The position numbers were made by a program, and so were the translations under genes. Below, in pieces: positions 1 to 52,070 of a stretch of DNA of 52,070 bases. The DNA is from an uncultured archaeon (GTDB lineage: Archaea; Thermoproteota; Nitrososphaeria; JACIWG01). The notes under the pieces were generated by a model. It was not told where the DNA came from, did no database searches, and saw nothing but the letters and a program-made list of their open reading frames with translations. Numbering within the stretch: position 1 is the stretch's first letter; every line of letters starts with the position of its first letter. Location: positions 1 through 52,070 of the forward strand of contig CALHLD010000003.1 of NCBI GenBank assembly GCA_938034445.1, given 5' to 3'.

Positions 1-480
1 ATGTCATTCCTTGACCAGGACGAGAAGCTTATAGAATTGTCTAAAAAAATAGAGCTGGTATATAGTCCGATAGTCGACATTAAAGAGTTTCCAGAGAATG
101 TGGACATAACATTTGTTGAAGGAGCTGTGGCAAACGATGAACAACTTCACCTACTAGAGTTGATAAGAAAGCGTACAAAACTTCTTATAGCATTTGGAGA
201 CTGTGCGGTAACAGGAAACGTTGTTGCACTAAGAAATGGTTTCCAAGATAGTGTAAAGGAAGTTCTTGAGAAAGCATACGTTGAAACTGTAACATGTAAT
301 CCACAATATCCGGTGCAGGTTCCCAAACTTTTAGAAAAAGCACATTCGCTCAACGAAATTGTTAAGGTGGACTTGTACATACCAGGATGCCCTCCTTCGG
401 CGGAGCTCATAAACTATGTTATGACAGAACTTTTAGAGAGGAGAACACCCTCTATGGAGGGAAAGTTCAAATATGGTTAG
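1..480 (+). CDS. hoxY: [NiFe] hydrogenase small subunit, HoxY-like (5' partial)
   Basis: Electron-transferring Fe-S subunit of a cytoplasmic [NiFe] hydrogenase, partner of the large subunit that starts 10 bp downstream. The frame is open at the window edge. The first residues, MSFLDQDE, match the segment that directly follows the proximal-cluster Cys-x-x-Cys in HoxY-type small subunits, so this ATG is an internal methionine and the N-terminal cluster ligands lie outside the window. Further ligands are visible as the GDCAVTGN segment (about residues 66-73) and the PGCPPS segment near residue 130. There is no C-terminal Cys-rich extension, unlike the second hydrogenase at 9.3 kb. The MSFLD signature favours group 3d/3c over 3b; which of these it is depends on genes upstream of the window. 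Confidence 0.85.
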   Translation: MSFLDQDEKLIELSKKIELVYSPIVDIKEFPENVDITFVEGAVANDEQLHLLELIRKRTKLLIAFGDCAVTGNVVALRNGFQDSVKEVLEKAYVETVTCNPQYPVQVPKLLEKAHSLNEIVKVDLYIPGCPPSAELINYVMTELLERRTPSMEGKFKYG

Positions 481-490
481 GTGAAGTTTT

Positions 491-1927
491 ATGAAGGAAA
501 TTGTAATAAATCCTGTGACAAGAATTGAGGGACACGCGAAGGTTACAATATTCTTGGACGAAAAAGATGAGGTTAAAGAGGCACACTTTCAAGTAACAGA
601 CTTTAGAGGATTTGAAAAGTTCTGTGAAGGAAGACCATTTTATGAAATGCCGTCTATTATGTCAAGAGTGTGTGGAATATGCCCAGTAAGCCACCTACTT
701 GCTTCAGCAAAAGCATGTGATCAGATAGCTTCGGTTATAATTCCAGAAGCCGCAGAAAGACTAAGAAGACTAATGCACTTTGGGCAAATAATACAGTCTC
801 ACGCACTAAGCTTTTTCCATTTATCTTCTCCAGACCTACTACTTGGAATGGACTACAATCCAGGAGAAAGGAACATATTTGGGCTTATAGAGAAATATCC
901 TGAAATAGCTAAGAGGGGGATACTTCTAAGAAAGTTTGGGCAACAGATTATAGAAAGATTAAGTGGTAAAAGAATACATTCAGGAGAATGGATAATAGCT
1001 GGCGGAGTTAGAACACCACTTTCAAAAGAAAAACGTGAAATGATCCTTAAAGAGGTTCCTGATGTTTTGAAAATGATTCAGGTAACATTAGAGGAGTTTA
1101 AGAAAAACATTGAAAGGTTTAAGGAAGAAGTAGATAACTTCGGAAACTTTCCAACATACTATCTTGGCCTAGTTTCAAAGGAGGGACTTCTAGAACACTA
1201 TGATGGAAAGATAAGGATCGTTGGACCAGATGGTGAAATTGTTGCAGACAACCTTGACCCAACAAAGTATTTTGAATACATTGGTGAGGCAGTTGAACCA
1301 TGGTCTTACATGAAGTTCCCATACTATAAGCCAAAAGGATATCCTGCAGGAGTATACCGTGTAGGTCCACTGGCAAGATTAAATATTGTCCAAAAATGTG
1401 GAACACCCCTAGCTGACAATGAACTAAGAGAATACAGGAAGCTTGGTAGGAATGGTGTTGTTGAAAGCACATTCTTATACCATTATGCTAGGCTAATAGA
1501 AATATTATATTGTATAGAGAGGGTTAAAGAAATGCTTGAAGAAGAAAGAATTCTAGACGAAAATGTTCAAGCAAAATCGTATGCTTCAAGAGAAGAGGGT
1601 GTAGGTGTCTGTGAAGCACCAAGGGGAACACTAATACACCATTATAAAGTTGACAGAAACGGTAAAATTGTTTGGACAAACCTAATAATAGCTACAGAAA
1701 ACAATAACCTAGCATATAATATGGCAATAACACAGGTAGCTAAAAAATATGTTAATGGAAAAAGATTGGATGAAGGAATGCTAAATAGAGTTGAGGCTGT
1801 AATAAGAGCATTTGATCCATGCCTAAGCTGTGCAACACATGCATGGGGTAGAATGCCATTATCTATACACTTGTATGATTCAAAAGGAAAAGAAGTGGAC
1901 AGACTCGGGCGAGAGAACCTACCTTAA
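491..1927 (+). CDS. hoxH: [NiFe] hydrogenase large subunit, HoxH-like
   Basis: Catalytic NiFe subunit; it splits or forms H2 together with the small subunit just upstream. Both Ni-binding cysteine pairs are present: RVCGICPVSH with Cys62/Cys65, and DPCLSCATH with Cys444/Cys447 near the C-terminus. The 28 residues after His450 form a normal tail removed by a maturation endopeptidase; no such protease gene was seen in this window. A GGTGA ribosome binding site (480-484) precedes the ATG and overlaps the end of the small-subunit gene, so the two are probably translated together. The stop codon overlaps the end of the convergent 7TM-DUF835 gene by 9 bp, so the operon ends here. The length of 478 aa is typical for HoxH/MvhA-type subunits. 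Confidence 0.93.
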   Translation: MKEIVINPVTRIEGHAKVTIFLDEKDEVKEAHFQVTDFRGFEKFCEGRPFYEMPSIMSRVCGICPVSHLLASAKACDQIASVIIPEAAERLRRLMHFGQIIQSHALSFFHLSSPDLLLGMDYNPGERNIFGLIEKYPEIAKRGILLRKFGQQIIERLSGKRIHSGEWIIAGGVRTPLSKEKREMILKEVPDVLKMIQVTLEEFKKNIERFKEEVDNFGNFPTYYLGLVSKEGLLEHYDGKIRIVGPDGEIVADNLDPTKYFEYIGEAVEPWSYMKFPYYKPKGYPAGVYRVGPLARLNIVQKCGTPLADNELREYRKLGRNGVVESTFLYHYARLIEILYCIERVKEMLEEERILDENVQAKSYASREEGVGVCEAPRGTLIHHYKVDRNGKIVWTNLIIATENNNLAYNMAITQVAKKYVNGKRLDEGMLNRVEAVIRAFDPCLSCATHAWGRMPLSIHLYDSKGKEVDRLGRENLP

Positions 1928-3580
1928 CACGTACTTAAAAAGAGATTCGAACGCAGAAAGTATATTGTTTCCATGAATATTTCTATTTATTAGGAAAAGA
2001 CAGTTTGAAAAACTGCCCGATAATATATCTAGAGCGTGCCTAACCATCTTATACGCTTGCTCAAAACTTGTTAAAATAATGATATCACTTATATTGTCAA
2101 AAACTATACCTCCACCAGTCCTACAGATGGTATTGAAAAATCCCAGAATAGATGAAATATCATTCGCTGGAACAAAACTTATACTTTCACTCAAACGCGA
2201 AACCTTTGAATAAGTTGTAGAAAGGTAAACAAATTTTATGCTCTCAAACTCGCTAAGTAAATTTTCTACAACACTACCCTTCCGTGTAAAAACATAAACA
2301 GGTTCACCATTACATAAACATTCTTTCACAAAATCTAAAACCCTTGATAGATAGGATTCTGAAGAAAATTCTAAAAGAAAATTCGATACCCTAAAAACAT
2401 CATGTGTTATACCAACATTTTTAGAGAATAAATCAAAATCGTTTAAACTACAACCTTTAGGCAAAAACATCTGCTTTAAATCTTTAGAAAAAATCTCAAA
2501 AAGCCTTTCAGACCTCAAATACTTTTCATGCTTTTTAAGCACATGAACAAGTTCAGCACCAAGCACACTATAATTTTTGTTTATAAATTCTACAAGAACA
2601 ATTCCAAACCTCTTATCAAGCTCACCAGACCCGAGTAGCGATAGAGCAAGGTCTATGAACCCACTAATCTTTCCCACTTCAAAATCACCTTTAATGTTCA
2701 AAAGTATTCTAGAACCTTTACTATCAAAGGATAAAATGTCACCTAAACCCTTACCATTCAAATAAGACAATATTTTAAAATACCTTATACCAAGTTGCTC
2801 AGGAAAACCTGACATACTATCAATAAAGGCTTTCAAAAGCTTAGAAAAATCTTCAGCCATTCTAGAATAGCCTAATGGAACCAGAGCAATCATATCCTTC
2901 TGAGGCGCATTCAATACATAATATATTACTGTAAAAGTTGCAAGATAAAAGAGACCGCCCAACGGTGGAAAGTCTGGATTCGCTTGAAGCAGTATAATAT
3001 TTGTTAATGTAACACCAACAGCCTGAAAAATTATAAAAGAGACTAGAATATAGAATAGCCTCCTTCTAAGAGACTTTGATGCAGCCTTAAGCCACAAAAA
3101 CACAAGAACAAAAACTATTGAAGCCATATATATTGGTGTAAAAAAGTTTATTACAAAAGTTGCGTTCGGAGCAATAAGTGTACGATAACTCCATCCAAAG
3201 ACTCCTTCAACCACCTCGTACTCGACAAAAAATGTGTAGATTATACTTCCAATAAAGCTTGGAACAAGACACAAAAGATTCAATAATCTGGCACTCCAAA
3301 TATTAAGGAATGTTAAGAAAAAGAAACCTAAAATAAATGGATGAACAGCACCTATCACCTTAAATATTTGAATAGAAGACTGGGCAGTCGAGGCAGTCCT
3401 ATGAATAAACACAAGTAAATCCCATAAAACTATAGAGAAACCAAACAGAGCCAGAGAAACTGTAACCTGGTTCAACTTTAACTTGTACACTGTTGATATT
3501 ATAGCAAAAACTATTGCCAAAGCTCCAAAAACATATTCTATTAAGAGAAAAATGTAGTTAAAAGAAAATGGCTCAAGCAT
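1919..3580 (-). CDS. 7TM membrane sensor with C-terminal DUF835 domain
   Basis: Probable membrane-bound sensor. The first 225 residues hold seven hydrophobic segments (roughly 5-30, 38-60, 72-95, 98-117, 135-163, 174-199 and 207-222), like the 7TM modules found in front of histidine kinases. A cytoplasmic linker of about 180 residues follows. Residues about 405-550 look like an archaeal DUF835 domain, a RecA-like/MEDS-type sensory fold, ending in the segment with DNISDIIILTSFEQAY and a final strand-helix LINRN. No kinase, receiver or cyclase domain is present. It is the last gene of a four-gene reverse-strand operon: its ATG overlaps the end of the GH3-like gene by 8 bp. A role in sensing an extracellular or membrane-soluble ligand is inferred from architecture only. 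Confidence 0.7.
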   Translation of the reverse strand: MLEPFSFNYIFLLIEYVFGALAIVFAIISTVYKLKLNQVTVSLALFGFSIVLWDLLVFIHRTASTAQSSIQIFKVIGAVHPFILGFFFLTFLNIWSARLLNLLCLVPSFIGSIIYTFFVEYEVVEGVFGWSYRTLIAPNATFVINFFTPIYMASIVFVLVFLWLKAASKSLRRRLFYILVSFIIFQAVGVTLTNIILLQANPDFPPLGGLFYLATFTVIYYVLNAPQKDMIALVPLGYSRMAEDFSKLLKAFIDSMSGFPEQLGIRYFKILSYLNGKGLGDILSFDSKGSRILLNIKGDFEVGKISGFIDLALSLLGSGELDKRFGIVLVEFINKNYSVLGAELVHVLKKHEKYLRSERLFEIFSKDLKQMFLPKGCSLNDFDLFSKNVGITHDVFRVSNFLLEFSSESYLSRVLDFVKECLCNGEPVYVFTRKGSVVENLLSEFESIKFVYLSTTYSKVSRLSESISFVPANDISSILGFFNTICRTGGGIVFDNISDIIILTSFEQAYKMVRHALDILSGSFSNCLFLINRNIHGNNILSAFESLFKYVLR

Positions 3581-5198
3581 TATTACTACAATCTCTTAAA
3601 TCTTCTAAAATCTGAAACTTTTCTGGAGGAATAATCTTAGGAGGCTTATACTGTCCCAAAGGCACATTCTTCTTAGCCTGTTTAATCGCATACCTTGTAA
3701 ACGTTCCCCGAGAAAGAAACTCAACCTTAACAGCTTCAGAGGGGTCGCTTATCCTAAAGTCTCTAACATAGTCTCTAAATTCTGGATGTATTTTGTTAAG
3801 GGCATCAAATATCCTTCTTTCAGCTTCACCCTCACTTAAAGGCCACTCTCTTTCAAAAAGAATATAAAGTTTTTCTCGAGGATACAATATTTTTGATACA
3901 ACCCACCTATCAGAGGCCTTAAAGTTTGCTTCAACAAGAACTCTAGCCATAATATTTTCATTAACCCTAAAGTAATCATATACTGAAAGCAGTGTCTGAA
4001 CACGTCCTTCGAAAGAGAAAACAGGCATGCCATCATAAAAGTCTATAACCTTAAACATATCACCAATCCTATATCTTACAAGCATGGTATAGAATGGGGT
4101 GCCAACAAGCTCATAAGATTCCCCCTTCTTCAACTCATAAAGCTTATTAACATTACCTTCTTTATCAATAAATTCAAAATAGAGGCTCTTAAGATTAGGC
4201 ATAAAATCCATTTTCCTATCAGGCCTACCGAACATCGCACTACCAAACTCTGTAGAACCATATGAGTTAAGAGGTTGAACACCAAATTCTCTTTCAAAAA
4301 AATCAGCATAAAGTTTAGCATCAGTACTTCCAATCAAAACACCCTTTAAAGGCATAATTTCCCTCAAATCCTTTCTTTTACTGCCACTTAATTTTGTTAA
4401 TAAAAGTTTTAGGAGTATTAGAAACCTTTTATTCCAGTTAGAGGACATCCTGTAAGATTCCTTTAAAAAGTATTCTTGATCTGAAAAATATTTGCAAATC
4501 ATATAAAGTAGAGCACCGCTGCCTCCAGCCATATGTATCTTATACCCCTTTTCAATCATCCTTAATGCTATAGAAAATTTTCTACCCATATCCCTAATCT
4601 TGTCAGCAACCTCTATAGGTGGGACAAAATTTAGGAAACTACTCCAAAACTTTAGAGCCCATCCACTTATGTAAGGTGGTGGTGCAATAAGGTTTAAAGC
4701 ATTAGTATTGTTGTCTAAGACATTTTCACCCCACTCTTTAGAAAATGCTATAAGAACAAGGGCCATGCTACTTGAGATAAAAGTTTCATAAAAGTTTTTT
4801 CCGTGAACAAAGTATTTGGGCTTACCTGTAGTTCCAGTTGTTTTAACACAAAAATATGGGTCATCAGGCAGAAAACCTTCAACAAGACCACGAATATTCT
4901 GCTCAAATATTCGCATATAATAGTCATGCAATGTTTCTCCTTCGGCTACTGGAACAGTTTTTTCACAAACTTCTAAAACTTCTGTAACCTTATCGAGTAT
5001 GGGGTAATCACTGTATTCTGTTATAGGCAACTCATCAACATTTCTTACATTCTTACCTTTACAAATTTTCTTTGCAGTAAAAGTATTAAGCCAATGGCTC
5101 AAATGCTTTTGAAGAAGATAATTATTATATTCAACCTGTTGTTCAAATTCTTTTCTATAAAAACTGCAATATTTCTCCCAAAGTTGAAGATTGTTCAT
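3573..5198 (-). CDS. GH3-like acyl-adenylate-forming enzyme
   Basis: Member of the ANL/GH3 class that activates a carboxylic acid with ATP and, in plant GH3 proteins, joins it to an amino acid. The ATP-binding P-loop TTGTTGKPK lies near residues 116-124. A YGSTEFG motif marks the adenylate site. The segment YELVGTPFYTMLVRYRIGD followed by FEGR closely resembles the GH3 signature (YRIGD, then F-GR) rather than classical acyl-CoA synthetases. The length of 541 aa fits GH3 proteins, which have a reduced C-terminal lid. Its start ATG overlaps the stop of the KaiC-like gene (TAATG), and its end overlaps the 7TM sensor, so all are translationally coupled. The substrate is unknown. A LuxE or phenylacetate-CoA ligase-like activity is the alternative. 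Confidence 0.72.
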   Translation of the reverse strand: MNNLQLWEKYCSFYRKEFEQQVEYNNYLLQKHLSHWLNTFTAKKICKGKNVRNVDELPITEYSDYPILDKVTEVLEVCEKTVPVAEGETLHDYYMRIFEQNIRGLVEGFLPDDPYFCVKTTGTTGKPKYFVHGKNFYETFISSSMALVLIAFSKEWGENVLDNNTNALNLIAPPPYISGWALKFWSSFLNFVPPIEVADKIRDMGRKFSIALRMIEKGYKIHMAGGSGALLYMICKYFSDQEYFLKESYRMSSNWNKRFLILLKLLLTKLSGSKRKDLREIMPLKGVLIGSTDAKLYADFFEREFGVQPLNSYGSTEFGSAMFGRPDRKMDFMPNLKSLYFEFIDKEGNVNKLYELKKGESYELVGTPFYTMLVRYRIGDMFKVIDFYDGMPVFSFEGRVQTLLSVYDYFRVNENIMARVLVEANFKASDRWVVSKILYPREKLYILFEREWPLSEGEAERRIFDALNKIHPEFRDYVRDFRISDPSEAVKVEFLSRGTFTRYAIKQAKKNVPLGQYKPPKIIPPEKFQILEDLRDCSNNA

Positions 5199-5899
5199 TA
5201 GAATACCTCTGGATATGGGGTTATAACAATACCTTCCTTAGGAACTATGGAATATTGATAGAACTTCATTTCATGAGCCACACCCCTCATTTTCAACACA
5301 GCAAGCCTCCTCTTCAACTCACCTTTAACAGGCAAAAGTTCCAACTTTATTATCCCATCTACAACAAATTCTTCAACACCAGAACCAAGACTTTCGACAC
5401 CCCAAGGAGTTTCAGATATAACAATACTCGTACAACCAAGCTTCCTAAGAAGTCTGTGCATTATTGAAAGCACAACCCTTATCTCATCCCTCCTTTCAAG
5501 AGACATAGTTAAGGCAGTCAAGGAGTCTATAACAAGCCTTTGGGGAGAAAAAGCTAGGGCTCTTTCAAAGATCATGTCTAACATGCTTTCTAAACTGGAC
5601 CTTTCAACAACAATAAAATCTAAAATCTTAATCATATTCTCTTCTTCAAGCCTATCAAAATCCCAGCCCATAGTCTTAGTAAACTGCTTTAAAGTTTGCG
5701 CATTCTCATTAAATATAATAAGCACACCCCTTTCAGAAAACTTTACAGCCCCATTATAAAGGAACTGTAAAGCTGTTAAAGTCTTTCCAGTCCCAGGTCC
5801 ACCTGCAATTAAAGTTATTGAACCTCTTGGAAATCCACCATTTAATATTCGGTCCAATTCTTCTATTCCAGTAGGAACTTGATTTATCTCAGAACTCAT
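5198..5899 (-). CDS. KaiC-like RecA-superfamily ATPase
   Basis: Single-domain KaiC/RadA-like ATPase, a class used in archaea as signalling switches. The N-terminus begins with the typical PTGIEELDRILNGG element. Walker A is GGPGTGKT (residues 33-40) and Walker B is RLVIDSLTAL (about 120-129). At 233 aa it is one KaiC domain, without the tandem second domain of cyanobacterial KaiC. Its ATG overlaps the stop of the regulator gene upstream (ATGA) and its stop overlaps the start of the GH3-like gene. In archaea such proteins often sit beside sensor or regulator genes. A switch or scaffold role between the V4R regulator and the DUF835 sensor is inferred. Confidence 0.85.
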   Translation of the reverse strand: MSSEINQVPTGIEELDRILNGGFPRGSITLIAGGPGTGKTLTALQFLYNGAVKFSERGVLIIFNENAQTLKQFTKTMGWDFDRLEEENMIKILDFIVVERSSLESMLDMIFERALAFSPQRLVIDSLTALTMSLERRDEIRVVLSIMHRLLRKLGCTSIVISETPWGVESLGSGVEEFVVDGIIKLELLPVKGELKRRLAVLKMRGVAHEMKFYQYSIVPKEGIVITPYPEVF

Positions 5900-6540
5900 T
5901 TTCCACCAGCCTCTATTATAAATGTTCTAACACCATTTATAACATTTTCAGAACGTTTAACATTAAACTTTCTATTGTAAACCCTTTCAAAATATCCTGC
6001 AATAATGCCCTTTATCAGATTTTCTGAAAGATTGTTTTTGAAATGCACCCTTGAAACTGTAGCAACACCATACCCTGCCTCATAATCCATTTTAGAGAAC
6101 GATATCTCTCCCCATCCACTTGACCTAAAAAGATTACAGAAACTTGAAATAAGACTCTCCTTTTCATCTGAAAACCTTTTCAAAATATCCCCATAGGTTC
6201 TTCCAATAGACAAGCCAATGTTGAAAACTATCAAAACACCACCAACACCAAAAGTTCCAACTATAACATTTAAAATATTATCCCAACATTCAACAGGCAT
6301 GACAATAGATGAACTGGTAAGCCCCTTAGTAGAAGGAAAGAACCTTTCAGCAATCTCCTCACATAATTCAACCCTGTAGCCTCTTATTATGCCATTTGAC
6401 TCCATTCTTTTAATCCGCCTTGCAACAGTCCTATCAGAGACACCAACACTTTTAGCAATCTCATTACATTGAGCCCTTGCATTTTTTTGAAGAAACTTTA
6501 AAATTTCTAGGTCAAGATCGTCAATATTTCCCTTAACCAA
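5896..6540 (-). CDS. Lrp/AsnC-type HTH regulator with C-terminal V4R-like ligand domain
   Basis: Transcription regulator. Residues 6-55 form an Lrp/AsnC winged helix-turn-helix (LDLEILKFLQKNARAQ, then VSDRTVARRIKRME). The C-terminal half lacks the usual RAM domain. It resembles a V4R (4-vinyl-reductase) small-molecule domain: the GLSIGRTYGDIL helix, the RSSGWGEI turn, then a GIIAGYFERVYNRKF helix and a final beta strand. It is the first gene of the four-gene operon and overlaps the KaiC-like gene by 4 bp. The start is TTG at 6540; a TATA-like element at about 6565-6577 places it as a nearly leaderless start. The V4R assignment is by pattern, not by search. Confidence 0.72.
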   Translation of the reverse strand: MVKGNIDDLDLEILKFLQKNARAQCNEIAKSVGVSDRTVARRIKRMESNGIIRGYRVELCEEIAERFFPSTKGLTSSSIVMPVECWDNILNVIVGTFGVGGVLIVFNIGLSIGRTYGDILKRFSDEKESLISSFCNLFRSSGWGEISFSKMDYEAGYGVATVSRVHFKNNLSENLIKGIIAGYFERVYNRKFNVKRSENVINGVRTFIIEAGGK

Positions 6541-6564
6541 ATGAGTCGATTAGGATTATAGAAA

Positions 6565-6577
6565 TTATTATAAAAAC
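6565..6577 (-). promoter_or_regulatory. TATA-like element for the V4R/KaiC/GH3/DUF835 operon
   Basis: The reverse-strand sequence GTTTTTATAATAA lies about 30 nt ahead of the TTG start of the regulator gene, the spacing expected for an archaeal leaderless promoter. It is the only clear TATA-like element in the 84-bp gap before the operon. Confidence 0.45.
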
Positions 6578-6623
6578 ATTGTTTAAGACAAGAACATTTT
6601 TAGACAAAAAAGACAAAATAGGT

Positions 6624-7097
6624 CTATTCGTTCTGGTACCTACCTTTATACCCTTTTAAAGCCTTCTTTTCACATCTAACAAGAACAAGTTGAGCAAACC
6701 TAGCACCCTTCTCAATAACGATAGGATTCTCTACTTTCAAGAGGACCTTTGAAAAACCACTGTAGCCCGAATCCCAGAGGGCGGAGCCGACAAAAACACC
6801 CATCCTAACTAGAGAGGACCTTGGAAAACATAGTCCAACAGCGTCAAGTGGAATAGAAATCCTTTCTCTAACCTGAACAACATAAATGCCCTTATCAAGG
6901 AAATATTGTCCTCTATCATCACATAATACTTCAACATATTCTGGAAGATGTACACTATCCTTCAATAGGGCACCAGAGCCTTTAAAAGTAAAGATCTTGT
7001 CAATAGTCAGATCGACACCATTAACCTGAACCTGGCCTTCACTAGCACCTTCAATAAACCTTGCAACATCACTACCAGCCAAAACAGACATATCCAA
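6624..7097 (-). CDS. dUTPase/dCTP deaminase-family protein
   Basis: Pyrimidine deoxynucleotide hydrolase or deaminase of the trimeric dUTPase/Dcd superfamily; it limits uracil incorporation into DNA. Visible motifs are LCFPRSSLVRMGV (the substrate-binding PRSS loop) and GSALWDSGYSG (the D-G-Y catalytic loop), followed by FAQLVLVR. The length of 157 aa is close to archaeal dUTPases and shorter than typical dCTP deaminases (about 180-200 aa), so dUTPase is favoured. The open frame begins with TTG at 7097, but ATG at 7091 (MSVLAGSD) is the more likely start. The gene is upstream of, and in the same direction as, the regulator operon, with its own gap of about 84 bp. Confidence 0.82.
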   Translation of the reverse strand: MDMSVLAGSDVARFIEGASEGQVQVNGVDLTIDKIFTFKGSGALLKDSVHLPEYVEVLCDDRGQYFLDKGIYVVQVRERISIPLDAVGLCFPRSSLVRMGVFVGSALWDSGYSGFSKVLLKVENPIVIEKGARFAQLVLVRCEKKALKGYKGRYQNE

Positions 7098-7153
7098 ACC
7101 ATAAAGAAAACAAGAATATAAAATTATAAGACGAGAAGCAAGGAAGCGATAAA

Positions 7154-7162
7154 AATATATAT
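7154..7162 (+). promoter_or_regulatory. TATA box of tRNA-Tyr
   Basis: The AT-only run AATATATAT ends about 27 nt before the first base of the mature tRNA at 7189, the normal archaeal spacing for a tRNA promoter. Confidence 0.55.
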
Positions 7163-7188
7163 GGAAAATTTAGTCCATAATCTATTGA

Positions 7189-7306
7189 CCCGGGGTAGCT
7201 CAGCCTGGCAGAGCTTCCGGCTGTAGAAGTTTGCCCTGGCAAACTTGTTCAGCCTGTCAGGCTTACAGAAACCGGAGTGTCGGGTGTTCAAATCACCCCC
7301 CCGGGA
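7189..7306 (+). tRNA. tRNA-Tyr (GTA) with intron
   Basis: The acceptor stem CCCGGGG (7189-7195) pairs perfectly with CCCCGGG (7299-7305), with discriminator A at 7306. The D arm is at 7198-7214. The anticodon stem TCCGG/CCGGA flanks the loop CTGTAG...A, with anticodon GTA at 7223-7225. The T arm GGGTG-TTCAAAT-CACCC is intact. CCA is not encoded. The gene is interrupted after position 37 by an intron of about 44 nt (7227-7270). Confidence 0.96.
7227..7270 (+). other. tRNA-Tyr intron, highly structured
   Basis: The intron sits at the canonical 37/38 site. The anticodon-loop bases CTGTA pair with TACAG near the intron's 3' end, giving the bulge-helix-bulge substrate of archaeal splicing endonuclease. 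Inside, AAGTTTGCC (7227-7235) and GGCAAACTT form a perfect 9-bp hairpin with a 2-nt loop, and AGCCT/AGGCT form a second short hairpin. The exact ends can slide by 1-2 nt because A residues flank both sites. Confidence 0.85.
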
Positions 7307-7356
7307 CTATAAACTTTTGGAAAACAGACAAATTTTTAGCTTAAAATGATAAAATA

Positions 7357-7365
7357 TTTATAAAG
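7357..7365 (+). promoter_or_regulatory. TATA box of the group 3b hydrogenase operon
   Basis: TTTATAAAG is centred about 28 nt before the ATG at 7389, which predicts a leaderless transcript starting at that ATG rather than at the later ATG at 7423. This spacing is part of the evidence for a frameshift early in the hydB gene. Confidence 0.6.
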
Positions 7366-7388
7366 GGTAATGCTTTTAAAATTGTGTT

Positions 7389-7442
7389 ATGGAGAAATTT
7401 CTGATAATAGATAAAGGGAAACATGCCTATTTTTTTGGATAG
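7389..7442 (+). other. Probable true N-terminus of hydB, in a different frame
   Basis: A 17-codon frame (MEKFLIIDKGKHAYFFG, then TAG) starts at a leaderless-positioned ATG and stops right after a run of seven T (7430-7436). Reading six T instead of seven gives ...KGKHAYFLDRIMKYYQ..., which joins smoothly into the HydB frame. It restores the N-terminal stretch that beta subunits such as Pyrococcus HydB have before their conserved PVK segment. A homopolymer error, a real indel, or slippage are all possible. Confidence 0.55.
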
Positions 7443-8466
7443 AATAATGAAATATTATCAGTTAATTGGTCCTGTGAAAACCGAGAAGGGAGTATCGTTT
7501 GAGTATGTTTCAGAATGCGATAAGGTAGATTTAGACTATTTGGGCCACACTGTACTGCCTCCAAAAAAATTCTTTTTTCCACCAATAGAGGAAATGTTCG
7601 CTTACGAATATGATGAGACTGGAAATCTTAGAATATATGATTTTCTTGAAGAAGTTTCCAAAGGGATGCGTGTTATAGTTGGTGTTAAACCATGTGATAT
7701 TAGTAGCCTCCTCGTTTTAGATAAGGTTTTTACCGGAGAATATAATGATCCATATTATACTACAAGAAGAAATAACACACTGGTTGTGGGTTTAACATGC
7801 AATAAGCCAAAGGAATATTGCTTTTGCACATATGTTGGCAGTGGGCCTTCAATAAAGAAAGGGTTTGACCTACTCCTTTCAGATTTAGGGGACATGTACC
7901 TTGTTGAAGTTGGAAGCGAAAAAGGGTGGAAGCTTACAAAATTCAATCTAGACATATTCAATGAAGCAGAAAACGAGGATATAAAAGAAAGGGAAAGGAT
8001 TTTATTGGAGGTTGAAGAGGAAATTAGGAAAAAGGGTTTACCAAATTTTGCTACAATAGATAAGGTTCTAGTAGAAAGGTTCCTGGACAGGATTTGGGAT
8101 GATTACAGTAGAAAATGTCTAGCGTGCGGAAAATGTAATTTTACATGTCCAACATGCAGATGCTTTACCATATCAGATGAACCAAACCCTGACCTTAAAA
8201 GTGGTAAAAGATTTAGAATCTGGGATTCATGTCACTTTTTAAGCTTCACAAAAGTTGCAAGTGGAGAAGTCTTCAGAAAAGATAGACCTTCAAGGTTTAA
8301 GCAGAGAATATACCATAAATTTGTTTACTCAATAAACGAAATAGGTTCAATATCCTGTGTTGGATGTGGTAGATGCATTGAGGTGTGCCCGGCGAAAATC
8401 AATATATTGGATGTATTAAAAGAGGTGATTGTTGGTGGAAAATCCGTATCTGCCAAAGTTAGCTAA
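7423..8466 (+). CDS. hydB: Group 3b [NiFe] hydrogenase/sulfhydrogenase beta subunit (HydB)
   Basis: Iron-sulfur electron-transfer subunit of a cytoplasmic NAD(P)-linked hydrogenase. The family landmarks are the LPPKKFFFPP motif, GVKPCDI, and CNKPKEYCFC. Two ferredoxin-like cluster motifs follow: CLACGKCNFTCPTCRC at about residues 234-249 and CVGCGRCIEVCPA near residue 325. AsrA of sulfite reductase is the nearest alternative family, but the downstream gamma, delta and alpha subunits settle the assignment. The open frame starts at 7423 without a convincing ribosome binding site. The biological start is probably ATG 7389 in another frame, across a seven-T run. The gamma-subunit gene begins inside the end of this gene (about 30 bp overlap). 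Confidence 0.9.
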   Translation: MPIFLDRIMKYYQLIGPVKTEKGVSFEYVSECDKVDLDYLGHTVLPPKKFFFPPIEEMFAYEYDETGNLRIYDFLEEVSKGMRVIVGVKPCDISSLLVLDKVFTGEYNDPYYTTRRNNTLVVGLTCNKPKEYCFCTYVGSGPSIKKGFDLLLSDLGDMYLVEVGSEKGWKLTKFNLDIFNEAENEDIKERERILLEVEEEIRKKGLPNFATIDKVLVERFLDRIWDDYSRKCLACGKCNFTCPTCRCFTISDEPNPDLKSGKRFRIWDSCHFLSFTKVASGEVFRKDRPSRFKQRIYHKFVYSINEIGSISCVGCGRCIEVCPAKINILDVLKEVIVGGKSVSAKVS

Positions 8467-9259
8467 AATTGAGGCAATAAAAGAGGAGACAGTTGACACC
8501 AGAACTTTTAAAATAAAAATCTTAGACGAAAAAGTGAGAAACAGCTTTAATTTTACACCAGGACAGTTTGTTGAATTAACAGTCTTTGGATACGGTGAAG
8601 CACCCTTCTCTATCACATCTTCTCCATATGAGCACGAGAATTTTTCTATAACAGTGCGAAGAATGGGTAATGTTACTAGAGGACTATTTAGATTAAAGGA
8701 GGGAGATATTATTGGAGTAAGAGGACCGTTTGGAAGAGGATGGCCTATTGAAAAAATTAAGGGAAACGATATACTAATTGTTGGAGGGGGTATAGGATTG
8801 GCTCCACTAAAACCTTTGATAGAATATATAATCTTGCAGAGAAGATTATTTAATAATGTAATACTATTTTATGGAGCTAAAACACCAAAAGATATAATCT
8901 ACAAAGAATTATTTGATATATGGAAACAGTATATTAATGTGGAACTTACAGTGGATTTTGCGGAAAAGGATTGGGGTGGACATAGTGGTCCCGTAACTGT
9001 TCTATTCAAAAACTTTAAACTTGAATCAAACAACATATATTCAGTACAATGTGGGCCACCAATTATGATGCACTTTGTAACAAGACAGTTATTAAGCATG
9101 AGAATGGAGCCTGAAAAAATATATTTTTCATTAGAAAGAAACATGAAATGCGGAATGGGATTCTGCGGAAAGTGCATGACTGGAGGAAGATATGTTTGCA
9201 GAGAAGGGCCAGTATTCAACTATAGTGAAGTGAAAAACTTTCTTGAGACACCAGTTTAG
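8435..9259 (+). CDS. hydG: Group 3b hydrogenase gamma subunit (FAD/NAD(P)-binding, HydG-like)
   Basis: Flavin reductase-like subunit that passes electrons between the hydrogenase and NAD(P). An FAD-binding motif (APFSITSSP), a pyridine-nucleotide motif (IVGGGIGLAPLKPL) and a C-terminal 2Fe-2S motif (CGMGFCGKCMTGGRYVC) occur in the order of the dihydroorotate dehydrogenase electron-transfer/ferredoxin-NADP reductase family. The open frame reaches back to TTG at 8429. The better start is GTG at 8435, 5 nt after a GAGGTGAT ribosome binding site (8422-8429), giving MENPYLPKLA. It overlaps the hydB end and abuts the delta-subunit gene. Confidence 0.9.
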   Translation: MENPYLPKLAKIEAIKEETVDTRTFKIKILDEKVRNSFNFTPGQFVELTVFGYGEAPFSITSSPYEHENFSITVRRMGNVTRGLFRLKEGDIIGVRGPFGRGWPIEKIKGNDILIVGGGIGLAPLKPLIEYIILQRRLFNNVILFYGAKTPKDIIYKELFDIWKQYINVELTVDFAEKDWGGHSGPVTVLFKNFKLESNNIYSVQCGPPIMMHFVTRQLLSMRMEPEKIYFSLERNMKCGMGFCGKCMTGGRYVCREGPVFNYSEVKNFLETPV

Positions 9260-9268
9260 GTGATATTT

Positions 9269-9982
9269 TTGAATAAAATCAGAATAGGAATCTTCAGCCT
9301 ATCTTCATGTGAAGGATGCATTGTACAGATCCTTAATCTTGAAGACATTTTACTTAATCTTCTAAAAAAATTTGAAATAGAAAGTCGGATACTAGGAACA
9401 CAGAATAGGACAGAATCTTATGATATAGCGTTTGTTGAAGGATCAGTTATGTCTATTGATGAAGAGATGGAGCTTAAAAAGATAAGAAGAATGAGTAAGT
9501 TTCTTGTAGCGTTGGGAGAATGCGCGTGCCATGGAGGAAACTTCCTTGTAAGAGATTTCAACGTTGGGGAAATACTTGAAAGATTTCCAGGTTCAGAAAC
9601 ATGGTACTCTAATCCAATAGACAGGTATGTTAGAATAGAATATTATATTCCAGGATGCCCAATAGATAAAGAAGAGTTTTTTACAGTATTCAAATCACTG
9701 CTACTAGAAAAGTTTCCAGAACAAATTTCAAATACGGTCTGCAGCGAATGCATTTTAAAAGAAAATAACTGTCTAATAGATAAAGGAATAGCGTGCCTTG
9801 GATCTATAACAAGAGGAGGATGCAAAGCGATATGCCCAACATTTAACAGAGAATGCTATGGATGTAGGGGATTAAGTGATGACGCAAACGTGGAAGGATT
9901 ACTGCAAACATTTAAAGAGAAAAACATTGAGCCACCAACACATTTAACTCTAATTACTAGGAGGGAGGGTAGGAAAACATGA
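9269..9982 (+). CDS. hydD: Group 3b hydrogenase small (delta) subunit
   Basis: Fe-S small subunit paired with the large subunit that follows. Proximal-cluster ligands are SCEGC at the N-terminus, GECACHGG mid-protein and PGCP. The C-terminal third is Cys-rich (CSEC, NNCLID, ACLG, GGCKAICP, ECYGCRG), typical of group 3b/MvhG-like delta subunits with extra clusters, and absent from the HoxY-like subunit at the window start. The frame is open from GTG at 9260, but TTG at 9269 has the better spacing from an AGGTGAT ribosome binding site (9258-9264). The last codons overlap the start of the alpha gene (ATGA at 9979). Confidence 0.9.
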   Translation: MNKIRIGIFSLSSCEGCIVQILNLEDILLNLLKKFEIESRILGTQNRTESYDIAFVEGSVMSIDEEMELKKIRRMSKFLVALGECACHGGNFLVRDFNVGEILERFPGSETWYSNPIDRYVRIEYYIPGCPIDKEEFFTVFKSLLLEKFPEQISNTVCSECILKENNCLIDKGIACLGSITRGGCKAICPTFNRECYGCRGLSDDANVEGLLQTFKEKNIEPPTHLTLITRREGRKT

Positions 9983-11253
9983 GCCATGAGCTTATTGAAG
10001 TTAAAGGTGTTCCAAAAGTAGAGGGGGCAGTAGATGTTGTGGTAAAGTTAGTAAATGACAACTTTAAGGTTGAAGTAAGGGCGCGTGAAGGTATAAGGTT
10101 ACTTGAAAGACTTTTGATAGGAAAAAGTTACAAGGAAATACCATTCATAGTTTCTAGAATGTGCGGTGTATGCCCAATAGTGCATAATATAACATCAGTA
10201 CAGGCTTTAGAGAAAGCACTTTCAATAGAACCATATGAGGATGCAAAGTCTATAAGGGAGGCAATGGTTATAGGAGGACATCTTCAAAGCCATCTAATTC
10301 ACCTCTACCTATTCACCTTACCAGACCTTGTTGGAAAAAAGAACATTTTAGAAATTTTAGAAGGGAAGGAGGAGCTTGTAAAGACTGTTTTAAGATTAAA
10401 AAGGGTTGCAAATCATATAACAGATACATTGGGAGGTAGGGCAGTACATCCTATAACACCAACTGTAGGTGGATTAACTAGGTATCCTTCAAAAAACATA
10501 CTAGAAACACTATTAATGGAAAGTACACTATTTAAGAAAACATTAAGAGAAGTTTTGGAACCCATACTTGAGGCGGAAATTCCAAAATTTGAGAACAGAA
10601 CACAATATCTTTCATTACACGATAGCAGGTATCCAATTTTAGAAGGTAAACTTTCAGTTTCAAACGAAATCTTCTTCGAACAAGAAGAGTATGAGAACAT
10701 AATATCATATTTGAACGAAGAATATTCAACAGCAAGACATTATCTAATAAACGGGAAACCCTACATGGTAGGAGCACTTTCAAGGCTAAACAACAACTAC
10801 AGCCAATTATGTGATGACGCAAAAGAATATTCAAGAAAATATAGAATAAGCTTTCCTTCAAATGAGCCGTTCGTAAACATAAAGGCACAGGCAATAGAAA
10901 TGATACATTTAGCAGATAAAATTGTCGATATACTAGAAGAACTTACATCAAAGCCATTAAAACAAGAGAACATAAAATATAATATTAGGCCAGGAGAAGG
11001 TGTATCGATTTCAGAAGCACCGAGGGGAACCCTAATACACCATTACAAAGTTGATGAAAGTGGAAAGATTATTGAAGCAAACATAATTACACCTACTGCA
11101 CAAAACTACAAAAGCATTGAAGAATGTCTCCAAAATTATCTAACTACATTAATTGGAGAAAAATTGAATACAATATCCAAAGAAGTGGAAAAACTTGTTA
11201 GAGCATATGATCCATGTGTGTCATGTTCTGCAAGATTTTTAAGAGAACACTAG
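9979..11253 (+). CDS. hydA: Group 3b [NiFe] hydrogenase large (alpha) subunit
   Basis: Catalytic NiFe subunit. The N-terminal Ni ligands are in RMCGVCPIVH (Cys62, Cys65) and the C-terminal pair in DPCVSCSAR (Cys413, Cys416). The last motif position, usually His, is Arg here, and only five residues (FLREH) follow. A very short cleaved tail is normal for group 3b enzymes; the HoxH-like subunit in this window has 28. The gene overlaps the delta gene by 4 bp and ends the operon. An AT-rich 115-bp gap with T-runs separates it from the histidine kinase. H2-dependent NAD(P) reduction, H2 evolution, or sulfur reduction are family activities; the sequence does not decide between them. Confidence 0.93.
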   Translation: MSHELIEVKGVPKVEGAVDVVVKLVNDNFKVEVRAREGIRLLERLLIGKSYKEIPFIVSRMCGVCPIVHNITSVQALEKALSIEPYEDAKSIREAMVIGGHLQSHLIHLYLFTLPDLVGKKNILEILEGKEELVKTVLRLKRVANHITDTLGGRAVHPITPTVGGLTRYPSKNILETLLMESTLFKKTLREVLEPILEAEIPKFENRTQYLSLHDSRYPILEGKLSVSNEIFFEQEEYENIISYLNEEYSTARHYLINGKPYMVGALSRLNNNYSQLCDDAKEYSRKYRISFPSNEPFVNIKAQAIEMIHLADKIVDILEELTSKPLKQENIKYNIRPGEGVSISEAPRGTLIHHYKVDESGKIIEANIITPTAQNYKSIEECLQNYLTTLIGEKLNTISKEVEKLVRAYDPCVSCSARFLREH

Positions 11254-11367
11254 TAAAAAATTATTGTTATAATAATTTAAAACTCTACTTTTTTGTACAA
11301 AAATTTTTATAGAACAATTTTTTAGGATAAAAATTGGGGGATCTAAGAGTATTAGGTGTTAGATTAA

Positions 11368-13620
11368 TTGAGTAAACGAAACATTGATATTTTTCAGATT
11401 GAAGAATTAGATTCGGTTAAAAAATATCTTGACTTAATTAGTGCAATTGTTGTAGTATTAGATTTGAAGGGAAACGTTCAATATATAAACAGTTATGGAG
11501 CTAATCTTTTAGGATATAATGTTGAGCAGATTATTGGAAAAAATTGGTTCAACAACTTTATACCATCCAGTGTAAGGAAAGAATTAAAGGATATATTTTC
11601 AACAATCATCGCTACAAACAATGGAATAAGAAAATACCACTATTATGAAAATCCAGTATTATCAAAAAATGGGGAAGAGATTATGATAGCATGGAAAAAC
11701 GTACTTTTAGAATCGGAGGATGGAGAGATTTTCGGAACACTAAGCACTGGCATAAACATTACTGAAAGAAAAATTCTTGATACAACAAAGAAGACGTTTG
11801 AGGATAAGCTTGCATTCCTAAACTATTTCGCAAGCACCCTAAATTCTGCAAAAAGCGTTAGAGAAGTTTACGAGCATGTTGTAGATGGACTTAGTAAAAT
11901 GCTTGGATTCGAATATGCAATGTTTATTGCCGTTGAAAAAAATATTTTGAGAATAAAAACTTTTAGAGGATTAAAGCCAATTATTGAAGAAATACCTCTT
12001 AATAGTCAAAAGGGTTTAACAGTTAAGGCTGTAAAGACACGTAGAACAGTAATTTCAAATGATACATGGAATGACAAGGATTATATTGAGGGTGTTCGAG
12101 GTGTAAGGTCAGAACTTTGTGTGCCAGTGATAGTAAATGATACAGTCTATGGTATAATAGATGTCCAAAGCAAGAAAATTAATGCATTTAGTGAAGAGGA
12201 TGCAAGACTTGTAGAAATTCTTGCAGCACATACTGCAACAGCAATAAGTAATATAGAAAAACAGGTATCACTCGAGAAACAGTATAAGCAACTTTTAAGC
12301 TTAATGAAATTTTCTATAGATATAATAGGAATATCAGATGTTAGAGCGAGATTGCATAAAGTTGTTGAAGCAATATATAATCTTGGATGGAGGCGTGTTG
12401 TCCTTAGCTTAAGAGATGAAAACTTAGAAATAAGGAGCCCAGAGGATATCATAACCGCTGGATTAAGTGAGGAAGAAAGAAAGTTTCTTTGGGAACATCG
12501 TACACCTGGAACATTATGGAAAGAGAGATTTAGCCCAATCTTTGATCGCTATAAGATAGGGCAATTTTATTACCTACCATATGAAGACGAGTTCGTTATG
12601 GACACCTTCTCTAAAAATGTTTTAGATAGCAAATTAAGTGAAGAGGAAACTTTAGACTGGCACCCTCAAGACCTACTATATGCTCCATTAACTTTACCAG
12701 ATGGCAAAATAGTTGGAATTCTAAGCATAGATGATCCAGTTGATGGAAGAAGGCCTACACAGTATACTCTTGCACCGTTGGAACTATTCCTAAACTATGC
12801 TGCTTTAGCAATAGAGAATGCACAATTGATTAGACAATTGAAGGAAGCGCAAAATAGATTAAGCGAATATGCTCTAGAATTAGAGAATAGGGTTAAAGAG
12901 AGAACGAAAGAACTTTTAGAGGCACAAGAAAAACTTTTAAGAAATGAAAGACTTGCCACTATTGGTGAAGTAGCAGCTTCAGTAGGCCACGACCTCAGAA
13001 ACCCGCTTCAGGTTATTCTTTACGAAAGCTTTGTTCTCGAAAACATTGTTGAAAAAACTGCTAATGTAGTAGACGATAAGGTCCTCGCCAATCTAAAATC
13101 ACATGTACAAAGGATAAAGGAGCAAGTAAATTACATGAATAAAATTGTTTCCGACCTACAAGATTATGGCAAACAAATTACAATAAAGACTGTAAAAGTA
13201 GACTTAAACAGTATAATAATGAACATACTTTCAACGAACAAGGCACCTGAAAAAATAAATGTTATAGTTAACATTCCATCAGGGTTCACCATAGATGCAG
13301 ACCCTGAAAATATAAAGAGGGTTTTCACAAACATAATAGTGAATGCGTTTCAAGCAATGCCAGAAGGTGGAACACTAACAATTTATGCAGAAAATGAAGA
13401 CAAAATGACAAAAATTTACTTTAAGGACACCGGTTTAGGAATTCCTAAAGAGAATATTGAAAAAATATTTCAACCACTATTTACTACAAAAGCCAGGGGT
13501 ACAGGTTTAGGGTTAGCGGTATGCAAGAGGATAGTTGAAGCACACAATGGCACAATTGAGGTAGAAAGTGAGTTAGGGAAGGGGTCAACATTTATAGTAA
13601 AACTTCCAGTAAAAAGTTAA
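11368..13620 (+). CDS. Soluble PAS-GAF histidine kinase
   Basis: Cytoplasmic sensor kinase with no membrane segment. Order: PAS domain (about 13-130), GAF domain (about 150-300), a second GAF-like region (about 305-485), a coiled coil (about 490-535), a HisKA dimerisation helix with the phospho-acceptor His541 in SVGHDLRNPL, and an ATPase domain with N box (NIIVNAFQAMPEGG), G1 (DTGLGIP) and G2 (GTGLGLAV). It starts with TTG at 11368, preceded by GGTG at 11355-11358. The response regulator follows 40-50 bp downstream and is the likely partner. Position right after the hydrogenase operon suggests redox or gas sensing, which is inference. In archaea such kinases are usually regarded as bacterial acquisitions. 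Confidence 0.93.
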   Translation: MSKRNIDIFQIEELDSVKKYLDLISAIVVVLDLKGNVQYINSYGANLLGYNVEQIIGKNWFNNFIPSSVRKELKDIFSTIIATNNGIRKYHYYENPVLSKNGEEIMIAWKNVLLESEDGEIFGTLSTGINITERKILDTTKKTFEDKLAFLNYFASTLNSAKSVREVYEHVVDGLSKMLGFEYAMFIAVEKNILRIKTFRGLKPIIEEIPLNSQKGLTVKAVKTRRTVISNDTWNDKDYIEGVRGVRSELCVPVIVNDTVYGIIDVQSKKINAFSEEDARLVEILAAHTATAISNIEKQVSLEKQYKQLLSLMKFSIDIIGISDVRARLHKVVEAIYNLGWRRVVLSLRDENLEIRSPEDIITAGLSEEERKFLWEHRTPGTLWKERFSPIFDRYKIGQFYYLPYEDEFVMDTFSKNVLDSKLSEEETLDWHPQDLLYAPLTLPDGKIVGILSIDDPVDGRRPTQYTLAPLELFLNYAALAIENAQLIRQLKEAQNRLSEYALELENRVKERTKELLEAQEKLLRNERLATIGEVAASVGHDLRNPLQVILYESFVLENIVEKTANVVDDKVLANLKSHVQRIKEQVNYMNKIVSDLQDYGKQITIKTVKVDLNSIIMNILSTNKAPEKINVIVNIPSGFTIDADPENIKRVFTNIIVNAFQAMPEGGTLTIYAENEDKMTKIYFKDTGLGIPKENIEKIFQPLFTTKARGTGLGLAVCKRIVEAHNGTIEVESELGKGSTFIVKLPVKS

Positions 13621-13668
13621 AATACCTCCAAATTGTTAGAATAGTGTCAAAAGAATAAGGTGAAATAT

Positions 13669-14124
13669 ATGGGTGTTGGGGAAAAGCCCAGAATACTTGT
13701 AGTAGATGATGATTTGGATATACTTCAAAGCCTAAAAGAGATTCTTGAAACAAGAGGATATCATGTTGAGGTCGCAGAAAACGCTCAAAAGGGACTTGAT
13801 GTGGCTAGAAAAAAATTTTTTAACCTAGCGATTTTAGACATCAAACTTCCAGACATGGAGGGTACAGAACTTCTTGCAAAAATACATAAGGAAAAACCTG
13901 AAATTATGAAGATTATGCTTACAGGATACCCTTCATTAGAAAATGCAGTACGGGCACTAAACTTAGGAGCAGACGCATATCTTATGAAACCAGTAAATCC
14001 GGAAGAACTTTTAAAAGTTGTAGAAGAAAAATTAAAAGAGCAACGTGAAGCTGAAACCATGACAGAGGAAAAGGTTGCTGAATGGATCGAGAAGAGAATA
14101 CAGAAGTTGGAGCAATCAAAATAA
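13669..14124 (+). CDS. Response regulator (receiver domain plus short helical tail)
   Basis: Receiver protein, likely phosphorylated by the kinase just upstream. Acidic pocket VVDDD, phospho-acceptor Asp57 in LDIKLPD, the conserved Thr in MLTGYPS, and Lys in LMKPVNPEEL are all present. After about residue 120 there is a charged helix of about 30 residues and no DNA-binding or enzymatic output domain, so signalling must go through protein contact. The frame is open from GTG at 13660. ATG at 13669 follows an AAGGTGA ribosome binding site with better spacing. Confidence 0.93.
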   Translation: MGVGEKPRILVVDDDLDILQSLKEILETRGYHVEVAENAQKGLDVARKKFFNLAILDIKLPDMEGTELLAKIHKEKPEIMKIMLTGYPSLENAVRALNLGADAYLMKPVNPEELLKVVEEKLKEQREAETMTEEKVAEWIEKRIQKLEQSK

Positions 14125-14161
14125 TCTTACAATATATAGAGTTGGATGTCGTACCACAATT

Positions 14162-16075
14162 TTATTTACTGAGATTTAGGACGTTAACTTCTTCTAATGT
14201 GTTCAGATCATTAACTTTAACAACCTCATCAGATAAGGTGTAAAGGTGATCTCCAATATATAATGCTCTCTTAATAAACCTTAGATAGTCGATTTCCATA
14301 ATACCTTTTCCAGCAACATTATTTAAGTGCGTGATTCTACCCTTTAAAGCAATAGCATTAGGGGATACGGAAAACACATAAAGGCCTTGCCATACCGGTT
14401 CACCGTAAACATATGGTGGAATTTCTCCAATATACTTGCTCCTATCAATAAAAGCTAAAAGCACAGGAAACGCCATTAAACCCCTTTCTCCATCAAAGAG
14501 AAGTGCGTGATGGTCTCTTAATATTGGTGAATCAGTACCCCTCTCGCCAATAATATATTTTGAAACTTCTTTTGGCATACTCACATTTTTTACTTCAAAA
14601 AGAGATAACTTTATACCTTGATACCATGCAAAATTGCCTTCTTCCGCTTCAACAGTTTCTTTACCTATACCTATAATATGCTCTTCATCTAGAGGGTGAA
14701 GATAGTCTGAATAGCCTGGTATCTTTAGCCATCCTAAAATCTTTGGACTACTAACATCACTTAAGTCTATTACAAAAAAGGGGTCAACCTTCTTAAAAGT
14801 GACTAGGTAAACTTTGTCACCCATAAACCTTACAGAATATATCTTTTCACCCTTTGCAATATTCTCTAACTTTCCGACAACTTTAAGGTTCATGTCAAGA
14901 ACGTAAACGTTATTAGATTCACTAGAAACTCTAAACCATGGATAGCCTACAGTTGTTGCAATCCTAAAATAGCCATTATGTTCATCCATAGAAAACTGGT
15001 TCAGCACATGTCCAGGAACACTTCCTTCAGCTTCAAAATTAATATTTTTTCCATCAACTGATATTCTATAGATGAAAGTTTCTTCAGAGGATGTAGGTGC
15101 ATTTTCTTTAACAAAATTATATTTTGTAATGGCTAAATAAATATTGTTTACTGACATATACATGTTACTTGCGGCACCAGTTAATACCGTCTTTTTAGTG
15201 ATCGGTTCCTGGTCATTGAAGATGTTTAATGCAATTATTGTGGTAAAAGAATAAGATATGTCTGGAGTGTCAGCATAATATACTTCTTTGGGATCTATAC
15301 TTCCACCTTCCTCGTTAACGTAAATAGATGGTAAAATAATTTCTTCTTTAATATAGTATATTGGACTTGTTGTTACAGTATAAACGTAATCTTCTATCAT
15401 TCTCGAATTCAAATAGTATCCATCTAAGGTGACGTTTCTAACAAGCTTAGGATTTTCCATGTGAATCAAATCATAAACTTCAATTCTAGTGGTAATGGGA
15501 TAATAGTATTCTGATTGCCCAACAGTAAAAGACCTAAAATTTGAACTCGATAAAAATACTGTAAGCCTATGCTTGTTAACAAAAATTCCTAAAGGAACAC
15601 TATTGTCAGCCCAAAATATCCTAGAAACAATTTTCATATCTTCTGGAGGATAAGCTTTAACAATAACAAGTTCATTCACTCCAGAGTTATAGTTTGCACC
15701 GCCTCTAACATAATAAATGTAGGAACCCTCTGTTTTAACAACGTCAGGCTCGTCTACACCAGCAACCTGAATATTTGTCTGAGAATATTTTGGCGAAGCT
15801 TCAGCTGAAGCTGCAGCCGGTACAGTAACCCCAAAGACATCTCTTACACCTACAGATACTGGAAAACCATATATTCCAAACCAAGATCTTGAAGCATCGA
15901 TATTATTTTTTATAAAAGTTTTTAACTCATTATAGGAGCCAAATTTCTTTAACCCATAAGATTGAACACCACCATCATCAATATAGTATTGATGGTATAT
16001 TGTATAAGTTGACATCAAAACTAGCACCAATACTATAAAGGAGACAAACAACCTTTTTCTTTTGAACATGCTCAT
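14162..16075 (-). CDS. Secreted/membrane-anchored beta-propeller protein
   Basis: Large extracytoplasmic protein. Basic residues (FKRKR) and one hydrophobic segment near the N-terminus act as a signal anchor. The rest is beta-rich, with repeated blades and motifs such as TNIQVAGVDEPDVVKTEG and a D-G-D-x-V-YLVTF pattern. This matches the archaeal/bacterial 'secreted protein with C-terminal beta-propeller distantly related to WD-40' family. Its function is unknown; family members are cell-surface proteins. The frame begins with TTG TTG ATG; ATG at 16075 is the likely start. It is divergent from the membrane-linked HTH gene, with a palindrome-rich 130-bp gap between them. Confidence 0.8.
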   Translation of the reverse strand: MSMFKRKRLFVSFIVLVLVLMSTYTIYHQYYIDDGGVQSYGLKKFGSYNELKTFIKNNIDASRSWFGIYGFPVSVGVRDVFGVTVPAAASAEASPKYSQTNIQVAGVDEPDVVKTEGSYIYYVRGGANYNSGVNELVIVKAYPPEDMKIVSRIFWADNSVPLGIFVNKHRLTVFLSSSNFRSFTVGQSEYYYPITTRIEVYDLIHMENPKLVRNVTLDGYYLNSRMIEDYVYTVTTSPIYYIKEEIILPSIYVNEEGGSIDPKEVYYADTPDISYSFTTIIALNIFNDQEPITKKTVLTGAASNMYMSVNNIYLAITKYNFVKENAPTSSEETFIYRISVDGKNINFEAEGSVPGHVLNQFSMDEHNGYFRIATTVGYPWFRVSSESNNVYVLDMNLKVVGKLENIAKGEKIYSVRFMGDKVYLVTFKKVDPFFVIDLSDVSSPKILGWLKIPGYSDYLHPLDEEHIIGIGKETVEAEEGNFAWYQGIKLSLFEVKNVSMPKEVSKYIIGERGTDSPILRDHHALLFDGERGLMAFPVLLAFIDRSKYIGEIPPYVYGEPVWQGLYVFSVSPNAIALKGRITHLNNVAGKGIMEIDYLRFIKRALYIGDHLYTLSDEVVKVNDLNTLEEVNVLNLSK

Positions 16076-16128
16076 CAACAACCTATTATAGTATTGAATA
16101 TATTATTCCATAATATAGAACAGTATTA

Positions 16129-16151
16129 GAACATTCTATAATAGCATGTTC
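16129..16151. promoter_or_regulatory. Inverted repeat GAACAT-N11-ATGTTC
   Basis: A perfect 6-bp inverted repeat (16129-16134 and 16146-16151) lies in the divergent gap. A further copy of the TAGAACA half site begins just upstream, near 16117. It is a plausible operator for the adjacent wHTH regulator. Confidence 0.4.
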
Positions 16152-16163
16152 AGTGGTCAAGAA

Positions 16164-16175
16164 CGTTATATAACG
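16164..16175. promoter_or_regulatory. Palindromic TATA element/possible operator
   Basis: CGTTATATAACG is a perfect 12-bp palindrome containing a TATA-box core. Its centre lies about 37 bp before the TTG start of the HTH gene, so it probably serves as that gene's promoter. A dimeric regulator bound here would block TBP, fitting autoregulation. Confidence 0.45.
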
Positions 16176-16206
16176 AAACTCTTTTAAGAAACTGTGATGC
16201 AAACAA

Positions 16207-16668
16207 TTGTGCTTGTCGAAAATAACATTACCTGATTCAACAATAATAGAATCTGAGCTAACAGGTAAAACACTTCTAGTGTACCTTCACATGTTAAAAA
16301 GCAAAAAAGAAACGTTTGGTGTAAGAGAAATCCAGAGAAAACTTGGATTTTCAAGCCCAAGCGTGGCAATATATCATCTTGAAAAATTAAATTCTCTAGG
16401 ACTTGTAGATAAGACAGAGATTGGAGAATATTATATAAAAAGGGAAGTTAAAGTTGGTGTCCTAAAATTTTATACCAGAGTAGGAAGCATTCTTCTTCCA
16501 AGATACCTATTCTATTCAACATTTTTTACAATAATGCTCCTATACTATATAATATTCTTTGAACATACCTTTACAGTAGACCAGATTATTGCATTAATTT
16601 TTGGAACAATAGCATGCACTATTCTATGGTTTGAAACTATCAAAATATGGAAAGCCAAACCGTTTTAG
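16207..16668 (+). CDS. Membrane-tethered winged-HTH regulator
   Basis: Residues about 12-75 form a winged helix (VREIQRKLGFSSPSVAIYHLEKLNSLGLV, then a short wing). Two hydrophobic segments follow (about 93-112 and 120-140), so DNA binding would occur at the membrane. This layout recurs in archaea beside genes for surface proteins. Here it is divergent from the beta-propeller gene and in line with a small two-TM protein. It starts with TTG at 16207 (a second TTG at 16213 is possible). Control of the flanking genes is inferred. Confidence 0.75.
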   Translation: MCLSKITLPDSTIIESELTGKTLLVYLHMLKSKKETFGVREIQRKLGFSSPSVAIYHLEKLNSLGLVDKTEIGEYYIKREVKVGVLKFYTRVGSILLPRYLFYSTFFTIMLLYYIIFFEHTFTVDQIIALIFGTIACTILWFETIKIWKAKPF

Positions 16669-16724
16669 GTGTTCTAAAATATGGAATTAATAACATATTA
16701 TCAAAAACATTATGGTGGTATAAA

Positions 16725-17012
16725 ATGAAAAAGATAGTCACCCAAGTTATACTCGCATTCCTTTTAGCCACAATAATAATGGCGTTCCCATTATATTTTG
16801 AAAAACAGAAGACGATAGAAACTCGAATAGGGAAAGAGGGAGAGTATGGAACAGTAGGAGCTCCAGCTCCAGCTGTAGCCATAGAAACTGAACATACAAC
16901 TACAACAGTTGACAAGAATAAGGTAGACTACACAAACGTTTACATGATGATATTTATTTCGATTATCATTTCATTTATTATAACAATCATATTTATCAGA
17001 ATAAGGATATAA
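16725..17012 (+). CDS. Small protein with two membrane segments
   Basis: No family recognised. From ATG 16725 the product is 95 aa: an N-terminal hydrophobic segment (VTQVILAFLLATIIMAF), a loop of about 50 residues with a Pro/Ala patch and Thr run, and a C-terminal segment rich in Ile and Phe. The open frame extends upstream to ATG 16647, but those 26 codons overlap the regulator gene, and GGTGGTA lies just ahead of 16725, so the later start is preferred. It is probably co-transcribed with the HTH regulator. Confidence 0.55.
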   Translation: MKKIVTQVILAFLLATIIMAFPLYFEKQKTIETRIGKEGEYGTVGAPAPAVAIETEHTTTTVDKNKVDYTNVYMMIFISIIISFIITIIFIRIRI

Positions 17013-17030
17013 AATGAGATGAAAAATTGA

Positions 17031-17591
17031 TTAGAAGTTAGTGGGTTTACATAATACTTTTTTTACCTTCAGGTCAAAAAAGTTCATAGAATAGGCAGGC
17101 CTTATAAGCAATGATGTGTCAGCACCACTACCTGTTCCAGCAATACATATAATGTCCTTTTCAACAGGAACAAGTCCAGCATCTGCAGCCATCAAGGCAA
17201 TTTCAATACAAACTTTTGTACCTTCTCCAAAGCACCTAAGTGCATTGGCTATAATTTCAACAGGACCTATTGTATCAAATTTTTTCCTAAAAGCCCTTTC
17301 CACACCACTAAGAGCATGTGTTGCAACTAAAATCTTTCCACCATTCTCTTCTATAGCACGCCTATACTCTTCCTTCAACTCTAAAAGACCCGACTCCCTA
17401 AAACCTGCACAATGTGTTACAATAATCAAATTGTAGCCTTTAAAGATTTCAGAAGCTTTCAAGCCTGTCTTTCCAGTTGTTGACGCAACAACTATATCTT
17501 TAATCCCATTTTCTTCAGCAAACTTTTTACAGAACATAAGCACTTCTTCAGTGTGATCACCACACTTTTCAAAATATATTATTTTATCCAT
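17031..17591 (-). CDS. Stand-alone pyruvate kinase C-terminal (alpha/beta) domain protein
   Basis: The 186-aa protein matches the isolated PK_C fold: VVASTTGKTGLKASEIF near residue 35, then LIIVTHCAGF, and IIANALRCFGEGTKVCIEIALMA. There is no pyruvate kinase catalytic barrel. Such single-domain proteins are common in archaea and have no settled role; nucleotide or effector binding is assumed from the fold. It is convergent with the small membrane-protein gene and divergent from the ThDP enzyme. Confidence 0.75.
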   Translation of the reverse strand: MDKIIYFEKCGDHTEEVLMFCKKFAEENGIKDIVVASTTGKTGLKASEIFKGYNLIIVTHCAGFRESGLLELKEEYRRAIEENGGKILVATHALSGVERAFRKKFDTIGPVEIIANALRCFGEGTKVCIEIALMAADAGLVPVEKDIICIAGTGSGADTSLLIRPAYSMNFFDLKVKKVLCKPTNF

Positions 17592-17664
17592 ATTTTATAG
17601 GTGTAAATATTTAGATTATTAACTTTTTTATATACAGGCTTTCAACTTTAGATAGTGCTATTGT

Positions 17665-19344
17665 ATGATTGGAAGCGAATGTATAGTAGATTGTTTGGTT
17701 CAGGAAAATGTTGACATGATCTTTACTGTAGCAGCGGAAAACATTTATCCACTACTCCAGTCTTGTTTAAAAAACGGGTTAAAGGTCATAAATTCGAAAC
17801 TTGAACTTTCAGCAGCATTCATGGCACTTACCTATTCTAGATTAAAGAGAAAGCCTTCAGTATTAATTGTCACAGGAGGGCCGGGGATTATAGGATCACT
17901 TTCACCAATAGCTGAAGCAAGATTAGAAGGAGACCCGATGATCATCTTTTCAACCTTACCTCCAAATGATGGAAAGAAAACACACATGCATCAGCTAGTA
18001 AATGAAGAAGACCAGATGAGAATATTGGTTCCTATAACAAAAGGACAGTTTAAGATTAAAAAATTCGATGACATACCTAAAGTCCTATCTAAAGCATTCG
18101 AGAAATGTAGGGAGAAAAAGCCTGGACCAGTCTACATTGAACTTATTCCAGAAATTTTGTTTGAAGAAGGTATCTTACTAAAGTATGAGAGTATAAAGGC
18201 TAATGTACCCAAACCTTCTAGCGATGAAGTGAGAAAGGTTTACGAACTTATTCTTAATTCAAAATTTCCTGTTATAATTGCAGGTAGAGGAGTGCACCTT
18301 TCTGGAGCAGAAGAAGAACTTTTAAAGCTATCGCAAATGCTTGATGCACCTTTAACAACCACTATAATGGCTAAGGGGCTTATACCAAAAAATTTCAAAT
18401 TATATGCAGGTGTATCTGCTGGAAGAAGCGGGAACATTACAGCTGAAAGGGTTCTTGAGAAATCAGATCTAGTGCTTGCTATAGGAAACAGATTTAGTGA
18501 AATGGGGACAGGAAGGTATAGTCTGAAACTTTCAGGGAAACTTGTGCACGTTAACATTTCAGAAGAAGATATTGGTAGGGTGTTTAAGCCAGATGTTGCA
18601 ATTGTTTCAGATTCAAAAGAATTTCTTATAATGTTATTAAAAGAGTTAGAGGAAAGGGGGATAAAAAATGAAGGTAATAATGTTAGATTAGTTGAAGAAT
18701 TTTGGAGGGAAGAGGAAAGTGAGCTAAAGAAACTTTATGGTTCATTAAAGGAGGGTGCAATAAAGTCTTGGGAAGTTGTTGAAACACTTAGTGAATTTAT
18801 TGGAGAAGATGCTATAGTTGTAGGAGATGTTGGAGCACACAGGATTGAAACATTTATAATGCCATTGTATGCGCCACAAACTTATATTGCTACAACAAGC
18901 TATGTTTCAATGGGTCTAGCAGTACCAGGTGCTGTGGCCGCATCAATACTTTATCCAGAAAAACAGGTTTTTGGAATAGTTGGAGATGGAGGTTTTCTTA
19001 TGACAGGCTTTGAAATTTCTACAGCGGTACAATATAATGCTAAGCCAATCATTATCGTGTTTAATGACTCATGTTACAAGGTTTTGAGAATATATGAGCA
19101 TGTTAAATACCATAGCGATACAAAAGAACTTTATAAGCTTCCTGAAACAGACTTTGCCAAGATTGCGGAAGGACTTGGAGCTAAAGGTATAAGAGTTTTT
19201 GAAAGAAGTCAACTTTATCAAAGTTTTAAGGAGGCTGTTGAATGGCAGAAGGGGCCAGTAGTTATAGATGTTAAAATTGATCCAGAAACAGTACCTGTTC
19301 CATTTCAAAGACTGTATTTGAGTAAAAGAATCGAGGAAATTTGA
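17665..19344 (+). CDS. Thiamine diphosphate-dependent enzyme, acetolactate synthase-like
   Basis: ThDP enzyme of the acetolactate synthase/benzoylformate decarboxylase superfamily. The N-terminal pyrimidine domain keeps the ThDP-activating Glu in SKLELSAAF (family consensus HEQ). The central domain has IIAGRGVHLSGAE. The C-terminal domain has the GDG-N motif, GDGGFLMTGFEIS running to FND. It lacks the usual His before the Glu, and no regulatory subunit gene is nearby. It may therefore act on another 2-oxoacid; I would not call it IlvB. The start ATG is about 30 nt after a TTTATATA box (17628-17635), suggesting a leaderless mRNA. Confidence 0.8.
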   Translation: MIGSECIVDCLVQENVDMIFTVAAENIYPLLQSCLKNGLKVINSKLELSAAFMALTYSRLKRKPSVLIVTGGPGIIGSLSPIAEARLEGDPMIIFSTLPPNDGKKTHMHQLVNEEDQMRILVPITKGQFKIKKFDDIPKVLSKAFEKCREKKPGPVYIELIPEILFEEGILLKYESIKANVPKPSSDEVRKVYELILNSKFPVIIAGRGVHLSGAEEELLKLSQMLDAPLTTTIMAKGLIPKNFKLYAGVSAGRSGNITAERVLEKSDLVLAIGNRFSEMGTGRYSLKLSGKLVHVNISEEDIGRVFKPDVAIVSDSKEFLIMLLKELEERGIKNEGNNVRLVEEFWREEESELKKLYGSLKEGAIKSWEVVETLSEFIGEDAIVVGDVGAHRIETFIMPLYAPQTYIATTSYVSMGLAVPGAVAASILYPEKQVFGIVGDGGFLMTGFEISTAVQYNAKPIIIVFNDSCYKVLRIYEHVKYHSDTKELYKLPETDFAKIAEGLGAKGIRVFERSQLYQSFKEAVEWQKGPVVIDVKIDPETVPVPFQRLYLSKRIEEI

Positions 19345-19439
19345 TTAAATATGCACTAATATAATAGAACATTTTTATAGAGGAGGAAAATTTTAAAAGA
19401 ATAAAGGTTAGTGGTAAGAGTGGTAGAGGTTGAGCAAAT

Positions 19440-19607
19440 TTGCCTATCACAGACCCCATTAAAAAGCAGATTGCACAACAGAGGAGACTATTTTTCAAAA
19501 TATGCTTAAAGTGTGGTGGAAAGAATAGTATACGTGCTGAAAAATGTCGCAAGTGTGGATCAAAGGAGCTTAGATTAAAGAATAGACAGGTTGGGCCTAA
19601 GAAGTAG
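19440..19607 (+). CDS. rpl40e: Ribosomal protein L40e
   Basis: A 55-residue zinc-ribbon protein of the large ribosomal subunit. It reads MPITDPIKKQIAQQRR..., with two zinc-binding pairs (CLKCGGKN and CRKCGSKE) and a basic end, LRLKNRQVGPKK, all typical of archaeal/eukaryotic L40e. In eukaryotes it is fused to ubiquitin; here it is free. The start is TTG at 19440, with an AGAGGTTGAG ribosome binding site about 8 nt upstream. tRNA-Val follows 11 bp downstream, possibly on the same transcript. Confidence 0.95.
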   Translation: MPITDPIKKQIAQQRRLFFKICLKCGGKNSIRAEKCRKCGSKELRLKNRQVGPKK

Positions 19608-19618
19608 GATAAAAAGGT

Positions 19619-19692
19619 GGGCCAGTGGTCTAGACTGGTAGGACGAATCCCTCACACGGATTAGGTCGTCGGTTCAAGTCCGACCTGGCCCA
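19619..19692 (+). tRNA. tRNA-Val (CAC)
   Basis: The acceptor stem GGGCCAG (19619-19625) pairs with CTGGCCC (19685-19691), with discriminator A. The anticodon stem AATCC/GGATT encloses CTCACAC, giving anticodon CAC. The T loop is TTCAAGT. There is no intron and no encoded CCA. It lies 11 bp after L40e. Confidence 0.97.
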
Positions 19693-19841
19693 CTCCATTT
19701 TAGAATTAAGGATAAAGCTATTCGTGCCCTAATTTAATGAATAGATTATAAAAAATTTTGGTTAAGGATATTATGAAGGTAGACAGTGTTTATTTCATTA
19801 AATTTTAAATAGCTATAATTTTATCCTCACTAAATGATAAA

Positions 19842-20393
19842 ATGTATACATTTGTTCCTACAAAATATTTTTTGACTAAAGGTGTAGGTGTACATAAAGA
19901 TAGGCTTGCAAGTTTTGAACTTGCATTACGTGATGCTGGAATTCAACACTGTAATATTGTACAGGTTTCTAGTATAATCCCGCCTACTGCAAAAAGAATT
20001 CCTAGAAGTGAAGGATTAAAATATATTAAGCCAGGACAGATTATATTTGTTGTTTTAAGTAGGAATGAGACAAATGAACCAAACCGTCTTATCGCAGCTT
20101 CAGTAGGCTTGGCGATCCCGCAGGACAAAAGCATGTACGGTTATCTTTCAGAGTATCATGCATATGGTATGACTGGAGAAAAATGTGGAGAGTATGCAGA
20201 AGATTTGGCAGCCTACATGCTTGCTTCAACATTAGGTCTTGAATTCGATCCTGAAAAAAGCTATGATGAGCAGAAGGAACAGTGGCTAATTTCTGGAAAA
20301 ATTGTTAAGACATCTAACATCACACAATCAGCTGAAGGGGACAAAAACGGTAATTGGACAACTGTTATCGCAGCCGCAGTGTTTCTGCCATAG
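19842..20393 (+). CDS. pdaD: Pyruvoyl-dependent arginine decarboxylase
   Basis: Converts arginine to agmatine for polyamine synthesis and, in archaea, for agmatidine modification of tRNA-Ile. The proenzyme self-cleaves between Ser43 and Ser44 in [11 protein letters not shown], and Ser44 becomes the pyruvoyl group. Other conserved parts are [14 protein letters not shown] near the N-terminus and [20 protein letters not shown]. The length of 183 aa is normal. T-runs follow the stop (about 20401-20408). Confidence 0.95.
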
Positions 20394-20443
20394 AATTGTA
20401 AAATTTTTTTATAATATTTGTTTAAAGGGTATAATGGATAGGG

Positions 20444-20746
20444 ATGCCTAAAGAAATCTTTGATATTAAAGAGTTTACTAAGATAGCGTCAGGTGCAACA
20501 GAGATTAGAGTCGTATGGAAAGACGATTTTGCTAAAGTTAAGGCTAGGACAGACAAAATGTTGTACACTTGCAAAATGCCTTTCGATGCAGTTGAAAAGT
20601 TTCTTTCAAACTTTAAAGGCACAGTAAGGGAATTTAATCAAAGGCCTAAGATAGAAGAAAAACCAAAAAGGTTGCAAAAACGGAAAGCAAAACAGGTAGG
20701 GGAAGGCCTGGAAGCATCTTCCTCCGCTCAAGAAGCAGTAAAGTAG
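20444..20746 (+). CDS. rpl38e: Ribosomal protein L38e with extended C-terminal tail
   Basis: The first 65 residues match L38e: MPKEIFDIKEF, then EIRVVWKDDFAKVKART and KMLYTCKMPFDAVEKF. L38e is a large-subunit protein found in eukaryotes and some TACK archaea. The usual length is about 65-80 residues. Here a charged tail of about 33 residues (from RPKIEEKPK on) lies entirely antisense to the last 33 codons of the convergent presenilin-like gene. A TATA-like run, TTTTTTTATAATA, at about 20403-20415 precedes the ATG. Confidence 0.85.
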   Translation: MPKEIFDIKEFTKIASGATEIRVVWKDDFAKVKARTDKMLYTCKMPFDAVEKFLSNFKGTVREFNQRPKIEEKPKRLQKRKAKQVGEGLEASSSAQEAVK

Positions 20747-21455
20747 CTAAAACACCAAATTTTATTAAGATTATTGAGGTTACAGCTAGAAGCCAGCCTC
20801 CAACACTATAGGCTAAGCCTGTTGAAAGAGAATAGAATAGTAGGTCACCTATACCGACTTCAATATCATCAACCCTTACTAGAAGTAGTGATATTTCATT
20901 AGAGTGCATACTTTGAGCTAAATGCTTTAATGGTCCCCTAAAAACTTCATATAGGTCAAATAGGGCGAACCCTACAAGAAGTAAACCTACCGCCAAATCC
21001 GAAAACATGAGTTTTATGAGGAAAGCACTGGAGCCAGACATTAGTATAGATATTATAAGATTTGGAAGAAAATATTTTTTCCAGAATATGAATAATGTTA
21101 TAGCTAAAGTTGATATGCTTAGCAAGTTGATTAAATCGTATCTAAAATATGTAGTACCCTCTAACAGTAGGGAAGAAACCACCCAAAAGAGAGCACAGCA
21201 AAGCGTGCTTTTTAGGAAAAGGATAATATATTCTAGCTTGATAACCTTTTTTCTAATTATCCATAGAAAAAGAAATGATGCTGCCAGTGAAATTGTTATC
21301 AAATATAGTGTGTTGCCTGTGGCCACGTAAATGTCTGAGGTTGCTGGCACAAGTGGTTCACTGTAAACTTTTTCGGTGAAAGATAGTAATGTTAGGGTTA
21401 TGATTTCTGAGAACAAAATTATTGATGACAGTTTAATAAAAACACTTTTTAACAT
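20646..21455 (-). CDS. Presenilin/signal peptide peptidase-like membrane aspartyl protease
   Basis: Intramembrane-cleaving protease family A22. Eight to nine hydrophobic segments fill 269 aa. The two catalytic aspartates are in FALFDLYEVF (Asp167) and GIGDLLFYSL (Asp204), and a PALP-like motif PGLPLP (249-254) lies before the last helix, in the order and spacing of archaeal presenilin homologues. A prepilin peptidase (A24) also has a G-x-G-D motif but lacks the PALP motif and the D-x-Y element. The start is just 2 bp after the archaemetzincin stop in the same direction, so the two are probably co-transcribed. The last 101 bp overlap the L38e gene on the other strand. Confidence 0.78.
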   Translation of the reverse strand: MLKSVFIKLSSIILFSEIITLTLLSFTEKVYSEPLVPATSDIYVATGNTLYLITISLAASFLFLWIIRKKVIKLEYIILFLKSTLCCALFWVVSSLLLEGTTYFRYDLINLLSISTLAITLFIFWKKYFLPNLIISILMSGSSAFLIKLMFSDLAVGLLLVGFALFDLYEVFRGPLKHLAQSMHSNEISLLLVRVDDIEVGIGDLLFYSLSTGLAYSVGGWLLAVTSIILIKFGVLATLLLLERRKMLPGLPLPVLLSVFATFLVFLLS

Positions 21456-21457
21456 AT

Positions 21458-22003
21458 CTACCTTAATCCCTTCAATTTTTCTCTACAATTATTGCATAAT
21501 ATAGGAAGCTTGTCGTCAACCTGCTTTAAAGTGTTAGCGAAAGACATAATGCACGTAGATTCTGGACAGTGAGTTAATCCAAGAAGATGACCTATTTCAT
21601 GAGCACTTTCCTTGAAAATTCTTTCTTCAACAGTCTTAGCTCCAAGAAAAAGCTCTTTAGAAACTAAAGCCAACCTTGCTATAGAAAGTAAGGACACCTT
21701 TTTAAGAGTGTTTGTTACACCAAAAACAAAGTTCATGTTAGGCATTGAAATGTCGAATGAAGTTACACCTATACTCTTTCCTTTTTTATCAGAATCCCTT
21801 ACCTGAGCAATCCTTTCAATTATTAGGTCGGCCTTGAACTGTCTCCTACCACTGTCATATTCTTTAGAAGAAAGAGGTATAACATTTACAGAAACGTCAG
21901 GTTCTCTATCATAAAACCTAATTGCTGCCTCAATCTGATTAATAAACTTATAACCGTCCATATTGTGGACAGGATATACTGTAATCTTTTCTTTAAAGCT
22001 CAT
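21458..22003 (-). CDS. amzA: Archaemetzincin zinc metalloprotease
   Basis: Metzincin-type peptidase. The catalytic motif HEIGHLLGLTHC (zinc His residues and Glu) is followed by the Met-turn region CIMSF and an extra zinc-binding CNNC motif, exactly the archaemetzincin pattern. The usual size is about 180 aa. The open frame begins at TTG 22015; ATG 22003 (MSFKEKITVYPV) after GGTGGTGA is the likely start. It overlaps the end of the beta-CASP nuclease gene by 11 bp and is followed by the presenilin-like protease, giving a nuclease-protease-protease operon. Confidence 0.93.
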   Translation of the reverse strand: MSFKEKITVYPVHNMDGYKFINQIEAAIRFYDREPDVSVNVIPLSSKEYDSGRRQFKADLIIERIAQVRDSDKKGKSIGVTSFDISMPNMNFVFGVTNTLKKVSLLSIARLALVSKELFLGAKTVEERIFKESAHEIGHLLGLTHCPESTCIMSFANTLKQVDDKLPILCNNCREKLKGLR

Positions 22004-23252
22004 ATTCACCACCAATTTTAGGAGCTACAGCCTCTAAACCAAACTTTTCCTTTAAATCTTTTGCGAACTGTACACAATTTTCTTCCTCCCCATGCATAGT
22101 AAAAATGACAGGGTTACCCTTTAATCTCTTGATCATATCAAAAAGCTCACTACGACCACTATGGGATGAGAAGTGGAAGTGTTTAATGTCAGCGCTGACC
22201 TTCCTAGGTCGACCATTAATTAATGCAACCTTCTCCTCCAAAAGCTGCCTTCCAGGAGTACCCTTTACCTGATATGATACGAACGATATACCATTCTTTG
22301 GATCCTTACTTATCCTCTGATTATAGAATGCTGCTGCGCCACCGACAAGCATTCCAGCGGGGGAGATTATAACACAAGGCTCATTAACAATCCTTTTCCT
22401 ATCCTTCCAGCCGCCAACCTTTTTAACCCAATTTAATGCTTTAGCAAGAGAATTCAAATCCCTAACATATTCTCCATGCCTTAAAAGTATCTCATTGGCA
22501 TCCAAAGCCATCCCGTCCATGTAAACATTATACTTAAAATTCGCCTTATATAATACGATCGCTATCTCCTGAGCTCTTCCAACAGCAAATGCTGGAACCA
22601 AAAGCGTGCCACCCCCTTCAACAATCTCCCGAGCGTATTCTACAAAACTTTTTTCAACCTTCTCCCTATTTGGATGCTCCTGTAAAGCGTATGTGCTTTC
22701 AGTTATAACTATGTCCACTTCACCGAAATCTATTTTTGCACCTCTCAATAGTGCAGTCTTCCTTGCGTTAACGTCCCCAGTGTAAAGGATCGTTTTCCCA
22801 TCCAAACGTATTAAAACACTTCCAGCCCCAGGCAAATGGCCTCCTTCATAAAATTCTATAACAGAATCCTTAAATTCGATATGTTCATTAAATGAAACTT
22901 TTTTAAGGTAACGCCTCATATTAAGCATATCGATATACTCGTATGGTAGGTAGAAACCAGATAAGCCGATAAAATCTTCTATCAGAAGCTCAGTCAATTC
23001 GAAAGTTAAGTTTGTTGTTATTAGAGGGACACCGCCATTTATGTATAGCATTGGAAGTGCACCAGAATGGTCCAAATGAGCGTGTGTGAGGATTGTGGCA
23101 TCAACTTGTTTCGGCTGAACATGTATAGGGAAACCTGGTTCCTCCCTAGAAAGCATTACACCGTAGTCTAGAAGTAAACTAGTCCTCTCACCCCTTACAA
23201 GGACACCCGACTTTCCAACCTGCCTAGTGCCCCCAAGAAACTTTATACGCAT
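21993..23252 (-). CDS. Beta-CASP metallo-beta-lactamase-fold RNA nuclease, aCPSF2-like
   Basis: RNA-processing nuclease. The metallo-beta-lactamase zinc motif THAHLDHSGALP is followed by YTGDVN, then the beta-CASP region (ITESTYALQEH, PAFAVGRAQE, VIISPAGMLVGG) and terminal motifs SSHSGRSEL and TMHGE. There are no N-terminal KH domains and the length is 419 aa, which fits aCPSF2/RNase J-like archaeal enzymes rather than the aCPSF1 termination factor. It is the first gene of the operon with amzA and the presenilin-like protease, and is divergent from the PAC2 gene. Confidence 0.9.
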   Translation of the reverse strand: MRIKFLGGTRQVGKSGVLVRGERTSLLLDYGVMLSREEPGFPIHVQPKQVDATILTHAHLDHSGALPMLYINGGVPLITTNLTFELTELLIEDFIGLSGFYLPYEYIDMLNMRRYLKKVSFNEHIEFKDSVIEFYEGGHLPGAGSVLIRLDGKTILYTGDVNARKTALLRGAKIDFGEVDIVITESTYALQEHPNREKVEKSFVEYAREIVEGGGTLLVPAFAVGRAQEIAIVLYKANFKYNVYMDGMALDANEILLRHGEYVRDLNSLAKALNWVKKVGGWKDRKRIVNEPCVIISPAGMLVGGAAAFYNQRISKDPKNGISFVSYQVKGTPGRQLLEEKVALINGRPRKVSADIKHFHFSSHSGRSELFDMIKRLKGNPVIFTMHGEEENCVQFAKDLKEKFGLEAVAPKIGGEYEL

Positions 23253-23307
23253 ACTCTCTATGTCATCATAGACATAAATTTATAGGGCTTTAACTATTTC
23301 CTTGGCG

Positions 23308-24018
23308 ATGGCAATAAAAGTATATGTTGATAGGGAAAAGTTTGAAGGCTGCACCTTCGTAACCGGATTCCATGGTATAGGCTTTACCGGATATTGGAGT
23401 ATAAAATATCTTATACAGCAGCTCAAAGCAAAGCGTATAGGTTTCGTTGAAAGCATGTTCGCTCCACCAATATGCACTGTTTCAGGAGGACGCATTGTTA
23501 CACCATTTGAAATTTATCAAAAGGATAACCTAGTCTTCTTTAAAGCAGAGGTCGCGCCACCCAGAGAAAAGGAGTATCAGTTTTTTACACAAATTGGTGA
23601 ATGGGTAGCCTCCTCCGGTTTCAAAGAAGCATGTCTAATTGGCGGGCTTGATTCAACACTAAAAAATGATAACACAACCTATAGGATCGTTTACACAAGA
23701 GGCTACAGAATTCCAGAACAGCTAAAAAATGCATTGGTACTGGAAGATGACAGACTTATTGTAGGACCTATAGCAATACTCTTAAACCATTTTGAGGCAA
23801 TAGGATTCCCAGCATATTCTATACTCGCCTACGCAGCCCAAGACCGCTTAGACCCAAGAGCGTGTGCAGAGGCAATAACCCTTATGTCAAAAATCTATAA
23901 CTTTGAGATAGACCTAAAACCACTTATTGCTGGAGCAGAAGCGATTGAGGAGGCTTTAACTAAAACTCCACAAAAGGAGGAGCGGGGAGAAAAAACTTTA
24001 AGCTCCTTCTACTCCTAG
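23308..24018 (+). CDS. PAC2 (proteasome assembly chaperone 2) family protein
   Basis: ATP-grasp-independent PAC2-fold protein. GFHGIGFTGYWSIKYLI near the N-terminus, IGGLDS mid-protein, and GPIAILLNHFEAIGFPAYSILAYA near residue 160 are the family landmarks. Archaeal members are linked to proteasome assembly by homology; the role here is inferred. The frame begins at TTG 23302, but ATG 23308 is preferred. The last 21 bp overlap the convergent tgtA gene. The final 20 residues are charged and unlikely to be part of the fold. Confidence 0.82.
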   Translation: MAIKVYVDREKFEGCTFVTGFHGIGFTGYWSIKYLIQQLKAKRIGFVESMFAPPICTVSGGRIVTPFEIYQKDNLVFFKAEVAPPREKEYQFFTQIGEWVASSGFKEACLIGGLDSTLKNDNTTYRIVYTRGYRIPEQLKNALVLEDDRLIVGPIAILLNHFEAIGFPAYSILAYAAQDRLDPRACAEAITLMSKIYNFEIDLKPLIAGAEAIEEALTKTPQKEERGEKTLSSFYS

Positions 24019-25578
24019 AGTATCAATTTCCTCTAAAATCCTTTCCACTCTCCTGTCAACTATAATCTTCGACACAATATCTTTCCTTTTCCTAAACCAT
24101 TCTAAAATGTTCTCATACTTTCCGTTAGAATGGTCGACTACCAGAATTTTTTTGAAACCAAACCTTTTTAAAAACTTTTTCAACCTTATAATAGACTCTC
24201 TTCTCATCTCCTCATCTAGGGGTAACGCTATTTCATACTGGGAAAATGGGTAGATGTCGCATACTTCTACAGGTGCAATAGCTATAGGAAATATTCCTGC
24301 ACAAAATTGAATATTTTCCACCCTTTCACCAAATCTCCTTTCAGCCTCCTTCCTAAGCCTATAAAGGTAAGTGTGGTCATTTGAGGTTGAAAGATACAGT
24401 ACCATAATCCTCTTATTTATTTCAAGATGATTTAATATTCTCTTAAAACAATGTTCTACTTCAGGTCTATATTGATCAGGTGTTGTACACAAGAACAGAC
24501 CCCTCTGCTTAAAAACAGGAGTGCCTTCACTCAAATATTTTCGATACTCTTTAAAGAGCTTAAAGGCAGACCATGCTCTAGGATGAGCCTTACATTTTAC
24601 ACTAACATATTCCCAAAGACGACCATCCTCTATAGCCTGCTTTACACTCTTCAACTCCTTTGAAAGGATGTGAAGATTGTGTAGGGCGAGTAGTCTAATC
24701 CTTTCTGGACTCTCTTTAATTTCCTTAACTGAATGCCCACTACATATTTTACATTCACATGGAAGATACTTAAGCTCATCAATACTTTCCGTACCATATT
24801 CTGTAAGATATGCGCCCCTTTTCGCATAAAGTATGTATGATGCGGAATCAAAAAGGTCACAACCTAATGCGACAGCTATTGGAATTGTTAATGGATGGCC
24901 TGCTCCAAAAAGATGTAAAGGCTTGTCTAGTGGAAGAATCTTTTTAACTGTAACAATCATTTTAACTATATTTTCAAGATTATACTGTTCCAGAAGCTGT
25001 GTAGGACTTCCTAAAGCGTATAGGTCGAAATCAAATTTTAACATTTCCCTAGCACATTTTTCGAGTAGATCATAGAATATTCCACCCTGTATAGGACCAG
25101 CCCAAAGCATATCCGATGGCCTCAAATGGTCTATAGACCTTTTTGCAGCATCTATCGTCCTATATACTGTCTCCTCAGCCTTTACCCTATTTCTAGTGAA
25201 ACCTGTAGGCGTATCCAGTATTACTCCTATATCACTTCCAATAGACTTTTCAAACTCAACAATTTCTTCTGGAGTCGTTTCTACGCTACCATATTCCAGA
25301 AGCTGATATGCTCCAGAATCGGTCATTATAGTGTTTTCAAAGTCAAGAAGTTTATGCACATCAAATTTTTCTCCAGTAACCCTGCTTCTCTTCAATATCA
25401 TGTAAGAATTTGTCATAACAGCATTAAATCCAATATCAAGCATTTCCCTTGGCGAAATCGTCTGATTAAATGGATGAATTACTGGAAAAATAGCAGGTGT
25501 TTCTATAATTCCATGTTTTGTTCTAAGCCTACCTATTCTAGCCGCTAAATCTGTCTTCCTAACTTCGAAAGTGGGCAT
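23998..25578 (-). CDS. tgtA: Archaeal tRNA-guanine transglycosylase (archaeosine)
   Basis: Exchanges guanine-15 of tRNA for preQ0 on the way to archaeosine. The catalytic barrel has NSYMILKR, MTDSGAYQ (catalytic Asp), DTPTGF and GPIQGG, followed by the zinc site CECKICSGH. Residues about 330-526 form the extra C-terminal region of archaeal enzymes. The protein ends at 526 aa without a recognisable PUA domain, whereas full-length TgtA usually carries one. The gene lies 4 bp downstream of the Lsm gene in the same direction. Confidence 0.93.
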   Translation of the reverse strand: MPTFEVRKTDLAARIGRLRTKHGIIETPAIFPVIHPFNQTISPREMLDIGFNAVMTNSYMILKRSRVTGEKFDVHKLLDFENTIMTDSGAYQLLEYGSVETTPEEIVEFEKSIGSDIGVILDTPTGFTRNRVKAEETVYRTIDAAKRSIDHLRPSDMLWAGPIQGGIFYDLLEKCAREMLKFDFDLYALGSPTQLLEQYNLENIVKMIVTVKKILPLDKPLHLFGAGHPLTIPIAVALGCDLFDSASYILYAKRGAYLTEYGTESIDELKYLPCECKICSGHSVKEIKESPERIRLLALHNLHILSKELKSVKQAIEDGRLWEYVSVKCKAHPRAWSAFKLFKEYRKYLSEGTPVFKQRGLFLCTTPDQYRPEVEHCFKRILNHLEINKRIMVLYLSTSNDHTYLYRLRKEAERRFGERVENIQFCAGIFPIAIAPVEVCDIYPFSQYEIALPLDEEMRRESIIRLKKFLKRFGFKKILVVDHSNGKYENILEWFRKRKDIVSKIIVDRRVERILEEIDTLGVEGA

Positions 25579-25582
25579 TATG

Positions 25583-25999
25583 CTATTGCTTCTTTGCAGT
25601 CTCCCTTAAATATTCTTCGTAAATTTCTCTAACCCTAACCGTAGCAAGACCCGTTCCTTCAACACCCTTTTCTGTAACCTTAATCTTATCCATAACCAAT
25701 ATTGTACCAAGCTCCTCCATCAACTTAACATTATTTGGAAAATACTTTTCCAACCTCATGGCTAAAGCTTTTAAGTCAAAAAGTTTTTCAACCAACTCAA
25801 TTCTCTTAACAAAATTTCCATTTATAACAATCTTACTAACATTTTCGCCGCCAACAACATTACTTAATATTATGTTAAGAGTCTCGCTTATTCCAGAAAG
25901 CTCTCCACTAAACTTTAAACCATCAACAGTTTCAACAGTAACCTTCTTGCCCACCAAATTCGCCAATTCTTCAGCAAACTTTTTCCCAGCAATCGACAT
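25583..25999 (-). CDS. Lsm/SmAP protein with archaeal C-terminal domain (SmAP3-type)
   Basis: RNA-binding Sm-fold protein. Residues about 10-70 form an Sm1-Sm2 fold (VTVETVDGLKFSGELSGI, then NIILSNVV and IVINGNFVKRIEL). The last 65 residues match the alpha/beta C-terminal domain of crenarchaeal SmAP3. The 138-aa size agrees. It is upstream of tgtA with a 4-bp gap, suggesting co-expression with tRNA modification. It is divergent from the TFB gene across about 160 bp in which no gene was recognised. Confidence 0.88.
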   Translation of the reverse strand: MSIAGKKFAEELANLVGKKVTVETVDGLKFSGELSGISETLNIILSNVVGGENVSKIVINGNFVKRIELVEKLFDLKALAMRLEKYFPNNVKLMEELGTILVMDKIKVTEKGVEGTGLATVRVREIYEEYLRETAKKQ

Positions 26000-26162
26000 T
26001 TTACAACTCCATAGTGGCTATCGTCAACCCATATTTTAAATTTGTCTACTCTCACCCTCCCACCTAAAATATTCTGCCTACAGAACAAGACAGGCAACAC
26101 ATCTAAAACATAGCTTCATTCATACATTTCATAAAAAATGTGTAAATTAGGTTTCCAAGTTT

Positions 26163-27092
26163 ATGGAAGAAAGTGTATGCCCACTTTGCAATAGTAGACT
26201 AGTACTAGTAGACGACGAACTAGTATGCGAATCCTGTGGATATGTTGCACAAGACACTAACATAATATCATCAGAATTTGGACAGAAAAAAACATCTTAC
26301 GAACTTGGAAGCCAAATAGGCTTCAAAAATCAATACTTGCAAGAAAATTTTTCTAGAATTGGAGAAAGTTCAAGCCTAAAATATTATAGGATGCTTTCAG
26401 AAAGGTGGCTGAAAACTGAAAGAGAAAATGAAGAATACTATTGTATGAAGGTTATCTCAAGAGTCTGTGAAAAACTGGCTATACCAGAAAATGTGGCAGT
26501 GTACGCTTTTGAATTTTCTAAGAGATTACTTTCTAAAAGGTTGGAGCATGAAGGCGTAACAGTTCCAATCGTATGCCTTTACGCTTTAATGATATCGTGT
26601 AAGAAATCAAAAATAGATAGAATTACAATGAAAAAACTTTTTAGAACATTTAGAACATTAGGATATCGTGTAAGCTTAGCTGCACTCGCAAAAGTCTCAT
26701 GCCTTACAAACACGGCGATTGAACCCAAACCCGTGGAAGAATATCTTACTACAATAATACCTTCAATAGCGACCAATCCGGTTGTTCTCGAGAGAGCGAA
26801 AAAATATTATCTTTCACCTGTAGAATATGAGAGAAAACTTTATCGTACAACTATAGCCATCTTATCTCATGTAGACAAGTATAGGAGGGGAGGGCATAAT
26901 CCTTACGCATTAGCTACTACAGCGGCATATGCGGGAGAAATCACAATATCTAAAATTGAACATAGACCACCACTATTCTCCCAACGTATAATATCAGAAA
27001 GTGTTGATGTCGCAGAGTATACTATAAGAGAACAGTATAGTGAACTTTTTAGAGAGGCAGTCAATAAGCTCCTGCACGATCTAGACAAGTGA
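26163..27092 (+). CDS. tfb: TFIIB-like transcription factor (divergent TFB paralogue)
   Basis: Archaeal general transcription factor B homologue. The zinc ribbon is CPLCNSRLVLVDDELVCESC, followed by a linker and two cyclin-like repeats (about 95-190 and 200-305), with NPYALATTAAYAGEI in the second repeat where TFB has the A-A-A-x-Y-x-A element. The first repeat and the B-reader region are poorly conserved, and the usual R-x-L-D motif after the ribbon is not evident. This is probably a secondary TFB with specialised promoters rather than the main one. Confidence 0.82.
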   Translation: MEESVCPLCNSRLVLVDDELVCESCGYVAQDTNIISSEFGQKKTSYELGSQIGFKNQYLQENFSRIGESSSLKYYRMLSERWLKTERENEEYYCMKVISRVCEKLAIPENVAVYAFEFSKRLLSKRLEHEGVTVPIVCLYALMISCKKSKIDRITMKKLFRTFRTLGYRVSLAALAKVSCLTNTAIEPKPVEEYLTTIIPSIATNPVVLERAKKYYLSPVEYERKLYRTTIAILSHVDKYRRGGHNPYALATTAAYAGEITISKIEHRPPLFSQRIISESVDVAEYTIREQYSELFREAVNKLLHDLDK

Positions 27093-27173
27093 ACTACCGT
27101 TGCGGATGGATCTTCTTGCAGGTTTAGATAAAATGTCATAAAGGTTTCTTTCTAATTTCAATAAATGTGAAAC

Positions 27174-27956
27174 CTATAATATTAAAACTCTTTCATAACA
27201 GAGATAAACCATGTTAGAGACACCATACATTAGAACACTTTCATATGGTATGGGATAGACTAGTCTATAGCTTATCATAATGGACAAGCCCTCGAAACCT
27301 ATATAATCTATAACAATCTGGCAGCCGGTGGAAGCATTTATCAACACATTTAATTCATAAACTAGGCTCATAATTTCGTCTAATGTAGAGTTGGAAGAAA
27401 GTGTTGAAGACATCAGACCTTCAAAAATCTCCTGCGCCATCCTAACACTGTTAAGAATTGAAGTAAAGTTAATATTGCATGAGACATAAAATGTGTCTTC
27501 ACCATGAACTTCAATACCGAACCTGTTTATGATACGATAATCTACTTTAGCATAGAACCTTGATCCAGAATATTCGTGGAACTCATACAACCTATTTCCA
27601 GAAAAACCTTTCAAAGAAAAGTGAACATGAAAGTAAACATAAAAAATTTCATCTTCATAAGATTCATAGAATATTTTATCATCAAAAATATTCAAGAACT
27701 CATCATAGGATATAAAGTTTTTTGAGAGCATTAAATCATCTATATACTTAAGTAATCTAATTGCAGCATTTATCTTACATTCTCTAACCTTAAATTTAGT
27801 AGCAAGAATATTTTCTTGAACAAGATAATATTCTATAATATGCCCTTTCACGTTCAAAATGGCTAGTGTACAAGAAAATAGTATAATAGAGATGATTAAA
27901 ACGGCTGTAGTTTGAACAACAGCCTTCCTACCACAAACTATTTTTGCATAAACCAA
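27174..27956 (-). CDS. Pilin-like secreted protein (260 aa), filament island
   Basis: No family recognised with certainty. A short basic leader (CGRKAVVQ) and one hydrophobic segment (TTAVLIISIILFSCTLAIL) sit at the N-terminus, as in archaeal type IV pilins and pseudopilins. The remaining 220 residues are a beta-rich extracellular part with a conserved-looking Asn/Ser stretch. It is the last of five overlapping reverse-strand genes, all encoding single-TM small proteins. Its start overlaps the 128-aa gene by 19 bp. It is probably a minor pilin or tip component of the secretion/filament machinery encoded divergently at 29.3-34.2 kb. Confidence 0.55.
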   Translation of the reverse strand: MVYAKIVCGRKAVVQTTAVLIISIILFSCTLAILNVKGHIIEYYLVQENILATKFKVRECKINAAIRLLKYIDDLMLSKNFISYDEFLNIFDDKIFYESYEDEIFYVYFHVHFSLKGFSGNRLYEFHEYSGSRFYAKVDYRIINRFGIEVHGEDTFYVSCNINFTSILNSVRMAQEIFEGLMSSTLSSNSTLDEIMSLVYELNVLINASTGCQIVIDYIGFEGLSIMISYRLVYPIPYESVLMYGVSNMVYLCYERVLIL

Positions 27957-28324
27957 ACCCTTAACACCATTCTAGAAGAATCCTTATACACCACAAGTTC
28001 AACAAAACCGCCAACAGAACTTCCGCCACCAACAGCATATCTTGAACCCATGAACTCTATCATGACAAGGGTTGAATCAAAGATCCTATTTTCTATCAAA
28101 AACCTTTTCAAAAGCCTACAGATATCACCTTTCTCAACCTCATAAAACAGTCTTGGTACACTAAACTCCTTTAATAAACTATCAACAATCTGGTAGGCCA
28201 TAACTTTATTACGATATTGAAGCTCGTACTCGCCTAAATTATACATGTAAAGGTTATTTATACACGCTAAGGAAAAAATTAGTATAACAATCATTGAGGA
28301 AACCTTATCTAAAAGATTATACAT
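27938..28324 (-). CDS. Pilin-like small protein (128 aa), filament island
   Basis: No known family. One hydrophobic helix spans about residues 10-28 near the N-terminus (SSMIVILIFSLACI), followed by a helical stalk and a Gly-rich beta region (YAVGGGSSVGG). Its ATG shares one base with the stop (TAATG) of the 43-aa gene before it, and its end overlaps the 260-aa gene, so it is translationally coupled to both. The layout suggests a minor pilin. Confidence 0.5.
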   Translation of the reverse strand: MYNLLDKVSSMIVILIFSLACINNLYMYNLGEYELQYRNKVMAYQIVDSLLKEFSVPRLFYEVEKGDICRLLKRFLIENRIFDSTLVMIEFMGSRYAVGGGSSVGGFVELVVYKDSSRMVLRVWFMQK

Positions 28325-28455
28325 TAGAGAACACCAAAAATCCAGCCTTCCAACCCTAAAACAACATTGTAGGCAAGTAAAACTAAAGTCAAAAAGGCCG
28401 TCAACACTAAAATAAGATACAATACTTCTACAACAAAATCGAAGATACTATTCAA
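28324..28455 (-). CDS. 43-aa single-span membrane microprotein
   Basis: A small frame exactly filling the gap between two filament-island genes. It starts at TTG 28455 inside a TTGA overlap with the stop of the 126-aa gene and ends with TAA overlapping the ATG of the 128-aa gene. The product (NSIFDFVVEVLYLILVL, then TAFLTLVLLA) is almost entirely a membrane helix. The tight stop-start overlaps on both sides argue that it is translated. Its size is similar to Flp/TadE-like or channel-lining small subunits; its function is unknown. Confidence 0.6.
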   Translation of the reverse strand: MNSIFDFVVEVLYLILVLTAFLTLVLLAYNVVLGLEGWIFGVL

Positions 28456-28832
28456 AAGCTGTTCACCATAATTTTACCATTAACTTTTGAAAATAAAATA
28501 GTCTCATAAAGTTTCACTTTCCGCTCATAAAATTCGACATCGTCACAGACCATTGAATAAAAAATTTTATCACCAAACATAATACCAATACTTCTACCAT
28601 CAGAATAAAAGACAGCATCCTTAAGTGTCAAATTCTCCAAAGAGAACTTTACACACATGCCCTCTTCAAGAGAAGAGCCAATATTTACAAAAATTTCCAA
28701 AACCTTTTTCGCCTCAACCACTTCACATAGGGTATAAAATTTTTGCAAGGGTATAGCTGTAGAAAGTATTATTAAACCTATCAGGAGATAGAAAGTAAAG
28801 CCTAAAGAGGACTCTACTACCTCAGACGGCAT
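28452..28832 (-). CDS. Pilin-like small protein (126 aa), filament island
   Basis: No known family. A hydrophobic helix near the N-terminus (FTFYLLIGLIILSTAI, about residues 12-27) is preceded by a short polar leader with Glu residues. The remaining 95 residues are mixed alpha/beta, with two Cys. It overlaps the upstream 130-aa gene by 11 bp and the 43-aa frame by 4 bp. It is the second of five co-directional genes. Confidence 0.5.
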   Translation of the reverse strand: MPSEVVESSLGFTFYLLIGLIILSTAIPLQKFYTLCEVVEAKKVLEIFVNIGSSLEEGMCVKFSLENLTLKDAVFYSDGRSIGIMFGDKIFYSMVCDDVEFYERKVKLYETILFSKVNGKIMVNSF

Positions 28833-29214
28833 CCTCGATCACTACAACTACAGAACTATCTTCTCCAATAACCAAAATCCTCACAAAATCACCACCTTTC
28901 CTTAAATCATCTACGATTATATCAAAATCGTAGACACCAACATACGCGACCCTACCGCCATAAAATATTTTCAAAACACTACCTTCAAAAAACATATTAA
29001 AATCCTTAGAAACAATATAGGAAAGAGAATATACACCTTTAGAGGCGCGGGACAGCTTTATTAATCTATCAACCTCCTTTGCCAGAATATTAAGTTGATC
29101 ATAAGATACACTATCACATATACGTGAAATTATATTTAAAATTGGAGGATAAATTGAGGCAGCTAACATCAGACTTAATCCTATAACTAGACATTTTTCA
29201 AAAACTTCAACCAT
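28822..29214 (-). CDS. Pilin-like small protein (130 aa), first gene of filament island
   Basis: No known family. One N-terminal hydrophobic helix (CLVIGLSLMLAASIYPPIL) is followed by an amphipathic stalk and a beta-rich domain (VLKIFYGGRVAYVGVYD). It heads the five-gene reverse-strand operon and is divergent from the TadA-like ATPase, with only 53 bp between the starts, so the two operons share a promoter region. Confidence 0.5.
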   Translation of the reverse strand: MVEVFEKCLVIGLSLMLAASIYPPILNIISRICDSVSYDQLNILAKEVDRLIKLSRASKGVYSLSYIVSKDFNMFFEGSVLKIFYGGRVAYVGVYDFDIIVDDLRKGGDFVRILVIGEDSSVVVVIEDAV

Positions 29215-29267
29215 ACTTTTCGTTTTAAAATGTTATTGGCGTATTTAAGCACAAACAACCTTCCTAT

Positions 29268-30812
29268 ATGATGCTCGTAAAAAAACTGTTTTTTAAAAAC
29301 AAAAATATTAGGACAGAAAACAGAACATTAAAACATTTTCTCATAGAATTATTTGATGAAGACTGTGAACAAGCTTATCTAGAAAATTATACGATAGAAT
29401 ATTTTGAAATATTGTTTAAAAGGTTTAATGGAAGAAACTTTTATCATATAAGGTGTTCTAAAAAGCTTCTCACATTAATAGAGAGAACATGTACGGTGTT
29501 TGATGAAATATTAGAAAATTCGAGTCTACTAGAGTTTGAGGAAATTTCCTTTAAATCGTTTATAGAAAACCTTTCAAAGCTCTTTTATTCTAGCATGAAA
29601 ACATTCACATTAAGTGAATGTGAAAGACAATTCCTAAGCAAATTATACGCTTTTGAGTTCATGAAAATTTCACGATTATTTCCCCTGCTAGTTGATGAAC
29701 ATGTTCAAGAATTTTATTTAGATTCACCATCTACTAGAATATATCTTGACCATGATAGATGGGGAAGATGTTTAACAAACGTAATTTTAACAGAAGAAGA
29801 AGTGCAGGCAATAAAAACACACGTACAGACTTTTAGTGGATACGCCCTAGATTATCTAACAAATTCTATAAAAACTGAATGGAACCTTAATAAAATAACT
29901 TATAGAATATCACTTGACACATTCCCGTTATCTCCAACAGGATTTAACATGGATGTTAGAAAGATATTTCCACAAACATACACACTTCCACAACTAATAC
30001 AATTTAAAATGCTTTCAAAAGAGATAGCCCTATTTCTCCTATTCTTCCTAAACTTTGGAAGAAACATTACAATAGTTGGTGAAACAAATTCTGGAAAGAC
30101 TACGCTTTTAAATGCACTAGACTTATTCCTTTCTCCAGAAAAAAGGAGAATATATGTAGAGGATGTGCAAGAATCCCTTGACCTCCTAAAATATGGTTAC
30201 CATCAAGCAAAGTACAAGGTTTCACCATATGATGTTGGCAGTAGAGGAAAAAAGTCTGTTGAGGTTACAAAAATTTTACACCGTTCACCAAACATCATAA
30301 TTTTAGGGGAAATACAGTCAGAAGAACATAGTAGAGCACTTTTCAATTCACTTTCCTCAGGAATAAGAGGAATGCAAACATTTCATGCAACTTCACCATA
30401 TCAGGCTTTCAGAAGGTGGATATTTTCTCACAAGATAGATCCAGTAAGCCTACTAGAACTTGACATTATTGTTTGCATGGGAAAAACACATGAGTTTCCA
30501 GTAAAAAGATTTATTTCAAGTGTGTACGAGGTTTTGCCAGCTGAAGAACGGAACATTTCACTAGAAAAGATTGGTTTTTCATTAAACGAAGTGTTCACAA
30601 GAGATGTGAATGAGGATTTTGTGAACCTAGTCCCCTTAGAGAACACCTACACTTTCAAAAAGCTTATGACATTATATTCTGAAAGCTACTTAAAAAGTTC
30701 TTACGAAAAAATGTGCAAAATTTTTGAACCAATTCTAGAAAAGAGTACGAGCTTTGAAACTCTTGTCAAAGACATTTCAAGCGCTTGGGTGAAGGTAAAG
30801 GATGCTTTCTAA
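29268..30812 (+). CDS. TadA/VirB11-like secretion ATPase
   Basis: Hexameric motor ATPase of type IV pilus/type II secretion systems. Walker A is GETNSGKT (residues 271-278). The Asp/Walker B region is NIIILGEIQSEEHSRALF, and the histidine box is FHATSPYQAF. The N-terminal 250 residues fit the TadA/archaellum FlaI-like N-terminal domain, though shorter conserved blocks there are weak. It energises assembly or export together with the two platform proteins immediately downstream (11-bp overlap with the first). Confidence 0.88.
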   Translation: MMLVKKLFFKNKNIRTENRTLKHFLIELFDEDCEQAYLENYTIEYFEILFKRFNGRNFYHIRCSKKLLTLIERTCTVFDEILENSSLLEFEEISFKSFIENLSKLFYSSMKTFTLSECERQFLSKLYAFEFMKISRLFPLLVDEHVQEFYLDSPSTRIYLDHDRWGRCLTNVILTEEEVQAIKTHVQTFSGYALDYLTNSIKTEWNLNKITYRISLDTFPLSPTGFNMDVRKIFPQTYTLPQLIQFKMLSKEIALFLLFFLNFGRNITIVGETNSGKTTLLNALDLFLSPEKRRIYVEDVQESLDLLKYGYHQAKYKVSPYDVGSRGKKSVEVTKILHRSPNIIILGEIQSEEHSRALFNSLSSGIRGMQTFHATSPYQAFRRWIFSHKIDPVSLLELDIIVCMGKTHEFPVKRFISSVYEVLPAEERNISLEKIGFSLNEVFTRDVNEDFVNLVPLENTYTFKKLMTLYSESYLKSSYEKMCKIFEPILEKSTSFETLVKDISSAWVKVKDAF

Positions 30813-31533
30813 AAATGAGTTAGCTAAAGCATATAGATATTTTGGAATCAACTTTAGAAGCTACATTTTAAAGTCCATGATCTTATCCTTAATACCTTCA
30901 ACACCAGTCTCACTCTACTTTCCATCAGAAAACACTTTCTTAAAGCTAGTAATATTTTTTATAATTTTAATAATGTGCAATTATCTTATCTTAACAGTTC
31001 CATACCTACTATTTTCACAACACGACTTTATAATTTCTCTATTCGGGTACCTAATATTATCGGACCTAAAGGTTATAACAAAATATTCATCATTATACGA
31101 CGCCTGTCTCCACGTATATAGGGCAAAGTATCCTATAATATCCCAAATGTTTAAGAAAATACTAGTTTCTGGGATAAGAGGATATGATATAAGGGAGGCC
31201 CTAAACCATCTCGCACAATCACAACCATCCCAATCTTTTAGAGAAGGTTTGCAGGCGCTGCTTCTAGAAAGAGGTTTTGAAAAAAACGAGTTTTACAAAA
31301 CTTACATTATAACCTACAACTCTTACAGGGAAATGACTTCAAAGATTGAAACAAAATTTTCTATTCTCATGGGATTATGCTTTTTTACTCCAATAGTATC
31401 CACCATTTTTATATCAATGTACATAAAAGATATACAATCAATTTTAATAATATTGTCTACAGCCATATTCCTTCTTTCAATATTATATCTTACACTAACA
31501 AGAAGCTTATACATCCATAAGGTGAGTGTATGA
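30802..31533 (+). CDS. Platform membrane protein, first half (TadB/GspF-like)
   Basis: Membrane scaffold for the secretion ATPase. Two hydrophobic segments lie near the N-terminus (about 15-40 and 48-72), then a cytoplasmic helical domain of about 100 residues, then two C-terminal segments (about 185-205 and 212-232). This is the topology of one T2SSF repeat. It overlaps the ATPase gene by 11 bp and the second platform gene by 4 bp (ATGA). In FlaJ-type systems both repeats are in one polypeptide; here they are separate genes. The family call rests on topology and context. Confidence 0.7.
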   Translation: MLSKNELAKAYRYFGINFRSYILKSMILSLIPSTPVSLYFPSENTFLKLVIFFIILIMCNYLILTVPYLLFSQHDFIISLFGYLILSDLKVITKYSSLYDACLHVYRAKYPIISQMFKKILVSGIRGYDIREALNHLAQSQPSQSFREGLQALLLERGFEKNEFYKTYIITYNSYREMTSKIETKFSILMGLCFFTPIVSTIFISMYIKDIQSILIILSTAIFLLSILYLTLTRSLYIHKVSV

Positions 31534-32165
31534 AGCCTTTTGTAAATAGGGATAAAGTTTCATTTGATGAACTACTATTTTTAGAAAAAATTTCGAAAAA
31601 GATGGTCGATGGCCTTTCACTTGAGAGAGCAATGTTTGAGGTTCTAATGGAACCATACTTTAAACCCTTCAAAAATAGGCTTAAACAGTTGGTTAGAGGA
31701 GAAGATTCTAAGAAGATTCTAGAAAACCTTCCATTTAAGACAAGTTTACCTAAATATGTTTCTGATATAAACAAGATAAGGTCCATTTTTGCGGGAAATG
31801 TTTTGAATGAAATTGTAAACATAATCTTGTTGAATAGGAGATGCCAAAGGGAACGCATGCTACTCTTAGACATCCTCCACCATAGAAGTATGATTGTCAC
31901 ACTACTTTTGGGAATAGCGCTTTCTTTCCTATCTCAAATGGCACCACTATTTTCTATAATAATGGATTTTACGCCAAAAATCCAAATTGATCATAGTATT
32001 GTAAACGAAACAGTCTACTTTTCTTTCATTCTAGGATTATTTTCATCATTCCTACAAAATCTACTATTTGGTAAAAAGAGAACTCTAATAGCGGTAATAG
32101 TGTACATTCTATCATACTTGATTGGCTTAAACCTTTCGAAGCCAATCCTACACCTCCTACCTTAA
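31530..32165 (+). CDS. Platform membrane protein, second half (TadC/GspF-like)
   Basis: It begins directly with a cytoplasmic helical domain (about 1-120; SFDELLFLEKISKKMVDGLS resembles the start of a T2SSF domain) followed by two or three membrane segments (about 125-150, 165-180 and 185-205). Together with the preceding protein it makes up a full two-repeat platform. It shares an ATGA overlap with its partner, so equal amounts are expected. Confidence 0.7.
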   Translation: MKPFVNRDKVSFDELLFLEKISKKMVDGLSLERAMFEVLMEPYFKPFKNRLKQLVRGEDSKKILENLPFKTSLPKYVSDINKIRSIFAGNVLNEIVNIILLNRRCQRERMLLLDILHHRSMIVTLLLGIALSFLSQMAPLFSIIMDFTPKIQIDHSIVNETVYFSFILGLFSSFLQNLLFGKKRTLIAVIVYILSYLIGLNLSKPILHLLP

Positions 32166-32211
32166 AGCTAGGATTGTAGAATTTAGTTGAATGTAGTAAA
32201 AATGGTGGTGA

Positions 32212-32220
32212 TTATATAAG
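32212..32220 (+). promoter_or_regulatory. TATA box of the 63-aa pilin-like gene
   Basis: TTATATAAG is centred about 32 nt before the TTG at 32248. This predicts a separate, almost leaderless transcript for the pilin-like protein, as expected for an abundant filament subunit. Confidence 0.5.
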
Positions 32221-32247
32221 ATCTTAACATGATTGTCGGTGTTAAAG

Positions 32248-32439
32248 TTGAAGAAAAGAAGGCATGCCGTTCAATTGGTTGAAGAGGCGATACTTATTTC
32301 TGTAGTACTTGTAATCTTAACCCTTGTAATGGGCGGTGTTGAGTCTGTCTTAAACAAGATTTCTGAGATGACATCAAGTTTATGGGATACAATATCAAAG
32401 TCCATAGAAGACCTTTTTGGCTTCCTCTGGAAATGGTAG
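32248..32439 (+). CDS. Small pilin-like protein (63 aa)
   Basis: Candidate major filament subunit. A basic leader KKRRHAVQLVEEA, with Glu shortly after the cleavage-type site, is followed by a hydrophobic helix (ILISVVLVILTLVMGGV) and a short amphipathic tail ending FGFLWKW. This matches Flp/type IV pilin architecture, including a likely prepilin peptidase site around RRHA-V. The frame is open from TTG 32233, but TTG 32248 follows GGTG by 6 nt and sits at the right distance from a TATA box. VirB2/TrbC-like conjugation pilins are the alternative, given the HerA-like gene next door. Confidence 0.65.
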   Translation: MKKRRHAVQLVEEAILISVVLVILTLVMGGVESVLNKISEMTSSLWDTISKSIEDLFGFLWKW

Positions 32440-32445
32440 ACTATA

Positions 32446-34173
32446 ATGTTAGAAATTTTAGATAAAAAGTATGCCTGTGTTAAAAAGGATGGTAAGGTTA
32501 GAGTCTATGCTATAGTAAGTTTGAAGCCAAAAAACATGTACAATAGCAAGAATATTGAGACGTCTTCAGCCGAGATTCTTGTATCTTATAAGAAGGCTAT
32601 AGGATTTTTTGAAGGAATATATAAGGCGGGTATACCTCTATACTACCTAGTTTCTATAGTTCCAAGACCTCAACCAATTCTAAAGAAAATGGTCACATTC
32701 TTAAAAAATGGGGAAACAAACAGTGAGCCAATGTTCGAGCAGTCAATTTATGCAATAACATGGGTTGATGGAAAAACGTCTAAACTTGAAAATCTTAAGG
32801 CAAAGATTGAGGAAAGATGTAAGATACTGTGCACAGCCTTAAGTGTAGGATACGAAAATTTTATTCCAGAAAATGTTCAAGGTTCAAAACTTGAACATTT
32901 TATAAAATCTATTACAGTACCAGAGTATGAGTTAGAGAAGGTTGAAAATGTAGGTTCCAGTAGGCTCCCGTTTACTTTAGCTTATTCACCATCTATACCC
33001 ACCCAGTATAGTGGAGAGAATATTCCACAATTTTATATTCCAAACTTTGAAGAATCAGGTTCTGGAGGAATATATTTAGGCTACTTGAAATCTACTGAAG
33101 GAAACCTACATAAATTCTATTTAAGGGAAGACGATATCCTACAACATGTTTGTGTAATCGGGATGACCGGTTCAGGGAAATCGACAACATGTAAAGTTAT
33201 ACTTTCACAGCTTATAAGGATGGGGAAGAAGGTGATGGTCTTAGACTGGCATAATGAATATGGTTCATTTTTCAAAGAAATGGGATGCAATGTTGTTAGT
33301 GCAGGAAAAGATGATTCCTTTGTACTGAATCCATTGGACGCAATTAATGTTAAGGATATTTATGAGCACATTGCACTAATAACTGACATATTCGCTGAAG
33401 TATACAGATTTACAAGTCCACAAACATTCACATTCAGAAATGCTCTCGTGAACCTATATGGGGATAGTCCTAAAACATTTTCAAGGTCTCCAATACTATC
33501 AAATCTTGTAGACTATATTGAACAGAATCCTGCAAGGTCAATGTATGATAATGAAACAAAGACAGCGATACTTAGAAGACTACTTCCACTAACACAAGGT
33601 CAGGCAGGTAACTTACTTAATGGAGAAAATACGTTTTCTATGCAAACACTTTTATCTGAAAACGTTTGCATAGAGTTAGGGCATCTAAGGGATTTTGAAA
33701 CAAGGATAATATTTTCATCAATACTATTGAAAATGATATACGACTTTAGACTACTTTCTGGACCATCCAAACTAGATCATGTTACAGTTGTAGAAGAAGC
33801 ACGTTCTATAGTTCCAGCAAGAAGACTAGAAGATCCCCCATCGATAGGAGAAAAGATGGTTTCAGAACTTAGAAAATTTGGAGAGAGAATGATTTTTGTA
33901 GCACAATATCCTACACAAATTTCCTCCGAAATTATAAAAAATTGTGGACTAAGAATCATACATAGAGTTTCATGGATGGAAGATATACGTATACTAAAAG
34001 AAACTTTAGGCTTAAAAAGTGAACAAGCAGATTTCCTATCACTGCTTAAGACTGGAGAAGCTATAGTAAGTATTGGAAGAATACGCGCCCCATTTCTAAT
34101 GCAAGTTGACTCTTCAGTAGTAGGAGTCGGGGAAGAACCTTCTCAAGTCACCCCTTTCGGAGACAAGCTGTAG
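32446..34173 (+). CDS. HerA/VirB4-like ATPase of the filament island
   Basis: Hexameric translocase of the HerA-FtsK superfamily. Residues 1-230 are a non-ATPase N-terminal region without obvious membrane helices. Walker A is GMTGSGKST (239-247), followed by VLDWHNEYG. The Walker B-like element is VTVVEEARSIVP, with a later FVAQYPTQISSEI sensor segment. There is no NurA or Mre11/Rad50 neighbour, so the DNA-repair HerA role is less likely. CedB/TedB-type DNA-import or VirB4-like functions fit the adjacent pilin and TadA-like motor. It starts 6 bp after the pilin stop, and its last 60 bp overlap the convergent AK6 gene. Confidence 0.75.
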   Translation: MLEILDKKYACVKKDGKVRVYAIVSLKPKNMYNSKNIETSSAEILVSYKKAIGFFEGIYKAGIPLYYLVSIVPRPQPILKKMVTFLKNGETNSEPMFEQSIYAITWVDGKTSKLENLKAKIEERCKILCTALSVGYENFIPENVQGSKLEHFIKSITVPEYELEKVENVGSSRLPFTLAYSPSIPTQYSGENIPQFYIPNFEESGSGGIYLGYLKSTEGNLHKFYLREDDILQHVCVIGMTGSGKSTTCKVILSQLIRMGKKVMVLDWHNEYGSFFKEMGCNVVSAGKDDSFVLNPLDAINVKDIYEHIALITDIFAEVYRFTSPQTFTFRNALVNLYGDSPKTFSRSPILSNLVDYIEQNPARSMYDNETKTAILRRLLPLTQGQAGNLLNGENTFSMQTLLSENVCIELGHLRDFETRIIFSSILLKMIYDFRLLSGPSKLDHVTVVEEARSIVPARRLEDPPSIGEKMVSELRKFGERMIFVAQYPTQISSEIIKNCGLRIIHRVSWMEDIRILKETLGLKSEQADFLSLLKTGEAIVSIGRIRAPFLMQVDSSVVGVGEEPSQVTPFGDKL

Positions 34174-34692
34174 CCAGTCTATACTGAGACCATCAAACCT
34201 TCTAACCTTATTTAAAGCTTCAAGAGCGTCGTTTAAAACTTCTTTAACAGATTTTTTAGAAGTGTCTATAACATGAATCTTTTCCAACCCAAATTTTTTT
34301 AATGCTTCAAAGTAGCAGGTGCCCAAAATTTCGGAGCCCACATTCATTAAAACCTTCTTTTCAGGATAGCCTCTTCTTTTTAATCGTTCCTCTAAAATAT
34401 AAGGATTACATCTAAGAACTATAACTAAGTCCAACTGTTTAGAGGAAACAACATGGGGCAGTAGGTGGCCTACTAGAATAAAATTTTCAGACAATATAAG
34501 ATTGGAAATTATTTTCTTAAGCTTATTAGTGTCAGCTATTATACCATAAACGTCTCTACCAACGACGACACCCTGTAGCAAACACACTTTGTTTATGTTA
34601 ATGACCCTATAGCCTGTCACTTTAGAAAGAGCCTTAGCTAAAGTCTTTTTGCCCGTTGCAGGAGTACCTGTCACACCTATCCTATTAAACAA
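34114..34692 (-). CDS. AK6/Fap7-type adenylate kinase-like NTPase
   Basis: Small P-loop NTPase of the hCINAP/Fap7 family, needed in eukaryotes and archaea for late small-subunit rRNA maturation through S11. P-loop GTPATGKKT (9-17); nucleotide lid region RCNPYILEERLKRRGYPEKKV; later IDTSKKSVKEV. The length of 192 aa is slightly above the family norm, and the extra C-terminal 20 residues fall in the 60-bp overlap with the HerA-like gene. It lies downstream of the small zinc-ribbon gene in the same direction. Confidence 0.85.
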   Translation of the reverse strand: MFNRIGVTGTPATGKKTLAKALSKVTGYRVININKVCLLQGVVVGRDVYGIIADTNKLKKIISNLILSENFILVGHLLPHVVSSKQLDLVIVLRCNPYILEERLKRRGYPEKKVLMNVGSEILGTCYFEALKKFGLEKIHVIDTSKKSVKEVLNDALEALNKVRRFDGLSIDWLQLVSERGDLRRFFPDSYY

Positions 34693-34706
34693 TAGAAGAT
34701 TCCACT

Positions 34707-34874
34707 TTAGTCAACTGTTTGCTGTCTCACTGAAGTTGGAGTAAATTCTATTACAAGTGAACTATTACATTTTCTGCATCTTCCACTCAAGTAAATCTTT
34801 CTAACAGGAGATTCTTTAAAGCTGATTTGCTGATTTAAAACAATATCCGTAGAACCACAAACTGGACAGTTCAT
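34707..34874 (-). CDS. 55-aa zinc-ribbon protein
   Basis: A small frame from ATG 34874 to TAA 34707, with a GGTGA ribosome binding site 5 nt upstream. It has two zinc-knuckle pairs, CPVCGS at residues 3-8 and CRKCNS at 33-38, and a polar tail. Its function is not recognised; such proteins usually bind RNA, DNA or a partner complex. The position just upstream of the Fap7-like gene hints at a ribosome or RNA-linked role, which is inference. Confidence 0.75.
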   Translation of the reverse strand: MNCPVCGSTDIVLNQQISFKESPVRKIYLSGRCRKCNSSLVIEFTPTSVRQQTVD

Positions 34875-34967
34875 ATTGTTCACCAATATAAGCCCATAAA
34901 TGTCAATATATTAAAATTTTCCTCATTTTCCAAAAGTTTTTTAAAGCATCAAATAAAATTAGAGAAC

Positions 34968-35912
34968 ATGATACCACTAGACGAGGATAAAGTTGTAAGG
35001 GCAGTTGAAAAGGCAAGCAAGTTTGTTGTTAGCGTAAGTACGGTTACACTTGTTTCAGACTACATGTTTTATAGCATGCCAGTAAGTGGAATAGGTTCAG
35101 GAATAATTTATGACGAAAGAGGGTTTATTGTAACAAACAATCATGTGATTTCAGAGGCTAGACAGATTAGTGTGACATTATCAGACGGTAAAATTTATGA
35201 GGGAAAGATTGTTGGAGGGGACCCGTTAACTGATGTTGCAGTCTTAAAGATACCGAGGACGGATTTAACGGCGGCAGAGTTCTATGATTCAAACAAACTT
35301 AAGGTTGGACAGTTTGTCTTAGCATTAGGAAACCCCTTCGGCTTAGTTGGAGGGCCAACAGTTACGGCAGGAGTGATCAGTGCACTAAAAAGAAGAATTC
35401 AGGCAAAAGGTGGACCCATCATAGAGGAGCTTATACAGACGGATGCTGCAATAAACCCTGGAAATAGTGGAGGACCACTGATTAATTTAGAAGGACAGGT
35501 TGTTGGAATGAGTACAGCGATAATTCCTTATGCACAGGGTATAGGCTTTGCAGTAACAAGTAATACGGTCAGAAGAGTTGCTGATGAGATAATTAGGTTT
35601 GGGCGTGTGGTGAGACCTTGGCTTGGAATAAACGGTGTTGACATGAATCCTGGGATTGCAGAATATTATAATTTGGCAGTAGATTTTGGTGTTTTAGTAG
35701 TTTCTGTTATAGAAAAAAGTCCAGCATATTATGCTGACATTAGAGGGGGGGACATTATAGTTCAAGTTGATGGAGAAAGGATAATAAACATGAGCGATCT
35801 TCTAACAATATTGTGGAAGAAGAGGGTTGGAGATTATGTGGTCATAAAAGTTATTAGAGGAGAACGTGAAATTTCTTTTAATGTAAGGCTTGAAAAATCG
35901 CCATTCTACTAA
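34968..35912 (+). CDS. HtrA/DegP-family serine protease, cytoplasmic
   Basis: S1C protease with a complete catalytic triad: His59 in NNHVIS, Asp89 in DPLTDVAV and Ser167 in GNSGGPL. A single PDZ domain (about 210-310) follows. No signal peptide or TM segment precedes the protease domain, so it is predicted to be intracellular, unlike most bacterial DegP/DegS. The start ATG lies after a TTTTTTAAA-type box. It is alone in its direction here. Confidence 0.92.
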   Translation: MIPLDEDKVVRAVEKASKFVVSVSTVTLVSDYMFYSMPVSGIGSGIIYDERGFIVTNNHVISEARQISVTLSDGKIYEGKIVGGDPLTDVAVLKIPRTDLTAAEFYDSNKLKVGQFVLALGNPFGLVGGPTVTAGVISALKRRIQAKGGPIIEELIQTDAAINPGNSGGPLINLEGQVVGMSTAIIPYAQGIGFAVTSNTVRRVADEIIRFGRVVRPWLGINGVDMNPGIAEYYNLAVDFGVLVVSVIEKSPAYYADIRGGDIIVQVDGERIINMSDLLTILWKKRVGDYVVIKVIRGEREISFNVRLEKSPFY

Positions 35913-36116
35913 ATTTTATGAACTTCCGAAAATAACAGCTATTCCCATGCAGTCAATGTAAAGTTTGTAGAGGCAGCCCTTTATATTGGTCCATCAGCCA
36001 GAGGAAATTTAGATAGAAACTTTTTACTACTACTGATTAAAATACTACTACTTAAGCGGATAGAAAGAGAGTTAGAAATTGGAAAATTTTAGTTAAAAAA
36101 GTTTGCATCGCTATAT
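35913..36116. other. Intergenic region with nothing recognised
   Basis: 204 bp between the convergent htrA and tatA genes, the longest unexplained gap in the window. It is AT-rich with no frame over 25 codons that has a start and ribosome binding site, no tRNA-like fold, and no strong hairpin seen by eye. Confidence 0.6.
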
Positions 36117-36416
36117 TTAGGCTGCCTTCTTTATTTCTTCCCTCAACTGTTCATCGGTTTTACCTGTTGGATCTATTCCTAAAGCCTTTGCAGCCTCCTC
36201 AAGCTTTAGCCTCTCAGGACTCTTATTTAATTCAGCCGAAGCCTTCTCTATTTCCTTCTCAATCTCAAGCTTACCCTTCTGGAATTCTCCCGTAGCTCTA
36301 CCAATAGCTCTTGCAATTTCAGGAATTTTACTTGCTCCAAACAGTAGTACAACAACTACAATAAGAACCCAGAACCACTCCATGCCAGCAATATTAAACA
36401 AAAAACCTTCTAACAT
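36117..36416 (-). CDS. tatA: Twin-arginine translocase subunit TatA-like
   Basis: Pore-forming subunit of the Tat exporter for folded proteins. A short N-terminal helix (WFWVLIVVVVLLFG) leads to the FGASKIPEIARAIG hinge and amphipathic helix, then a charged tail of about 60 residues. The frame opens with TTG at 36428. ATG 36416, after GGTGATAAGT, is the more likely start. It lies directly downstream of tatC, in the same direction, with a 30-bp gap. Confidence 0.93.
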   Translation of the reverse strand: MLEGFLFNIAGMEWFWVLIVVVVLLFGASKIPEIARAIGRATGEFQKGKLEIEKEIEKASAELNKSPERLKLEEAAKALGIDPTGKTDEQLREEIKKAA

Positions 36417-36445
36417 ACTTATCACCAATCAACTCCACTAAACTT

Positions 36446-37225
36446 CTATTTAACTGTTTTCTTAGAAAAGTAGTATCCTAAAATATAGAGTATAATCATT
36501 GGTAATGCTACAAACCACATTGTTATTCCGCTGCCATCAGGGGTAATAAATGCACCATAGATTATTGAAAAGACGACAAAATATCTAAAATACTTTTTCC
36601 AACTTTCAGGTTTCACGATACCCAATTTTGAGAGACCCCACATTACAGCAGGAACTTCAAATGTTATGCCCATAGCAATACACAAGAGTGCAATAAACAT
36701 TATAAAATCATTTATTGTAATATACGTGATTATACCTATACTTGAAGCGTAAAGGTAAAGAAATTCAAACGCAAATGGAACAAGAAAAAGATAGCCAAAA
36801 ACACATCCGATAATAAATAAGCTTGTAACGGGCAACGTTAGCTTAACAATAATTCTTTTCTCATGCTCATATAGGGCTGGAGCGACAAAAGCCCAGACTT
36901 CATAAACTATAACAGGCATTCCGACAACAACACCTAAAATCATAGAAAGAAGCATTTCCGAAATAAGGGCTTCAGAAGGTGAAGTAACGATTATCTTAAC
37001 ATATGAGGGAAGAACCTGTTCTTCAAGAAACTTTATTATTCCAGCAGCAGTATTATGAAAAATGTTAGGATAAGGATATGGTATGTAAAAGCGGCCTAAA
37101 TCAAAAAATCTTATTTCAAATAGAAAGAAGAATAGGGCTAAACCAACTACTACAGCGAAGATTCTTATAAGACGCTGTCTAAGCTCTTCAATGTGCTCTA
37201 ATATGGTCATCTCTTTACCTGGCAA
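36446..37225 (-). CDS. tatC: Twin-arginine translocase subunit TatC
   Basis: Six-TM receptor subunit of the Tat system. The landmark ILEHIEELRQRLIR near the N-terminus and six hydrophobic segments over 259 aa agree with the family; the periplasmic loop PSEALI and FEVPAVMW are also typical. The frame begins at TTG 37225; ATG 37210 (MTILEHIEEL) is a reasonable alternative. It forms a two-gene operon with tatA. Confidence 0.95.
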   Translation of the reverse strand: MPGKEMTILEHIEELRQRLIRIFAVVVGLALFFFLFEIRFFDLGRFYIPYPYPNIFHNTAAGIIKFLEEQVLPSYVKIIVTSPSEALISEMLLSMILGVVVGMPVIVYEVWAFVAPALYEHEKRIIVKLTLPVTSLFIIGCVFGYLFLVPFAFEFLYLYASSIGIITYITINDFIMFIALLCIAMGITFEVPAVMWGLSKLGIVKPESWKKYFRYFVVFSIIYGAFITPDGSGITMWFVALPMIILYILGYYFSKKTVK

Positions 37226-37261
37226 AGATTACCGCCTACAATAAGAAGCTTCAAAATTGTT

Positions 37262-37945
37262 TTATAAAAATCTTTTAATTTCTCTAGCCATTTCCCTAAT
37301 CTTTTCTTCAGGGTTAGAGGCTTTAACAATACCACTTGCTACAAGAACACCTTCAGCGCCGAGTTCAAGAGCTCTTCTAACATCTTCGCCGCTAACGATG
37401 CCGGCACCACAGATTAGTCTGGAAGTGGAGCCTACACTTTTTACAGCATTAACTGAGTCAGTTATAACTTCAGGCCTAGCCTTTGAGACAGCAATACCGC
37501 TTCCAATAAGCTCAGGAGGCTCTACCGCGACAGCATCAGGATTCATCTTTGCGAAAACCTTCGTCTTTTTAGGGTCTACTGCACAGACAACGGTATCCAT
37601 GCCCAAACTTTTTAGAAGCTCAATAGTCTGCTTAACCCTATTCACTGGAAGCTGATGCTCACTATGATTTATTATAGAACCACATACACCAAAACTTTTT
37701 ACATATTCGGGGGAAATAAAGCCTGTTGTACTACCGGCTTTAGAAAGGTCAACATGTTGAGCATATACTGGAATAGAACTTGAGGAGGCGACGGAATAGA
37801 GTATTGGAGTTGGAGGGGCTACAATAATGTTTACACCAAAATCTTTAGCAACCCTTTCAGCAGCCTTAGCCATAAAAACACCTTTTTCGCCAGAAACTTC
37901 GAGATAGTTTTTCATGTTAATTATTAGGACTGGAAACTTTATCAT
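37262..37945 (-). CDS. tpiA: Triosephosphate isomerase (archaeal type)
   Basis: Interconverts dihydroxyacetone phosphate and glyceraldehyde 3-phosphate. The active site is complete: Asn10 and Lys12 in NMKNYLE, His94 in INHSEH and Glu142 in VEPPELIGSG. The phosphate-binding loop GAGIVSGEDV is near residue 195. The length of 227 aa is the short archaeal tetrameric form. Confidence 0.97.
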   Translation of the reverse strand: MIKFPVLIINMKNYLEVSGEKGVFMAKAAERVAKDFGVNIIVAPPTPILYSVASSSSIPVYAQHVDLSKAGSTTGFISPEYVKSFGVCGSIINHSEHQLPVNRVKQTIELLKSLGMDTVVCAVDPKKTKVFAKMNPDAVAVEPPELIGSGIAVSKARPEVITDSVNAVKSVGSTSRLICGAGIVSGEDVRRALELGAEGVLVASGIVKASNPEEKIREMAREIKRFL

Positions 37946-38024
37946 ATGTATCCATAAGGTTATAGGTGCATGTTATAATAAGTTTGTCCTAAACTATGGT
38001 AAAATAAATTTGGTAGGGGAGGAG

Positions 38025-38132
38025 CTAGAATTCCTCCTCTTCCTCCTCCCACTCTTCATCCCAATCTTCTTCCCAGTCTTCCTCGAAATCTTCTTCAAAT
38101 TCTTCCTCAAATTCTTCTTCTAAATATGGCAT
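38025..38132 (-). CDS. 35-aa acidic-aromatic repeat microprotein
   Basis: A frame from ATG 38132 to TAG 38025 reads MPYLEEEFEEEFEEDFEEDW... and continues to the end with E, D, W and F only. Aromatics occur every fourth residue (Phe8, Phe12, Phe16, Trp20, Trp24, Trp28) with three acidic residues between each. There are no basic residues. A GGTG ribosome binding site lies 5 nt before the ATG, and a TTTATAAA box lies about 36-43 nt upstream. It is not a known family to me. It could be a DNA- or RNA-mimicking inhibitor, a metal/polyamine binder, or a tail-like docking peptide. The opposite strand carries a hydrophobic frame that is less supported. Confidence 0.6.
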   Translation of the reverse strand: MPYLEEEFEEEFEEDFEEDWEEDWDEEWEEEEEEF

Positions 38133-38167
38133 AAGAACACCGTCTTCTAAACAACTTTAATATATCA

Positions 38168-38175
38168 TTTATAAA
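38168..38175. promoter_or_regulatory. Symmetric TATA box between microprotein and Sua5-like genes
   Basis: The palindrome TTTATAAA lies 26-33 bp before the ATG at 38201 on one side and about 36-43 bp before the ATG at 38132 on the other. It could serve either or both divergent genes. Confidence 0.45.
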
Positions 38176-38200
38176 CTTTTATTACAGAGGATCAGATAAC

Positions 38201-38803
38201 ATGTTCATACATGTAAAATCAAGTGAAAGCATACCAATTTCTAAAAGAGTACTTCACAGTGGTGGAGTAATAGTCTTTCCAACAGAAACCGTGTACAAGG
38301 TAGGATGCCAGCTTACAAACATAAAAGCTCAACAGAAACTTCATGAAATGAAAGAAAACGATATCAACTTTCTCATACTATGTAGTAGTATTGATAGTGC
38401 ATCAAATATTATAAGGTGGAATCCATTAATAGAAAGATTGGCGGAAAACTTTTGGCCTGGACCACTAATAGTGGTCGGTAAATTAAAGGCAAACTTAGAT
38501 GTTGAAAAATTTTTTGGAAAAACAGGTAAGGTTGCAGTAAGGGTACCATATTATTGGTGGACAGTCAACCTTTTGAAAGAGGTAGAGTATATATTGTGTT
38601 CTACAGCAAACAAGCCTGGATACGAGCCTCCAACAACTCTAGCACAGACACTTACAAGGCTTGGAAGAAATGCTGAACTCTATATAGATGGAGGAGAAGC
38701 CTTATACGGGAGAGAGTCAACCAAAGTCGATGCAAGTGAGGGAAAATTAGTAATTTTAAAGGAGGGAGCGTTACCGGCTAACGAGTTAAGGCAGAGGATT
38801 TAA
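38201..38803 (+). CDS. Sua5/YrdC/TsaC-family protein, divergent
   Basis: Family of threonylcarbamoyl-AMP synthases, which make the activated carbamoyl group for t6A37 in tRNA. It keeps VFPTETVY, FWPGPLIVV, VAVRVP, STANKPG (S-x-N) and ESTKVDAS. Two usual elements are changed: the Gly after PTETVY is Lys, and the K-x-R motif region reads MKENDINF with no Arg. It also lacks the C-terminal Sua5 domain (200 aa, TsaC-like). Either a functional variant or a paralogue with altered activity is possible. It is convergent with, and overlaps by 26 bp, a gene for the KEOPS subunit Cgi121. Confidence 0.83.
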   Translation: MFIHVKSSESIPISKRVLHSGGVIVFPTETVYKVGCQLTNIKAQQKLHEMKENDINFLILCSSIDSASNIIRWNPLIERLAENFWPGPLIVVGKLKANLDVEKFFGKTGKVAVRVPYYWWTVNLLKEVEYILCSTANKPGYEPPTTLAQTLTRLGRNAELYIDGGEALYGRESTKVDASEGKLVILKEGALPANELRQRI

Positions 38804-39332
38804 TTTTATAATATTTTGAGAATATAGCAGAACTTCTATCACATAATATTTTTTCAACACCATAATTTTTAACCTCATCCTTGGAAAGACCATGATATCT
38901 TATAAGAAAATCAAGCTTTTTATCAGAGACTTCAAGAAGGCTTTCATCAAAAGATCCGTAGCCTTCTAAAAACTTTATCATCAAATCAACCTTTTCACGT
39001 AAACCAAAACCTGCTAAGAGAAACTCTTTAACATCATCACCTGGAAAAGCATCCTTTAAAGCCTTATCAATCTTTTTTGTGCAAAGAAATTTTAGCATAA
39101 TATCCAAACTTGGTTTTTTTGCAACATAGAGACCACGCTTAAAGGCTTCAAACGACTGCAAAAGTATTAGGTAAGCGTGATCAGCATCAGCTACAAAACG
39201 TTTATCCAAAATCTGTACTACAACATTTTCAAAGCTTTCTAAAAGCCTTTGAATCTGGACTGCATTATATTCTCCTTTAACCCTAAACCCTAGACAGAAA
39301 ATGAGAAAATCATCCTCTATACCTTTTATCAT
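38778..39332 (-). CDS. KEOPS complex subunit Cgi121-like
   Basis: Probable Cgi121/TPRKB homologue, which recruits tRNA to the KEOPS t6A-forming complex. The match is to the family's HAYLILLQSFEAFKRGLYVA helix, then LDIMLKFLCTKKIDKAL and a following strand with LLAGFG. The usual archaeal length is about 150-170 aa; here it is 184 aa. Context supports the call, since the other t6A enzyme family (Sua5/TsaC) is encoded tail-to-tail with it. It is the last gene of the tatD operon, overlapping the PRTase gene by 23 bp. Confidence 0.65.
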   Translation of the reverse strand: MIKGIEDDFLIFCLGFRVKGEYNAVQIQRLLESFENVVVQILDKRFVADADHAYLILLQSFEAFKRGLYVAKKPSLDIMLKFLCTKKIDKALKDAFPGDDVKEFLLAGFGLREKVDLMIKFLEGYGSFDESLLEVSDKKLDFLIRYHGLSKDEVKNYGVEKILCDRSSAIFSKYYKIKSSALTR

Positions 39333-39879
39333 AAAATTGTATCACTTTATCAAGCAATCTAGTGTCAGCCTTATTGTCTTCAAAAATCTTTTTCACATCA
39401 ACGCCATTAGCCTTAAGCTCTTTATAGCATTCAAAAAGCTCCCAAGGATATATGATCCACGCACTAGTCTCACTAACGTAAATGTCAGGGTCTATAATTC
39501 TATGAGGCTTAACATGTAATGTGAAAACTTTAAGACATTTTGGATTCAAGCCCTTAAGATATTCAACAGCAGCCTTCAAACTTTCTCCAGAATCGACAAC
39601 ATCATCAACCAATAGAACACTTTTTGAGTCTATAAGAACCTTAGATATTTCTCTAATTATAGGCCTATCACTTCTCTTCCCAATACCAGTATAGTATTTT
39701 ACATCAAGTACGATAACATCATTAATTTCAAGAAGATCGGACATAATTCTGGCAGGAACGAGACCGCCTCTAGAAAGGGTAGCAATCAGATCAAACTTTA
39801 TACCCAAATCAATAACCTTAAAGGCACCATCCACACACATTTCAAAAATTTCATTCCATGATGGTGTAATATATTCCAA
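39310..39879 (-). CDS. Phosphoribosyltransferase (purine PRTase-like)
   Basis: Type I PRTase fold. The PRPP-binding loop is VLLVDDVVDSGESLKAA, and the N-terminal pocket is TLSRGGLVPARIMSDLL. The base-specificity hood (near VSETSAWIIYPWEL) resembles archaeal xanthine/hypoxanthine or XGPRT-like enzymes, which often end in W-I-x-x-PWE. The exact base cannot be told. It is 2 bp downstream of the MoaD-like gene and overlaps Cgi121. Confidence 0.85.
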   Translation of the reverse strand: MEYITPSWNEIFEMCVDGAFKVIDLGIKFDLIATLSRGGLVPARIMSDLLEINDVIVLDVKYYTGIGKRSDRPIIREISKVLIDSKSVLLVDDVVDSGESLKAAVEYLKGLNPKCLKVFTLHVKPHRIIDPDIYVSETSAWIIYPWELFECYKELKANGVDVKKIFEDNKADTRLLDKVIQFYDKRYRG

Positions 39880-39881
39880 GC

Positions 39882-40136
39882 CTAACCACCATGAGTTACA
39901 GGTATTAAGGTTATAACATCACCTTCATTAACTTTTGTATCCAAACCATTTAATGCAGATACTTCAACACCATTTACGAGAATAAGAGTATTGCCTCTAT
40001 CAATAACAACATTTTCATCTAACTTCAAATGATTCAAATACTTTAGGAGAGCACGAATATCATCCACCTTCACTTCTAAAACAATTGACTCCTTTCCAAA
40101 AAGCCTTTTAAGATGCCCTACAAGAACAACCTTCAT
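39882..40136 (-). CDS. MoaD/ThiS/SAMP-type ubiquitin-like protein
   Basis: Beta-grasp sulfur carrier or small archaeal modifier. It ends in the free diglycine of ITLIPVTHGG, and the preceding LILVNGVEV and GDVITLIP segments are typical of MoaD. The length from ATG 40136 is 84 aa; the frame opens 12 bp earlier. It may donate sulfur for molybdopterin or tRNA thiolation, or be joined to proteins. It sits between S17e and the PRTase gene in one operon with only 2-20 bp gaps. Confidence 0.9.
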   Translation of the reverse strand: MKVVLVGHLKRLFGKESIVLEVKVDDIRALLKYLNHLKLDENVVIDRGNTLILVNGVEVSALNGLDTKVNEGDVITLIPVTHGG

Positions 40137-40154
40137 AATAATCAACACCTAATT

Positions 40155-40367
40155 CTAGGACTGACCTCCCCCGCCTTCTTCACCTTCCCCAACCCTATCC
40201 AATTTTCTCATATAACTGGTAATATATCCTGCCACCATGTTCCTCAAACTTTTAGAATAAAATTTGACATACTTTTCAACAACCTTCTTATTTACTTCAA
40301 AATCTGTAGTAAACTCTTTACCATACTTTTCTATCAACATTAAAGCAAGATTTCTTACTAGACTCAA
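40155..40367 (-). CDS. rps17e: Ribosomal protein S17e
   Basis: Small-subunit ribosomal protein. FTTDFEVNKKVVEKY, then SKSLRNMVAGYITSYMRKL are close to the archaeal S17e consensus. The N-terminal basic arm is shorter than usual, and the C-terminus carries a Gly/Glu-rich tail (GEGEEGGGGQS). The start is TTG in a TTGA overlap with the tatD stop, with GGAGATGA upstream as ribosome binding site. Confidence 0.93.
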   Translation of the reverse strand: MSLVRNLALMLIEKYGKEFTTDFEVNKKVVEKYVKFYSKSLRNMVAGYITSYMRKLDRVGEGEEGGGGQS

Positions 40368-41161
40368 GACATTTCATCTCCAAGCAGCTTTCCACCTAAG
40401 TAGCTTTCCGAATTCTCCCATATAATATTTAAAGTTTCTTCCAAACTTTTTTTAAATAAATTAGCGATAACATATACTATACTCGACAAAAGCATAGGGG
40501 AGGAAGTGTAGCCTTCAAAACATACACCATATGCAACAGGAGAATCAGTTTCAACAAGAACTCTTGAAACATTACATTTTTGGAAAAGTTTCCTAGTAGA
40601 CTTACTATATACGAGTGTAGGCCCAAAACTAAAAAAACAGCCCATATCAAGCCCCTTCTTCAACATCCTCTCATCACCACTAAACCAGTGTAAAAGTATC
40701 CTAGAAATTTTGTATGAGGAAAGAATTTCAAGAACATCTTCTTGAGCTCTACGAGAGTGAACATTTACAGGCAGATTATACCTTTCAGCCAAAGCAAGCT
40801 GGTCTTCAAAAACCTTCCTTTGAACAGCTATTGGAACAACATCATTATATTTTCCATCCAAACCAATTTCACCAACACCACTAATAAATCCAATATTTTC
40901 TTTCAAAAGATTCTCAAAATCTGTGGCAGAGTATGATGGTGCACACCATGGATGAACACCGACAAAAACCTTAACAAAACCATATTTTGAAAAAAGATCC
41001 AAATTTAGCTTGCTCGAAACAAAATCCATACTATTAGAGAATAGGATAACATTTCTAAGCCTACAAGAAGATATAATCCAGTCTAAATATGGTTTAAGCT
41101 CATCGTCTACAAGATGAACATGAGCGTCAACCAAAGAGAGCATACCCGAAAGTTCAAGCAT
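40364..41161 (-). CDS. TatD-like metal-dependent hydrolase
   Basis: TIM-barrel hydrolase related to TatD DNases. Metal ligands are in DAHVHLVD, HPWCAP, GEIGLDGKY (Glu), VNVHSRRAQ, LLHWFSG and ETDSPV, in the right order. At 265 aa it is of normal size. It is the first gene of the operon tatD - rps17e - moaD-like - PRTase - cgi121. Substrate uncertain: DNA 3' ends or another phosphoester. Confidence 0.88.
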   Translation of the reverse strand: MLELSGMLSLVDAHVHLVDDELKPYLDWIISSCRLRNVILFSNSMDFVSSKLNLDLFSKYGFVKVFVGVHPWCAPSYSATDFENLLKENIGFISGVGEIGLDGKYNDVVPIAVQRKVFEDQLALAERYNLPVNVHSRRAQEDVLEILSSYKISRILLHWFSGDERMLKKGLDMGCFFSFGPTLVYSKSTRKLFQKCNVSRVLVETDSPVAYGVCFEGYTSSPMLLSSIVYVIANLFKKSLEETLNIIWENSESYLGGKLLGDEMS

Positions 41162-41347
41162 AAGACTTTAAAAATATTGACCAAGATTTACAATATTTTA
41201 TCAATTAAACTAGAAACGCAATTATTATCCACTAAGAAAATGGTTTCAGCTACTTAGAAAATAAACTTTTGCACCCTCAAACCCTTTAAACCCTAAAATC
41301 CAATATTCAGTGAACCAAAAAATTTTTGATCAAACTATTATATTTAG

Positions 41348-41422
41348 TGCTCCGGCCGGGATTTGAACCCGGGTCCGCGGCTCGAGAGGCCGCTATACTT
41401 GGCCGGACTATACTACCGGAGC
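41348..41422 (-). tRNA. tRNA-Glu (CTC)
   Basis: On the reverse strand the acceptor GCTCCGG pairs with CCGGAGC, with discriminator A at 41348. The anticodon stem GCGGC/GCCGC encloses CTCTCGA, so the anticodon is CTC. The T arm is GGGTTCAAATCCC. No intron or encoded CCA. Confidence 0.96.
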
Positions 41423-41493
41423 ATGTTGTGTGAGGGTTTCCACTTTGGTATAAATATTCTTTGCCATCACATTTATGGCACTTTTATTTGGGC

Positions 41494-41721
41494 TTAGCTT
41501 TTTATCACATATTTTGTTGCAAGTCTTATGTCTTCTGCTTTTATTGTCTTTCTTCCTGCATGTGTTGAGAGTTCTACTGCGTGTCTTCCTATTTCTACTC
41601 CTATTTGGTCTAATGTTTTGGCTAACTCTATTAAGGCATCTTCACCGGCTCTTGTTGCACCAGCCTTCTTCAATATCCTATATATTGGGGCAAGCCCGAA
41701 TTCAAATTCTTCTGGCGACAT
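41494..41721 (-). CDS. Archaeal histone
   Basis: A single histone-fold protein of 75 aa. FGLAPIYRILKKAGATRAGEDA, then LAKTLDQIGVEIGRHAVELSTHAGRKTIKAEDIRLATKYV follow the HMf/HMt helix-strand-loop pattern, including the R-T/K-T-I-K-x-E-D-I DNA-contact loop. A short N-terminal extension of about 8 residues is present. A CTTTTATAGG box at 41746-41754, 25-33 bp upstream, suggests a leaderless or very short leader mRNA. Confidence 0.95.
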   Translation of the reverse strand: MSPEEFEFGLAPIYRILKKAGATRAGEDALIELAKTLDQIGVEIGRHAVELSTHAGRKTIKAEDIRLATKYVIKS

Positions 41722-41745
41722 CTTAACTTCTTAACACCCCCTTTC

Positions 41746-41754
41746 CTATAAAAG
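41746..41754 (-). promoter_or_regulatory. TATA box of the histone gene
   Basis: The reverse-strand CTTTTATAG is centred about 29 nt before the ATG at 41721. A GGGGGTG run between the two would fall at or before the transcription start. Confidence 0.5.
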
Positions 41755-41869
41755 GTTTATTTTTTGGGCTATATTTGTTTTATGGCCAAAAAATTTGGGA
41801 AATCTTTTAAAATAGCTTATAGGAGAAGAGAAAGCATTTTTGCGATACCATGATTTAATTTTTTTATGT

Positions 41870-42946
41870 TTAGGATTTTAAAAGGGACTTTTCTACATTT
41901 AGGTTTAATACTATTTCTGATATATCACTTGCGTATTCTGCAGTCCTACGTACACTTTCTACCATTAATCTCAAGATTGAAACATTAGCTTTATCAACTT
42001 TTTCTATGAAATTAATAAATTCATTTTCTATAATAGAAATTGATTCCGCTTTTTCTATAACGTTATCAGCAAGAACGCTATCCTTTTTATAAAGAGAATT
42101 TATGGCCTCTTCAAACATGCTTTTTGCAAAAAGACTGATTTCAAAAAATTTTTCTATCACAGAATCCTTTGGTAGAGCGTCTAGTAAAGTTATGTTTTCA
42201 GCAATCTTAACCAAATGGTCAGCAATCCTCTCCACAAATTTTACAATAATCCTATAGCCGAGACAATCTCTTGAACTTGATAGACCGCTTACTTTAAGTA
42301 TTTTCTCATTTTCCACTGCAGCCTTCAACTGCCTTACCATGTAAAGGTATAGACGATCAACTTCATCGTCAACTTTAATTATCTCATGAGCCAAGTTTTT
42401 ATCTAAAGATTTTAGTGCAGTCAAAATGTCATCGTACATTGAGATTATAATATTGCATGCACGTCTAAGAGCGTTTTCTAATGAAAGTTCAGGATGACCA
42501 ATCAGAACACGTATTTCTAATTCTCTGGATGATTCTGAAAGAATTTCAGCTCCAATTAACTTTTTTCTCAAAAAATCTTTTATCTCATTTTTGTGCACGG
42601 ATGAAAATCGCTCCTCTATCGCTTTAACTCTTATAACACTATAGCCTACAAGATATAATGAGACAATTTTCCTTATTATTGAACCAATAATGTCTTTTCC
42701 TGAAACAGATACTGTTGCCTCTTTTGGTTTTGTAGATCCTACAACATCTTTAGGCGTTATAATAAGTGTATTGTTATCTTTTCTTGAAATAATGAGCTGA
42801 CTTCCCTGCTTAAGATTCAAACTTTCCACCCACTTTTTTGGAAGAGATATTATGTAAGTTGACTTTCCTGTAACTTGTATTTTCCTAACTTCGCCAGTAT
42901 CTAAATCATAAGAAAAATTATTATCTAAATAGTTATATATAGACAT
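41870..42946 (-). CDS. AbrB-PhoU phosphate uptake regulator
   Basis: An N-terminal SpoVT/AbrB-type swapped-hairpin DNA-binding domain (VRKIQVTGKSTYIISLPKKWVESLNLKQGS, about residues 20-65) is joined to two PhoU helical domains (about 115-350, each with a metal-binding E/D-x3-D-type helix). This archaeal fusion is found beside pst operons and is taken to repress them when phosphate is sufficient. Here it is divergent from pstS across 66 bp that hold a TATATAAAA box usable in either direction. Confidence 0.9.
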   Translation of the reverse strand: MSIYNYLDNNFSYDLDTGEVRKIQVTGKSTYIISLPKKWVESLNLKQGSQLIISRKDNNTLIITPKDVVGSTKPKEATVSVSGKDIIGSIIRKIVSLYLVGYSVIRVKAIEERFSSVHKNEIKDFLRKKLIGAEILSESSRELEIRVLIGHPELSLENALRRACNIIISMYDDILTALKSLDKNLAHEIIKVDDEVDRLYLYMVRQLKAAVENEKILKVSGLSSSRDCLGYRIIVKFVERIADHLVKIAENITLLDALPKDSVIEKFFEISLFAKSMFEEAINSLYKKDSVLADNVIEKAESISIIENEFINFIEKVDKANVSILRLMVESVRRTAEYASDISEIVLNLNVEKSLLKS

Positions 42947-42976
42947 TGTAACTCTCTATATATTATTTGGATAACC

Positions 42977-42985
42977 TATATAAAA
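42977..42985 (+). promoter_or_regulatory. TATA box of the pst operon
   Basis: TATATAAAA is centred about 31 nt before the ATG at 43013, giving a leader of only a few bases. It supports ATG 43013 over TTG 43004 as the pstS start. Read in reverse it may also serve the AbrB-PhoU gene. Confidence 0.55.
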
Positions 42986-43012
42986 CTTACTATTTTAGCC
43001 ATATTGACTACT

Positions 43013-44143
43013 ATGAAAAAAAGTGTGTTAGTGGGAATAGGTGCGACAGTAATAATAGTATTAGGAATAGTCCTTGCAATCCCGTATCTCCAACCAAAAA
43101 CAGAAACAATAACACAGACTCCAACCACTACATCCAAAAATATAGTGCTTAATGGCGCAGGAGCCACATTCCCATACCCACTGATCTCGACATGGACAGT
43201 GCAGTACAATAAAATTTATCCCAACATAATGGTTAACTACCAGTCAATTGGAAGTGGAGGCGGAATTAGACAACATACAAATAAAACAGTAGACTTTGCA
43301 GCCTCAGATGCGCCATTAAACGAAGATCAAAGAAAGGCAGCGCCAAACACTTTGCATATACCAATTACAATCGGTTGTGTAGTAGTAGCATATAATCTCC
43401 CCAACGTCCCAAAAGGGTTAAAGTTGACTGGAGAATTGGTTGCAGAAATATTTTTAGGTAATATTAAAAAATGGAATGATCCTTTAATTGCGAATCTTAA
43501 TCCAGAAATTCAGCTTCCTGATAAAGAAATTATTGTCGTACACAGGTCAGACGGTTCAGGAACTACATTCGTATTCACAAGCTACCTTTCAATTGTTAGT
43601 AGCGAATGGAATTCTAAAGTTGGAAAGGGTACAGCTGTACAATGGCCTACCGGATTAGGTGCAGCGGGAAACGAAGGTGTAGCGGGTGTGATAAGGGGAA
43701 CACCATATACGATCGGGTATGTAGAATTAGCTTATGCATTACAGACGAAAATGAGTTATGCCTATCTTAAGAATAAAGATGGAAATTTTGTTGAACCAAG
43801 TTTAGAGTCGACAGCTGCAGCGGTAGAAGCATTATCTCCAATTTTACCTAAAGGAGATGAAAGTTGGGAAAAAGTTAGTCTTCTTAATGCTCCTGGAAAG
43901 GATAGTTATCCTATAGCAAGCTTCAGCTACATACTTGTTTATAAAGAGCTTTCCGTCCTACCTAAAATGGATAAAGAAAAGGCTATTGAGCTAGTAAAGT
44001 TCCTTTATTGGGCAATACATGATGGCCAAAATTATGCACCAAACCTACAATACGTACCGTTACCCAAATCCGTTGTAAACTTAAATGAGGAAACAATCAA
44101 GTCGATTACATTCAATGGAGAGAAGGTATGGGATTTAGCATGA
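43013..44143 (+). CDS. pstS: Phosphate ABC transporter substrate-binding protein PstS
   Basis: Extracytoplasmic phosphate-binding protein. An N-terminal hydrophobic anchor is followed by a Thr-rich linker, then the PstS fold: NGAGATFPYPL (phosphate loop), SIGSGGGIRQ, VHRSDGSGTTFVF (the R-S-D-x-S-G-T motif) and GNEGVAGVI. No lipobox Cys is present, so it is tethered by the N-terminal helix. A hairpin plus T-run follows the stop, before pstC. Confidence 0.96.
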   Translation: MKKSVLVGIGATVIIVLGIVLAIPYLQPKTETITQTPTTTSKNIVLNGAGATFPYPLISTWTVQYNKIYPNIMVNYQSIGSGGGIRQHTNKTVDFAASDAPLNEDQRKAAPNTLHIPITIGCVVVAYNLPNVPKGLKLTGELVAEIFLGNIKKWNDPLIANLNPEIQLPDKEIIVVHRSDGSGTTFVFTSYLSIVSSEWNSKVGKGTAVQWPTGLGAAGNEGVAGVIRGTPYTIGYVELAYALQTKMSYAYLKNKDGNFVEPSLESTAAAVEALSPILPKGDESWEKVSLLNAPGKDSYPIASFSYILVYKELSVLPKMDKEKAIELVKFLYWAIHDGQNYAPNLQYVPLPKSVVNLNEETIKSITFNGEKVWDLA

Positions 44144-44175
44144 CAGCAGATAATGCTGTCTACAAAAATTTTTTT
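44142..44175 (+). terminator. Hairpin and T-tract between pstS and pstC
   Basis: GACAGCA (44142-44148) and TGCTGTC (44154-44160) form a perfect 7-bp stem with a 5-nt loop. Seven T follow at 44169-44175. The stem begins within the pstS stop codon. It looks like a partial terminator or mRNA-stabilising hairpin that would give more PstS than PstCAB. Confidence 0.55.
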
Positions 44176-44190
44176 ATGGTGTTATAGGAT

Positions 44191-45114
44191 ATGTCTCCAG
44201 ATGATGTTTTTAAGTATATTTTAGGGTTTATTTCTGGTATAGTGGTTTTAACTTTATTTCTTATGGTTTTAGAATTATTCAGATACTCTTTACCCGTTCT
44301 TAGCCTTAAATTTATTTTTGGGATAAATTGGAACCCCGTAGTAGGTAGTGAAGAGTATGGAATTTTACCTTACATTTTAGGTACACTAGTAACTTCGGCT
44401 ATAGCAATTTTTGTAGGTGTTCCAATAAGTTTAGGTATTGCAATATATCTTTCAGAAATGGCTCCAAATTTTATAAGAACAATTCTATCATTCGTTATAG
44501 AGTTATTGGCTGCTGTACCAAGTGTTATATATGGCCTTTGGGGACTATTTATATTCAGATTTTGGGTTAGAGATTTTATAGAAGTGCCTCTATCTAAACA
44601 TCTAGCTTTCATACCCATTTTCCAGGGAGAACCGTTTGGATTAGATATACTTACAGCAGGATTGATATTGGCGATTATGATAATACCTACTGTATCATCA
44701 GTTTCAAGGGAAGTTTTAATGGCCGTTCCAGATTCTCAAAGAGAGGCAGCTTATAGTTTAGGTGCTACAAAATGGGAAGTTATAAGGTTAGGGGTATTAA
44801 GCTACGCAAAATCAGGTATAGTCGGAGCAGCAATTCTAGGATTAGGTAGAGCAATTGGGGAGACAATGGCTGTTACGATGGTCATAGGTAATGCTATAGG
44901 ACCAGCAGCCCTACCGACCTCATTATTTAAAGCTGGACAGACTATGGCATCCTTAATAGCAAACGAGTTTAATGAAGCAGATCCGACATCACTTCATCCA
45001 AATGCTTTGATAGGTGTTGGACTAATTTTATTCGTCTTAGCATTAACAATCAATTTACTCGCCCAATTGCTTATATGGCGTATCCTAAAAATAAAGGAGG
45101 GTGCAGTAGAGTAA
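44191..45114 (+). CDS. pstC: Phosphate ABC transporter permease PstC
   Basis: Six-TM permease subunit. The conserved EAA loop (REAAYSLGATKWEVIRLGVLS) and the ELLAAVPSVIYGLWG segment are typical of PstC. The length of 307 aa is normal. It is 47 bp after pstS, and its stop abuts the pstA ATG. Confidence 0.95.
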   Translation: MSPDDVFKYILGFISGIVVLTLFLMVLELFRYSLPVLSLKFIFGINWNPVVGSEEYGILPYILGTLVTSAIAIFVGVPISLGIAIYLSEMAPNFIRTILSFVIELLAAVPSVIYGLWGLFIFRFWVRDFIEVPLSKHLAFIPIFQGEPFGLDILTAGLILAIMIIPTVSSVSREVLMAVPDSQREAAYSLGATKWEVIRLGVLSYAKSGIVGAAILGLGRAIGETMAVTMVIGNAIGPAALPTSLFKAGQTMASLIANEFNEADPTSLHPNALIGVGLILFVLALTINLLAQLLIWRILKIKEGAVE

Positions 45115-45960
45115 ATGCAAAAATATTTAATAAGAAAGATAAAAGATAAAATTGTGTACGCTGTCTGTTTAATTTGCGTAATAATTGCAATTATACCATT
45201 GGGCAGCATATTATTTGAGGTAATTAAAAACGGACTACCAGCACTAAACTCAGATTTTTTCACAAAGGGGCCTGGACCTATTGGAGAATCAGGTGGGGGT
45301 ATAGCAAATTCAATTCAAGGAACACTAATTCTAATAGGTTTGACCAGCTTGATAGGTATTCCAATAGGAATCATGTCAGGAATATATTTGGCTGAACATG
45401 GAAACAATCAGTTCGGAAGAATTGTTAGGTTAACAAACAATGTTCTTATGCAATTTCCTTCAATCGTAATCGGAATATTTGCTTACCTAGTTATAGTTTT
45501 ACCTATAGGAAGCTTTTCACCTCTTGCTGGAGCAATAGCTTTAGCCATTATAATGGTACCCATAATCACAAGAACAACTGAAGAATCTCTGAAGTTGGTT
45601 CCTAATACATTAAGAGAGGCGTCAATGGCTTTAGGAATCAGAAGATGGAGGACAACTGTTAGCATAGTTTTAGTTTCAGCAAAAAGTGGTGTTATCACGG
45701 GAATAATGCTCTCTATAGCTAGAGTAGCCGGAGAAACCGCCCCACTAATAATGACAATATTGGGCAGCCAATGGTTTTTCTCTGGACTAACCGAGCCCAT
45801 GGATGCCCTAACATTAAGAATATGGAGGCTATCGCTACTCCCATACGAGTACGCACATACTATGGGCTGGGGTGCAGCATTGGTTCTCATAATTCTAGTA
45901 CTTTCATTAAACGTAAGCGCAAGAATTTTAACAAGGTCCAGATATAGGGTAAAGGTGTAA
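45115..45960 (+). CDS. pstA: Phosphate ABC transporter permease PstA
   Basis: Second permease subunit. LREASMALGIRRWRTTVSIVL is the EAA loop; the periplasmic segment GPGPIGESGGGIANSIQGT is a PstA hallmark. The length is 281 aa. It starts immediately after the pstC stop with no spacer and is followed after 3 bp by pstB. Confidence 0.95.
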   Translation: MQKYLIRKIKDKIVYAVCLICVIIAIIPLGSILFEVIKNGLPALNSDFFTKGPGPIGESGGGIANSIQGTLILIGLTSLIGIPIGIMSGIYLAEHGNNQFGRIVRLTNNVLMQFPSIVIGIFAYLVIVLPIGSFSPLAGAIALAIIMVPIITRTTEESLKLVPNTLREASMALGIRRWRTTVSIVLVSAKSGVITGIMLSIARVAGETAPLIMTILGSQWFFSGLTEPMDALTLRIWRLSLLPYEYAHTMGWGAALVLIILVLSLNVSARILTRSRYRVKV

Positions 45961-45963
45961 AAA

Positions 45964-46779
45964 TTGGACAACGAACTAATATCTTTAGGTTCAAAAGCTG
46001 GAAGCCAACAAAAATATGGAAGAACCTATAAAATTGAGATAGAAAATTTAAGTGCATGGTTTGGAACCAAACAGGTCCTTAAGGACATTAATATGAAAAT
46101 TAGGGCAAACGCCATCACTGCAATAATAGGACCCTCCGGATGCGGTAAATCCACGTTAATTAGATGCCTAAATCGCATGCATGAACTAGTTCCTTCAGCA
46201 AAGGTTTCGGGTAAAGTCTTTCTAGATGGTATCGACATATATTCAAAAAATGTTGACCCTGTAGTAGTAAGAAGAAAAGTTGGTATGGTTTTTCAGAAAC
46301 CGAATCCCTTTCCTACAATGTCCATTTACGATAACGTTGCTGCGGGACTTAAATTAAATGGGATAAGGGATAGAAAAGTGTTAGATAAATTGGTTAGGAG
46401 GAGTCTTGAACAAGCTTGGCTCTGGGATGAAGTAAAAGATGATTTAGACAAGCCTGGTTCAAGCCTTTCTGGAGGACAACAGCAGAGACTTTGCATTGCA
46501 AGAGCATTAGCAGTTGAACCAGAAGTTCTGCTATTAGATGAGCCTACATCAGCCCTCGACCCTATAGCCGCCTCAAAAATTGAGCAACTTATAGTATCTT
46601 TGAAGAGAGATTATACGATAGTTATAGTTACACATAACATGCAGCAGGCTGCAAGGGTAGCTGACTACACAGCCTTCCTCTATTTGGGAAAACTAATAGA
46701 ATATGATGAAACATCCAGGATATTCAGTAACCCAAAAGAAGAGTTGACAGAAAATTACATTGCGGGAAGATTTGGTTGA
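45964..46779 (+). CDS. pstB: Phosphate ABC transporter ATPase PstB
   Basis: ATPase subunit with Walker [10 protein letters not shown] (near residues 56-64), signature SLSGGQQQR, Walker [14 protein letters not shown] and the H-loop VTHNM. PstB-specific [11 protein letters not shown] and FQKPNPFP are present. The start is TTG at 45964 after AAAGGTG. The N-terminal 20 residues are an extra polar stretch. Confidence 0.97.
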
Positions 46780-46791
46780 AGGTGAATACAT

Positions 46792-47430
46792 TTGGTTAGA
46801 TTGATTGATATAGGTCTCGAAAGACTGAAAAAAATTATTGTAGAAATGGGCAACTATTCGGCTAAAACAGTTTTCCTAGCAATAGACTCATATCTTAATG
46901 ACCAAGATGTGATGGAAAAATTATACATAAGTGCTCAAGAAATTAGGAAAATGCAGGAGGAATCAAATGAGCTTGCAGTAGAGATAATTGCAAGATATCA
47001 GCCTGTAGCATCAGACCTTAGATTTCTAAAATCATGTATAGATATTGGGTATGGTTTTTCAAGATTTGGAAGATACGCATTCGACATAGCACAAGTACTT
47101 CGAATATTTGGAAAACTAACAGCATGTGATAAGAAGGCTGTTGAAGAAGCAGGTAGGCTAGTAAGAGAAATGATAAAAATTAGTATAGAAGCATTTATAG
47201 AAAGAGATGTAGAGAAGGCGAAAAAAGTGAAAGAGATGGACGTATATGTTGACAAAATTTATCTTAATTCGCTTAAAAAGGCTGCACAGACAGAAGAAGG
47301 AATAAAGTGCATAGTTTCTGAAGTCCTGATTTTAAGATATCTTGAAAGGATAGCTGACCATGCAACATACATTGCGGACTCAACAATATACATAGTGACG
47401 GGTGAAAAAATACCAAAGTATACACTTTAG
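46792..47430 (+). CDS. phoU: PhoU phosphate transport accessory protein
   Basis: Two three-helix PhoU repeats over 212 aa, each with an acidic metal-binding motif; the second ends in RYLERIADHATYIAD, the typical R-x-E-R-x-A-D-H. It modulates Pst activity or phosphate signalling. The start is TTG at 46792, preceded by AAGGTGA. It is the last gene of the operon, convergent with the superoxide dismutase gene. Confidence 0.93.
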   Translation: MVRLIDIGLERLKKIIVEMGNYSAKTVFLAIDSYLNDQDVMEKLYISAQEIRKMQEESNELAVEIIARYQPVASDLRFLKSCIDIGYGFSRFGRYAFDIAQVLRIFGKLTACDKKAVEEAGRLVREMIKISIEAFIERDVEKAKKVKEMDVYVDKIYLNSLKKAAQTEEGIKCIVSEVLILRYLERIADHATYIADSTIYIVTGEKIPKYTL

Positions 47431-47460
47431 TAAAGTAAAAAAATAGTGGTGAAATGAAGT

Positions 47461-48087
47461 CTATTTCAGTAGTTCATCAAACCTTTTGGCTACCGTATCC
47501 CAGTTTAAGATATTCCAGAAGCTTTCAACAAATTTCGCCCTATCATTTTTATAATCAATATAATACGCATGCTCAAAGACATCTAGTACCATAAGTATTC
47601 TGAACATTGGATAAACGTTTGTATTATGTTTTTCAACCTGCATTATAAGTGGTCTACTTGTTTGCATACAATATGTTAATGCAGCCCAACCTGAGCCTTC
47701 GACAGATATAGCGGCTTGGGAAAACTCTTTCTTAAACCTTTCGAAGCTTCCAAACTCCTTTTCTATAGCATCACCCAATAGTCCCCCAGGTTTACCGACT
47801 ACAGTCGAAGGCGGTTTCATATTTTCCCAGAAAAGAGTATGCAGGAGGTGGCCTCCTATGTTCCATGAAAGTTCTTTTAATGTCGCTTTTATGTCTATGT
47901 CAAGGTTTTCCTTGTGAGCTTTATCCAATTTTTGTAGTATATTGTTAGCACCATTAACGTATGCTTGATGATGTTTTGTATGATGAATTCTTAACTGTTC
48001 TTCTGACATGAATGGTTCTAGGTCCCTGTAATCGTATGGAAGTTTTGGCAGTGTATAAAATTTTTGAAACTCCAAACTAACATGCAC
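47461..48087 (-). CDS. sod: Fe/Mn superoxide dismutase
   Basis: Detoxifies superoxide. Metal ligands are in [13 protein letters not shown] (His), [10 protein letters not shown] (His), and [14 protein letters not shown] (Asp and His). The N-terminus [16 protein letters not shown] is the family standard. The length of 208 aa is normal. The ligands do not decide between Fe and Mn. Its presence points to at least occasional oxygen exposure in a hydrogenase-bearing anaerobe. Confidence 0.96.
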
Positions 48088-48196
48088 CTAGAAAAGATTT
48101 TATTTTATATGCTCATATATACTTTTTGGTTTTGGACTTGATTTTTGACAAAAATTTATAATACTTTTTGGATCCAATAGCTGTAACCTAATATAG

Positions 48197-48820
48197 TTAA
48201 TCTAATAGTAGGTTTAAGTAATTTAATATACTTGGCTTTTCTTCTTCAACTTCTCTTACAAATTTGTTGAATTTTATAGGATGTATAATCCTGAATATTG
48301 TAAGCTTCCTGTTAAGCTTCCCCTCAAGCTCTTCGTCCCTTTTTGAAACCATCTTAAACCTATCATATATTTTTAGCATCTTTTCCAGCTTTAGGTAAAT
48401 GTCTCTCCTAACCTGATAGAGTCTACTCAGAAAACGTCCCCTATATTCAAGATCTTCTAATAGTTTAATGAACTCGACATTTACTTTTAATGTAGAGGGT
48501 ATCTCATTATCATAGAATCTTTTTATCGAATCATACCATGAGTCGAAGACATTCCTTTCAACATTAAGATAGCTTAAAGAAAATTTTAGAATAAGGAAAA
48601 GCCAAAGCTTTTCAGGAGCATCACACTTGTCTAAAAATTCTTCAGATAAACCTCTTTCATAGTATGATACAAGTTTTTCAGGATTATTTTGCAGTTCATC
48701 CAAAAGTTCCTGCAAACTTTTCTGTACAGCCTCCCAAAGTTTAGGCCTTTTCTCCACAACCTTCTTATATAACGTTATATGATAGCCTCTCTCTTCTTCC
48801 CTTACACCTTTTTCCATCAC
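48197..48820 (-). CDS. Hypothetical helical protein (207 aa)
   Basis: No family recognised. The sequence is rich in Lys, Glu, Leu and Arg, with long amphipathic helices (KLWEAVQKSLQELLDELQ; RLYQVRRDIYLKLEKMLKIY) and no membrane segment or Cys-based metal site. It begins with a double Met at 48820. Flanking gaps of 110 and 188 bp separate it from the neighbours, so it is probably monocistronic. Its codon usage looks like its neighbours'. Confidence 0.6.
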   Translation of the reverse strand: MMEKGVREEERGYHITLYKKVVEKRPKLWEAVQKSLQELLDELQNNPEKLVSYYERGLSEEFLDKCDAPEKLWLFLILKFSLSYLNVERNVFDSWYDSIKRFYDNEIPSTLKVNVEFIKLLEDLEYRGRFLSRLYQVRRDIYLKLEKMLKIYDRFKMVSKRDEELEGKLNRKLTIFRIIHPIKFNKFVREVEEEKPSILNYLNLLLD

Positions 48821-49007
48821 TCTACTTACATTCTATACACATATTTACTTTTACCACAATTTTGATAAAATTTTTCAAAAATCTCTTTTAAAAATAAAGA
48901 CTTAAATCTTCAGAGTAAAATAGTGTTGCTTTGAAAATGTATGGAAAATATTATAGATCTTGATGTTAGAAAAGATTTTGAGAAAAATAATTTTGTAGGT
49001 GAATTGA

Positions 49008-49457
49008 ATGGTTGATTTAAAAATGTTTGTGGGAATGGTTTCTGCACTCATACTTTCTACACCATTAAATATTGCAACACTCATTTTTTCACAGAATCAG
49101 CTGGGAATAGTTACTGTTATGTCAAGCTTTGCAGCTATTGCATTATGTGGAATATTCTATGATATAGTTTTGTCTAAAATAAAAAATTCTATTTCATCCT
49201 ATGGAAAGTTTCTTGCATACACAAGCATCTTTTGGATAATAGTTTTCCCGTTCCAGCAATATTTTGTTGAATTAATGATAGGCTATATTTTCGGGCAGCC
49301 AATAACATCATTTAATTTACAGTACCTGATATTTGGAATGATATTTGGTTTAGGATTTGCACTACTTTTTTCAATAGTATATATTAGATTGTTTGCATAT
49401 TTTATGCTAAGGGATGTTAAAGAGCCTAAAGCTTTAAAGTCTAAGAAAATGATTTAA
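49008..49457 (+). CDS. Four-TM membrane protein of unknown function
   Basis: 149 aa with four hydrophobic segments (about 5-28, 33-52, 66-90 and 105-130) and short polar ends. A GGTGA ribosome binding site is 6 nt before the ATG. No transporter or enzyme signature was recognised. Its last 17 bp overlap the convergent acetamidase/formamidase gene. Confidence 0.6.
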   Translation: MVDLKMFVGMVSALILSTPLNIATLIFSQNQLGIVTVMSSFAAIALCGIFYDIVLSKIKNSISSYGKFLAYTSIFWIIVFPFQQYFVELMIGYIFGQPITSFNLQYLIFGMIFGLGFALLFSIVYIRLFAYFMLRDVKEPKALKSKKMI

Positions 49458-50364
49458 GATACTTCTTTTCAACTTTTGCAGCAACAGTCCAAAGGTTTCC
49501 AACCCTTATCTTACCTATCTGTGAACAGAGCATTAGGCCATCAAATCTGTTTAATCCAAACCTTCTTTCCATTAGAAGAACAAGTTCCAAAAACGCTATC
49601 CTAACGGCGTCTTCAAAGCTTCTACCTTGACCGGTTGTTGCAACACACATTATTTCATTATCGTTTTCTATTCTAGGCCAATCCAGTTTCTCGTCAAACA
49701 AGTCAACTTCTATTACAATTTCAGCAGGCATTTCTACAGCAGTGCCAGAAATTTCACCATCACCTTGTATCGCGTGAGCGTCACCAATATAGAGTAAACC
49801 ACCTTCATGGAAGATGGGAAGGAAAACTTTAGCGCCGGGACAAATGTCTGGAAGGTCCATGTTACCCCCATGTCTACCAGGTAACACGCCCGATGATATT
49901 CCTTCAGCTTCAGGATATGGTGCTACACCTATTGTTCCAACCATGGGATTATATGGTAAAATGATTTTATCAAAGATTACATTTTTACCTTCGATCCTAC
50001 ATATTTTTGTTTTTAAAGGAAGATTTGCGCCCATAAATTTTAGTACTGGAACATCTGTTAGATACCTTTCATTGAATTCGGAAAAATATGTTGCACCTTG
50101 GCCGATAGTTGGCTTAATATCCAATATTTTTACAGCCAAACATTTTCCAGGTTGAGCGCCTTCAACATATATTGGGCCGACTATAGGGTTTCCAAATGGA
50201 ATCTTACTTCTGTCCCTAAAATCACTTTCCTTTCTAATCTGGCCAGAGCTTGCATCCTCAACTTCTATAGTAACACTCTCCTTTGGCTTAATATACAGCA
50301 CTGGCTTATCGTATGGACTTAAAGTATATTTTAAGCCAATATCCTTAAAGGAAATCTTCTTCAA
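49441..50364 (-). CDS. Acetamidase/formamidase family protein
   Basis: Amide hydrolase of the FmdA/AmdA family, releasing ammonia from short-chain amides. GPIYVEGAQPGKCLAVKILDI near residue 65, GTIGVAPYPEAEGI near residue 145, and GDAHAIQGDGEISGTAVE near residue 195 (metal and catalytic segments) match the family. The length is 307 aa. It is divergent from the D-aminoacylase-like gene with an 88-bp gap, suggesting linked nitrogen or amide catabolism. Confidence 0.9.
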   Translation of the reverse strand: MKKISFKDIGLKYTLSPYDKPVLYIKPKESVTIEVEDASSGQIRKESDFRDRSKIPFGNPIVGPIYVEGAQPGKCLAVKILDIKPTIGQGATYFSEFNERYLTDVPVLKFMGANLPLKTKICRIEGKNVIFDKIILPYNPMVGTIGVAPYPEAEGISSGVLPGRHGGNMDLPDICPGAKVFLPIFHEGGLLYIGDAHAIQGDGEISGTAVEMPAEIVIEVDLFDEKLDWPRIENDNEIMCVATTGQGRSFEDAVRIAFLELVLLMERRFGLNRFDGLMLCSQIGKIRVGNLWTVAAKVEKKYLKSFS

Positions 50365-50452
50365 CCAAAATCTAACCTCATTCTATAATAAAATTATTAA
50401 TGATATTTAAGAGTTTTTAACACTTAAATATTCAAGAAGAATTTTTCTGAAC

Positions 50453-52069
50453 ATGCTGGACATCATTATTTATGGTGGCAAAATCGTAGACGGCTCTGGA
50501 AACCCATGGTACAAGGCTGACATTGGAATTGAGAAAGGAAAGATTGTTGAAATTGGAAACTTAAGGGGAGAATGTGCAGATAAAATTATTGACGCCCAAA
50601 GCCAGATTATTTCACCTGGATTTATTGATATGCATAGTCACGCGGACTTAACGATACCCTTTAATCCCTATATGGATAGTGCAATAATGCAGGGTATAAC
50701 CACCACTGTAGTAGGAAATTGTGGAATAAGCCTCGCACCATTAAACAATGAAAAAATAAATATGATGGGAGAATATCTTTCACAATTTTTACCAAATAGC
50801 CTAAAAGTTGAATTTAAATGGAATAAATTTAGCGAATATCTTAAGTGGGAGAAAAATAATGGTGTCACATGTAATGTTGCACACCTTGTAGGCCATGGGA
50901 CAGTGAGAATAGCTGTAATGGGAATGGATGCACGTGATCCAACAGAATCAGAGTTAATTGAAATGAGAAAGTTGGTTGAAGAGTCAATGGGTTCTGGAGC
51001 GTTCGGTATCTCTACAGGACTAATATATCCTCCCAGCATATATTCTAGAACAGAAGAACTTATAGAAATGGCGAAAATTGTGTCAAAATATGGTGGAATA
51101 TACTCTTCACACATAAGGGGCGAGGGAAAGACATTGATAGATGCAGTTAAAGAGGCGATAAAGGTTGGTGAGGAAGCACATGTTCCTGTACAGATTTCAC
51201 ATCATAAGGCTGCTGGAAGAAGGTACTGGGGTAAAACAGTTGAAACACTTTCTTTAATGGAAGAGGCGAGGGAAAGGGGTGTTGACGTTACATGTGACGT
51301 TTATCCGTATACTGCTGGCATGACTTCCCTAATAACACTGCTACCACCATGGGCTCATGAGGGAGGATTAGGAAGGCTTCTTGAAAGGCTTAAGAGCAGT
51401 AGTGATAGGGGAAAGATTAGGGATGATATGGTAAAGGGTTTAGGTGATTGGGAAAGTTTTGTAAAAGATTATGGTTGGGAAAACATTTTCGTAAGCTCCG
51501 TTAAAACTGAGAAAAATAGATGCTTTGAAGGAAAGAATTTGAGAGAAATATGTGAGTTGATGAGAGCTTCAGATGAGTATACGACGCTATTTGACCTAAT
51601 ATTGGAAGAAGAAGGCTGTGCGACAATGATAGTTTTTCAAATGAGTGAAGAGGATGTTATAAGGGTTATATCAAATCATCTTTCAATGATTTCTACAGAC
51701 TCTTGGCCAGTAAGAAAAGAAGGTTTACTCGCATTCGGAAAACCTCATCCAAGATTTTATGGCACACATCCAAGAATATTCAGGAAATATGTTAGAGAAG
51801 AGAAGAAACTTAGTTTGGAGGATGCTGTGAGAAAGATGACATCTTTTCCAGCACAAAAACTCGGCCTAAAAGATAGAGGGATGATAAAAGAAGGTTTTTG
51901 GGCTGACATTGTAGTATTTGACATTAATAAGATATATGATAAAGCCACATACGATAACCCACACCAGTATCCTGAAGGAATATCCTATGTGATTGTAAAC
52001 GGAGAAATTGTGGTAGAAAATGGAGACCTCAAACAAATTTTAGCTGGAAAAGTGCTTTCCAAAAAATAA
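50453..52069 (+). CDS. D-aminoacylase/dihydroorotase-like amidohydrolase
   Basis: Metal-dependent amidohydrolase of the N-acyl-D-amino-acid deacylase group. The N-terminal beta part has IIYGGKIVDGSG. The metal motif is GFIDMHSHADL. Further motifs are VVGNCGISLAPL (with a bridging Cys rather than carboxylated Lys), SHIRGEG and QISHHKAAG, then STDSWPV and, near the end, GMIKEGFWADIVVFD. The full length of 538 aa ends one base before the window edge. The natural substrate (N-acyl-D-amino acid, hydantoin-like or other cyclic amide) is not decided by sequence. Confidence 0.9.
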   Translation: MLDIIIYGGKIVDGSGNPWYKADIGIEKGKIVEIGNLRGECADKIIDAQSQIISPGFIDMHSHADLTIPFNPYMDSAIMQGITTTVVGNCGISLAPLNNEKINMMGEYLSQFLPNSLKVEFKWNKFSEYLKWEKNNGVTCNVAHLVGHGTVRIAVMGMDARDPTESELIEMRKLVEESMGSGAFGISTGLIYPPSIYSRTEELIEMAKIVSKYGGIYSSHIRGEGKTLIDAVKEAIKVGEEAHVPVQISHHKAAGRRYWGKTVETLSLMEEARERGVDVTCDVYPYTAGMTSLITLLPPWAHEGGLGRLLERLKSSSDRGKIRDDMVKGLGDWESFVKDYGWENIFVSSVKTEKNRCFEGKNLREICELMRASDEYTTLFDLILEEEGCATMIVFQMSEEDVIRVISNHLSMISTDSWPVRKEGLLAFGKPHPRFYGTHPRIFRKYVREEKKLSLEDAVRKMTSFPAQKLGLKDRGMIKEGFWADIVVFDINKIYDKATYDNPHQYPEGISYVIVNGEIVVENGDLKQILAGKVLSKK

Positions 52070-52070
52070 A

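Follow-up and report, generated by a model that had tools for sequence, protein, structure and literature searches.

A conserved Epd/Tad-type pilus operon of Thermoproteota with a CedD-like ATPase: a candidate DNA-uptake system

Gene organization of the locus

The window analyzed here is a 52,070-nucleotide stretch of DNA from an uncultured archaeon, and the genes under study lie between a conserved Lsm gene and a conserved adenylate-kinase-like (AK) gene. All genes named in the original prediction were present at their coordinates when the sequence was re-read, and the two divergent operons that it described are separated by a gap (29215-29267) of exactly 53 bp. The plus-strand operon begins with the gene of a TadA-like motor, followed by genes for two small platform-like proteins, for a Flp-like pilin, and for a HerA/VirB4-type ATPase. 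Five pilin-like genes with a single transmembrane (TM) segment had been predicted, and the minus strand indeed carries five such ORFs of 130, 126, 43, 128, and 260 aa. The features are as follows:

25583..25999, minus strand: Lsm (Sm-like) protein; a conserved flanking gene that most loci share, whether or not they have the pilus block
26163..27092, plus strand: divergent TFB (TFIIB) paralogue bordering the block (PF00382, 2.6e-5)
27174..27956, minus strand: 260-aa single-TM protein, probable minor pilin, with a class III-like start, GRKAVVQTTAVLII
27938..28324, minus strand: 128-aa single-TM protein, possible minor pilin; conserved in the compared loci
28324..28455, minus strand: 43-aa single-TM protein with a TTG start; counterparts in sister genomes
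28452..28832, minus strand: 126-aa single-TM protein, possible minor pilin; weak matches also in families f39, f50, and f52
28822..29214, minus strand: 130-aa single-TM protein, possible minor pilin; conserved in the compared loci
29215..29267, no strand: 53-bp divergent promoter region; TATTTAAG conserved, also in loci L036 and L039
29268..30812, plus strand: TadA/ArlI-type pilus motor ATPase (PF00437, 2.2e-13, above cut-off; Walker A GETNSGKT)
30802..31533, plus strand: TadB-like platform protein, by position, size, and 3 predicted TM helices
31530..32165, plus strand: TadC-like platform protein, by position, size, and 3 predicted TM helices
32233..32439, plus strand: Flp-like pilin (RRHA/VQLVEEAILIS, Glu at +5)
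32446..34173, plus strand: CedD-like HerA/VirB4-type ATPase (NF053655 CedD, 8.2e-52; PF01935, 2.6e-19)
34114..34692, minus strand: AK-like NTPase, conserved flank (PF13238, 9.8e-19)

The 43-aa ORF is shorter than the threshold of the ORF list, and its counterparts measure 45 and 39 aa in L036 and L039 and 43 aa in family f15. Orthologues of the 260-aa protein were found in families f1 and f4, and similar proteins occupy the same place in other families.

Motor, platform, and pilin

The PF00437 match confirmed the predicted TadA-like motor, and the structures nearest to the TadA family profile were 2oap (1e-48), FlaI (3e-45), and CpaF (3e-36). The platform pair consists of adjacent three-TM proteins of 211 and 243 aa. 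The T2SSF family was matched by 2 of 15 aligned TadB proteins (best 0.02) and by 4 of 18 aligned TadC proteins (best 9.9e-5), and the platform profiles matched the two-domain platform weakly. A single-sequence AlphaFold model of TadC (pLDDT 53) was too poor for structure search. The split platform had been singled out as an anomaly; however, two single-domain platform genes are the usual state in Tad and Epd pili (PMC6668835). The new element of the locus is the CedD-type ATPase in the operon, not the two-gene platform.

The pilin start is ambiguous (TTG 32233, GTG 32239, or TTG 32248), giving a protein of 68, 66, or 63 aa. This very short pilin has a predicted class III signal followed by Glu+5, and both Glu residues are invariant across 28 aligned pilins; a Flp_Fap match (0.0034) was obtained for one relative. 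The tiny pilin of the original prediction is thus borne out, while the promoter of its own that was proposed for it is plausible, judging from a GGTGATTATATA-like upstream sequence kept in four genomes. A prepilin peptidase gene (Peptidase_A24) lies within the locus in family f39 and is also present in genome G017; none was detected in the window's genome (G000).

The CedD-like ATPase

The window ATPase scored 176.5 bits against the CedD model NF053655, far under the curated 600-bit cut-off, and CedD was nevertheless its best family by about 110 bits. The same model was matched by all 17 aligned CedD-like proteins (best 1.5e-73). In hhalign comparisons, the N-terminal domain matched that of Sulfolobaceae CedD with 96.0% over 202 columns and that of CedB with 94.7%, against 0.4% for HerA. 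The chromosomal neighbours are also those of CedD (Tgt/Lsm on one side of the locus, then CedD, AK, and thermosome). Based on the family match, the N-terminal domain homology, and the shared address, CedD is the nearest known relative of the window ATPase, which is probably its orthologue. The placement of this protein among the Ced ATPases was upheld by the family match and the N-terminal domain.

In the ATPase tree, a single clade of the window group and CedD was not rejected (AU p 0.32), yet it was absent from the best tree, in which two other ATPase groups intrude. When the genome contigs were searched with the CedD alignment, most matches were bacterial HerA/VirB4 proteins, and the AlphaFold model of CedD (3-sequence alignment, pLDDT 52) was too poor for structure search. 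An N-terminal TM hairpin is common to Sulfolobaceae CedD and most Tad-linked members of families f13, f15, f26, and f52. It is absent from the window protein and its class, so that membrane attachment of the window protein is not accounted for by such a hairpin. CedB was absent from the window's genome; among the 28 genomes tested, matches above its curated cut-off came only from Sulfolobaceae. In addition, no ORF of the block codes for a TadZ/FlaH accessory ATPase, and its only second ATPase is the CedD-like protein.

Conservation of the block and the TFB paralogue

The whole block and the divergent TFB paralogue are syntenic in 13 Thermoproteota families, some of them in the window's class (assumed to be Nitrososphaeria) and others beyond it, and partially so in three more. 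The recurring order is TFB, single-TM genes, TadA, TadB, TadC, Flp, CedD, and AK. Since this order recurs in relatives down to approximately 25-35% protein identity, chance is excluded. The spacing between the pilin and CedD genes ranges from -16 to +54 nt in 39 of 41 loci, with several overlaps. Within the window's class, this TadA occurs in 18 genomes, each of which has the CedD-like gene as well, and it is missing wherever CedD is missing; relatives with the TadA and platform genes and no HerA-like gene nearby were thus not seen in the class. The two genes are jointly missing in families f5, f6, and f7. The shared operon and this co-occurrence support the earlier view of the motor, the pilin, and the HerA/VirB4-type ATPase as a single genetic unit. 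The hybrid machine that had been proposed is not a local hybrid; the block is old and conserved phylum-wide, and its inheritance is apparently vertical. Where the pilus part is missing, as in Sulfolobaceae and others, the address of CedD is unchanged, and the AK gene adjoins CedD in loci both with and without the pilus block.

In the TFB tree, the locus TFBs formed their own group (97/94), separate from 30 canonical TFBs, and the short, long-branched Sulfolobaceae TFB3 fell outside both. Three genera of Sulfolobaceae have a TFB3-like gene next to CedD and thermosome; in Saccharolobus islandicus, Tfb3 (SiRe_1717) is two tags from CedD (SiRe_1715) (PMC10470591; PMC11868833) and responds to a DNA-damaging agent with 25-fold induction (PMC10470591). 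A kinship of the locus TFB with TFB3 is supported by position and not by sequence.

Comparison with known systems

The block resembles the Epd pilus of Methanococcus and the bacterial Tad pilus in that it combines a TadA-like motor with two small platform-like genes side by side, a class III-type pilin of very short length, and several small single-TM pilin-like proteins. It differs from them in having a CedD-type ATPase and no TadZ/FlaH, in a motor gene that leads with the platform genes after it, in the TFB paralogue at its edge, and in extremely diverged platform sequences. With the Ced system (CedA, CedA1, CedB, and CedD) and Ups pilus of Sulfolobales it shares a CedD-type ATPase (alike in N-terminal domain and chromosomal address), a nearby TFB paralogue, and a type IV filament partner; however, pilus and CedD are here in one operon, the pilus is Tad/Epd-like, CedB is lacking from the genome, and the ATPase lacks the N-terminal TM hairpin. 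The Ted system of Thermoproteales and VirB type IV secretion likewise combine an ATPase of the VirB4/HerA superfamily with a small pilin encoded next to it. A Ted/VirB type was rejected, as the window pilin has one TM and is Flp-like with Glu+5, unlike the two-TM VirB2/CedA1-like pilins; moreover, the block has a TadA motor and a platform pair.

Function of the locus

What is observed is which genes the block contains, how widely they are conserved, that the ATPase is kin to CedD, and that the pilin and CedD genes are tightly paired; the conserved pairing across many families suggests an ancient, so far undescribed pilus for DNA uptake. With a probability of about one half (0.52), we interpret the locus as a pilus operon of the Epd/Tad type that is ancient in Thermoproteota, was apparently inherited vertically, has a probable CedD orthologue as its second ATPase, and probably serves DNA uptake. 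S. islandicus depends on CedD to import DNA but not to export it (PMC11868833), and a screen for transformation defects in M. maripaludis recovered the Epd pilus genes epdJ, epdK, epdL, and eppA (PMC10133366). TadA and the platform pair would assemble the Flp-like pilin into a thin pilus, to which the single-TM proteins would contribute minor or tip subunits. Such a pilus might bind DNA or a partner cell, and a ring of the CedD-like ATPase at its base would pull DNA into the cytoplasm. Production of the system could be timed by the TFB paralogue next to it, possibly after DNA damage. The pilus part would have been lost in Sulfolobaceae and relatives, where CedD would now work with Ced and Ups. 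Speaking against this reading are the CedD score far under the curated cut-off, the missing TM hairpin of the window protein, the absence of CedB and of a detected prepilin peptidase from the window's genome, and the separation of the locus TFB from TFB3 in the tree.

The ATPase might instead act on the pilin, extracting or inserting it like VirB4 or driving pilus dynamics in the role of TadZ/FlaH, so that the pilus would serve adhesion. The position of CedD directly after the pilin gene, with overlaps, would fit this, as would the CedB/VirB4-like N-terminal domain (profile match; PMC11868833) and the secondary ATPase found beside the motor in Tad and Epd loci (PMC6668835), of which no other was seen in the window block. 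However, in Sulfolobaceae CedD persists at a site that has neither this pilin nor TadA, and it is needed there for DNA import (PMC11868833), which makes a pilin-acting ATPase rather unlikely. The protein also belongs to the FtsK-HerA superfamily, many members of which pump DNA. VirB4-type ATPases usually power export in type IV secretion, and that kinship could point to a machine exporting proteins, or DNA to a partner as in conjugation. We regard export as very unlikely, because genes resembling VirB6, VirD4, or a relaxase were not seen in the block and CedD works in import, not export (PMC11868833).

A coincidence of two unrelated modules at one old address, where a pilus operon and CedD would be neighbours among housekeeping genes without functional coupling, agrees with the presence of CedD at this address in lineages without pilus genes and with the housekeeping nature of Lsm, Tgt, AK, and thermosome. 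The adjacency and short overlaps of pilin and CedD in many families, and the presence and absence of TadA and CedD together, speak against it and leave it improbable. A repair HerA placed beside the pilus operon by chance is extremely improbable and was rejected; in its favour, PF01935, the HerA central domain, is the best Pfam match. The window's genome has a separate NurA-HerA-Mre11-Rad50 operon on contig 6, and HerA forms a separate branch (support 99/96), so that the window ATPase groups apart from NurA-linked HerA. The Pfam search gave no HAS-barrel match in this ATPase, which has no NurA partner and whose N-terminal domain is unlike that of HerA.

Extending the DNA-uptake reading, we tentatively consider, at somewhat less than even odds, that the locus encodes an undescribed competence machine, ancestral in Thermoproteota, in which an Epd/Tad-type pilus has its own CedD-like translocase at the base and dedicated TFB control. 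Sulfolobales CedD, and possibly TFB3, would then be leftovers of it.

Natural transformation of methanogens requires pili, the motor that moves DNA across their membrane is unknown, and no ComEC homologues have been found there (PMC10133366). The conserved operon of a pilus and a CedD-type ATPase provides a candidate DNA motor for many Thermoproteota lineages. For CedD, which has so far been described as a stand-alone gene in Sulfolobales and their relatives, a pilus operon becomes the likely evolutionary home, with a TFB paralogue placed beside it.

Gene organization of the block

The window belongs to a draft archaeal genome of 1.8 Mb (G000), in which it is contig 3. AmoA was identified in 24 of 61 genomes of its class, every one from family f3, and in none from the window's own family, so the class was taken as Nitrososphaeria and the lineage as non-ammonia-oxidising. 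The genes were found where the original prediction had placed them, in two divergent operons separated by 53 bp:

28324-28455, minus strand, 43-aa single-TM protein with counterparts in sister genomes
29268-30812, plus strand, TadA-like protein, first gene of the operon
30802-31533, plus strand, TadB-like, small three-TM protein
31530-32165, plus strand, TadC-like, small three-TM protein
32233-32439, plus strand, pilin (63-68 aa)
32446-34173, plus strand, HerA/VirB4-type ATPase

TadA overlaps TadB, which in turn overlaps TadC, and the minus-strand operon encodes five single-TM proteins. The divergent intergenic region (29215-29267) contains GTATTTAAGCA, which is conserved across the genus and family and is a likely core promoter element.

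Components of the pilus

Class III pilins carry a motif with Glu at +5 after the cleavage site. The pilins aligned from 28 loci have in common a basic N-terminus, then G/A and, past the predicted cleavage site, x-Q/P-L/I-x-E-E, which fits this pattern; the pilin of one relative matched Flp_Fap (0.0034). T2SSF was recognisable in 4 of 18 TadC proteins (best 9.9e-5) and 2 of 15 TadB proteins (best 0.02), and the platform assignment therefore leans also on position, size, and topology. The split platform had been considered an anomaly, but according to a filament phylogeny Tad and Epd pili typically have their platform spread over two genes (PMC6668835), so that the split is not anomalous here. 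In family f39, a prepilin peptidase (Peptidase_A24) is encoded within the locus. At the same spot in another locus (L124:4093-4683), a 196-aa six-TM protein with no Pfam match may be a diverged peptidase.

Conservation of the block

The same gene order was found in families f1, f2, and f4 of the window's class and, beyond it, in f13, f15, f16, f26, f35, f39, f45, f50, f52, and f56; TadA, pilin, and CedD-like genes occur in a single locus in 13 families. The typical order is Tgt, Lsm, TFB, single-TM genes, TadA, TadB, TadC, pilin (Flp), CedD, adenylate-kinase-like NTPase (AK), and thermosome. Partial blocks were found in f8, also of the window's class, and in f14 and f40, those of f8 and f40 at contig ends. 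In f14 (L112:5545-8000), a pilin-CedD pair adjoins a Tgt-like gene, with no TadA beside it on the contig. In 54 genomes searched, the locus-TadA profile scored 250-621 bits in 18 class genomes and at most 210 bits for all other TadA-type ATPases. All 18 also carried a CedD-like gene, and neither gene was found in any sampled genome of f5, f6, or f7. The pilin-to-CedD spacing was -16 to +54 nt in 39 of 41 loci; in the other two, CedD is split or broken.

A CedD-like ATPase

Among NCBIfam families, the window ATPase matched CedD best (8.2e-52). Its score of 176.5 bits lies well under the curated 600-bit threshold but greatly exceeds those for VirB4 (65 bits) and HerA (52 bits), and CedD was matched by all 17 aligned CedD-like proteins (best 1.5e-73). 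The N-terminal domain profile matched Sulfolobaceae CedD (96.0% probability, 202 columns) and CedB (94.7%), with no match to HerA (0.4%). In ATPase-domain trees, NurA-linked HerA was separate (99/96), and a single clade of CedD and the CedD-like proteins encoded with the pilus block (Tad-linked) was not rejected (AU p 0.32). Two other ATPase groups fall between them in the best tree, which by itself is thus no proof of CedD orthology; chromosomal position carries much of the case, and in lineages without pilus genes CedD still adjoins Lsm/Tgt and AK/thermosome. An N-terminal TM hairpin, absent from the CedD-like proteins of the window's class, occurs both in Sulfolobaceae CedD and in most Tad-linked members from f13, f15, f26, and f52. 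G000 has a NurA-HerA-Mre11-Rad50 operon separate from the block, and no CedB was found in this genome.

CedD appears to be encoded by two genes in some lineages (L117:8473-10207, L079:664-2469, L116, L129): in f50, one gene covers the TM hairpin and N-terminal part and another the ATPase, and in f12, small genes (~115 aa) precede a 336-351-aa ATPase. The ATPase frame of two f39 genomes is open only past Walker A, so the gene may be broken or split. Contig 53 of G000 carries a second HerA/VirB4-like ATPase (L054:3748-5241, 497 aa; close relatives in genomes G002 and G003), which the ATPase tree places, weakly supported, within the Tad-linked CedD group, and an RtcB gene with an intein.

The flanking TFB

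The flanking TFB is a divergent paralogue: the 30 locus TFBs formed one group (97/94) set apart from 30 canonical TFBs, and canonical TFBs are present elsewhere in G000. In Saccharolobus islandicus, TFB3 is SiRe_1717 (PMC10470591) and CedD is SiRe_1715 (PMC11868833). Three genera of Sulfolobaceae have a TFB3-like gene (180-195 aa) adjoining the thermosome and CedD genes (L130:7477-8064, L131:11729-12271, L132:12522-13082). Lsm and Tgt lie within the same 19 kb, an indication that TFB and CedD have long been neighbours. Given this proximity, TFB3 and the locus TFB may have originated from one CedD neighbour, the sequences being too short and fast-evolving to show descent.

Possible function

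The operon is undescribed in the portions consulted of an archaeal pilus census (PMC4858521), the filament phylogeny (PMC6668835), and the Ced/Ted pilus (PMC9905601) and CedD (PMC11868833) papers. Keyword searches of open-access journal papers returned no other candidate; within the literature covered, no description was found.

VirB4 is thought to act on pilin in conjugative pilus assembly, and the main rival explanation is that the ATPase of the block would likewise work on its pilin. In Saccharolobus, CedD is essential for DNA import and not for export (PMC11868833). In Methanococcus maripaludis, the Epd genes epdJ, epdK, epdL, and eppA were hit in transposon screens for transformation defects; the same source describes the DNA transporter of archaea as unknown (PMC10133366). 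An operon that combines a CedD-type ATPase with an Epd/Tad-like pilus would be most simply read as a machine for DNA uptake or DNA exchange.
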